From the IMG/VR virus record IMGVR_UViG_3300042876_000541, positions 1 to 35,926 of that record: a DNA stretch of 35,926 nt, one strand, 5' to 3'. This document shows positions 1 to 35,926 of the stretch, in pieces. The notes under the pieces are model-generated. The model did not search any database, was not told the DNA's origin, and saw nothing but the letters and a program-made list of their open reading frames with translations. Position numbers and translations under genes: made by a program. This DNA comes from a virus. The first letter of the stretch is position 1; each line of letters starts with the position of its first letter.

Positions 1-125
1 TATTCATTCAGAAGATTATTTAAATCGCAATTAAGGGGGCCAAAATGATTAGTACATATTTCTTTGCTGATTTTTTTGCCTGAAAATGGCTTTTCCTGCG
101 TTTTTTGCGGGATTTTCGGGGTAAG
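1..125. other. left flank, no gene seen
   Basis: This AT-rich stretch lies outside the left-end repeat. I see no credible coding region. It is probably host DNA or the outermost phage DNA; the exact boundary is not settled (see the left-end repeat). Confidence 0.4.
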
Positions 126-163
126 TGGGTGAAAGGTACAAAAAAATCAAATGTACATAAAAC
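126..163 (+). repeat. left phage end with one transposase-binding-type repeat
   Basis: Positions 142-163 hold a 22-bp unit with core ATCAAATGTACATAAAAC that is an exact inverted match to the middle repeat of the right end (35801-35822). This is the expected arrangement of MuA-type transposase sites. A TGG trinucleotide at 126 lies 33 nt from the ACAT of the unit. On the right, the complement of position 35860 also begins TGG and lies 33 nt from the ACAT of its outermost unit. Mu-like elements end in TG...CA, so 126 and 35860 are candidate termini. No 5-bp target duplication is visible (GTAAG on the left, AGAAA on the right), so the exact ends are inference. Confidence 0.6.
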
Positions 164-252
164 ACAAATCAACCTATGCCAGGTACATCCTTTCTGCGGC
201 TGTGTGTGGATAGGATGGATACCGGTAGCTAAAAACCCCCTATTCTACGCCT

Positions 253-277
253 AAAAACCCGCTAAACGGGTGCTTAA
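253..277 (-). terminator. terminator of the repressor gene
   Basis: Read on the minus strand, ACCCG and CGGGT form a 5-bp stem around a TTTAG loop (257-271) and are followed by TTTTAGG. It lies just past the stop of the leftward repressor gene, which fits a short intrinsic terminator. Confidence 0.5.
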
Positions 278-287
278 CAGCCATTTT

Positions 288-818
288 TTACCGTTTTTCC
301 TTACTTCTGGCTTCAAGATCGCTGATGCGGCTGTCCATGGTGCGTATGAGGCCCATCAGATGCCTAAACAGCGCCTCCTGCGCCTCCATGACCCCTTTCA
401 GGTCCTTAGAGAGCGCTCCGTAGTGCTCCTGGTGCTCTGCGACCTGGTGCGCGTCCGACTCGGGCACTTCATAGGGTTTTATGTACTTTTCATTTTCTTT
501 TTTGGTAATTAGACTACCCCTTAGACTACCCCTTTTTTGCTCAGAATAGACTACCCCCTTTTCACCTGATTTCTCGTCTTCTTTTGGCTGTTTTTTGAAG
601 TCAAAATCCCCTTGTTTTAGACGGTGTTCAAAATCTGACGGCGGATAGTAAAGAACTTCAAATGGAATGCTCAGATTTCTAACAAATTCCCTTAAAAAAT
701 CCATGTCCGGGCGCACCATATCTTTTTCAATCTGAGCAATAACTCCCCTGGACTTACCAGTCAATGCCGATAAATCAGCCTGGGTGAGGTTCCTGTGTCT
801 CCTGACCAAGGCGATCAT
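288..818 (-). CDS. XRE-family repressor (Mu c-like role)
   Basis: Predicted DNA-binding repressor of 176 aa. An XRE/HTH_3 domain fills residues 2-55, with the recognition region around RNLTQADLSALTGKSRGVIA. A charged linker and a helical, coiled-coil-like C-terminus (about 125-174) probably serve oligomerisation. I chose the ATG at 818. A longer TTG start at 878 would add 20 residues translated from operator-like repeats, and all three dyads lie cleanly upstream of the ATG. The gene runs opposite to the early operon, the classic lysogeny-switch position. The linker DNA holds three copies of GGGGTAGTCTA. No C-terminal protease domain is visible, so control by RecA-style cleavage is unlikely. 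Confidence 0.8.
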   Translation of the reverse strand: MIALVRRHRNLTQADLSALTGKSRGVIAQIEKDMVRPDMDFLREFVRNLSIPFEVLYYPPSDFEHRLKQGDFDFKKQPKEDEKSGEKGVVYSEQKRGSLRGSLITKKENEKYIKPYEVPESDAHQVAEHQEHYGALSKDLKGVMEAQEALFRHLMGLIRTMDSRISDLEARSKEKR

Positions 819-826
819 TTGCCCTA

Positions 827-845
827 TTGTTAGAAAATCTGACAA
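827..845. promoter_or_regulatory. operator-like dyad 1
   Basis: Sequence TTGTTAGAAAATCTGACAA. It is a near copy of two further 19-bp sites at 860 and 879. TTGTTAG and CTGACAA form an imperfect inverted repeat. It lies immediately upstream of the repressor ATG, so it is probably used for autoregulation. Confidence 0.6.
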
Positions 846-859
846 AAAAGATGAATTTT

Positions 860-878
860 TTGTTAGGAAAGTTTGCAA
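860..878. promoter_or_regulatory. operator-like dyad 2
   Basis: Sequence TTGTTAGGAAAGTTTGCAA, the most diverged of the three sites. It abuts dyad 3 directly, so proteins on the two sites would sit side by side. Confidence 0.5.
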
Positions 879-897
879 ATGTTAGAAAAGCTAACAA
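879..897. promoter_or_regulatory. operator-like dyad 3 (best symmetry)
   Basis: Sequence ATGTTAGAAAAGCTAACAA contains perfect 6-bp arms TGTTAG/CTAACA around AAAAG. It lies 34 bp before the first early gene and is the likeliest primary operator for the repressor or the Ner-like protein. Promoter boxes could not be assigned with confidence. Confidence 0.6.
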
Positions 898-921
898 TAA
901 TTGCAAAGTAATAATCAAATA

Positions 922-943
922 TAAATTCAAATGTACACAAAAA
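922..943 (+). repeat. internal copy of the phage-end repeat
   Basis: This 22-mer contains TTCAAATGTACACAAAAA and matches the left-end unit at 18 of 22 positions, in the same orientation. It covers the start codon of the Ner-like gene. It may be an internal transposase-binding site. Confidence 0.55.
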
Positions 944-1182
944 CGGACTTGGTAAAAGTAGACCGCGCCAGATTGATGGAACTCAGGAGATTGCTCCCGC
1001 ATGGCTCCATTGGCGAGATAGCCGAAGAACTCGGTATCACCCGCAATGCTGTCACCGATGTATTGAAGGGCAAGTGGATCAATCCCGACGTGATCGACCG
1101 CGCCGTCCTCAAGATCGAGGCACAAAAGCAGCGTGTACAAGCCATCCACGACAAAATAGACCGGGCAGTCAAGCAATCATGA
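931..1182 (+). CDS. Ner-like small HTH regulator
   Basis: An 83-aa protein with a central helix-turn-helix (about residues 24-48, IGEIAEELGITRNAVTDVLK) and a basic helical tail. Its place between the divergent repressor gene and the transposase gene matches Ner in Mu, which shuts down early and repressor transcription. The family assignment rests on position and the HTH, not on a known signature. Its TGA overlaps the transposase ATG (ATGA at 1179-1182), so the two are probably translationally coupled. The start codon lies inside an end-type repeat. Confidence 0.7.
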   Translation: MYTKTDLVKVDRARLMELRRLLPHGSIGEIAEELGITRNAVTDVLKGKWINPDVIDRAVLKIEAQKQRVQAIHDKIDRAVKQS

Positions 1183-3404
1183 ACAGCATGAGGATCATAC
1201 AAGGCAATCTTTATATGACTTGGCTGGACCTGTCAGCTTATGGGATGACTTCCAAGTTCCTAAGTAAGGTCACAACCGAACACCGCCAAGGCGCGCGGCC
1301 ATCCTACGCCAACATCCCCGACCCGGACGACAAGCGCGTATGCCTGGTGCACTACGACAGCATCCCCGAGGCTACACGCTTGGAGAAGGGTATCCCGCCC
1401 AAAGCGGAGCTTATCGCTCAGGAACTCATCGCCTCACGGCTCGAAATTGACCCCGCAGCCATGGAATTCTACCTACAGAATCCCAACAGCTTCCCGCAGG
1501 CCCGATTCTTTGCCCGATGTGCTGCCTACCTCATGCTGGCGGCACCGGTCACGGTATCACAGGCCCGAAAGGCTGGATTCACCGGAGTGGATGGCTACTA
1601 TCAAGCAGTGATGGAGATCATGACCAGGGAACAGCTTCCAGTCTGGAAAGTAACCAACCTAGACAGGTTTAAGCGGCGATTAAGTCCCTTTAAAATGGCG
1701 GTAAAACACCCTGGTGACGAGGATATCTATAAGGAGGCGCTTGTTTCCCTGATATCCAAAAAGTACGGGCTCAAAAACGCCTCCAAAGTCCGCGGCACCA
1801 ACAACCAGGCGGAGGAAATCCAAGCCACGATCATCAAGATCTACGCAGATCCGCGCAAGTTTACCCTAGAGGAAACCGAAATGGCCTACCTCAAGATTGC
1901 GGCCAAGAAGCACCAAGAGTATGTGCAGTCCAACGGCACCAAAGGCTGGGATCACAAGTGCTTCCTGACGCAGCAGACGATTGCCAACTTCCTCTACGAT
2001 CCAGCCAATCAGCAGGTATGGTACGCTTCCAGGCATGGCGAATCCGAGTATCGCAAGGTATTCGAGCGCAACACGAAGCGCATCGCGGCATCCTATGCCA
2101 ATGCCAAGTGGGTCATGGATGGCACACCACTGCACCGCTACTTCCAGGATGCGGACAGCGCCTACAATAGAATCCATATTTACTTCATAGTCGACGAATA
2201 CAGCTGGTGTATCCTGGGCGTGGGTGTCTCGCTCAATGGCGAATCATCAGGACAGGTGCTCAATGCCCTCCGTGCCGCTTCGCAAAATGCCGGACTCTAC
2301 GCTGGAGACGACAAACTCTACGTACCCTTCGAGATCCAGTCGGATAACTCCAGTGCCAACCAAACGCAGTTTGTGCAGGAAGCCATCGAGACCATCGGAG
2401 CCGTCTACCGTCCCGCCCGCGTGGGCAATGCCAAGGCCAAGATGGTCGAGCCGCTCAATAAGCACTTCTTCGCACGCTGGATGCGCTTCCGCGATGGATT
2501 CACCGGCTCAATGGGCATGTCTACCAAGCTCGACAACAAGGTCAACCAAGATAACCTTACCGACCTCGTCCGCCGCCGTCAGCTTCCCGATCAGGAGCGT
2601 ATCCTGGTGGAGCTTCAAGAGGATGTCATGAACTGGAACAATGACAAGACATGGAAGAATGAGGGTGTCGATCCTGATAAGGCCCTTTCTCCCATCGAAA
2701 AGTACCGGCTATCTCTGGCCGATACAGCCGACAGGCAAAAGACCATCACCGACGCGGCATCTGTCTATGCCTACTACTGGCAGCCGTCCAAGGCCAAGCA
2801 GGTCAAGGACGAGAGCAGCAAGGCCCGCAAGATGAAGACGGTACACATTCCGCAAGAATACAAGTACACCAACAACGGCATCCGCATCGAGCGCATCAGC
2901 CCTGTCACGGGCAAGAAGGTCATGCTCGAATTTGATGTCACAGATCCCGAGTTCAATGCAGCAAATATAGGTTGCTCATTCACCCTGCGCGTGGAGCCAC
3001 TGAACTATGACCACGCCTTCCTCTTCCGTGACGGTCGCCCCGTCACGGACAGAGAGGGAAGGTGGATCAAAGCCATCAACAAAGAGACCTTCCACTCCGC
3101 ACTTGCCGACCATACCGAAGGCGAGATGAAGAAAATCATGGAGCACGAAGCCATCAAGAAGACACAGAAGGCCCTGGGCATCTCCCGCATGGACTTCTTT
3201 GACATGAAGGCCACCGCGGCAGGCATCGACACCGGAGCAATCAAGAACCCAAGGCTATTTGGACAAAAGGAAACTACCGACGCGCTCAAGATCGCACAGT
3301 CAGAGCTATTGATCAATGGATCAAAGTACCATATCGAGGAACCTACCGAAGAGGTGGTAGAAATAGAGAAAAAGGAATCAAAGATAAACCGGTGGGAAGT
3401 ATAA
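1179..3404 (+). CDS. Mu-type DDE transposase (MuA-like)
   Basis: A 741-aa transposase that would join phage ends to target DNA for integration and replication. The catalytic rve-type core shows D314 in WVMDGTPLHRYF, D389 in IQSDNSSANQTQF and E424 in NAKAKMVEPLNKHF; the last two are 35 positions apart. The N-terminal third is expected to bind the 22-bp end repeats. A basic C-terminal part follows, where MuA-type proteins contact their ATPase. I chose ATG 1179 because it overlaps the upstream stop as ATGA; an upstream start at 1074 would add 35 unlikely residues out of frame with the Ner-like gene. The next gene encodes the partner ATPase. Confidence 0.92.
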   Translation: MNSMRIIQGNLYMTWLDLSAYGMTSKFLSKVTTEHRQGARPSYANIPDPDDKRVCLVHYDSIPEATRLEKGIPPKAELIAQELIASRLEIDPAAMEFYLQNPNSFPQARFFARCAAYLMLAAPVTVSQARKAGFTGVDGYYQAVMEIMTREQLPVWKVTNLDRFKRRLSPFKMAVKHPGDEDIYKEALVSLISKKYGLKNASKVRGTNNQAEEIQATIIKIYADPRKFTLEETEMAYLKIAAKKHQEYVQSNGTKGWDHKCFLTQQTIANFLYDPANQQVWYASRHGESEYRKVFERNTKRIAASYANAKWVMDGTPLHRYFQDADSAYNRIHIYFIVDEYSWCILGVGVSLNGESSGQVLNALRAASQNAGLYAGDDKLYVPFEIQSDNSSANQTQFVQEAIETIGAVYRPARVGNAKAKMVEPLNKHFFARWMRFRDGFTGSMGMSTKLDNKVNQDNLTDLVRRRQLPDQERILVELQEDVMNWNNDKTWKNEGVDPDKALSPIEKYRLSLADTADRQKTITDAASVYAYYWQPSKAKQVKDESSKARKMKTVHIPQEYKYTNNGIRIERISPVTGKKVMLEFDVTDPEFNAANIGCSFTLRVEPLNYDHAFLFRDGRPVTDREGRWIKAINKETFHSALADHTEGEMKKIMEHEAIKKTQKALGISRMDFFDMKATAAGIDTGAIKNPRLFGQKETTDALKIAQSELLINGSKYHIEEPTEEVVEIEKKESKINRWEV

Positions 3405-3479
3405 GGACGGAGCCCGCCAGCCCCGTCCCGCACTGATACCGATCGAGTACACAATCAGTAACCAAATCAAATCAAAACT

Positions 3480-4430
3480 ATGCAAAACGAACAGAAATCC
3501 AAGGTATCCGAGGCGGTCAACGCCTGGATCATCGAGGGAAACCCAGACCGCAGCCAAAATAAGCTGTGCGAACTCTCAGGCGTATCGCCTGTAATGGTCA
3601 AGGCTATTCGCCTTGGTGAGCTTACCTACAAGGCCAAAAAGGACTCCGATAAGGACATTGCCATCGCCGATCAGCACTACTACAAGCTGGCGGAGGCCGT
3701 CGGGCTGAAGTTTGAGCGGGAGATCCACTTCGCCAACAAGAACTACGAGACCGTTCACAACATCTGCCGCTATGCGCAGAGCAAGCACCGCCGCGGGATC
3801 ATCGACAGCGAGGACAGCGGAGCCGGCAAGACCTACAGCCTGGAAGCCTACGCCAGGCAAAACAAAAAGGCCATCTACATCAAGGCTACCAGCATGATGA
3901 AGGGCCGCGATCTCATCCAGAAGATCATGACCCAGCTCAATATCACCGCTGACGGCAAGCGTGCTGTCCGCCACCTGGAGCAAATCACGGAGAAGTTCAT
4001 CCAGCCCGGAGCGCTCATCATCATCGACGAACTCGAAGGTGCCAGCCCCGACATGTGGCGCGTCATCAAAGACATCGAGGATGCTACCTACCGCAAGATC
4101 GGCTTGATCATCTGTGGCAAGGGCTTGATCAATGAGATCAAGGTAGCCGCAGGCAAAGGCAAAAAACTCATGCCGCAGATCTGGCGCAGGTTCAAAAACA
4201 ATCAGATCCTGCTGAAGGCTCTCAACCGCAACAATGTGGCCGCGGCATGCAAGGAGCACGGCATTGAGGATGCCGGTGTGATCAAGCTCCTGTCCAGGCA
4301 TATTGAGGACTGGTCCCAACTCAATGAGTACATCAAGGACATCCACGACATCCTCATCAGCAAGGGGCAGGAAGTATCCGAGACAGTCATCAAGCAACTC
4401 TTTGAACTCGAAGAATATGCCAGCCATTAA
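3480..4430 (+). CDS. MuB/TnsC-like AAA+ transposition ATPase
   Basis: A 316-aa ATPase probably acting as target selector and transposase activator. Residues about 10-50 form an N-terminal HTH of the MuB kind (DRSQNKLCELSGVSPVMVKA). Walker A is DSGAGKTYS with K117, and Walker B is ALIIIDELE with D183 and E184. The C-terminal helical part (about 250-310) resembles the small lid domain. It follows the transposase after a 75-bp gap with the A/C-rich leader CCAAATCAAATC and no Shine-Dalgarno sequence. Its last codons overlap the next ORF. Confidence 0.88.
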   Translation: MQNEQKSKVSEAVNAWIIEGNPDRSQNKLCELSGVSPVMVKAIRLGELTYKAKKDSDKDIAIADQHYYKLAEAVGLKFEREIHFANKNYETVHNICRYAQSKHRRGIIDSEDSGAGKTYSLEAYARQNKKAIYIKATSMMKGRDLIQKIMTQLNITADGKRAVRHLEQITEKFIQPGALIIIDELEGASPDMWRVIKDIEDATYRKIGLIICGKGLINEIKVAAGKGKKLMPQIWRRFKNNQILLKALNRNNVAAACKEHGIEDAGVIKLLSRHIEDWSQLNEYIKDIHDILISKGQEVSETVIKQLFELEEYASH

Positions 4431-4818
4431 AAGAAACCCTGTAGCGCAGCAAATGATGGTCCTGCTAAAACTGGCAGCAATGCTAATGACTCGACCATAC
4501 GAGAAAAAAGAGCTCATGATTCTTTTAGCTCTCCATGAAAGGAACCTATACAGGAGGATCAGGGACTTGAAAGACCTCGGCTTTCAAGTACAGCAAGGAC
4601 GGGGAGAAAACTGGCAAATCACAGCCGTTAAGCCTCGCACATTTCAAATTATCAATCAAATCATCAATCCAAATCCACTATGTCAACTCTTCTCATCGCC
4701 TTCTTTGCTCTCGTCTCAGTATCAGCGATTGCATTCATCGCATTCAATATCGGCTACATTATCGGAGCCGGCAGATCAGAGACCGAAGTCATTGACTACT
4801 GTCTCCGCAAGCCGATGA
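4417..4818 (+). CDS. winged-helix-like small protein, overlong C-terminus
   Basis: A 133-aa reading frame from an ATG that overlaps the ATPase stop. Residues about 8-72 (VAQQMMVLLKLAAMLM, then HERNLYRRIRDLKDLGF) look like a small helix-turn-helix or winged-helix protein. The rest translates the A/C-rich leader (QIINQIIN) and then about 140 bp of the next gene in the wrong frame. A TAA in another frame at 4629 would end the protein just before the leader. An ancestral stop may have been lost through a 1-bp indel. Function unknown; a regulator is plausible. Confidence 0.55.
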   Translation: MPAIKRNPVAQQMMVLLKLAAMLMTRPYEKKELMILLALHERNLYRRIRDLKDLGFQVQQGRGENWQITAVKPRTFQIINQIINPNPLCQLFSSPSLLSSQYQRLHSSHSISATLSEPADQRPKSLTTVSASR

Positions 4819-4934
4819 ACACCACACCGGAGCTACTGCACGACCTCTATCCAGACCGTGAGCTGATGAATCCCGCCATCCAGCGGCCCTACCACCAAAA
4901 GAAAGAAGCACTCAAATCACTTGTCAAACTATGA
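4680..4934 (+). CDS. small single-pass membrane protein
   Basis: An 84-aa protein with an N-terminal hydrophobic segment (about residues 4-30, LLIAFFALVSVSAIAFIAF then IGYIIGAG) followed by a charged cytoplasmic-type tail. No family recognised. It starts after the leader ATCAATCCAAATCCACT, and its last codon overlaps the next ATG (ATGA), indicating an operon. Confidence 0.6.
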   Translation: MSTLLIAFFALVSVSAIAFIAFNIGYIIGAGRSETEVIDYCLRKPMNTTPELLHDLYPDRELMNPAIQRPYHQKKEALKSLVKL

Positions 4935-5278
4935 AATCAGAACTCGAACAACAAAACCAAGCAGGCTTCACCAAGCTCCCAGAGCAGGTGGAGCTGAAGG
5001 AATCCGAGGCCTTTGAGGCAGGCTACCAGTCAGCGGTAGAAGACGCGCTCCACGGCAGACTTGCCAAGGACGGCATCCACAACAGGGAGCAGGTAAAGGA
5101 ATTTATCGGCATCTACGGCACTGCGATCAAGCAGTCTATCCACGAGATCAAGGGCGTGTACAGGCTCGGCAGCGGTGCCGACGACGAGGACAGATTGTAC
5201 CACAGGATCATCCAAGAAGCCAATGCCAAGTTTGGAAGAATTCTCGATACGGATAGCCAAGCTGAATCGGAGATATAA
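4931..5278 (+). CDS. hypothetical phage protein
   Basis: A 115-aa acidic, mostly helical protein with no recognised domain. It is rich in Glu, Gln and Ala and lacks a signal peptide or membrane segment. Its ATGA overlap with the upstream gene supports the start. Confidence 0.6.
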   Translation: MKSELEQQNQAGFTKLPEQVELKESEAFEAGYQSAVEDALHGRLAKDGIHNREQVKEFIGIYGTAIKQSIHEIKGVYRLGSGADDEDRLYHRIIQEANAKFGRILDTDSQAESEI

Positions 5279-5290
5279 CTATCGCATGTC

Positions 5291-5686
5291 ATGCAGCAAG
5301 AGCAACAGAACCCCGGAACTCGAATGGATGGCGGAGCGCCAGGCGCGGATGCTGCTAGAGTTCGCAGCGCTTTCTCGTATCGCTTCATCCGAGACATCGA
5401 CGCTCTCCGAAAGAAGAGGCAGGCCATCACCAGAATGGCTGAAGAGGAAAGCAAAGCGGACAGCGCCGCTATCAAAGCGTCGATCAGAGAGGATATCTCG
5501 CTGGTACGCCAAGACTGCCGCAAGATCGAAGACAAGCTCAGCGCAGAGCTGAAGTGGGCTGAAGAGATGGTGAAGCACTACAGTGCTGCCATCCGAGAGA
5601 CATCGAACATGGAGGAAATAGCCTCGCACAACCAAAACCGCATGCTATTCCAGTACAAGGTCAACCAAATCAAAGAAGTACTATGA
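5291..5686 (+). CDS. hypothetical coiled-coil protein
   Basis: A 131-aa protein. From about residue 30 to the end it is strongly helical and charged (RDIDALRKKRQAITRMAEEE, ISLVRQDCRKIEDKLSAELK), which suggests a coiled coil. Its stop overlaps the next start (ATGA at 5683-5686). The N-terminal 30 residues are less convincing. Another frame starting at 5286 reads PELEWMAERQARMLLEF, which also looks protein-like, so a frameshift around 5340-5390 is possible. A Gam-like DNA-end protein would fit the position but is not shown by the sequence. Confidence 0.55.
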   Translation: MQQEQQNPGTRMDGGAPGADAARVRSAFSYRFIRDIDALRKKRQAITRMAEEESKADSAAIKASIREDISLVRQDCRKIEDKLSAELKWAEEMVKHYSAAIRETSNMEEIASHNQNRMLFQYKVNQIKEVL

Positions 5687-6009
5687 GCAAGGTCAAGCAA
5701 AACAAGAAAGGACACTACATCCTGACCATTAATGGCTACCAGTACTTGGAGATCGTCGACTTTGTGGATGCCATGCCAGGCTACCAGGCTAACAGCCAGT
5801 ACACAGCCCTTCAGCGGGTGTGGAACATCGTGCTTCAGAAGCTCAAGGACCGCTTTGTCATGCAGCCACGCGTGCTGGAGGATGAGATGAAAGTACCCTT
5901 CAGACAAGAGGAAGCAGTAGTCTTGACAGAGCTTTTCTTCCGCTTCAAGCCGCAGGACACCCTGCTCAATGGCATCATGCAGGACCTTCACCAGAAAATC
6001 GTAGGGTAA
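5683..6009 (+). CDS. hypothetical phage protein
   Basis: A 108-aa protein with a basic start (MSKVKQNKKGHYILTINGYQ) and a helical body. No family recognised. It overlaps the gene on each side by one to four bases (ATGA upstream, TAATG downstream), a tight operon arrangement. Confidence 0.6.
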   Translation: MSKVKQNKKGHYILTINGYQYLEIVDFVDAMPGYQANSQYTALQRVWNIVLQKLKDRFVMQPRVLEDEMKVPFRQEEAVVLTELFFRFKPQDTLLNGIMQDLHQKIVG

Positions 6010-6640
6010 TGGCAAGGGTATTAGGCATCAGCACGATCATCAACAAGCAGTACCGCGAGCTGGAGTTTGAGGGAGCTTGGCTGGACACATTTGGGAAGCC
6101 ATCAGATCCATTCACGATGCTGGTCTATGGCCACCCGAAGAACGGTAAGACCTCATTTATGATGCAGTTTGCGAAGTACCTGACCAAGTTCGGTAAGGTC
6201 TTTTACAACAGCATCGAAGAAGGAGACAGCAAGTCTATCCAGGATGCGATCATTCGCGCCAAGATGCAGGAGATCCCCGAGGGGAAGTTTATGCTCGGCA
6301 CAGGATACTACTACAAGCAAATGGTGGAGTACCTGAGCGGCACCAACCGCGGCAAGTTTGTCATCCTGGACAGCAGGGACTATATGAACCTGACTTCACA
6401 CCAGTGGAAGCAGCTTATTACCAAGTTTCCGCACAAGTGCTTCATCCTTATCTGCTGGGAGCAGGCAGGCAAGCCGCGGGCAAGTTTGCCAAGGATATCG
6501 AGTACATGGTGGACATCGTGGCGCATGTAGCACGCTACCGCGCCAAGGTACGCGGACGATTCGGCGGCGGTAAGGACTTCATCATCTGGGACGAAGGCAC
6601 CAAAAAAAACAGGACATCACCACAAGCATCACTATTCTGA
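6009..6640 (+). pseudogene. P-loop ATPase, frameshifted
   Basis: A RecA/AAA-like NTPase split over two frames. The first frame (6009-6530) carries Walker A GHPKNGKTS (K47) and a Walker B-like KFVILD (D121), then degenerates after WEQAGKPR. The frame ending at 6640 supplies the missing end (GKFAKDIEYMVDIVAHVARY and KDFIIWDEGTKK). Adding one G in the run at 6478-6480 restores an uninterrupted 210-aa protein that reads GKPRGKFAKD. This is a single-base deletion or a sequencing error; the site does not look like a known slippery sequence. The gene sits in the early operon, so a role in replication or recombination is plausible. Confidence 0.7.
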
Positions 6641-7038
6641 TGAAAACAAACATCCAACTCTGGACGGGCATCAGCCCTGAGGATCAGCAGGCGATCATGT
6701 TTGAGTCGGCGTACAGCTGGCTCGATGCGATCCTTGCAGAGGAGCCCTACGCACGGGAGCGCATTCCCCTTCAGCCTGCTTTCTGGGCATGGTGGCAGCG
6801 CGTATGGGAATCCATCGACCAAGCATTTGAGTCGAGTATATACATCGGACCATTCAGCGGCAAGGTGATGGTGCAGCTTCCGGGCTGTGCCTACCGATCC
6901 GCAGTGGACTCCGAGGAGCATCTGGCGGCAGTATGGAGGGACTTCCACCACGTCAGCCGCGTACCAGTCAATCTGCAAATCATCAATCAAACCATCAGAC
7001 AATCTATCCATGAACAAAAGTATCAGCGCCAGCACTAG
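6640..7038 (+). CDS. hypothetical phage protein
   Basis: A 132-aa acidic protein rich in Trp (AFWAWWQRVWES). No family recognised. The tail VNLQIINQTIRQSIHEQ translates the A/C-rich leader of the next gene and overlaps it by 29 bp. The functional protein may therefore end near residue 110. Confidence 0.55.
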   Translation: MKTNIQLWTGISPEDQQAIMFESAYSWLDAILAEEPYARERIPLQPAFWAWWQRVWESIDQAFESSIYIGPFSGKVMVQLPGCAYRSAVDSEEHLAAVWRDFHHVSRVPVNLQIINQTIRQSIHEQKYQRQH

Positions 7039-7225
7039 GGAACTCAAGCAGGGCTACATCGATCAGATCAATCACCTGCGCCACCCGGACAACAAGCACC
7101 GCAGCCGTGCATTCAGACACATCATTCCGCTGCGGCCATTGTACCGTCACGAGATCCAATTTGGATTATTGACAGAAGAAGAAAAACATAGAATTAAAAC
7201 AAAAATCAGTAGTAAAAACCCATGA
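7010..7225 (+). CDS. hypothetical basic small protein
   Basis: A 71-aa protein rich in Arg, His and Lys (NHLRHPDNKHRSRAFRHI). Nucleic acid binding is possible but unproven. I chose the ATG at 7010 because it follows the leader element CAATCAAACCATCAG; an upstream start would extend backwards into the preceding gene. The stop overlaps the next ATG. Confidence 0.55.
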   Translation: MNKSISASTRELKQGYIDQINHLRHPDNKHRSRAFRHIIPLRPLYRHEIQFGLLTEEEKHRIKTKISSKNP

Positions 7226-7878
7226 CAAATCCAATCAATATCGACAGCCTGAGTGCCGATCAGATCGAGCAGCTTCAGGCACAGTTGGCCAAGAAGGCGG
7301 AAGCAGAGCGCAAAGCGAAGCAAAAGGAAAAGGAAGCCTACGAGCGCAACCGTGACCGCAACATCAAGAAGGTCGTGGACTTCGCGCTAAAGATCTCCGA
7401 CAAGGTCAAGGCCGCCAAGCAGGATATCGCCCTCATGATGGAGGAGCAGCATGTAGCCCTCACGGAGTACGGCGGCATCCGGTCCAATAGCAAGGGCGGA
7501 TTCTCCGTCACCAGCTCCGACGGCATGATGCGCATCACCAGGACACGGGACACGGAGCCCTTCTGGGACGAGCGCGGCACCAAGGCTGTAGCCATGCTAA
7601 AGGAGTTTCTGGAGGACACCGCCAAGAAGCGAGACCAAAAGCTCTTCGAGATCCTTATGGGATTCCTCACCAGGAATGAAAAGGGAGACCTCGAATACGC
7701 GAAGGTATTCCACCTGATTAAGCACCGCGCCAGCTTCGACGATCCACGCTGGACGGAGGGGCTCGACCTGCTCCAAGAGTCCTTCAATATCAACCTCCGC
7801 GGCTACGGCTACGAGATCAGCGTCAAGGACACAGCCGGCAAGTGGCAAAAAGTAAACCTAAATTTCACTTCACTCTAA
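7222..7878 (+). CDS. DUF3164-like Mu-type phage protein
   Basis: A 218-aa protein with an N-terminal charged coiled coil (about 12-60, KKAEAERKAKQKEKEAYERN) and a mixed alpha/beta C-terminus (FWDERGTKAVAMLKEFLEDT, then LLQESFNINLRGYGYEISVK). The layout and sequence recall DUF3164 proteins, common in the early region of Mu-like phages and of unknown function. The assignment is from memory of the family, not a search. The next gene follows after the leader CCAAATCAAAACT. Confidence 0.6.
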   Translation: MTNPINIDSLSADQIEQLQAQLAKKAEAERKAKQKEKEAYERNRDRNIKKVVDFALKISDKVKAAKQDIALMMEEQHVALTEYGGIRSNSKGGFSVTSSDGMMRITRTRDTEPFWDERGTKAVAMLKEFLEDTAKKRDQKLFEILMGFLTRNEKGDLEYAKVFHLIKHRASFDDPRWTEGLDLLQESFNINLRGYGYEISVKDTAGKWQKVNLNFTSL

Positions 7879-7893
7879 AACCAAATCAAAACT

Positions 7894-8331
7894 ATGGAAC
7901 TGGAAATCTTCACACCCAGCACCGTGCAGGCAGCAGGCCGCACAGTCGATCCATCAATTAGGGTCACCAAAATGGGAATGTTTACACTCAATCCCGCAGC
8001 GGTGGAGCTAATGGGGCTCACCGCTGGCGAACCTATCGCCATCGCTAGGCAAAAGGACGGTGATCGGTCTTGGCTTGTAGCCAAGCAGCCGCACGGATTC
8101 CCTAGCCGCAAGGGCTACGGAGACACGCACGCCAGCATCGTATTCCAGTCGGCCAAGCTCGCGAAGGAAATACTCGCCACGCTCCCGCAGCCTGACAGCA
8201 ATGTCAAGATCAGGATCAGCAACGAGCCAGTGATGGCAGGGCAGGCAAAATGGTACCCACTCATGACACAGCTGCTGGGTAAGAAGAAAGTGGTGGAGAC
8301 CCTGGACGAATTGGCACCCAAGAGATTCTAA
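7894..8331 (+). CDS. hypothetical protein with AbrB-like fold features
   Basis: A 145-aa protein. Residues about 24-58 (VTKMGMFTLNPAAVELMGLT, then GEPIAIARQ) have the beta-turn pattern of SpoVT/AbrB-type DNA-binding domains. The rest has no recognised motif. There is no signal peptide or membrane segment. A regulatory role is only a suggestion. Confidence 0.55.
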   Translation: MELEIFTPSTVQAAGRTVDPSIRVTKMGMFTLNPAAVELMGLTAGEPIAIARQKDGDRSWLVAKQPHGFPSRKGYGDTHASIVFQSAKLAKEILATLPQPDSNVKIRISNEPVMAGQAKWYPLMTQLLGKKKVVETLDELAPKRF

Positions 8332-8335
8332 GGCG

Positions 8336-8764
8336 ATGAGAGCTTATCCATCTCGCAAGGATCAGGAAGCCAGCAGGCAGGCGATGCGCCGCAAGGTCAT
8401 CGCCCTGCTGATGGCCTGGAAGCCCAGCCACTTTGGCAACTGGTGCGCAGAGCGCGCCTCCTTCAAGTGCGACATGCAGCGCATCTACGACTGGGTCAAT
8501 ACCTACGGACACGCCAAGCCCAAGTGGCTCAACCAATACACCTATTCCGAGCTGGTAAAGCTCGTCTCACAAGTCAAAAAAATTACTAACACACAATCCA
8601 ATGGCACAAAAAGAACACCTACGCAGCCGCAATCAGGAGATCAGGGAAGTATTCCACTATCTCCGCAAGGTCGAGCGACGGGAGCACACCTACACGATGG
8701 AGGTACTGGCAGCCAACTACCACTTGGGCTGGAGCCACATCTGGAAGATTCTCCGCGATCCTGA
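8336..8764 (+). CDS. hypothetical early protein (possibly GemA-like)
   Basis: A 142-aa frame. The first 82 residues look real: a basic helix and then CDMQRIYDWVNTYGHAKPKW and LNQYTYSELVKLVSQVKKI. The closing helix slightly recalls the DUF1018/GemA regulators of Mu-like phages, but this is weak. The last 55 residues are Gly/Pro/Ser-rich and overlap the next gene out of frame, so they are probably an extension caused by a missing stop. Confidence 0.5.
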   Translation: MRAYPSRKDQEASRQAMRRKVIALLMAWKPSHFGNWCAERASFKCDMQRIYDWVNTYGHAKPKWLNQYTYSELVKLVSQVKKITNTQSNGTKRTPTQPQSGDQGSIPLSPQGRATGAHLHDGGTGSQLPLGLEPHLEDSPRS

Positions 8765-8858
8765 CGAGCCCGACGCGATCAAGGCCCCGTCCCTATTCTA
8801 CCTCAAGACTGTAAAGCAAAATGAAAACATCCATCCGCTACCTGGTAAAGATCGGTAA
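8601..8858 (+). CDS. small HTH protein, possible Mor-like activator
   Basis: An 85-aa protein. Residues about 14-52 (EVFHYLRKVERREHTYTMEV, LAANYHLGWSHIWKILRD) form a helix-turn-helix similar in pattern to the C-terminal HTH of Mor/C middle and late activators in Mu. It lacks the usual Mor N-terminal dimerisation domain. A transcription role is inferred from the HTH only. Confidence 0.55.
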   Translation: MAQKEHLRSRNQEIREVFHYLRKVERREHTYTMEVLAANYHLGWSHIWKILRDPDEPDAIKAPSLFYLKTVKQNENIHPLPGKDR

Positions 8859-9261
8859 CAACCCGACACAGATATTCTTCGAGTTCCACCCGAGGACCAA
8901 GATCATCCAAGGGGTGCAGGTGATCGGGGAGGATGTCCGGCTCGATCAGGCCAAGTGGCTCCTGGTCAATGCCCCAGCCACAGAGGGTGACTTGATCGAG
9001 AACTTTGCCAAGGTAGTCGGCAAGAAGTGCAGCATCCAGTTTGCTCCGATCGACGTCACGTTTGCGATGTTTTGGGACCGGTACCAGGCCAAGGTAGGGA
9101 ATAAGGAGCGGGCCAAGAAGCTCTGGAACCTCATGAACCAGCACGATCAGGCCGCCGCCTATGCCTATATCGAGACATACAATCGGTACCTGTTCAGTAA
9201 TCCCACACTGACCAAGGCGTATCCTGAGACTTATCTGAGTCAAAGGAGATGGGAAAATTAG
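8821..9261 (+). CDS. phage replication-type domain protein
   Basis: A 146-aa protein. The C-terminal part (about 80-146) has the order FWDRYQAKVGNKERAKKLW, a helical middle, then a TYLSQRRWEN end. This is the FWxxYPxKxxKxxAxxxW ... TWLxxxRWED pattern found at the C-terminus of phage replication initiators and in small standalone phage proteins. The N-terminal 75 residues are beta-rich and unrecognised. It could help load host replication factors during replicative transposition; that is inference. Confidence 0.6.
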   Translation: MKTSIRYLVKIGNNPTQIFFEFHPRTKIIQGVQVIGEDVRLDQAKWLLVNAPATEGDLIENFAKVVGKKCSIQFAPIDVTFAMFWDRYQAKVGNKERAKKLWNLMNQHDQAAAYAYIETYNRYLFSNPTLTKAYPETYLSQRRWEN

Positions 9262-9551
9262 AAGCAAGAAACAAGATGACAGAAAAGAAGAAAAAACCAA
9301 TCCTCAACAGGGCGCAGCGGAAAGCCCTGGAGAAAGTAAAGAGCCTGGCGGAGTTCCGGGTCTTGAAGCTCGAAGAAAAGAAGTACGGCGTATCCGTCCG
9401 CGGGGCCGATGGTGCCAAGCTCAGCATAGTCGTTGAGTGCATGGCGATGTATGTCAACTCGATGATTGAGTACAGCAACGCGAATCCAGATGCCTCCTTT
9501 GGGGACTTCTCGCGGTTTGTCAACAATACCATGATCCAAGATCCAAGCTAA
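9249..9551 (+). CDS. hypothetical phage protein
   Basis: A 100-aa protein with a highly basic start (MTEKKKKPILNRAQRKALEK if the second ATG at 9276 is used). The rest is an unrecognised alpha/beta stretch. It overlaps the previous gene by 13 bp and abuts the next. Confidence 0.55.
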   Translation: MGKLEARNKMTEKKKKPILNRAQRKALEKVKSLAEFRVLKLEEKKYGVSVRGADGAKLSIVVECMAMYVNSMIEYSNANPDASFGDFSRFVNNTMIQDPS

Positions 9552-9775
9552 TGAGATCCACCGCACTGATACTCGCCCTGTCGATCCTGATGGCCTGCGG
9601 CTCCGCCAAGCCGCTGACCGTGTCCGCCACGGGTGTCGTCGTGTCTGTTACCGTAACGGACGTTACAGTAGTCTACGAGACGATGATCACCCACACCGGA
9701 GACAGGATCGCACTGACCCACCACTTCCCCGCAGGTCACAGCTACCGCAAAGGGGACATTTATCCGAAACATTAA
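9551..9775 (+). CDS. small lipoprotein
   Basis: A 74-aa protein with a signal peptide and lipobox (ILALSILMACGS, Cys16). A short beta-rich, Val/Thr-rich body follows (SATGVVVSVTVTDVTVVYET). It would be lipidated and anchored in the envelope. It is one of four exported proteins of this early region. No family recognised. Confidence 0.65.
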   Translation: MRSTALILALSILMACGSAKPLTVSATGVVVSVTVTDVTVVYETMITHTGDRIALTHHFPAGHSYRKGDIYPKH

Positions 9776-9794
9776 CCATTAATCAAATCAAACC

Positions 9795-9950
9795 ATGAAA
9801 AAGACAATCCTATTCCTGCTGGTATTCAGCATCCTCGCGATGGCCCTGCCATCCTGCACCGTATTCGGTCCCACCACTGACAAGGCCTACGTGGCCAAGC
9901 AGCAGAAGCAAATGATGTTCAAGGGCTACAAGAAAAAAAAGTACTCATAG
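9795..9950 (+). CDS. very small lipoprotein
   Basis: A 51-aa ORF starting MKKTILFLLVFSILAMALPS with lipobox Cys21, then a short Lys-rich mature part ending MMFKGYKKKKYS. The ATG follows the leader TTAATCAAATCAAACC, used by several neighbours. A hairpin terminator lies 25 bp downstream. The size and lysine tail recall small entericidin-type or lysis-related lipoproteins, but no homology is claimed. Confidence 0.65.
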   Translation: MKKTILFLLVFSILAMALPSCTVFGPTTDKAYVAKQQKQMMFKGYKKKKYS

Positions 9951-9975
9951 CGTGTTTGGGTTTATCTGTGATCAA

Positions 9976-10007
9976 GCGCCTGCCGCCACTGGCGGTGGGG
10001 GCTTTTT
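9976..10007 (+). terminator. intrinsic terminator
   Basis: CCGCC-ACT-GGCGG forms a tight stem (983-995) inside a wider GC-rich arm and is followed by a T run at 10003-10008. It lies after the small lipoprotein gene and before a purine-rich repeat. Confidence 0.6.
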
Positions 10008-10063
10008 TAAGATGTGAGATGTTAGATATGAGATTTGAGACACAAGAAACAAGAGACAAGACT
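10008..10063 (+). repeat. purine-rich GATGTGAGA-type repeat, copy 1
   Basis: Short degenerate repeats (AGATGTGAGATGTTAGATAT, then GAGACACAAGAAACAAGAGA) fill the space before the next ATG. Similar blocks occur at 12781, 13469, 15794, 18524 and 20830, all with the purine-rich strand on plus. Confidence 0.6.
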
Positions 10064-10255
10064 ATGGAACACTGGACATACATTCGAGCTAAGTTCATCA
10101 AGGAGAAAATAGAATCACTAGAACAAATCAGAGCACAAGTCATTGTGACTGATTTCAGGAAAGATGACCCTGTATTTATGATGCTAAGAACACAATTATT
10201 GACCGTTCTTGAATCTTATATTTTTGAAAAAGAGGAGCAGTTTAAGGAACTGTAG
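10064..10255 (+). CDS. hypothetical helical small protein
   Basis: A 63-aa protein, almost entirely charged helix (FIKEKIESLEQIRAQVIVTD). I chose ATG 10064, directly after the repeat block; the upstream extension only translates terminator and repeat DNA. Function unknown. Confidence 0.5.
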   Translation: MEHWTYIRAKFIKEKIESLEQIRAQVIVTDFRKDDPVFMMLRTQLLTVLESYIFEKEEQFKEL

Positions 10256-10312
10256 ACTGTGGACTATCGACCATTAACTATTAACTATTAACCAATCAAC
10301 CAATTTCAAAAA

Positions 10313-10516
10313 ATGCAACAACTGACAGACAATAGCCCGATGCCATTCGGGAAGTACAAGGGGCAGAAGATGGCCAATGTACCGGACCCTTATTTGAAGT
10401 GGCTGCGCAAGCAGCTGCGGATGCTACAGGACAAAGGCACCGTACTCAGCGATCACCAGCAGCAGGTGGTGGATTATGTAGATGATTTTGGGGAGGAAAA
10501 TTTGAAGGAGCGATGA
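10313..10516 (+). CDS. DUF3820 family protein
   Basis: A 67-aa protein with the signature MPFGKYKGQKMANVPDPYL followed by KWLRKQ. This matches the FGKYKGxxxxxVPxxYLxWL pattern of DUF3820, common in phages and also seen next to exonuclease domains. Its biochemical role is not established. It follows AACTATTAACTATTAACC leader repeats. The stop overlaps the next ATG (ATGA). Confidence 0.75.
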   Translation: MQQLTDNSPMPFGKYKGQKMANVPDPYLKWLRKQLRMLQDKGTVLSDHQQQVVDYVDDFGEENLKER

Positions 10517-10794
10517 GACAGGTTTTTCGAAGGATAGAGATTAAAGCTCACGAAAGAGCGAACCTAGAAATCATCGAATACAACGATGGAACGGCATCTG
10601 TCTCGGTTGACTGTATGTGGACTGGTTGGGTAGATCAATACCCGAAGTTCTCAGAAGACATAATCAAAGAGCAAGAGTCGAAAATCACAAAGCGAATATC
10701 AGCCTACAAAAAATGGGAAGGAGATTATAACCCTACGAAATTCCTCAAACACCTTTTGGAAGAGATCAGAAAATCAAGACAGTTATCATTATGA
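10513..10794 (+). CDS. hypothetical phage protein
   Basis: A 93-aa soluble protein: a beta-rich first half (ANLEIIEYNDGTASVSVDCM) and a basic helical second half. No family recognised. ATGA overlaps on both sides indicate translational coupling. Confidence 0.55.
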   Translation: MRQVFRRIEIKAHERANLEIIEYNDGTASVSVDCMWTGWVDQYPKFSEDIIKEQESKITKRISAYKKWEGDYNPTKFLKHLLEEIRKSRQLSL

Positions 10795-11048
10795 AAATCA
10801 CTTACGAAATAGACACGCAAGATCCATCCCAGGCGATGGAGCGGCGGCAGCTCGAGAAGGCCAACGACATGGCCATGGTACTCTGGGAGATGACCTTCAA
10901 TGTGCGAAAGCATGTCAACAACCGGGTGGAAAACGCAGTAGCCGACGGCTACAGGGTCAGCGCAGAGGATGCGATCAGCTGGGTATTCCAAGAATACAAC
11001 AGATTGATGGAAGAGCACGGGATACGGGTAGAGGAGCTTAACAATTAA
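10791..11048 (+). CDS. hypothetical phage protein
   Basis: An 85-aa acidic, helical protein (MAMVLWEMTFNVRKHVNNRV). It resembles in size and character the small proteins common in Bacteroidota phage early regions, but no domain is recognised. Confidence 0.55.
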   Translation: MKITYEIDTQDPSQAMERRQLEKANDMAMVLWEMTFNVRKHVNNRVENAVADGYRVSAEDAISWVFQEYNRLMEEHGIRVEELNN

Positions 11049-11052
11049 CGAT

Positions 11053-11346
11053 ATGCCATACCTATCATACGATCGGATCAGACACGACGGCCAAAGCCGC
11101 TACGCAAAGGAAATATCCGCCAAGGTCAAAGAACTCGTGGAGTATCAGGGAATACGCCATGCGGCGGAATTTAGGGAGATGATGAAACGGTGGATGGAAG
11201 ACATGCCGCGCCATAATCAGTTCCATATTACAGACAGGTATAAGGTGGTACAGACAGGATTCAAGGTCGAGATCAGGCGACGCAAGGACGTATTCTCCAC
11301 TGATTTCCTGACCATCTTCGAAATCATCGAACATCCAGACAACTAA
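11053..11346 (+). CDS. hypothetical phage protein
   Basis: A 97-aa basic protein with no recognised family and no membrane segment. It lies 4 bp after the previous gene in the same operon. Confidence 0.55.
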   Translation: MPYLSYDRIRHDGQSRYAKEISAKVKELVEYQGIRHAAEFREMMKRWMEDMPRHNQFHITDRYKVVQTGFKVEIRRRKDVFSTDFLTIFEIIEHPDN

Positions 11347-11350
11347 CCCC

Positions 11351-11623
11351 ATGAGACAAACCTGGAAAGAAATCACTATCAAGTTCATCATCTTCATAGC
11401 GGCAGCACTGCTGCTGCTATGGGTGAGTGGATGTAAACCCCGTGAACAGCGCGTCCGGGATAAGTACGTGCTGAAGGTCTACGAGCAATCAGGATCACTT
11501 GATGAGTGGTCTATCATCATCGGCATTGACTCAGTCTACATGCACAGCAGCACCACCGCAGACATCTGGATCGATGGTCGCAAGAGCCGAATCATCGGGG
11601 ACAAGTTGCTGGTGGGGAGGTAA
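11351..11623 (+). CDS. small lipoprotein; stop codon lies in a cassette boundary
   Basis: A 90-aa protein with a basic start, a hydrophobic segment (FIIFIAAALLLLWVSGC) and lipobox Cys28, so probably a lipoprotein or membrane-anchored. The mature part is beta-rich and unrecognised. The TAA stop is part of GGTAACG, the outer boundary of the first attC-like site. The original stop codon therefore appears to have served as the insertion point of the cassette array. Confidence 0.65.
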   Translation: MRQTWKEITIKFIIFIAAALLLLWVSGCKPREQRVRDKYVLKVYEQSGSLDEWSIIIGIDSVYMHSSTTADIWIDGRKSRIIGDKLLVGR

Positions 11624-11750
11624 CGTATCGGGGCTTGTAGCAGTAGGGGATTTATAGCACTACTGTTGAATAAAGCACCAAAGCTGATTAGAAGTACACA
11701 GCTCAATTAAAGCACTTCTGCCCCTATTGCTACAAACCCTTGTTAGCAGA
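11619..11750 (+). other. attC-like recombination site 1
   Basis: An imperfect long inverted repeat. Left arm GGTAACGTATCGGGGCTTGT continues AGCAGTAGGGG. Right arm CCCCTATTGCTACAAACCC continues TTGTTAGCAG. The arms pair almost fully, with unpaired bases as in integron attC hairpins. The intervening about 70 bp contain AGAAGTAC and GCACTTCT, which may form an inner stem. The terminal core TAAC/GTTA resembles but does not fit the integron GTTRRRY consensus. Confidence 0.7.
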
Positions 11751-11795
11751 AGTGGCGGTCAATTTACAAGGGTATAATTTTTAAATTCAAAAAAT

Positions 11796-12026
11796 ATGTG
11801 GTCAGAAAAAGACAAAAAACAAAGAGAAATTGATAGTGCAAAAGCTGAAATAACACAAGCGGAAGCATTAAAAGTATTGTTGTCAAATAATACATTGGCA
11901 GCCGAAATTCATATTGCTGGTATGGTAATGGGAACTTGTGATAATAAGTGGCTTTTACCTGTTGTCGAAAAACAGATAAAAGAACTGAATAAATTTTTAA
12001 ATGGTCAGCCGAACTTATGGGAGTAG
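11796..12026 (+). CDS. cassette 1 protein, hypothetical
   Basis: A 76-aa helical protein (KDKKQREIDSAKAEITQAEA, then NKWLLPVVEKQIKELNKFL). No family recognised. Codon use is AT-rich, unlike the surrounding phage genes. It stands alone between attC-like sites 1 and 2, the usual layout of a one-gene cassette. The cassette would run from about 11743 to 12160. Confidence 0.6.
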   Translation: MWSEKDKKQREIDSAKAEITQAEALKVLLSNNTLAAEIHIAGMVMGTCDNKWLLPVVEKQIKELNKFLNGQPNLWE

Positions 12027-12032
12027 CCATTT

Positions 12033-12167
12033 CTGCTAACGTTTTCGGGCTTTGCGTTCGGCAGGGCTTAGAAGTACAAAAGATTAATTAACAACTAAAG
12101 TTTAATAGAATGAAAAAAGCTGAATTAACAACTCAAACCCCTGCTGACGCAAAACCCGTGTTAGCAG
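12033..12167 (+). other. attC-like recombination site 2
   Basis: Left arm CTGCTAACGTTTTCGGGCTT, then TGCGTTCGGCAGG. Right arm CCTGCTGACGCAAAACCCG, then TGTTAGCAG. The complement of the right arm aligns with the left arm with a small bulge, giving a stem of over 20 bp around an AT-rich 70-bp centre. The right arm also encodes the start of the cassette 2 protein. Confidence 0.75.
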
Positions 12168-12307
12168 AAGTTCCATGCAAGAAGCATAAACCGAAGCAAT
12201 TAGATTATTTAGCTTGGCATGATTGGGCAGAGAAGATGCAAAGACAAGGCAAAGAACAAACACAGTGCAAGAAGTGTGGTAGATGGTATTTTAAATCGGA
12301 GATGTGA
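12110..12307 (+). CDS. cassette 2 protein, small zinc-ribbon protein
   Basis: A 65-aa protein with two metal-ligand pairs, C23-x2-H26 and C53-x2-C56, and the phrase QTQCKKCGRWYF. This is typical of small phage and plasmid zinc-ribbon proteins of unknown role (the LxWxxWAxxM...QxxCxxCxxW type). The ATG lies inside attC-like site 2. Residues about 7-21 (TTQTPADAKPVLAEV) are encoded by its right arm, so the recombination site contributes the N-terminus. AT-rich composition supports foreign origin. Confidence 0.65.
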   Translation: MKKAELTTQTPADAKPVLAEVPCKKHKPKQLDYLAWHDWAEKMQRQGKEQTQCKKCGRWYFKSEM

Positions 12308-12314
12308 GGCATTT

Positions 12315-12450
12315 CTGCTAACGTCCTAGTGCTTTGCGTTCGGGCGGGATTTTAACAACAAAATTTCAATAGAATGAATACAGATGATTTAACCACAAAT
12401 GCTGATGCAGGGCAAGTCGCCCCGCCTGACGCAAAACACTTGTTACCTGC
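12315..12450 (+). other. attC-like recombination site 3
   Basis: Left arm CTGCTAACGTCCTAGTGCTT, then TGCGTTCGGGCGGG. Right arm CCCGCCTGACGCAAAACACT, then TGTTACCTGC. Same architecture and near-identical arm middle (TTTGCGT/ACGCAAA) as site 2, with a different outer end (TTACCTGCC instead of TTAGCAG). Confidence 0.75.
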
Positions 12451-12580
12451 CGTGCCTTCTCACGAGGTTGTCATGGCAGAAATTTACAAGTGGGCTGATG
12501 AAATAAGAATGCCGTCTGGTTATGATGGTGATTTGGAAAAACTTTACAAACGATTGTCTGTCTTATGGCATGGCAGGTAA
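12374..12580 (+). CDS. cassette 3 protein, hypothetical
   Basis: A 68-aa acidic protein. The ATG lies inside attC-like site 3, and residues up to about 27 (VAPPDAKHLLPAVPS) are encoded by the right arm. The PDAKHLLPAV segment parallels PADAKPVLAEV in cassette 2 because both come from the same arm sequence. The rest (VVMAEIYKWADEIRM, LEKLYKRLSVLWHGR) is helical and unrecognised. The TAA stop is again inside a GGTAAC core. Confidence 0.6.
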   Translation: MNTDDLTTNADAGQVAPPDAKHLLPAVPSHEVVMAEIYKWADEIRMPSGYDGDLEKLYKRLSVLWHGR

Positions 12581-12581
12581 C
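12572..12581 (+). other. 3' half-site of the cassette array
   Basis: GGCAGGTAAC is the inverted complement of TTACCTGCC at the right arm of site 3 and matches the GGTAAC that opens site 1. No second arm follows. This is the right junction with phage DNA. Confidence 0.6.
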
Positions 12582-12618
12582 ATATGGCTAACCGCACATT
12601 TTACGGCACAAAAAGACT

Positions 12619-12783
12619 ATGGAAAAGACAAAAAAAGTACTCAGACGGGTCAGGATCGCGGAAAAGATCCTCGACCACTACCGCGCAAAGTATCCGGGGA
12701 TATCCTTGCAGCGGTTCATTGATCTGGCACTGGAAAACCAGTGGCTCAGGGATAGAAGGGAGAGGGTGGTGAAACCTTTTTAG
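12619..12783 (+). CDS. short basic phage protein (54 aa)
   Basis: A 54-aa protein: MEKTKKVLRRVRIAEKILDH and so on to VVKPF. It is strongly basic and helical, with YPGISLQRFIDLALENQWL. The pattern is compatible with a ribbon-helix-helix or other small DNA-binding protein. Composition returns to that of the phage genes, marking the end of the inserted cassettes. The start follows AAAAAGACT with no Shine-Dalgarno sequence. Confidence 0.55.
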   Translation: MEKTKKVLRRVRIAEKILDHYRAKYPGISLQRFIDLALENQWLRDRRERVVKPF

Positions 12784-12813
12784 ATGTGAGATGTGAGACA
12801 TTAGATATGAGAC
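12781..12813 (+). repeat. purine-rich GATGTGAGA-type repeat, copy 2
   Basis: TAGATGTGAGATGTGAGACA then TTAGATATGAGACT. The first bases supply the stop codon of the 54-aa gene, and the block ends at the next ATG. Confidence 0.6.
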
Positions 12814-12814
12814 T

Positions 12815-13111
12815 ATGACAGAACTACAGAAAGAATTTGAAGCAACGGGGTACTCAAGCTGGATCAATTCAGACTTGTACCCAGACGGTAGAATCTACAC
12901 ACAGGAATACACCCAGTGGCTGGAGAAAAGGATCGAGGAATTAACCAAAAAACCTTATCAACAGGAAATCGTTTTATTGATTTCCAACGAGACAGACATG
13001 ACAATCGAATCCGCTTGGCGTAATCTATCTGATGCAAAGGATGAGTGTGATCGATTGAGTGAAAAAAAGCCATGGAATGAATACATGGTAGTGGAGCTAA
13101 AAGTACAATAA
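12815..13111 (+). CDS. hypothetical phage protein
   Basis: A 98-aa acidic, soluble protein with two helical blocks (TQEYTQWLEKRIEELTKK, ESAWRNLSDAKDECDRLSEK). No family recognised. The segment between them (QQEIVLLISNETDMTIESAW) is beta-like. Confidence 0.55.
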   Translation: MTELQKEFEATGYSSWINSDLYPDGRIYTQEYTQWLEKRIEELTKKPYQQEIVLLISNETDMTIESAWRNLSDAKDECDRLSEKKPWNEYMVVELKVQ

Positions 13112-13115
13112 GACT

Positions 13116-13473
13116 ATGAAAAAGGGAATCACATTGATCATCATGCTGCTGCTGGCTGTGGGAGTGCAGGCGCAGACGGCGATGAAGTGGGCGGGCAAGC
13201 CCTCAGAGCTGCCGATCATCCTATCCGACGGCACGGAGATCCGCGTAGGTACGCAGATCGAGATGCACCAGGGCAGCAACTTTGACGGCACCTACAAGTA
13301 TGCTTACACCTCCAGCGGCGGACTTCGCGACGCTGACCGTGACAGAGATCCGCTACAGCAAGGCCGCCGATCAGCTCTTTGCGCTCGTGGAGTTCCAAGG
13401 GCGATTGTACCTGGTCGATATCGAGAAGGGATTGAGAAGTGGGGAGATAAAGGAAGTACGAAGGACGAGGTGA
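13116..13473 (+). pseudogene. secreted protein, frameshifted
   Basis: The frame starts with a clear Sec signal peptide (MKKGITLIIMLLLAVGVQAQ). It reads KPSELPIILSDGTEIRVGTQ and on to YAYTSSG, then turns into Arg-rich nonsense. The +1 frame continues sensibly with DFATLTVTEIRYSKAADQLF and ends at 13473 just before a repeat and terminator. Removing one G at 13320-13321 joins them into a 118-aa exported protein. It is either a genuine 1-bp insertion or a sequencing error. No family recognised. It is the last gene of the rightward early/middle operon. Confidence 0.65.
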
Positions 13474-13503
13474 GAGACAAGAAGCAAGAGGCAAGAGACA
13501 AGA
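13469..13503 (+). repeat. AGACAAGAAGCAAGAG-type repeat
   Basis: GAGAGACAAGAAGCAAGAG and GCAAGAGACAAGAAAG lie between the secreted protein and its terminator. It belongs with the other purine-rich blocks. Confidence 0.5.
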
Positions 13504-13505
13504 AA

Positions 13506-13531
13506 GCCCCGAGGGATCGGGGCTTTTTTTT
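13506..13531 (+). terminator. terminator closing the rightward early operon
   Basis: GCCCCG (506-511 of this kilobase) pairs with CGGGGC and is followed by eight T residues. Convergent genes meet here: the leftward late module ends at 13530, overlapping the T run. Confidence 0.8.
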
Positions 13532-14030
13532 ATGGCTCAGGGTCTGGTGGTGGCGGTGGTGCTGCCCAAGGGAGCCGGGAGCGGCTGCGGCGGTACTCGT
13601 AGCGGATGCGGATGGTGGATACGATCAGGTTGCGCGCAAATAGGGGCTTTTCGTAGCCTACGATTTGGATACCCTCGTAGTGGTGCAGCAGTGCATCGAT
13701 ATGGTCGGCATAGCCAAGCGCATCCTTGTAGGCATTCAGATCTGCGCTGTCGTCCCTTCCCTGGTAGAAGTTGTCGACCACGACCTTGATCCCAATTTCG
13801 ATGGTGCCGGTCTGCTGTCCATCCCTGGCATCGAGCGGCAGATCCGCAAAGTCCACCGCCACATAGGGCCGCGGTGGCTGGGGATAGTTGGCTTCGTCCC
13901 ATTGGGTCGGGTTGTTTTCCCATGGAATGACCGCAGCGGGTGCGGTGATCTCCTTTTCGGTGTAGTAGTCTGCCGAATCCTCGCCCATCAGGCGGTCTTG
14001 GATCAACTCTAAAATACTTGCGTAGCTCAT
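13530..14030 (-). CDS. Mu gp37-like / tail terminator-type protein
   Basis: A 166-aa protein from the last gene of the leftward late module. The central beta region (TGTIEIGIKVVVDNFYQGRD) and helices around a metered N-terminus (YASILELIQDRLMGE) fit the Mu gp37 (DUF1834) or tail-terminator type that caps the tail tube at the head end. The C-terminus is Arg- then Pro-rich (PWAAPPPPPDPEP). Position after a gpG-like gene supports a head-tail joining role. Assignment is moderate. Confidence 0.5.
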   Translation of the reverse strand: MSYASILELIQDRLMGEDSADYYTEKEITAPAAVIPWENNPTQWDEANYPQPPRPYVAVDFADLPLDARDGQQTGTIEIGIKVVVDNFYQGRDDSADLNAYKDALGYADHIDALLHHYEGIQIVGYEKPLFARNLIVSTIRIRYEYRRSRSRLPWAAPPPPPDPEP

Positions 14031-14042
14031 GTGTAACGGCTG

Positions 14043-14567
14043 TTAAGTGAATACTTTTTTGAGTTCCTCAGTGATGCCTTCCGCTATCCTGGCATCGAGC
14101 ACGGGCGATGGTCCGATAAACTGGCGCTGCGGCATCTTGAAAGTGATCGGCCCTTTCTTCAGCGCCAGCCACTTCCACTTCACATCTTCCTCCGATACCT
14201 TCAGCGATCCGTCGGGATTGGCTTCGTACAGGTAGTGCATGGCCCAGAAGAAGCGGCGCATCCTTGGCGTGATCACGCGGGTGATCTCTGCGCCATCATT
14301 GTGGGCGATCATGTAGTCCAGGTCTGTCCCTACGCTTACCACGTTACGTGTTTTGCGCAATACGCGAATAGAGCGACGGCCACGGCCTGTCTTCACCAGC
14401 AGCGCGCGGCTCGTATCCCCATCCTTGCGCGGGGCCCAAGCCTGCCCATCAAAGGCCGCCTTCTCATAGTTGTCCAAGACAAAGCCCATGATCTCATCTG
14501 CTACGATGTCCGGCAGGATGCGCAGGAAGGTATTGTACCGCTGTATGACTGTCTTGATGTCAGGCAT
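14043..14567 (-). CDS. phage virion morphogenesis protein (gpG/P2 S-like)
   Basis: A 174-aa head-tail joining protein. The order RALLVKTGRGRRSIRV, then DYMIAHNDGAEI and PQRQFIGPSPVLDARI, is the pattern of the virion morphogenesis family (Mu gpG, P2 gpS): LxxTGxLxxSI, HxxG, and PxRxFxG. It probably works in tail completion. An expanded segment between IAHNDGAEI and the PQRQF motif includes TPRMRRFFWAMHYLYE. Neighbours are gp37-like and collagen-like genes. Confidence 0.75.
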   Translation of the reverse strand: MPDIKTVIQRYNTFLRILPDIVADEIMGFVLDNYEKAAFDGQAWAPRKDGDTSRALLVKTGRGRRSIRVLRKTRNVVSVGTDLDYMIAHNDGAEITRVITPRMRRFFWAMHYLYEANPDGSLKVSEEDVKWKWLALKKGPITFKMPQRQFIGPSPVLDARIAEGITEELKKVFT

Positions 14568-14570
14568 GTT

Positions 14571-15794
14571 TTATCGAATTAAGTTTCTCTCGATCGAAAC
14601 CTGCAAGTAGTCTATGTGTACAATGTCAGCCGCGGCGTCTGTCGTAGATTCCGTAGCGATCACCCCCGCACCTGTCTCGCGATTGACAGCGGTTGGGATG
14701 TTGGTCGTGATTGTTTCCTGCCAAAGTTGCGTACCAGCCTCGCTAAATATCGTGAATACCGCCTGTGTGGGCGATACTACCACGACGCTGGCGGTGTACC
14801 AAGTGTTCAGTACAGTTTGAAAGGTGCTGGCAGCTATTGTCTGCACGTTGTTGTTGCGCGTTCTGGCCTCGATGACACCTGTAGCAGGGATGTACTGAAG
14901 GTAGACACCGTCAACTGGGTCGGTTGCTGAAGTCGAGTCAAAGTAACCAATCCTGAACTGGATCGTCGTCCGTGCCGAGGGTCTTCGAAAGCAGCATATC
15001 GTGCGTTCACCACCAGCAAGCCGCAGCGAGTTGGCCTCGGTCATGATCCTGTATCCGCCGCCCGCCGTCGTACCGTCGCGCAAAGCCACCACTCCGGGGT
15101 GGTTCGGTTCACCAGCTATTGCGGCAATCGCTCCGCCCGATATCGTCGTGCCGCCGAGACCGTTTCCAAAGGGTGTGGCGTTGTTCAAAAAATCTGATTC
15201 AGCGATCACCGTTCGGAATCGTGTTGGCTCCCAAGCGGGGCCTTCAGGTCCCGGAGGGCCAGTTGGTCCCGTCGCTCCTGGTGTTCCGGGTTCGCCTTGC
15301 GGTCCCGGAGGGCCAGTTGGTCCCGTCGCTCCTGGTGTACCTGGTTCACCTTGTGGTCCGGGAGGTCCAGTTGGTCCCGTCGCTCCTGGTGTACCTGGTT
15401 CACCTTGTGGTCCGGGAGGTCCAGTTGGTCCCGTCGCTCCCGGTGTGCCGGGTTCGCCTTGCGGTCCCGGAGGGCCAGTTGGTCCCGTTGCTCCCGGTGT
15501 GCCGGGTTCGCCTTGCGGTCCCGGAGGGCCAGTTGGTCCCGTTGCCCCTGGTGTTCCGGGTTCGCCTTGCGGTCCCGGAGGGCCAGTTGGTCCCGTTGCT
15601 CCCGGTGTTCCGGGTTCGCCTTGCGGCCCTGGCACGGGATAGTAGGTCAATACTTCCCGATTACCCACCACCACTGGCGGGGTGTTGGAAAACTGCTTCA
15701 TCTCCTCAGCCAGCTCCAGCTGCCGATCTGGTGTCAGCTGATAGGTTTCGACTGGCTTGGGAGTAGGGTCGATATGGGGAATGACTTGAGACAT
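14571..15794 (-). CDS. collagen-like virion protein
   Basis: A 407-aa protein in three parts. Residues 1-54 are a head with [17 protein letters not shown]. Residues 55-180 are seven tandem copies of [18 protein letters not shown], a perfect Gly-X-Y collagen repeat. Residues about 190-407 are a beta-rich domain ([40 protein letters not shown]) resembling lectin-like jelly rolls. Trimeric collagen stalks are known in phage fibres and head decorations. Here the gene lies between portal and morphogenesis genes rather than among the tail fibres, so a head or neck fibre is possible. Export is unlikely since there is no signal peptide. Confidence 0.75.
15247..15632 (-). repeat. seven 54-bp tandem repeats coding for Gly-X-Y
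   Basis: Each 54-bp unit encodes the same 18 residues. The copies differ only at silent positions (for example CCTGGT versus CCCGGT and TTCGCC versus TTCACC on plus). Copy-number change by recombination is likely. Confidence 0.85.
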
Positions 15795-15841
15795 GAGAGG
15801 TGAGATGTGAGATGTGAGACAGGAGATGTGAGACAGGAGAT
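15794..15841 (+). repeat. purine-rich GATGTGAGA-type repeat, copy 3
   Basis: GAGGTGAGATGTGAGATGTG, then AGACAGGAGATGTGAGACAG, between two leftward genes. The purine strand is plus, opposite to the local direction of transcription. Confidence 0.65.
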
Positions 15842-17898
15842 TAAGGAGCGGTGCGGTCGATGATCAGGGCGGCGGGGGTGCGCTGGAAGTATGGATGGGA
15901 CTCGGAAAATACCATCTTCTTCTTGCCAGGGTTGAACTGGAAGGCTTGGCTGATTCCCTCACGCCCTGGAATATCCGCGTCGGGTGTGATCGTGCCGCGG
16001 CGTGTCTGCTGGAGTGTGCATCGGCAGTTGTACTCCAAAAGCGGAGTCATCCAGTCCCATGCCGGGTGATCTACCGGCAAGGTGATGCCGTTGTACTTCC
16101 GATGCCGCGTGCGGTCATCGAGCACGGTACGGTAGCGCAGCAGCGGCAGTGCTTCTTTGTTGGCCTCAAACTCCTGCCACTTGCCCGCCATCTGTGCGTT
16201 ACCGATAGCGGTATTGTACTCCGCTTCCAGCCAGCGGACATTGTAGTCCTCATAGATCCCCAGCACTTCATCACGGAAGGCCTGGAAAGTCTTGATCTCG
16301 CCATCCTCCCCAACCAAGGCCCCAAAAAGGTCTTGGATCATGGAAAACTCCTTGGCAGTGCTGAACTTATAAGCGTTGTCCTTCAGTGCGCGGATCAGTC
16401 CTTCATCCGGTGCTTTCTCCAGCTTGCCGGCGCCGATCTCGATGGCTTTGGCCAGCTCAGCATAGACGAGATCCACGAGCAGCTGCGGGATCTCGTCACG
16501 GCTCATGCTGCCATCGTGGATTGCCCTAGCTATCCGCAGCACTTCCGCCCTGGCATCGTCTTGCTTGGTGAGTTCGATCATTTTCCTGGCATCAGGAAGA
16601 TGGTCATACCCTCCGTACTCAGCGAGCGCCAGGGCTATTGGCTTTTTTTCGTCCTCTGCCTCCTCAGGATCGGCACCAGGTGCAGCCATTACAGGAGCGG
16701 GTTTTTTGAAAAACTCCTCATCCTCAGCTGTAGGTGCTGGCATGTTTAATTCCTCGTACATGTACTCCCTGTTGATCGGTACGCCGGCATTGATCAGGGA
16801 GGTGAATATTTCTGTCTTCTCTTTTGGCGTGAGCTTGATGGTGTCGTCAAACTTCCACGTCAGGCCGCGCAGCTGATTGAGCCCAAAGGTCTTGATCAGC
16901 ATCGGCTTCACGACCCAGTTCATCTGGTACTCGATCCAGACTTTATCCTCCAGGTTGATCGCTTCCTCTACGTCCTTATGGATGTCTCCGAGGGCGTAGC
17001 TGCCCTTTCCATCCGCTCCGGTGGTGAGTGTCTGCCCGAGGATGGCGATGGTCATCTCTTGGTTCATGATGCTGTTGAACTCCCCGAAGCCACCAGATCC
17101 TGCGCTCGTGCTGGTGCTGATGTGCTGCACGGTGGTGCCGCGTGGGAGGATCACATAGGGTGCCGCGCCTGACTTCTGCGCCTGCTCTTCCAGCTGCTTG
17201 CGCGTGTCGAGGTTGTTGGGGTCATATTCATACACCCGCATCGGCATGCCAAAGAGTTCATTGTACTGGGCGAAGTCCGACCAGTTGTTACGCTTGAAAA
17301 GTACATAGGGCAGGATATTGATGAACTTGCCCAAGTCCCGCGGCTTACCAAACTCCAGCAGGTAGTTTTTGAAAGGATCTTCCCGGTAGGGGATTCCCTT
17401 GCTGTAGGGCTGGTCGGCAATGTAGGAGATCATACCCATCTCAGGGTGGACGTTTCTCCGAGGCACCAGCCGCACCGTAAAGAGCTGCTCCAGCTCGGGA
17501 TCTTTGATGGCCTTCTCGTTGTATTCGAGTTCGACCAGGCTATTGCCCCAAAACTTCGACTCCATCATGAAGCGCAGCAGGTCTGTCATCCATGGAGCCT
17601 TGAATAGCTGGATGAGCTTCTCGTCCTCTGTGCCTTCCAGCGATGGCGGGGATATCGTGACCGCGCGGAAACGCTTATCAAGGAGCGCATCCAGGATACC
17701 GTCAGTGATGCAGTTTTCGATCAGCTCATAGTAGGCCGAGCGGTTGGGATTGGATCGGGACTCCGCAGCCAGCTGGGCGCGCCTGTACTTGGCCATGTCC
17801 GCAGGTCCACGGTTGACCTGGGCGGTCGTGATCTTCTGGTCGATGACCTTGATCTCGTAGACTCCGGGGTCTTTGATTTTGAAGCCGTATTTTTCCAT
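15841..17898 (-). CDS. portal protein fused to Mu F-like head protein
   Basis: A 685-aa protein. Residues about 1-420 match the DUF935 portal type (Mu gp29). A motif [20 protein letters not shown] is followed by DIHKDV, typical of that family. Residues about 582-631 hold the Mu F/gp30 motif ([39 protein letters not shown]). In Mu these are two adjacent genes; here one frame carries both, joined by a helical acidic linker (about 420-560). The product would form the packaging portal and carry a minor head protein, possibly ejected or processed. The next gene upstream is gp36-like. Confidence 0.88.
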
Positions 17899-17978
17899 TC
17901 TAAGATGAATTGGGGTTGGTGGTTCGTTTTTTTGCTTGCGCAGCTTGTAGGGGTGTTAAACAGGTGTTAAACGGGCTG

Positions 17979-18524
17979 CTAGTATCTCGTCTGTCTCCGT
18001 GTCTCGCTTCCCCAACTTGCTACGCCCGTATCGGGCCTGACTGCCTCGGGTAGCATGGGATTGAGTGTGCCCTCTGCTACCTTCTCCAGCCATTTAATCG
18101 AAAGGTCATAGTCATCGATCCGCAGCTGCGGGATCTGTGAGCTGGGCAGGCTCTTGTGGGCGTGGTAGAGTGCGATGTAGACAGCCCGCAGGACGATAAT
18201 CGGATTGCGAGGATCTTCCTTGGCCCAGACGGGCGTAGGCTGTGACACGTTGGTCGATGGGCGGGTGTCGGTATTGCTGGCGAGCGCCTTGTAGATGGCT
18301 CCGGCATCATAGACCAAGTCGTCCGCTTCCCACGCGAAGGCATTGTTCCAAGGAAGGATCGGCGGGAAAACCTTCTCCGTGTCGTAGCGACCGGACAGGT
18401 AGGAGTTCATCTCCGCTACGGCTGCCAGCTCTACCTGCGCCATGAGCGCGGTGTTGCCCAAGAGAATATCTTCCTTGATGGCGGTGCGGATGTAAGGGGT
18501 GTAGTCTTCGGGAATGAGGTACAT
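17979..18524 (-). CDS. Mu gp36-like (DUF1320) head-tail connector protein
   Basis: A 181-aa protein. AAVAEMNSYLSGRYDTEKVF near residue 35 matches the DUF1320/gp36 pattern (helices with a YLxxRY turn). The C-terminal third is helical with LRIDDYDLSIKWLEKVAEGT. It probably acts at the head-tail connector. Residues about 60-105 form an insert (NAFAWEADDLVYDAGAIYKA, STNVSQPTPVWAKEDPRN) not usual in that family. Confidence 0.75.
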   Translation of the reverse strand: MYLIPEDYTPYIRTAIKEDILLGNTALMAQVELAAVAEMNSYLSGRYDTEKVFPPILPWNNAFAWEADDLVYDAGAIYKALASNTDTRPSTNVSQPTPVWAKEDPRNPIIVLRAVYIALYHAHKSLPSSQIPQLRIDDYDLSIKWLEKVAEGTLNPMLPEAVRPDTGVASWGSETRRQTRY

Positions 18525-18556
18525 AGACGTGAGATGTGAGATGTGAGACTAGAGAT
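18524..18556 (+). repeat. purine-rich GATGTGAGA-type repeat, copy 4
   Basis: GACGTGAGATGTGAGATGTG, then AGACTAGAGATT, between the gp36-like and large terminase genes. As in copy 3, the purine strand is plus while the genes run leftward. Confidence 0.65.
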
Positions 18557-20162
18557 TCCAGGAGGCGGTGCGCTCGATGTCGAAGCGTCGGCCAATGATT
18601 GCAGGCTGGGCCAGTGCTGCCATCTCATTGAGGAGATGTACCGCGCCTTCAAAGGCATCCGGCCCGTCCTTCTTGGTCTTCTTGGGCGGGTCAAATGCCT
18701 CAAAGGCAGTGATGAAATTACGGAAGTGTGGATTGGTTTCCTCTGCTTTGTTGAAGAGGACATTGCCACGCTGGAAGATTCCCTGAAGGGCCTTGATCCG
18801 CAGATCCTTGTCGGGCTTTTTCCTGGTATCTCCTGACAGTGGAATAGGGAATCCTTTGGTCTTGGCAGCAGCTGCAAAGTCTTCATAGAGCAGGTCCAGC
18901 AGAAACACTTCTTCCATGTACCACTGCGCCTTGGCATTGTGCCGCTGAAGCCAAGCGTAGAGATCATAATGCCAGTCCACCATCTCCATACGTGACGCGG
19001 CTCCGCAAAAGACCTTGTACACGTAGTAATTGCCATTTTGTAGCCCGACGAGGACGAGGGCCTTGCTGTCGCTGGTGCCGGTGTTTTTGAATCCGCCGTC
19101 GAGGTAGGCGATGAGGTTTTTCATGCTGGATACAGGCGGCAGTTTGTCCCAGCGCCACCACTCCGGGAGGAACCATTTTCCCTCTGTGATGGGATTGTTC
19201 ATATACTCCGACTCAAAGGCCGCGTATCCCGCGTCAATCTCGATCTGAAGGATATCGTCCTTGGAGTACTTGGCAGGCCAAGTGGGATTGCCGGCAGCGT
19301 CACGGATGGGTATGTCAGACACATAGTACTCAATCTCCGCTTCGCCGCCGAGCTTTCGTCCCATTGTCTTTTGCAGGGCCTTGATCTTCTTTTCGGATTC
19401 GGCCCACTTCTCCGCCAGCTTGGCGGTCACTGACTTCTCGTGGATGAGGTTGTTGGCCTGAAGGACGCGGCCTTGGCCTTTGTCCATGGTCGGCACCAGG
19501 GAGCGCAGTATCCAGTTGACAAGCTTCTCGACACGGGGCTCATTCTGCACCATCTCATCATCGTCCACGTCATCGATCACGATCAGATCAGGACGAAAGG
19601 CACCCTTTCGGAGACCGCGGGGCTTCTGTCCGATACCCAGGGCAAAGTGTGCGCAGCCGTCGCGGGTGGTAAAGTTACCCTCCTGCCAAGTGCCCAGCTG
19701 GTACTGCTCTCCCCAGTCCTCGATGTAGCGTTGGTTGAATTGCAACTCTGCCTGAAGGTCTCCGAGCAGGTTGTCCGCAGCGTCGTTGTTTGCTCCCACG
19801 AGTACCATCGTGCGGTACTGAAGCTTTCTTTCCTGCACCTTCAGCCACATGGGCAGCATGATATCCGTATGGACGGACTTGGCCGCACCGCGAAACCATC
19901 GGGCCTGCGCCCTGAGGTTGGTATGCTTGCGGACCTTGTTGGCCAGATCGATGTGGAAGGGGGCACACTCGCACTTGGCATAGTGCGGAAAGTAGTAGTT
20001 CACGAAAAATCTATAGTCCTTGACGGCTTTCTTCTTGCGTGCATCGCGGTCGGCCTCCGATTCACCTGCGGTGATTTTGGTGGCGGCGAGTACGCGCTGG
20101 CAGTGCTCCTGCCAGTCCTGAAGCGATCGCTTCTCTTGGGTGGTAAGGATGCGTTGGTTCAT
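18549..20162 (-). CDS. terminase large subunit (Mu gp28-like)
   Basis: A 537-aa DNA-packaging motor and nuclease. The ATPase shows a deviant Walker A RWFRGAAKS (K95), Walker B LIVIDD (D197, D198), and a coupling-type region GLRKGAFRPD. The nuclease carries acidic residues in LIAYLDGGFKN (D355), MEEV (E417/E418) and KKDGPDAFEG (D499, D502). The length is normal for the family. It overlaps the small subunit gene by 4 bp (ATGA). For a Mu-type phage it would cut in host DNA next to the integrated genome, packaging host flanks. Confidence 0.9.
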   Translation of the reverse strand: MNQRILTTQEKRSLQDWQEHCQRVLAATKITAGESEADRDARKKKAVKDYRFFVNYYFPHYAKCECAPFHIDLANKVRKHTNLRAQARWFRGAAKSVHTDIMLPMWLKVQERKLQYRTMVLVGANNDAADNLLGDLQAELQFNQRYIEDWGEQYQLGTWQEGNFTTRDGCAHFALGIGQKPRGLRKGAFRPDLIVIDDVDDDEMVQNEPRVEKLVNWILRSLVPTMDKGQGRVLQANNLIHEKSVTAKLAEKWAESEKKIKALQKTMGRKLGGEAEIEYYVSDIPIRDAAGNPTWPAKYSKDDILQIEIDAGYAAFESEYMNNPITEGKWFLPEWWRWDKLPPVSSMKNLIAYLDGGFKNTGTSDSKALVLVGLQNGNYYVYKVFCGAASRMEMVDWHYDLYAWLQRHNAKAQWYMEEVFLLDLLYEDFAAAAKTKGFPIPLSGDTRKKPDKDLRIKALQGIFQRGNVLFNKAEETNPHFRNFITAFEAFDPPKKTKKDGPDAFEGAVHLLNEMAALAQPAIIGRRFDIERTASWNL

Positions 20163-20599
20163 GCTTCGCCGTAGTTGCGGATGAAGGTATTCTGATGGGG
20201 AAGTAGCTGCTTGGCAAGCTCGAAGTCATGGCGCAGCAGGTGCTCATTAAAGTCCTTGAGCACTTGGATGACCACAGCGAGGTTGATCTTCTTGTCGAGC
20301 TTCTCGATGGTGCCGGCCAGCTTGTGGATGCTGTCCGCCTCCTTCGAGTTGAGGGAGCGCTTTTCCGTCTTGGCGTTTTGCTCGATTTCGGATATCTGAG
20401 ACAGGAGGTTGGAGACGAGCTTGTCGCGGGTGATAGACTTCATGTCGCGGATGCGCTTCCAGTCGTTGTCGTTGACCCAGCGGGAGATCGTGTTCTCGGG
20501 AGTCTCCAGCATGGAGGCAATCTCCTTCTGCGAGTAGCCCGACATGAAGTAGGACTCAGCGAGGATCTTCCGTTTTTTCAAGGGTATGTCGTTGCCCAT
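20159..20599 (-). CDS. terminase small subunit (gp27/DUF1804-like)
   Basis: A 146-aa protein from the ATG at 20599; a TTG start at 20617 would add six residues and is less likely. The N-terminal HTH (LAESYFMSGYSQKEIASMLE, TPENTISRWVNDNDWKRI) is the pattern of small terminases of this class. A helical oligomerisation region follows (SISEIEQ-type helices to NTFIRNYGEA). It would recognise phage DNA for packaging. It is the first gene of the leftward late module. Confidence 0.75.
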   Translation of the reverse strand: MGNDIPLKKRKILAESYFMSGYSQKEIASMLETPENTISRWVNDNDWKRIRDMKSITRDKLVSNLLSQISEIEQNAKTEKRSLNSKEADSIHKLAGTIEKLDKKINLAVVIQVLKDFNEHLLRHDFELAKQLLPHQNTFIRNYGEA

Positions 20600-20756
20600 G
20601 ATCGTTTTTTTCCTCAAAAGTGGGCGAAAAGGGGGGGGTGTGCAAAGGGAGAAAAACCATAACTGAAAATCACTAAATCAATCGGATAGCAGATTTAGGA
20701 ACTGAAAATTAGCGTGTTGCAGAATCTGAAAGGATGCCTCACTTTTGGGGACATAT
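20600..20756. promoter_or_regulatory. divergent late control region
   Basis: About 160 bp with no gene separate the leftward terminase module from the rightward capsid module. It must carry the leftward late promoter and probably also the rightward one. It contains a run of eight G (20631-20638). I could not assign -33/-7 Bacteroidota promoter boxes with confidence. Confidence 0.4.
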
Positions 20757-20826
20757 CGCGAGAAGGACAGGGTTCCCACCGAGACTCATAACCTCGGACG
20801 CGGCGGTTCGATTCCGTCTCTCGCTA
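20757..20826 (+). tRNA. tRNA-Met(CAT)-like gene with shortened D arm
   Basis: Acceptor CGCGAGA pairs with TCTCGCT at 6 of 7 positions (first pair C-T). The anticodon loop is CTCATAA with CAT at 787-789 of this kilobase, on a stem of four pairs plus an A-C mismatch. A 5-nt variable loop follows. The T stem GGCGG/CCGTC encloses a standard TTCGATT loop, and the discriminator is A. The D arm has only 16 nt between acceptor and anticodon stem, with at best a 3-bp stem (GGA/TCC). CCA is not encoded (ACTA follows). The fold is clear except for the D arm, so it may be a functional variant, a decayed tRNA or a tRNA-like signal. The three G-C pairs of an initiator anticodon stem are absent. Confidence 0.55.
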
Positions 20827-20829
20827 CTA

Positions 20830-20880
20830 GGTGTCAGAAGCAAGAGCCAAGAAGCAAGACACAAGACAAAAGACACAAGA
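20830..20880 (+). repeat. AGAAGCAAGAGCC-type purine-rich repeat
   Basis: GTCAGAAGCAAGAGCCAAGA, then AGCAAGACACAAGACAAAAG, directly before the protease ATG. Confidence 0.55.
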
Positions 20881-21921
20881 ATGAAGAAGCACCCTGTCGT
20901 CATCTCGTCCAACAAAGTCAACCGGTACGGATTCCGTATGCTGACCAGCGGCGGCGACCTGGAGAAGTACAAGAAAAACCCTGTACTACTTTACGCTCAC
21001 AGGAGGCCTGATTATGAGAACCCCAAGCTTTTACCCATCGGCAAGATAGAAGATATCAGGCTACAGAATGAGGAAATCGTGGGTGACTTACTTTTTGATG
21101 AAGATGACGACTTTGCGGTAGCGATCGAAAAGAAGTGGGAAAAAGGCATGCTCAATGCCGTCTCCATCGGTGCGGAAGTAGTCGGCACTTCTGAGAACCC
21201 CGCACTGATGCTGCCAGGGCAGAAGTTCCCTACTGTCACAGAATGGATACTCGATGAAGTATCCGTGGTCGATATCCCCGCAGATGAGGAAGCTGTAGCG
21301 ATCAGACTGCACCGCAAGGATACCACCGGCTATGTCACCCTGACCGGAAACGAAACCACCTTCAATCCCGAATTACTATTTCCACCAAAACCAAAACCAA
21401 AGATGAAACTGATTCAACTGGCCCTCAAGGGTCAACAGATCGTGTCTTTGGCTGCTGATGCCACTGAGGAGCAGATAGCCGAGGCCTTGACCGGACTGGT
21501 CAACAAAGCCAACGAAGCCGTCAACCTTGCTGCCGCTGTCACTGCCAAGGACCAAGAGATCGAGCGATTGACCAAAGAGGTCAATGAGATCAAGTTGGCT
21601 GCTGTCAATGACAAAGCCACGGCACTTGTGGACGGCGCTATCGCCGCCAAAAAGATCACCGCAGAGGAGAAGGATTCCTTTGTCGAGCTGGCCAAGACCA
21701 ACTATGACGCTGTGAAGAAGATCCTCGATGCCAAGAAGGGATTCACTTCCGTGACTGAGGAGCTGAATAAGAAGTCCGCTGATGCTGGCGAATATGCCAC
21801 GCTGAACTTCAGGGAACTGGAGCAGAAGGGACTGGCTGCCAAGCTGAAGAAAGAAGACCCGGAGCTGTTCAAGACGAAGTTCAAGGACTTCTACGGCACT
21901 GAGTACAAAGGCGAATTGTAA
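20881..21921 (+). CDS. prohead protease fused to scaffold protein
   Basis: A 346-aa protein. Residues 1-165 resemble phage prohead proteases: DLEKYKKNPVLLYAHRRPDY, then MLNAVSIGAEVV and WILDEVSVVDIPADEEAV, with candidate catalytic His (AHRR) and Ser (VSIG/EVSVVDIP region). Residues about 175-346 are a helical, Ala/Lys/Glu-rich scaffold-like tail. Translation probably starts at ATG 20881; the upstream open frame only reads through the tRNA-like sequence and repeats. An in-frame ATG at 21403 may give a separate scaffold. Next to the capsid gene, as expected for head assembly. Confidence 0.8.
   Translation: MKKHPVVISSNKVNRYGFRMLTSGGDLEKYKKNPVLLYAHRRPDYENPKLLPIGKIEDIRLQNEEIVGDLLFDEDDDFAVAIEKKWEKGMLNAVSIGAEVVGTSENPALMLPGQKFPTVTEWILDEVSVVDIPADEEAVAIRLHRKDTTGYVTLTGNETTFNPELLFPPKPKPKMKLIQLALKGQQIVSLAADATEEQIAEALTGLVNKANEAVNLAAAVTAKDQEIERLTKEVNEIKLAAVNDKATALVDGAIAAKKITAEEKDSFVELAKTNYDAVKKILDAKKGFTSVTEELNKKSADAGEYATLNFRELEQKGLAAKLKKEDPELFKTKFKDFYGTEYKGEL
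21403..21921 (+). CDS. nested scaffold protein from internal start (candidate)
   Basis: Internal ATG at codon 175 of the protease gene, preceded by CCAAAACCAAAACCAAAG, close to the leader used by independent genes here. The product would be a 172-aa coiled, acidic protein (MKLIQLALKGQQIVSLAADA, then helices rich in KEVNEIKL). Nested scaffold genes are known in lambda (Nu3) and Mu. Evidence here is the leader and the domain boundary only. Confidence 0.45.
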   Translation: MKLIQLALKGQQIVSLAADATEEQIAEALTGLVNKANEAVNLAAAVTAKDQEIERLTKEVNEIKLAAVNDKATALVDGAIAAKKITAEEKDSFVELAKTNYDAVKKILDAKKGFTSVTEELNKKSADAGEYATLNFRELEQKGLAAKLKKEDPELFKTKFKDFYGTEYKGEL

Positions 21922-21953
21922 TCAACGAAACCAACTATTAACCACTACCAATC

Positions 21954-23045
21954 ATGAAATCAATCAACCTGAGAGCCTTGCTCTTTAACCTGGTGATGGC
22001 CTTTGCGCTTGGCTTCACCGCACAGGCTGCGGTCGGCTTGAATGCCTACGCCGTGGCAGGAACTATCTTTGCATTGGGCCTTGTGCTTCCACGTGAAGTA
22101 AAAGGAGCCTTGTTTATGGCTGTCCAGAAGGAAGTATGGGATCGCGAGCTTGTAGAGAACCTCTACAAGGCAAACCCATTCCTTAACTACGCCTACGATG
22201 CCGACAGCTATGTGTATGCCGGTAAGGTCGTCCACATCCCCGTAGCGGCTGCCGCTCCTGGTGTGGAGAAGAACAGATCTTCCCTACCAGCCACCATTGT
22301 CAGAAGGTCCGAGACAGATATCACCTTTGCGATCGATGTCTACACTACCAATCCCGAGAGACTGGAAGATGCCGACTTGTACGAGCTTTCATTTGACAAG
22401 AGAACCGAAGCCATCAATGACCACGCGGGAGCGATGTTCGAATTGATCGGTGACTGGATGCTGAGAGACTGGTTCTCCAAGACTGACGGATCAGGTACAG
22501 TGACTGGTTCTATCCTAAGGACCACTGGTGGCAACGTAGCCGCTCACTTGCCTTCTGCTACTGGAAACAGACTGAAGTTCATCAAAGAGGACTTGAAAGC
22601 TGCACAGACCTTGATGAACAAAAACAAGATCCCTAAGACTGAACGCTATGCGATTGTCGATTCCGACATGATGGCTCAGCTTTTGGATGATGATGATCTC
22701 AAGAAAAGAGACGGTGCCAACGGTGGCGAAGCCAACCTGAAGGAAGGTGTCGTGATGAGACTCTACGGATTTGACATCATCGAGCGTCCTACTGTCTTGA
22801 CCTTCACCAATGCCGCCACTCCAGTGGTAGTCGATCCAGGCACTGCCGGTGCAGCTACACACAACGCTGGTGTGCTCTGCTACCACAAGAATGCAGTCGT
22901 GAAGGCTCTTGGCCAAGTAAGGACCTTCCAAAACGACGGCGTGGCCGAGTACTACGGCGATATCCTCTCCGCGCTCATGAGAGCAGGCGGTAGGATCAGA
23001 AGGGCTGCCGGTGTGGTAGCTATCGTCCAAGCAGCAGGATCTTAA
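21954..23045 (+). CDS. major capsid protein (HK97-type) with hydrophobic N-terminus
   Basis: A 363-aa protein whose position after protease/scaffold and whose pattern match major capsid proteins of phage with HK97 fold: FAIDVYTTNPERLEDADLYE, then FIKEDLKAAQTLMNKNKIPK, YAIVDSDMMAQLLDDDDLKK and GFDIIERPTV. The first 47 residues are odd: two hydrophobic stretches (LLFNLVMAFALGFTAQAAVG, AVAGTIFALGLVLP) that look like a signal peptide and a membrane segment. The protease may remove them during maturation. A strong terminator follows. Confidence 0.85.
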   Translation: MKSINLRALLFNLVMAFALGFTAQAAVGLNAYAVAGTIFALGLVLPREVKGALFMAVQKEVWDRELVENLYKANPFLNYAYDADSYVYAGKVVHIPVAAAAPGVEKNRSSLPATIVRRSETDITFAIDVYTTNPERLEDADLYELSFDKRTEAINDHAGAMFELIGDWMLRDWFSKTDGSGTVTGSILRTTGGNVAAHLPSATGNRLKFIKEDLKAAQTLMNKNKIPKTERYAIVDSDMMAQLLDDDDLKKRDGANGGEANLKEGVVMRLYGFDIIERPTVLTFTNAATPVVVDPGTAGAATHNAGVLCYHKNAVVKALGQVRTFQNDGVAEYYGDILSALMRAGGRIRRAAGVVAIVQAAGS

Positions 23046-23083
23046 TCCATTTGATTTCCTTTCCATAGTTTGTTGATTTGACC

Positions 23084-23115
23084 AAAAAGGCGCTGCCGAG
23101 TGGCGCGCCTTTTTT
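23084..23115 (+). terminator. terminator after the capsid gene
   Basis: AAAAAGGCGC pairs with GCGCCTTTTT over 10 bp around an 11-nt loop, ending in six T residues. It separates the capsid transcript from the lysis and tail genes. Confidence 0.8.
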
Positions 23116-23153
23116 ATAACCCCTTCCACCACCTTCCAACCTCCTTGAAACCT

Positions 23154-23474
23154 ATGCTACATACCGACATCTCCGAGAGACTGAGCGTAACCCTTGCCTC
23201 GACAGGTGCCTGGATCACTGCCTATGCCGCCAGCAATATCATCTTCAATGAAATGATTAGACTGTTTTCTTCCTGCCTGATAGCCGCACTTGGGGCGATC
23301 ATCGGCTACTACATCACCAAGGAGCTGAAGCGCAGGGATGCCAAGCGGGAAAGAGCCGTGAGGCAGTGGGATGAGTATTGGAATAGAGTCGAACAAAGTA
23401 CGAAGTACGATGTACGAAGTACGAAGAAGAAACAAGATGCCGGAAAGGATCAATATTTTGACGAGGAGCTATGA
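23154..23474 (+). CDS. holin-like membrane protein
   Basis: A 106-aa protein with two predicted membrane segments (about 12-32 and 36-55; LFSSCLIAALGAIIGYYIT is the clearer) and a highly charged C-terminus. It lies directly before the lysozyme gene (ATGA overlap), the place of a holin. ATG 23154 was chosen because the upstream frame reads through the terminator. The C-terminal STKYDVRSTKKK is encoded by GTACGAAGTACGATGTACGA, a repeat of host intergenic type. Confidence 0.65.
   Translation: MLHTDISERLSVTLASTGAWITAYAASNIIFNEMIRLFSSCLIAALGAIIGYYITKELKRRDAKRERAVRQWDEYWNRVEQSTKYDVRSTKKKQDAGKDQYFDEEL
23393..23435 (+). repeat. GTACGA-type repeat inside the holin-like gene
   Basis: AAAGTACGAAGTACGATGTA, then CGAAGTACGAAGAAGAAACA. 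It lies wholly in coding sequence and extends the basic tail. Confidence 0.5.
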
Positions 23475-24061
23475 GCGCGCGGTTTGACTTGGCATACGAT
23501 ATCACCCGACAGATAGAGGGTGGATGGCACGGAGCCACAGGAGACAATGCCGCAGACCGCGGGGGCGAGACCTTCAAGGGCATAGCCCGGCGCATGTGGC
23601 CAAGCTGGCACGGTTGGAAGGCAGTCGATGCACTGAAGCGTGAGGCTGGATTCCCAGGGATCGCGGAGCGTGATCCCGTACTCTCACGGATGGTGAGGGA
23701 CTTCTACAAAGTACACTTCTGGGACGTGCTTCGGCTCGACCAGGTGCGGCACCAGTCGATTGCCAATGAGCTATTTGACACTGCTGTAAATGTCGGTGTG
23801 CGTGTGGCTGGCAGATGGCTACAGACTGGATTAAATGCACTGAACAGGGACCAACGCTCTTGGCCTGATATCGCAGTCGATGGGATCGTTGGAAGGCAGA
23901 CGATCGAGCGCGTCAATGCGCTGAACGGTACCGATGCCAGCGATCTGTTTGACCTGCTCAATATCCAGCAAGGCACACACTACCTGAACCTCACACAGCA
24001 GGACCGGACACAGGAAGTATTCCTGCGCGGCTGGCTGACGAGGGTCAATCTTATGAAATGA
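23471..24061 (+). CDS. lysozyme of GH108 family (N-acetylmuramidase)
   Basis: A 196-aa endolysin. The GH108 N-terminal motif is present: IEGGWHGATGDNAADRGGET with candidate catalytic Glu16, followed by FKGIARR. FYKVHFWDVLRLDQ and NELFDTAVNVGVRVAGRWLQ complete the catalytic domain. Residues about 127-190 (IAVDGIVGRQTIERVNAL) form the peptidoglycan-binding domain type PG_binding_3. It degrades the cell wall at lysis. There is no signal peptide, so a holin is needed. Confidence 0.88.
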   Translation: MSARFDLAYDITRQIEGGWHGATGDNAADRGGETFKGIARRMWPSWHGWKAVDALKREAGFPGIAERDPVLSRMVRDFYKVHFWDVLRLDQVRHQSIANELFDTAVNVGVRVAGRWLQTGLNALNRDQRSWPDIAVDGIVGRQTIERVNALNGTDASDLFDLLNIQQGTHYLNLTQQDRTQEVFLRGWLTRVNLMK

Positions 24062-24062
24062 A

Positions 24063-24365
24063 ATGATACCATTAATATCCATACTGATGAAAAAGAAATT
24101 CAAAGACAGCCTTGTAGGCAGGATCACCACCGGCATCCTCAAGGGAGCCGTGCGTGAGCTGCCGATCGTAGGTGGCATGATGGACCATGCTGCCAGTCCT
24201 GTGGACGGTGGCGGCGTAGGAAAGTACTCCAAGACAGTTCTGGTAGGCCAGATCAGCGCAGGCTTGATCATCTTGAGCTTTGTGCTACATGGTGCTGGCT
24301 ACCTCAACCAGACAGCGATCGATCTGATCGTAGAGATCATCCAAAACATCAACCTGAGCGAGTAA
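24063..24365 (+). CDS. small membrane protein of the lysis cassette
   Basis: A 100-aa protein with one clear membrane segment (VGQISAGLIILSFVLHGAGY) and a basic start. A second ATG at 24087 (MKKKFKDSLVG) is an alternative start. It directly follows the lysozyme and may assist lysis (spanin or second-holin role), but no motif proves it. Confidence 0.55.
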   Translation: MIPLISILMKKKFKDSLVGRITTGILKGAVRELPIVGGMMDHAASPVDGGGVGKYSKTVLVGQISAGLIILSFVLHGAGYLNQTAIDLIVEIIQNINLSE

Positions 24366-24952
24366 TGCTGAAGAAGCTGATAGCCCGACTGATCGAATGG
24401 CTCACGCCGATGGCCTATGTCCCGATGACAGTAGACAAGGTCAACAAACGCCTGGTGCAGCCGCTTCCAGGCATTCCGGGTTTTTACAAGTTTGTCAGCG
24501 CGGCAGATATGCCCGAGGCGCGGTTTGTGCATTATTTGCACCTAGTGAAGCGTCTCCAGATGAATGTCGATGCAGAGCTGCTGAACAGGTACTTAACGGT
24601 CATGGAGGACGCGTTTAACAAGTCCGAATCGGGCCGCTTCCACGGTGCGCTATTCATGCTTAGGGATACCATGGAGACGATCAGCCCAGTGGAGACCTAC
24701 TACTGGATCGCTGCGCTGATGTACTTCAGGGAGGACGAGGATCTGACGACCTTCGACTATGATGTCAACAAGAAGAAGGTCGAATACTTCAAGTCTATCC
24801 CGAATCAGACTTTTTTTTTGGCAAGCCTGCTCAAGAGCTTGAACAGCTCTGGCGGGCAGTCATTAGAGGAAATCGAGAACTATTTGAAGGACAGTCAGGT
24901 GAAAGGAAGCCACTACGGGCGGATACTTACCGAAATGAGCAACAAAAAGTAA
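24365..24952 (+). CDS. tail assembly chaperone, G-like short form
   Basis: A 195-aa helical protein immediately before the tape measure gene, the position of lambda G-type tail assembly chaperones. The first 150 residues are common with the long form. A run of nine T at 24811-24819 lies in frame as ACT TTT TTT TTG, providing a slippery T TTT TTT. The remaining 45 residues (LASLLKSLNSSGGQSLEEIE and so on to MSNKK) are the alternative end made without frameshift. No database family was recognised by eye. Confidence 0.65.
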   Translation: MLKKLIARLIEWLTPMAYVPMTVDKVNKRLVQPLPGIPGFYKFVSAADMPEARFVHYLHLVKRLQMNVDAELLNRYLTVMEDAFNKSESGRFHGALFMLRDTMETISPVETYYWIAALMYFREDEDLTTFDYDVNKKKVEYFKSIPNQTFFLASLLKSLNSSGGQSLEEIENYLKDSQVKGSHYGRILTEMSNKK

Positions 24953-25095
24953 TACGGGAGCTGGAGGAGACGGTGCAGTTCTACTGCCGCGGCACCGCCA
25001 ACGATCCCGAAAGAGTAAAGAGTAAGACAGTCGAAGAATTTTACCACTGGCTCCGGGCAGTGGTCAAGCTAAACCGAAAAGCCAATGTCCGTTAA
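24365..25095 (+). CDS. tail assembly chaperone, GT-like form by -1 frameshift
   Basis: The same start, but after TTT TTT (ending 24817) the ribosome slips back one base and reads 92 more codons to TAA at 25093. The -1 frame is open without a stop from the T run to that TAA: FGKPAQELEQLWRAVIRGNR, then ELFEGQSGERKPLRADTYRN, ending VKLNRKANVR. The product would be 243 aa. The extension fills the otherwise unexplained 130 bp before the tape measure ATG (25085), which it overlaps. Programmed frameshifting is conserved between G and GT in many long-tailed phages. Confirmation needs protein data. Confidence 0.7.
24811..24819 (+). other. slippery T9 run, probable -1 frameshift site
   Basis: Nine T residues give a heptamer of the X XXY YYZ type (T TTT TTT) in the chaperone frame. 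See the long-form entry for the reading after the slip. Confidence 0.65.
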
Positions 25096-27337
25096 TATAC
25101 CTATCAATGCCGACCTGAACTCAGGCTCCTTCGAAGCGATCAAGTCGCAGTTGAATGAGATCGCCAGGCGTGCCGGCTATACCGAAAAGGAGATTACGGA
25201 AATGAATAAAGCCATCGAAGATGGTGGCAAGAAGAGCAAGAAGGCGGCACAGGAGATCGAGTTCTCTATGAAAGGCCTCGAAAAAGCTGCTGGACGCGCA
25301 GGCATGGCTATGCTCGGAGCTTTTTCCGTCCAGTTCCTGATGAAGTTTGCAGGCGAAGTGATCCGCGTGACGGGTGAGTTTCAGAAGATGGAAGCTGTCC
25401 TTACCAATAGCCTGGGCAGCAAGTCAGCGGCGCAGGTATCGATGCGGATGCTTCAGGACTTTGCAGCCAAGACACCATTCCAAGTCGACAAGTTGACGGC
25501 TGCCTATGTGAAGCTCGTCAATCAGGGCTTCAAGCCTACCAAGGCAGAGCTTACCAAGCTCGGAGATCTCGCCAGCTCTACTGGGAAGGACTTCGACCAA
25601 CTGGTAGAAGCCATGCTGGATGCGCAGACGGGTGAGTTTGAGCGCTTGAAGGAATTCGGTATCAAGTCCCGTGTCGAGGGAGACAAGGTGAAGTTTACCT
25701 TCAAGGGTGTGACCCAAGAAGTGCAAAACTCTGAAGCCGCGATACGTGGATATATCATGTCGTTGGGCGATATGGAAGGCGTATCTGGATCGATGGCCGC
25801 CATCTCCGACACTGTAGCCGGCAAGATGAGCAACCTCAGCGACAACATGACCAACCTGATGAAGGTGATCGGTGATGGGTCGAGTGGCTTGATCGCTGGT
25901 GTGCTCGACTTCGCAAACAATGCCTTAGGCTCACTCAGTACCCGTATAGATGCGATCAACAATGCTACTAAAGACGATAGTGGCATTGTGGCATTTCTCC
26001 GTATGATTGCAGCCATGGCAGATCCCAACTACGGGGCCATGCTGGAAGTGCAGGCCAAGGCCGCGCAGGTCCAAGCTGAAGCCTACCAGAATATGGCAGA
26101 TGAAGGCCGCAGGGTATTCGAAGAAGAAGGAAGGATCAGGAAGCAAAAGATAGAGCTGGCGGAAGCTGAAGCCAAGCGTGCAGCAGAGGAAGCCAAGCGC
26201 ATCGGTCCACTCGGGATCATCAAGAAGCTGGAGATGGAAATCAGCGAGCTGACCAAGGAGCGCAAGCAGGTGGACAGCGTGGGCGAGATCTCCCGCATCG
26301 ATGCTAGGATAGAGAAGCTGAAGCAAGAGCTGGCCATGATCAATATGCTGGCAGGGGATCTGAGCTTGGATAGGATGAATCCCTTCGAAGGCATCGACGA
26401 CAGCATTGACCAGACGCTGAAGAGTATGAACGCCAAGATGAAGGCACAGTTTGACACATCGATCAAACAGGCTTCTGATTGGATTGAACAGAATAAGGAA
26501 GTTACCGCCAAGGCCAAGGAGTTTTGGTCTGGATTTGCCACAGAGGTGGCTTGGTCTGTTTCTGACCTCTACATGAACCTAGAAGCCTGGGGAGCGCAGC
26601 ACACGCAGCGCGAGACGGAGCGGCTGGAGATGGAGAAAGAATCCAAGCTCGCACTGGCAGGTGAAGATAAGGATCAGCGGCTATTGATCGAGGAAGAGTT
26701 TGCAGTGAGGCGTGAGCAGCTGCGGCAGCAAGAGCGCGCCCGACAGGTAAGGGAAGCCATCTTGCAGCGTGCCTTGGCGATATTCAGTATCACCCAGAGC
26801 ACCCTTCAGGCATCCGCTGCCGCCTTGGCACCACCACCACTTGGCTTTGGTCCGGTAAAAGGAGCATTTATAGCGGCAGGAATCAAGGTCATTGGTGCAC
26901 TCAATGTGGCTGCGGCTGCGGCGGCACCGATTCCAGCCTTCAAGGACGGTGTATTCCAACTGGAAGGACCCGGCACGGAGACGAGCGACAGCATCCATGC
27001 AAGGCTCAGTAAAGGTGAGTCTGTGGTGCACGCGAGTGGTACCCGCAAATTTGGCGATATCCTCAAGCCGATCATTGAAGACAAGAATATGACCTATGAG
27101 AAGCTCATGGGTATCATGATGGATAAGGTGCCGATGAAGCTGCGGGGAGATATCCTCCAGACGAGCACCAAGGCCGTGAATGAACGCTATATCGTTGACG
27201 GAATTGTCCAAGGACTGGGCAATGCCCTGAAGAATCAAAAGGAAACCGTGATCCAAATCGACCAGGCGGGACTGACCGTCAGGGCGAAGCGGCGCGGGCG
27301 TGTGATCAAGCAGATGAACGACTTCCTCTATGGCTAA
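25085..27337 (+). CDS. tail tape measure protein
   Basis: A 750-aa protein that sets tail length and helps DNA passage. The N-terminal region matches the tape-measure core (KMEAVLTNSLGSKSAAQVSM, then LAAYVKLVNQGFKPTKAELT-like and FDQLVEAMLDAQTGEFERLK). A central coiled coil runs over about 330-440. The C-terminus has a hydrophobic Ala-rich segment (ALNVAAAAAAPIPAFKDGVF) and the GPGTETSDSIHARLSKGESV motif typical of tape measure ends. By the usual ratio of about 1.5 angstrom per residue it implies a tail of roughly 110 nm; that is an estimate. Confidence 0.9.
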   Translation: MSVNIPINADLNSGSFEAIKSQLNEIARRAGYTEKEITEMNKAIEDGGKKSKKAAQEIEFSMKGLEKAAGRAGMAMLGAFSVQFLMKFAGEVIRVTGEFQKMEAVLTNSLGSKSAAQVSMRMLQDFAAKTPFQVDKLTAAYVKLVNQGFKPTKAELTKLGDLASSTGKDFDQLVEAMLDAQTGEFERLKEFGIKSRVEGDKVKFTFKGVTQEVQNSEAAIRGYIMSLGDMEGVSGSMAAISDTVAGKMSNLSDNMTNLMKVIGDGSSGLIAGVLDFANNALGSLSTRIDAINNATKDDSGIVAFLRMIAAMADPNYGAMLEVQAKAAQVQAEAYQNMADEGRRVFEEEGRIRKQKIELAEAEAKRAAEEAKRIGPLGIIKKLEMEISELTKERKQVDSVGEISRIDARIEKLKQELAMINMLAGDLSLDRMNPFEGIDDSIDQTLKSMNAKMKAQFDTSIKQASDWIEQNKEVTAKAKEFWSGFATEVAWSVSDLYMNLEAWGAQHTQRETERLEMEKESKLALAGEDKDQRLLIEEEFAVRREQLRQQERARQVREAILQRALAIFSITQSTLQASAAALAPPPLGFGPVKGAFIAAGIKVIGALNVAAAAAAPIPAFKDGVFQLEGPGTETSDSIHARLSKGESVVHASGTRKFGDILKPIIEDKNMTYEKLMGIMMDKVPMKLRGDILQTSTKAVNERYIVDGIVQGLGNALKNQKETVIQIDQAGLTVRAKRRGRVIKQMNDFLYG

Positions 27338-29336
27338 GCCTTGGCGATTCATATTGCGGTCGGACGTGCGGGGCACGGTAGAGCTGGAGAATGAGCCGGA
27401 GAATTGGCGCTCCCGTGAGACCAAGCTTGTGCGGGACATGGACTACTACGGCATCAGCCGAGAGATTACCGGGCCGATCGTCTTCATCAAGGATGGCTAT
27501 GCCTATGTGAAGGACTGCTTCAACCAGCGCGGCTACAATGCACAGGTATTCATCGACGTGTTTGAGTTCAATACAGAGCTGCGGCGGTATGATCCCTACT
27601 TCAGCGGCGAGCTGATGATGAAGTCGGTGGACATGGACCGCGTGTCGATATCGGTACTGGCTACACCCAGCGGCGTGGCTAGCCTACTGAAGGACAAAGG
27701 AGACAATAAAGTGAACCTGGAGACAGGATTCAGTTTGGATGGGTTTTTCGTCTTTGACGTGCCACTGGTGAACGTGACACGCAGGCCGATGACCATCGAT
27801 AGACGCATGGAGAGCACCTGGGACGGCAGCGCCAATACTTATGGGCTGACCAATGGGCAGAAATTACAGCTCGGCCCAGGTACCATTACAGCGGATGAGT
27901 TGCCCGGCTTCGTCAAGGAGCGGGCAACCATCGGCAGCTCTGAAGTGTTTCCAATCCTCAACTGTGAGGAAGCGGGGACTTACACGTTTGACGTGGACTT
28001 TATCATCGGGGTTGGATCTGACAACCTTGTCTGGAAGTACCGCAAGAATGATGATACGCCAGTCACCGTAAGCAAGACCTATACAGCCTTCTACCAGCGC
28101 GTGACCTGTGTGGATCAGGTGACGCTCCAGAAGGGAGACAAGCTCTACTTCTATGCTGATGTGACTGCCAATGTGACAGCCACGCTACCATTTGTGAGCG
28201 GAAGGCCTGCGGGCGTGACTGATAAGTACAACGTGCGGGCAGCGACGAGCTTCAGCACATTTCCGCCGTTTGGCTTGATGGCCTATGAGGCCATGAACCA
28301 GACCATCAAGCTCGTGACCAATGAGCGCACAGACTTGGTAAGCATGGCCCTCGGGCGAACTGACTTGGGTTATGCTGCGGATGGTCCCGCTGCGCTCAAC
28401 TTCGTCACCACAGGTGCAGGCCTAGCCGGTCGCAATGTGGCGCTGAATGTGTCCTTTGCGGAGCTATATGAATCGATGCGCAACCTTTACCACTTGGGTA
28501 TGGATATCATCGAGGACGGCTACGGCAGGACACAGGTAGTGATCGAGGGATTTGATTACTTTTTCAGTGGCCGTGTCGGCTGGCAGATCACTGGCGTGAG
28601 CAACCTGCGGAAGCGTGTAGCCCAAGAGCTGATCTACAGTGAGGTGAAGGTAGGATTCGATAAGTACGAATCCAACCTACCCGGAGCGCAGGAAGATCCC
28701 AATACCGAAGTGACCTATATCGTCCCAGGGCGATTTGTCAATAAGACACTGGACATTCGCTCCAAGATCGCTGGATCTCCCTACCTCATAGAGGAGAAAG
28801 CGCGGGAGTGGAACCAACCGAATAAGAAAACCACAGCCGATCAGACCCTTTTCCTGCTGAACATGCGTCGGCAGGGATTGGGTTTTGAAACTGCCAGGAA
28901 TGAGGCTTTCACGGAAGCTTCAGGCATCGCCAACGTGGCCACCATGTACAACCTTGACATTCACCCTGCGCGGGTGATCCAGCGGTGGAGCTCGCATATT
29001 TCACCCTGCTTCTACCGCAATGCAGGGCTGCTGCGCTGGGCATCTGCCGAATCTTCCTCGGTACTTAGGACACAGAAGAGCGGCGAGATGATCCCAGCGA
29101 TCGAGGGCGAGAGCCTAGCCGACACGGCACTGCTGCGGCCCAAGTGGCTACCGGAGATATATGAGTTTGACTGCAAGCTGACAGCTGCCCAGGATAGGCA
29201 GCTGCTGGCGCGCAAGTATGATATCATCCAAGTACAGGACGAGGACAATACCCTCTATGGGTATCTCCTGGAGCGTACCAGGAAAGAAAACAATGAAGCA
29301 TCATTCACCCTAATCCGCGCTAACTACAATGGCTAA
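27330..29336 (+). CDS. large tail protein (distal tail/baseplate-like)
   Basis: A 668-aa protein following the tape measure, where distal tail and hub proteins lie in siphophages. It is mixed beta-rich (TGPIVFIKDGYAYVKDCFNQ, EAGTYTFDVDFIIGVGSDNL). The last third (LTAAQDRQLLARKYDIIQVQ) recalls tail hub proteins. No signature is certain. The start overlaps the tape measure gene by 8 bp. Confidence 0.6.
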   Translation: MAKPWRFILRSDVRGTVELENEPENWRSRETKLVRDMDYYGISREITGPIVFIKDGYAYVKDCFNQRGYNAQVFIDVFEFNTELRRYDPYFSGELMMKSVDMDRVSISVLATPSGVASLLKDKGDNKVNLETGFSLDGFFVFDVPLVNVTRRPMTIDRRMESTWDGSANTYGLTNGQKLQLGPGTITADELPGFVKERATIGSSEVFPILNCEEAGTYTFDVDFIIGVGSDNLVWKYRKNDDTPVTVSKTYTAFYQRVTCVDQVTLQKGDKLYFYADVTANVTATLPFVSGRPAGVTDKYNVRAATSFSTFPPFGLMAYEAMNQTIKLVTNERTDLVSMALGRTDLGYAADGPAALNFVTTGAGLAGRNVALNVSFAELYESMRNLYHLGMDIIEDGYGRTQVVIEGFDYFFSGRVGWQITGVSNLRKRVAQELIYSEVKVGFDKYESNLPGAQEDPNTEVTYIVPGRFVNKTLDIRSKIAGSPYLIEEKAREWNQPNKKTTADQTLFLLNMRRQGLGFETARNEAFTEASGIANVATMYNLDIHPARVIQRWSSHISPCFYRNAGLLRWASAESSSVLRTQKSGEMIPAIEGESLADTALLRPKWLPEIYEFDCKLTAAQDRQLLARKYDIIQVQDEDNTLYGYLLERTRKENNEASFTLIRANYNG

Positions 29337-31023
29337 CGTCTTTCTTGACTATGCGTTTGTTTTCAACCTCTTCAGTGGCTCGGAGGTGTGGGCGATCAAT
29401 TTTGACACGACGACCAAGACAGTGAATGCAAACTGGGTGGCAGCCTTTGACCCGATTGCATGGCCACCGGAGGCTTTTGAGTACATCGTCGGAGAGGTGA
29501 TGTATGATCAGTGCTTTGGTCCAGACAAGTACCAAGTGGTGAAGACGGCAGCTTTCCCCTATGGGCAGGTGATCGTACAGACCAACGCCTCCAGCTGCGT
29601 GGTATTGGTGCAAAACAGTGCCCTGGCATTCTTCAAGGAAGCCTTGGAATGGATGGGAGATACTGCTGCTGAGGTGTGCAGCTTCACCTTTGGCGTGGAG
29701 ATATTCTGGACAGGATCACTCCAAGTGGGTACGCAGCTCACGATCGCGGGAGGCAATGACCTGGACTACTCCAATGCGGGCTGGTTCCGTGTCGGGCTCG
29801 ATGCCGTGCGGGTTAACAGTACCGGAGAGGTGATCGATATCCAAGCCGCGGAGTGTACCACTGTACCCAGCCTGCCAGAGCTGCCAGACCTAGAGGTCGA
29901 TCCGATCCTACACCTGCCGACCGCGAGCAGCATCCACTTTGTCAAGGATGAAGTGGTTACTTACAAGACAGACCAAAATACCCTCTTTGCGCAGCAATCC
30001 CCGGCGGGCGTGCTGCCACCGACATTTCATCAGACGGTGAAGAGACTGGAGACGCTGACGGTGCAGTTTGGCAGTACGGGAGACGAGGAAGACAATGTGG
30101 TCAAGGTGTACAATGCTGCTACAGGTGCAGAGGTGGCAGAGGTGCCAACTACCAAGGTGCAGCAGAATATTAACCTATTGCTTAATCTGCCTGCCGTGGC
30201 GAGCAAGCATCCCGATGTGCTGGGTGTGCAGGTGTATTTCCCTGCGTATCCCTTCCCGGAGTTTGCAGAGGTCGGCAACCTGGTCAATATCAATAGTGGC
30301 GTACTGACCGGGCAATATGCCATCACAGCCGTGCAGGAGGGCAAAGGATCAGCGACAGGCTACCGCGTGCTTGTGATCAATAGCCCTGTGACCCTTGCCA
30401 ACCCGATCCCGATAGAGATCGAGGGCAAGTACAATGCACTGCCTTATGATGTGTATGAAGCCTTGGTTCCCTTTGCGACAGCAGGAAGGTACTACCTACA
30501 GATCGAGGCAGGAGCCACAGATCCACTGACAGCCACGAGTGAGCCGGTAGTCGTGCAGGATGATATGAGCGACTTCCTAGAGATCAGGTACACCCACGAT
30601 ACCGACAACTTCGGGGCCTACTACGGCAATGAGCTCACCCACAAGCGATGGATCAAATCGAGGATGTACCAGGTGTTTAACGGGGGTGAAAAGACCGTTA
30701 ACCGGCAGACAGATGCCAAGCTCGTGAAGGTGGACGAGTACCTGACCAAGAGCTATACTTGGCAGTGCTTTGGACTTCCGCCGTACCTGGTGACACAGTT
30801 GGCCGTGGCGATGGCGCATGCCTCCGTAAGGATCAATGGCATCCAGGTGCAGACAGAGGAAGAGTGGGAGACAGAGTACTACCTACCCAATCCCCTGGCA
30901 AATATGAGCCTGCGTGTAGAAGAGACAGCCTACACCCAGCGCGTGAAGTATGGAGGGCTGAACGACTCCGACAGCTTCCTCAAAGTGAATGAAGGACTTC
31001 TAAAAATCAACAGCAATGGCTAA
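29329..31023 (+). CDS. tail structural protein
   Basis: A 564-aa beta-rich protein with no signal peptide, rich in Val/Thr/Gly. Overlaps of 8 bp with both neighbours suggest translational coupling. Residues about 210-330 could be a fibronectin-like insert (VVKVYNAATGAEVAEVPTTK), but this is only a visual impression. By position it is a baseplate or tail-tip component. Confidence 0.6.
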   Translation: MANVFLDYAFVFNLFSGSEVWAINFDTTTKTVNANWVAAFDPIAWPPEAFEYIVGEVMYDQCFGPDKYQVVKTAAFPYGQVIVQTNASSCVVLVQNSALAFFKEALEWMGDTAAEVCSFTFGVEIFWTGSLQVGTQLTIAGGNDLDYSNAGWFRVGLDAVRVNSTGEVIDIQAAECTTVPSLPELPDLEVDPILHLPTASSIHFVKDEVVTYKTDQNTLFAQQSPAGVLPPTFHQTVKRLETLTVQFGSTGDEEDNVVKVYNAATGAEVAEVPTTKVQQNINLLLNLPAVASKHPDVLGVQVYFPAYPFPEFAEVGNLVNINSGVLTGQYAITAVQEGKGSATGYRVLVINSPVTLANPIPIEIEGKYNALPYDVYEALVPFATAGRYYLQIEAGATDPLTATSEPVVVQDDMSDFLEIRYTHDTDNFGAYYGNELTHKRWIKSRMYQVFNGGEKTVNRQTDAKLVKVDEYLTKSYTWQCFGLPPYLVTQLAVAMAHASVRINGIQVQTEEEWETEYYLPNPLANMSLRVEETAYTQRVKYGGLNDSDSFLKVNEGLLKINSNG

Positions 31024-33649
31024 TAGATCACTGCCCGAATTGTCATTCCTCAGCCGAGAGATCGGTGACAATGACCTATTCCTTATCCGAGGCTTCACGG
31101 AAAACCAAGACTACAAGCTCACGCCCGTACAGCTGCGTGAGTACCTGGCAGATATGCTAGCAGGGACCGGCTTGAGTGTGAATGATGATGGGGAGATACA
31201 GTTGGGGGATGGCCAGACAATCTATTTCACTCCAAAAGGACCTACCCATTCGGACGGCAACTTTTACTGGGATGGTGATGGCGGATCTGGATTCTACAAT
31301 GAGCTATTTGGCTCAGAGATGTTTCATACGCATTCTGGAGCTGGGCCTACTGAGCAGGTACAGTTTTACCTTGGCGGGTATTACGACAATTTTGAGTATG
31401 CTCATTACATTATCGGAAAGACGACACCAACAAAAGGTGAATTGACGCTTTACACCAATGGAAACAATGGTGGAATCGGCACTTACAATGGAGCCTATAT
31501 TGATTTTGACTCCGATGTCACAAGGTCGATTCTAACCTTTTTTGCGGAAAACATCGCGTCGGGAATACAGCAGCTCACACTTCGGACTAACGGGGTAATG
31601 CTTGTGACTGATTCGATTCTCGATACCGGGTTTGTGTATGATGACGACTACTCCGCAGCCGGTACGCTTCTGGATCGATGGATTCCTGACTGGAAGGCCG
31701 TGAAGGATTATGTGGCCGCAAACTCCTCTGGGGAGTTTGACGAGTACTTCACCTTTGTGACAGGTACGCCGCTATACCAGATGGGATTCGAAAATGACTT
31801 CTATCAGTTTTTGGCTGGTGTGCATAGTTTTGACATTGGAGGGCATACGGCGTTGCAATTTTCGGTTGAGGAGTTTTTATGGCAAGATGACGTCGCTCAG
31901 AAGCTGTTCGGTATTTCGGATTCAGGGATTTTTATTCAGAGCAACAACACACTGATCAGTGACGACGGTACATCCTTTTTAGTATCAAATGCCGAATATT
32001 CCATGCTTTTGCAGCCGGACACGCTTTCGATCACAGGCGAGGATTGGCAATTGGTGTACAATGAATTTTTTCAATTCAAGATGAACAGTACCAAAGGCCT
32101 CGCTGTCAAGATGCTTGAATCCCTTGGTCAGGAGGTCGTGGCCTTTGAGCCGATTGACGGAGTCAATACAGATGCCTTCTTGGTCTCCAAGCCTGTATAT
32201 GAGGGAACGGCTGAAACGGACAAGAAGCTGATGATGAGGAGTGAGGTGGTGACGGAGATTCAGACGGAGGTGCCTGTAGCTAATCAAAATCAATTCGTCA
32301 CATCAGTTGGCGTGACGACGCATGTCTCCGATTACAATAGAAAGACAACATTTGAAGTAAACTTTATCGGTTCGGCAATACACGCAACCGAATTTCACCC
32401 GACTACAAAAAAGGTATCAAAGCCTATTTATGAGCTTGAACTAAATTTTTCCAAAGAAAATGCGCTCATCGGAAGTCAGGCGATCATCTACCACACTGCA
32501 CAGGTTGTTCCAGCTTCCTTGGTGCCCTTTGGCCCGAAATCACTCAGGGCTGCCTATACCGACACTACAGCTATGGTGGCAGGACAGTCATTGCAAACAA
32601 TTGGACAGTACTATACGGTTGACGGGATTACTTTCTATCGTCTTGATGCAAAGACAGGTGTGATTGGAGACTACACGACCTTTTCGGCAGTAGCTGGAGG
32701 TGAGCCTTGGGGTACAAAGCCGGCTTGGTTGATAATACAGGGAGATGCATATCTGACTGGTGTCGATAATCTCAACATAATTACGGCTACCTACCATGAG
32801 GACATTAAGATCGGTAGTGATTGGTACTTCGATGTGGTAGTCGTAGACATTAAGGCAAAGGTGAACGGAAACCGGGATTTGGCAAAGCCAGATTTGGACA
32901 CTTTGGTTTTATGCACATTTAATGAAAACGAGACAGTCGACGCCAATTCTGTCCAAAACACATGTTACTACGGGGGGTCGGTATTCACCCCTGAGGTTGT
33001 CAATCCAACCTTAGGAATGGTGTACGATAGCCTTGGGGGAAGCAATTACGCGATCCGGAGAACAGTGACAGACTTTGTTGTAAACAATGGAGCCTGGATC
33101 AGAATTCTAGTGAGTAGCCTTGGTAACCGAATACTGAACGCAACCACAGAAATCACAATAATCGCACGGATTCGCTTTCAAGACCATAGTACAGACCCAT
33201 CGGACATACCTGTGTGTGGAAACATAAATGCGGAATCGACACAAGGATTTGCACTGTCAAGGAGGCTCGTTTCGTCAGAGGGGAGGTTAAGATTAAGAAT
33301 ATATGATGGTGTGGGACTGATTTCAATAGATTCAACTAGTGGTAATATCCTTCGAGGCAATCATTACTACACCATTGGAGTGACCTACAAATGGACAGCG
33401 CCCAATACTAGGGTTTGCAAAATGTGGCTTAAGTCTGTGAATGCAGGCTATCCTCGTACGCTGATTTTGAATCAAACCACTACACAGACAAATCCTCCTA
33501 TTCTTGGTTCTGGTCTGCCAATTAATTTGATGGGGCTATTTTCCGCCCCTGCCAGCTCTCGTTTGGTCGCCCATGATGATCTCAGAATATTTGATAGAGC
33601 TTTGCCGGATGCCACAATGGAATCACTTGTTGACACGATAGACGGATAA
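31016..33649 (+). CDS. tail fibre protein with LamG-like C-terminus
   Basis: An 877-aa protein. The N-terminus (LPELSFLSREIGDNDLFLIR, then QDYKLTPVQLREYLADMLAG) is the short anchoring module seen in fibres of Bacteroidota phages. A long beta-rich shaft follows. Residues about 640-877 look like a concanavalin/LamG jelly roll: ATTEITIIARIRFQDHSTDP, HYYTIGVTYKWTAPNTRVCK, then HDDLRIFDRALPDATMESLV. It would bind host surface sugars. From about 31400 the DNA is visibly richer in AT than the structural genes upstream, a sign of exchange. Confidence 0.75.
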   Translation: MANRSLPELSFLSREIGDNDLFLIRGFTENQDYKLTPVQLREYLADMLAGTGLSVNDDGEIQLGDGQTIYFTPKGPTHSDGNFYWDGDGGSGFYNELFGSEMFHTHSGAGPTEQVQFYLGGYYDNFEYAHYIIGKTTPTKGELTLYTNGNNGGIGTYNGAYIDFDSDVTRSILTFFAENIASGIQQLTLRTNGVMLVTDSILDTGFVYDDDYSAAGTLLDRWIPDWKAVKDYVAANSSGEFDEYFTFVTGTPLYQMGFENDFYQFLAGVHSFDIGGHTALQFSVEEFLWQDDVAQKLFGISDSGIFIQSNNTLISDDGTSFLVSNAEYSMLLQPDTLSITGEDWQLVYNEFFQFKMNSTKGLAVKMLESLGQEVVAFEPIDGVNTDAFLVSKPVYEGTAETDKKLMMRSEVVTEIQTEVPVANQNQFVTSVGVTTHVSDYNRKTTFEVNFIGSAIHATEFHPTTKKVSKPIYELELNFSKENALIGSQAIIYHTAQVVPASLVPFGPKSLRAAYTDTTAMVAGQSLQTIGQYYTVDGITFYRLDAKTGVIGDYTTFSAVAGGEPWGTKPAWLIIQGDAYLTGVDNLNIITATYHEDIKIGSDWYFDVVVVDIKAKVNGNRDLAKPDLDTLVLCTFNENETVDANSVQNTCYYGGSVFTPEVVNPTLGMVYDSLGGSNYAIRRTVTDFVVNNGAWIRILVSSLGNRILNATTEITIIARIRFQDHSTDPSDIPVCGNINAESTQGFALSRRLVSSEGRLRLRIYDGVGLISIDSTSGNILRGNHYYTIGVTYKWTAPNTRVCKMWLKSVNAGYPRTLILNQTTTQTNPPILGSGLPINLMGLFSAPASSRLVAHDDLRIFDRALPDATMESLVDTIDG

Positions 33650-33653
33650 TGTG

Positions 33654-34826
33654 ATGCAAAGATTTTTCGCCCGATTAGGACAAGGAATACCCACACCTCC
33701 AGTTGATCCGGAGCCTGAACCTGAACCGATTATTGAAAATGCCGGCGGCTGGGCCGACCTTCACCCGTCTGGACTGGTGACAGGCGGGTTAGGAGGAGAT
33801 CGACTGTATTTCAATGAAAACAGTCTTGTCAACGGCAAAGAGGGTTGGGAGGCACTTTGGGAGACAATTTCAATCAATAGACCTACGCCGCTTGAGCTTT
33901 GGTGGACTGGACCGGATATTTTGTGTGAACCAAAAAATTATGACTTCGGTGGTGGAAACAACTTTACCAACAAGCCCGAGAACAAGACAATTTTTGGTAC
34001 TGCGGGGCAGGAATTGAGGGGCGGTTCATTTCGGCCTAGAGGTTGGCGAAATATCATTTGGAGGAATTTTAAAAGACGCGGTGATGGATTGGGTGGAGAG
34101 GAGGCTGGACTCATACATGGAGGCAATGGCCTTAGCTTTGTTATGTGTGAGCGGATTTGGATCGACCATATGGAATTTGATTCAGAGGCGACAGTTCCAG
34201 GAACTGAGCAGCTAAAGGACGGTCCGCTTGACTTTGGTGTCGCCTGTGACCACATCACCGTAAGCAATTGCTACATCAGACGTAACCGAAAGACATCTTT
34301 GGTTTCTTGGTCTGATACGGCTATTGAAGATCGGGGAAAAGAAAGAATCACTTTCCGAAACTGTCTATGGGAAAACAACATGATTCGCCAACCTTTTGCA
34401 AGGTTTGGAAAGATTCACCTTCTCAACAACGTATTCCGATATGTGCCTGTATTCACTGCAAGTGCCACCCAGTATGCGTTTGCCAATATTCCAGAAATTG
34501 GATTTGAGTCTCAGTTTTATTCTCAGAGGAACAAGTACTATGGTCATAGATATTGCTTTTTTGACCGTGACTGGAACAACCCAAGCCCGCTTTCAGGGCT
34601 GATATCCGATGAGGATTGGTTCGATCCGAATCCCACCTTTAGCTCCTTTAATGGAAACGGATCGCAATACAAACGGGCTAGCTTTAGATCCGCTAACGTA
34701 ACCTTTAACCCAAATACAATCGAGGGTTACCATTATCCCCTTGGCCTCATGACCGTAGATGAAGCCGAAGCATACGTACTCCAATGGGCCGGAGCGAAGT
34801 ATCATCTTAAGAATCCAATAGTTTAA
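33654..34826 (+). CDS. tail spike with pectate lyase-like (PL1) beta-helix
   Basis: A 390-aa protein starting at ATG 33654 (a GTG lies one codon upstream). A short N-terminus and a Pro/Glu linker (PTPPVDPEPEPEPII) precede a right-handed beta-helix of pectate lyase family 1. Conserved features are RIWIDHMEFDS (169-172 WIDH), DGPLDF (189-194), CDHITVSNCYIRRNRKTSLV and IRQPFARFGKIHLLNN, including the RxPxxRxGxxHxxNN block with the candidate catalytic Arg245 or Arg250. It probably depolymerises an acidic polysaccharide on the host surface. No export signal, as expected for a virion protein. Confidence 0.8.
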   Translation: MQRFFARLGQGIPTPPVDPEPEPEPIIENAGGWADLHPSGLVTGGLGGDRLYFNENSLVNGKEGWEALWETISINRPTPLELWWTGPDILCEPKNYDFGGGNNFTNKPENKTIFGTAGQELRGGSFRPRGWRNIIWRNFKRRGDGLGGEEAGLIHGGNGLSFVMCERIWIDHMEFDSEATVPGTEQLKDGPLDFGVACDHITVSNCYIRRNRKTSLVSWSDTAIEDRGKERITFRNCLWENNMIRQPFARFGKIHLLNNVFRYVPVFTASATQYAFANIPEIGFESQFYSQRNKYYGHRYCFFDRDWNNPSPLSGLISDEDWFDPNPTFSSFNGNGSQYKRASFRSANVTFNPNTIEGYHYPLGLMTVDEAEAYVLQWAGAKYHLKNPIV

Positions 34827-34842
34827 TTTAATCAATACAATT

Positions 34843-35040
34843 ATGTCAGACCAAGAAAAAAAGACCAGCAAAGCAGCTCCCAAGGCGGAGCCAGTGAAGA
34901 CCAAGAAAGTCCTCATCATGGAAGAGGAGGATTTTAAGAAGTTCCAGGTACTCTTAAATGAGTTTCCGGGTAAGTTCTGTAACCCAGTGCTCACGGTGCT
35001 ATCCAAGTACGTGAAGGACGTTCCTGTCAGCGAAAATTAG
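34843..35040 (+). CDS. small basic hypothetical protein
   Basis: A 65-aa protein: a Lys/Ala-rich start (EKKTSKAAPKAEPVKTKKVL), then a short folded part (EEDFKKFQVLLNEFPGKFCN). It follows the leader TTTAATCAATACAATT. No function recognised. It could be a small virion or chaperone protein paired with the next gene. Confidence 0.55.
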   Translation: MSDQEKKTSKAAPKAEPVKTKKVLIMEEEDFKKFQVLLNEFPGKFCNPVLTVLSKYVKDVPVSEN

Positions 35041-35071
35041 TACATTTGATAACCACTTAACTACTACAGCC

Positions 35072-35665
35072 ATGGCATTAACAGCTTATGATGACACCGC
35101 TGCTTTTGGGGCCTTTGTGCCGCATGATGGCAGCAAGGAGAACAGCCGGATCATCGGCGCGTTCTTGATTAAGCGGGGCTTTGACATCACAGACCTTACT
35201 TCAGATCCAGCCACTTGGGCGGCTGGCATCACTGCTAAGGATATCATTGTGATCAACCCCGTGACTGGTTCTTTCCCTGAAGGGACAGAAAACACGATCC
35301 CAGGGATCGGCAGGATTCAAACTGAGTTTAGCAATATTGCCTACGATGTGACCTTCCGTCATAAGGGGGCAGATGCTAACCTAGCCTTCTACAACAAGCT
35401 CCTGAAAAGCAAGGAGTATGGTGTTGGGTTTGTGTTTCACGACAACAAGGCCTATGTGCCTCTGGATGGCACTGTAGGCGATCCTGATGCGACGCCTACA
35501 CCGATCCCTGACAGCTTCAGGCCGATCATGGTGGACTTCTTCCCGCGTGTGATGACCGACGGCGAGAACCTGGAAGGCGATCGCTTCATCATGGTGAATT
35601 GCCGCTGGACGAGCGCCTCACTGCCTTATGCAATGGAGGTACCGCAGAGCCTTTTCCCTGCTTAA
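35072..35665 (+). CDS. structural protein, possible major tail tube
   Basis: A 197-aa soluble beta-rich protein (FSNIAYDVTFRHKGADANLA, then GVGFVFHDNKAYVPLDGTVG). It has the size and character of tail tube proteins, and no other tail tube candidate is visible in the phage. However, its place at the far right, after the fibres, is unusual. It is followed by a strong terminator, in keeping with a highly expressed gene. Low-to-moderate confidence in the role. Confidence 0.6.
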   Translation: MALTAYDDTAAFGAFVPHDGSKENSRIIGAFLIKRGFDITDLTSDPATWAAGITAKDIIVINPVTGSFPEGTENTIPGIGRIQTEFSNIAYDVTFRHKGADANLAFYNKLLKSKEYGVGFVFHDNKAYVPLDGTVGDPDATPTPIPDSFRPIMVDFFPRVMTDGENLEGDRFIMVNCRWTSASLPYAMEVPQSLFPA

Positions 35666-35685
35666 TGAGCATCCACCAATCAATC

Positions 35686-35714
35686 AAAAAGCCCTCGATT
35701 TTGAGGGCTTTTTT
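35686..35714 (+). terminator. terminator closing the rightward late module
   Basis: AAAAAGCCCTC pairs with GAGGGCTTTTT (11 bp) around GATTTT and is followed by more T. It stops transcription before the right end. Confidence 0.85.
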
Positions 35715-35778
35715 GTTGGTGATTTAACACTGTTCAGCGAGTGATTAGCAGGCGCTGATTTGGGTGTTTAACGGCTCT

Positions 35779-35860
35779 GTTTTATGTACATTTGATTTTG
35801 GTTTTATGTACATTTGATTTTTGTTTTATGTGCGATTGAATTTTGGGATTATAATTACCA
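35779..35860 (-). repeat. right phage end with three 22-bp repeats
   Basis: Three tandem units with an exact 22-bp period start at 35779, 35801 and 35823. The first two differ only in the last base (core GTTTTATGTACATTTGAT). The third is diverged (GTTTTATGTGCGATTGAA). The middle unit is the perfect inverted match of the left-end unit. Candidate terminus is the CA at 35859-35860 (see left end). Between 35715 and 35778 I see nothing. Confidence 0.7.
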
Positions 35861-35926
35861 AGAAACGAAGGATGGGAAGTGTAGGCTGGCTTTCACCAAA
35901 AACTTTCCTTTGTCACCACGACGGAG
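35861..35926. other. right flank, no gene seen
   Basis: Sixty-six bases beyond the last end repeat and the candidate terminus. No supported feature. Probably host DNA or the outermost phage DNA. Confidence 0.4.

Follow-up and report, generated by a model that had tools for sequence, protein, structure and literature searches.

How does a transposable phage come to carry a row of small genes that are separated by long DNA hairpins, and which enzyme could have placed them there? This question is raised by a 35.9-kb IMG/VR virus record (IMGVR_UViG_3300042876_000541), whose complete length of 35,926 nucleotides was analysed and is referred to here as the window. The record represents a transposable phage with portal, terminase and capsid genes (PHROG matches) and encodes on its plus strand a MuA-like transposase (1074..3404; phrog_310, E 2.2e-36) and a MuB-like AAA transposition protein (3480..4430; phrog_296, E 7.6e-22; AAA_22). 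On the minus strand, a collagen-like repeat protein (PF01391) with an SO2946-like C-terminal domain and ~54-bp tandem repeats was observed at 14571-15794. The region 11624-12580 is very probably an integrase-less, CALIN-like array of three cassettes, which belongs to an integron-like system of the Bacteroidota and would be served by a host recombinase in trans.

The array follows a lipoprotein-like phage gene (11351..11623, plus strand), whose stop codon TAA (11621-11623) is also the TAA of the first core. Three attC-like sites with the form TAACG...GTTA are located on the plus strand: S1 (11621..11745, an inverted repeat of 125 bp from core to core; 95.4 bits and E 2.6e-21 with the covariance model R1, see below), S2 (12037..12163, 127 bp, 133.7 bits) and S3 (12319..12445, 127 bp, 115.7 bits), their R1 scores being partly by construction as all three are members of the training set of the model. 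A first-pass annotation of this DNA had described imperfect inverted repeats of 132-136 bp between three AT-rich one-gene units. The repeats and the units stand, the length does not (with the outer arms it is about 141-143 bp), and the insert has a GC content of 39% compared with 52% for the record. The motif TTTGCGT/ACGCAAA reported for sites 2 and 3 was found again, and the general layout in the window is TAACG, about 4 nt, CGGGC, a TTTGCGT-like arm, an inner stem, a loop, the complementary arms and TGTTA. DNA folding gave z-scores of -2.1 for S1, -4.2 for S2 and -1.9 for S3, with none of 200 shuffles as stable as S2; by itself, folding is only moderate evidence for S1 and S3, and the decisive case against chance is comparative.

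Each cassette comprises a site and the unit that follows it, with a crossover at TAA|C. Cassette 1 (11624..12039, plus strand, 416 bp), whose border was placed by a rule derived from duplicated host cassettes, consists of S1 and unit 1 with the complementary unit ends GTTAGCAGAAGTGGC / GCCATTTCTGCTAAC. Cassette 2 (12040..12321, plus strand, 282 bp) contains S2 and unit 2 with the ends GTTAGCAGAAGTTCC / GGCATTTCTGCTAAC, and cassette 3 (12322..12580, plus strand, 259 bp) contains S3 and unit 3, whose ends TGTTACCTGCCGTGCC / GGCATGGCAGGTAACA match their own unit and not the neighbours. The complementary ends thus read TTAGCAGAAG...CTTCTGCTAA in units 1 and 2 and TTACCTGCC...GGCAGGTAA in unit 3. 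The left outer arm of each site matches the start of the preceding unit, and the outer arms of a single site need not match one another. The first-pass annotation had noted that the outer ends differ; the observation holds, and as read from these matches it is no deviation but the trace expected from site-specific insertion of cassettes.

The first gene (11796..12026, plus strand, 76 aa) starts outside its site and belongs to no known family. Gene 2 (12110..12307, plus strand) encodes a small, cysteine-containing protein of 65 aa, residues 1-21 of which (MKKAELTTQTPADAKPVLAEV) stem from the site and the outer arm. Gene 3 (12374..12580, plus strand, 68 aa) has a leader from the site (MNTDDLTTNADAGQVAPPDAKHLLPAV) and uses the TAA of the terminal TAAC as stop codon. 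This terminal core (12578..12581, plus strand) forms the right end of the insert, and the empty site would have read GGGGAGGTAA|CATATGG. The three cassette proteins had no match in PHROG and a single weak one, for one protein and below the cut-off, in Pfam; the window had no match in Rfam, and a DNA search of GenBank phages with it gave none either. In line with the first-pass annotation, a search for tyrosine recombinases in the window gave no match; the record may be a fragment. With three sites and no recombinase match, the locus corresponds to the definition of a CALIN (at least two attC sites, no integrase nearby).

A scan with the left-arm pattern gave matches in 69 viral stretches and, among bacterial genomes, in at least 119, almost all of these from Bacteroidota, and the right arm was also present in most matches with enough sequence. 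Two matches outside this phylum that were inspected, in Eggerthella and Psychrobacter, have no right arm and probably arose by chance. The covariance model R1 detected 193 sites in viral loci at E<=1e-4. Among 139 distinct sites 96.2% of the pair cells were paired, the covariation score was 0.573 (0.132 in shuffles) and 627 cells were changed on both sides (175 in shuffles); the alignment was fitted to the R1 structure, so that the pair counts lean towards it, and sliding and shuffling controls were far lower. By their covariation and a border at AAC/GTT (see below), the sites are of the attC type: they fold, their R and L boxes pair and the crossover lies at GTT. The core reads GTTRNNNRY: GTT was required by the refinement, R follows in 338 of 338 sites and the rest is variable. 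A departure from the strict GTTRRRY had already been stated in the first-pass annotation. The specificity of R1 is judged from the bias of the pattern scan towards Bacteroidota and from XerC/D control loci, and the viral origin of the comparison contigs is that given by IMG/VR.

The behaviour of the cassettes becomes apparent in host chromosomes. Bacteroidota bacterium SSA2 (G005, the genome of locus L082) carries on its complete chromosome 342 plus-strand sites (E<=0.001) between 3.476 and 3.982 Mb, that is about 340 sites across 507 kb with a tyrosine recombinase at the end; the five minus-strand calls among 347 are weak second matches on sites already called on the plus strand. An R1 site at E<=1e-6 is present in 142 of 197 sampled genomes from the same class, probably Bacteroidia. 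The ends of the units are complementary (at least 6 of 8 positions) in 92% of 305 units of the G005 array, against 6-7% when both arms of a single site, neighbouring units or random pairs are compared, and in 66% of 71 viral units, compared with 5-6% in controls. Dispersed copies of cassettes are common in the G005 array, one cassette of 540 bp being present in 53 copies. In near-identical unit pairs the left-hand site was kept and the right-hand site was not in 1035 cases, the reverse in none, and the conserved block ends at AAC. Since the left site is conserved with the duplicated unit and the border lies at AAC, the cassette consists of site plus unit and the crossover is TAA|C, which in gene orientation reads G|TT as in integrons. 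Taken with the phage comparisons below, the sequences show that recombination at the TAAC/GTTA core inserts cassettes and moves each as a whole. Proteins encoded in the 507-kb array (L206-L232, G005:C1:3.47-4.00 Mb) gave matches to HepT-like RNases, a ParE toxin, an Mrr-type restriction endonuclease and a MerC protein, and also to several of the candidate defence models of PADLOC. At another locus (L233:16795-18552, genome G041) an AIPR-family protein of the abortive phage infection type (PF10592, E 4.8e-36) is encoded by the cassette closest to the recombinase.

Integron arrays have an entry site beside the integrase gene, and a counterpart was sought as the complement of the start of the recombinase-proximal unit. 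Of 21 loci, 19 had a full 6-nt flank match before AAC. In 16 loci the AAC is followed by N6-ATATACG at the first junction of the array, a motif unlike the left arm of the attC-like sites; the sites were chosen by the flank match and the motif AAC-N6-ATATACG is the independent part. Its distance from the recombinase gene is ~20-310 bp in 15 loci and ~1.4 kb in the last, L261. In the remaining three matched loci AAC precedes other sequence, and in two of them the start resembles a further site. Host arrays accordingly possess an attI-like site beside the recombinase gene; none was seen in the phage window.

The recombinases beside the arrays are members of one tyrosine recombinase family. R1 sites are present in 15 of 20 fetched family loci and in none of 20 XerC/D loci from the same genome pool, and in 21 of 30 family loci if those fetched first are included; because the genomes were chosen for having sites, this link is a local association. 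Six of the nine family loci without a site lie within ~1.4 kb of a contig end, the other three do not. Around the family recombinases of L237, L243 and L259 the fetched 14-20 kb contain no R1 site; the targets of these enzymes may be diverged sites or of another kind.

All residues of the Arg-His-Arg-Tyr set are kept in the catalytic part. The closest NCBIfam model is that of XerA (NF040815, 230 bits), followed by IntI (215 bits, below the cut-off of 265). TIGR02249 positions about 180-238, the IntI-specific additional domain (patch III), are unmatched, and the insert of the true IntI L194 is absent from all 13 other aligned recombinases. The predicted structure (mean pLDDT 84, pTM 0.57) resembles XerA (5hxy) and IntI4 (2a3v) most. 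In a tree without XerA rows the recombinases group with IntI, apart from the XerC/D proteins of Bacteroidota (100/100), and the IntI clade is nested among them on a long branch with moderate support, 93/94 at best. The N-terminal part is predicted to form a small alpha/beta domain and contains a KWSxTxKxW-like motif. Pfam assigns HARP (PF07443) to one of two longer members (L241, 33 bits, cut-off 25) and scores the other just below (L242, 24.7 bits); the HARP-like assignment of other members is based on the aligned motif and the predicted alpha/beta domain. In the annealing helicase SMARCAL1, from which HARP domains are known (PMC4035279), the domain is fused to a helicase and not, as here, to a tyrosine recombinase. 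We infer that the HARP-like domain helps to fold or bind the hairpin. The array-side recombinase is probably the enzyme of the cassette system, an activity that is predicted from its sequence and location. A host recombinase co-occurring with the repeats, which the first-pass annotation had proposed to look for, thus lies beside the arrays, and the Bacteroidota cassette system of its own kind that it had suggested is borne out by huge host arrays next to a tyrosine recombinase other than IntI.

Alternatively, the window could hold an ordinary CALIN, whose canonical attC sites were moved into the phage by a classical IntI, the adjacent recombinase of the Bacteroidota being incidental. The sites do have attC polarity, a GTT core and the form of a hairpin. 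Moreover, phages with CALINs are known: the Polaribacter phage P12002L, a phage of Bacteroidota, likewise carries cassettes without an integrase, and one of its sites, P12002L_attC2, which may be among the R1 matches in this phage, was recombined by IntI1 (Qi et al. 2023, PMC9892861). The R1 matches in P12002L are weak (E 4e-5 to 2e-3), and its unit ends are complementary, too. However, an IntI above the cut-off is encoded in just one of 47 site-bearing genomes, other tyrosine recombinases being present in every genome. In this one genome, the Chlorobiaceae MAG G027, the true IntI (L194, 474 bits) is located on C11, whereas the R1 sites lie on C8 beside a HARP-type recombinase (L256). Together with the core GTTRNNNRY in place of GTTRRRY, this makes a mere CALIN of the classical kind improbable.

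Mobility is also visible among the phages themselves. L038 and L054 are 99.2-99.9% identical apart from one cassette, which is inserted exactly at TAAC, and several cassettes with sites 94-100% identical between phages have unrelated upstream DNA. The first-pass annotation's assumption that a transposable phage carries the cassettes agrees with the phrog_310 and phrog_296 genes and with a relative of the window. This relative, L246, was found via its portal protein (63% identical) and has one different cassette at the syntenic locus, flanked by homologues of the window genes 10791-11048 and 13116-13643; it does not carry the same genes without the repeats. The near-identical phage L015 contains the same three cassettes as the window, and a search with the neighbouring 97-aa protein yielded no relative other than this near-identical contig (L015/L074). 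Large viral contigs of 132-318 kb also have homologues of the array recombinase beside sites (L023:1989-2588, L058:7655-8456 and L064:4063-4741), split into two reading frames in L058 and shortened in L023; these could be platforms borne by phages or cassette genes in decay.

Viral and host cassettes differ in the direction of their genes. In the host array the longest gene runs opposite to the site strand in 190 of 206 units, corresponding to the order gene then attC, whereas in viral loci it lies on the strand of the site in 68 of 71 units, so that the polarity is reversed. Of 130 unique viral sites, 82 (63%) contain an ATG whose frame continues across the right arm into the gene; in the host array this applies to 52 of 334 sites (16%). 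Mostly one frame is used (...DAKPVL...). Genes 2 and 3 of the window belong here, with start codons in the loops of S2 and S3, and gene 1 does not; the leader of gene 2 occurs again in other phages. A further viral cassette (L068:3270-3974) encodes a DNA N6/N4 methylase with an N-terminus from the recombination site, comparable to the methylase cassettes of P12002L. Site and gene travel together as a single cassette, so that every move preserves the reading frame. The upstream phage gene ends with the TAA of the core and thus remains intact after insertion at TAA|C.

The in-site start codons, concentrated in viral sites and mostly in one frame, would also suit hairpins that act as translational leaders or regulatory RNA elements of the phage in front of small genes, without any recombination. 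This reading leaves the complementary unit ends unexplained and is contradicted by the single-cassette insertion between L038 and L054 as well as by the mobility of site plus unit in the host array, where the genes point the other way; a purely regulatory hairpin is very improbable and was rejected. IS200/IS605-type elements possess subterminal hairpins and insert beside a short TTA-containing core, features which are shared by the units, but non-autonomous IS200/IS605-type (HUH) elements or REP/RAYT repeats are the least probable of all and were rejected, as every unit has a single hairpin instead of one at each end, the unit ends complement each other, the arrays run head-to-tail on one strand, the array-side enzyme is a tyrosine recombinase and the repeats flank variable genes, which also speaks against the ordinary genome-wide elements considered in the first-pass annotation.

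For the integron-like array, the following course is proposed. A tyrosine recombinase encoded by the host would work in trans, with the hairpin folded from a single strand as its substrate, the choice of strand being part of this proposal. In bacteria, cassettes would be inserted at the attI-like site adjoining the recombinase gene, in phages at TAAC sites or at other attC sites, and a phage without a recombinase of its own would borrow that of the host. In the phage the site also provides the start codon and the N-terminal leader of the cassette gene.

Sedentary chromosomal integrons such as the Vibrio superintegron resemble this system in many respects. Both have single-gene cassettes, a folding attC-like site with a GTT crossover, long head-to-tail arrays with the polarity gene then attC (here in the hosts), unit starts complementary to their own left site arm and a simple attI-like site beside the recombinase. 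In contrast to integrons, the present recombinase lacks the IntI-specific insert and carries an N-terminal HARP-like domain, the core is GTTRNNNRY, the attI motif is AAC-N6-ATATACG, and the phage cassettes are reversed in gene polarity. As it is integron-like in all tested features except the IntI insert and GTTRRRY, the system is classified as integron-like and not as an IntI integron. Archaeal XerA is the best match of the catalytic part in NCBIfam and, in sequence and structure, in the PDB. XerA resolves chromosome dimers at dif; the array-side family differs from it by the N-terminal HARP-like domain and the location beside cassette arrays.

Integrons were reported to be nearly absent from Bacteroidetes, with only In0 elements and one Salinibacter integron (IntegronFinder 2.0, PMC9024848). 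The P12002L paper (PMC9892861) describes, in its accessible part, neither a site family of the Bacteroidota nor arrays in hosts, a cognate recombinase or start codons supplied by the sites, and no earlier description of the system was found in the open-access literature, closed-access work and preprints lying outside this search. Three findings go beyond the first-pass annotation: a recombinase that carries a HARP-like domain, an attI-like site, and phage cassettes whose gene polarity is reversed, with start codons inside the hairpins. It appears moderately probable that the arrays represent an unrecognised integron lineage, class- to phylum-wide in the Bacteroidota, with an integrase that carries an N-terminal HARP-like domain and is sister or ancestral to IntI, and with a phage pool of reversed cassettes in which the site serves as translation start.

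With sites in 142 of 197 sampled genomes of one class and about 340 of them in a single array, this would be a large overlooked gene-exchange system, which carries toxin-like, restriction-type and candidate defence genes. The origin of IntI becomes testable, and a new recombinase, probably acting on folded DNA, is on offer. Finally, the swapping of single genes between phages via site-specific recombination is directly visible here.
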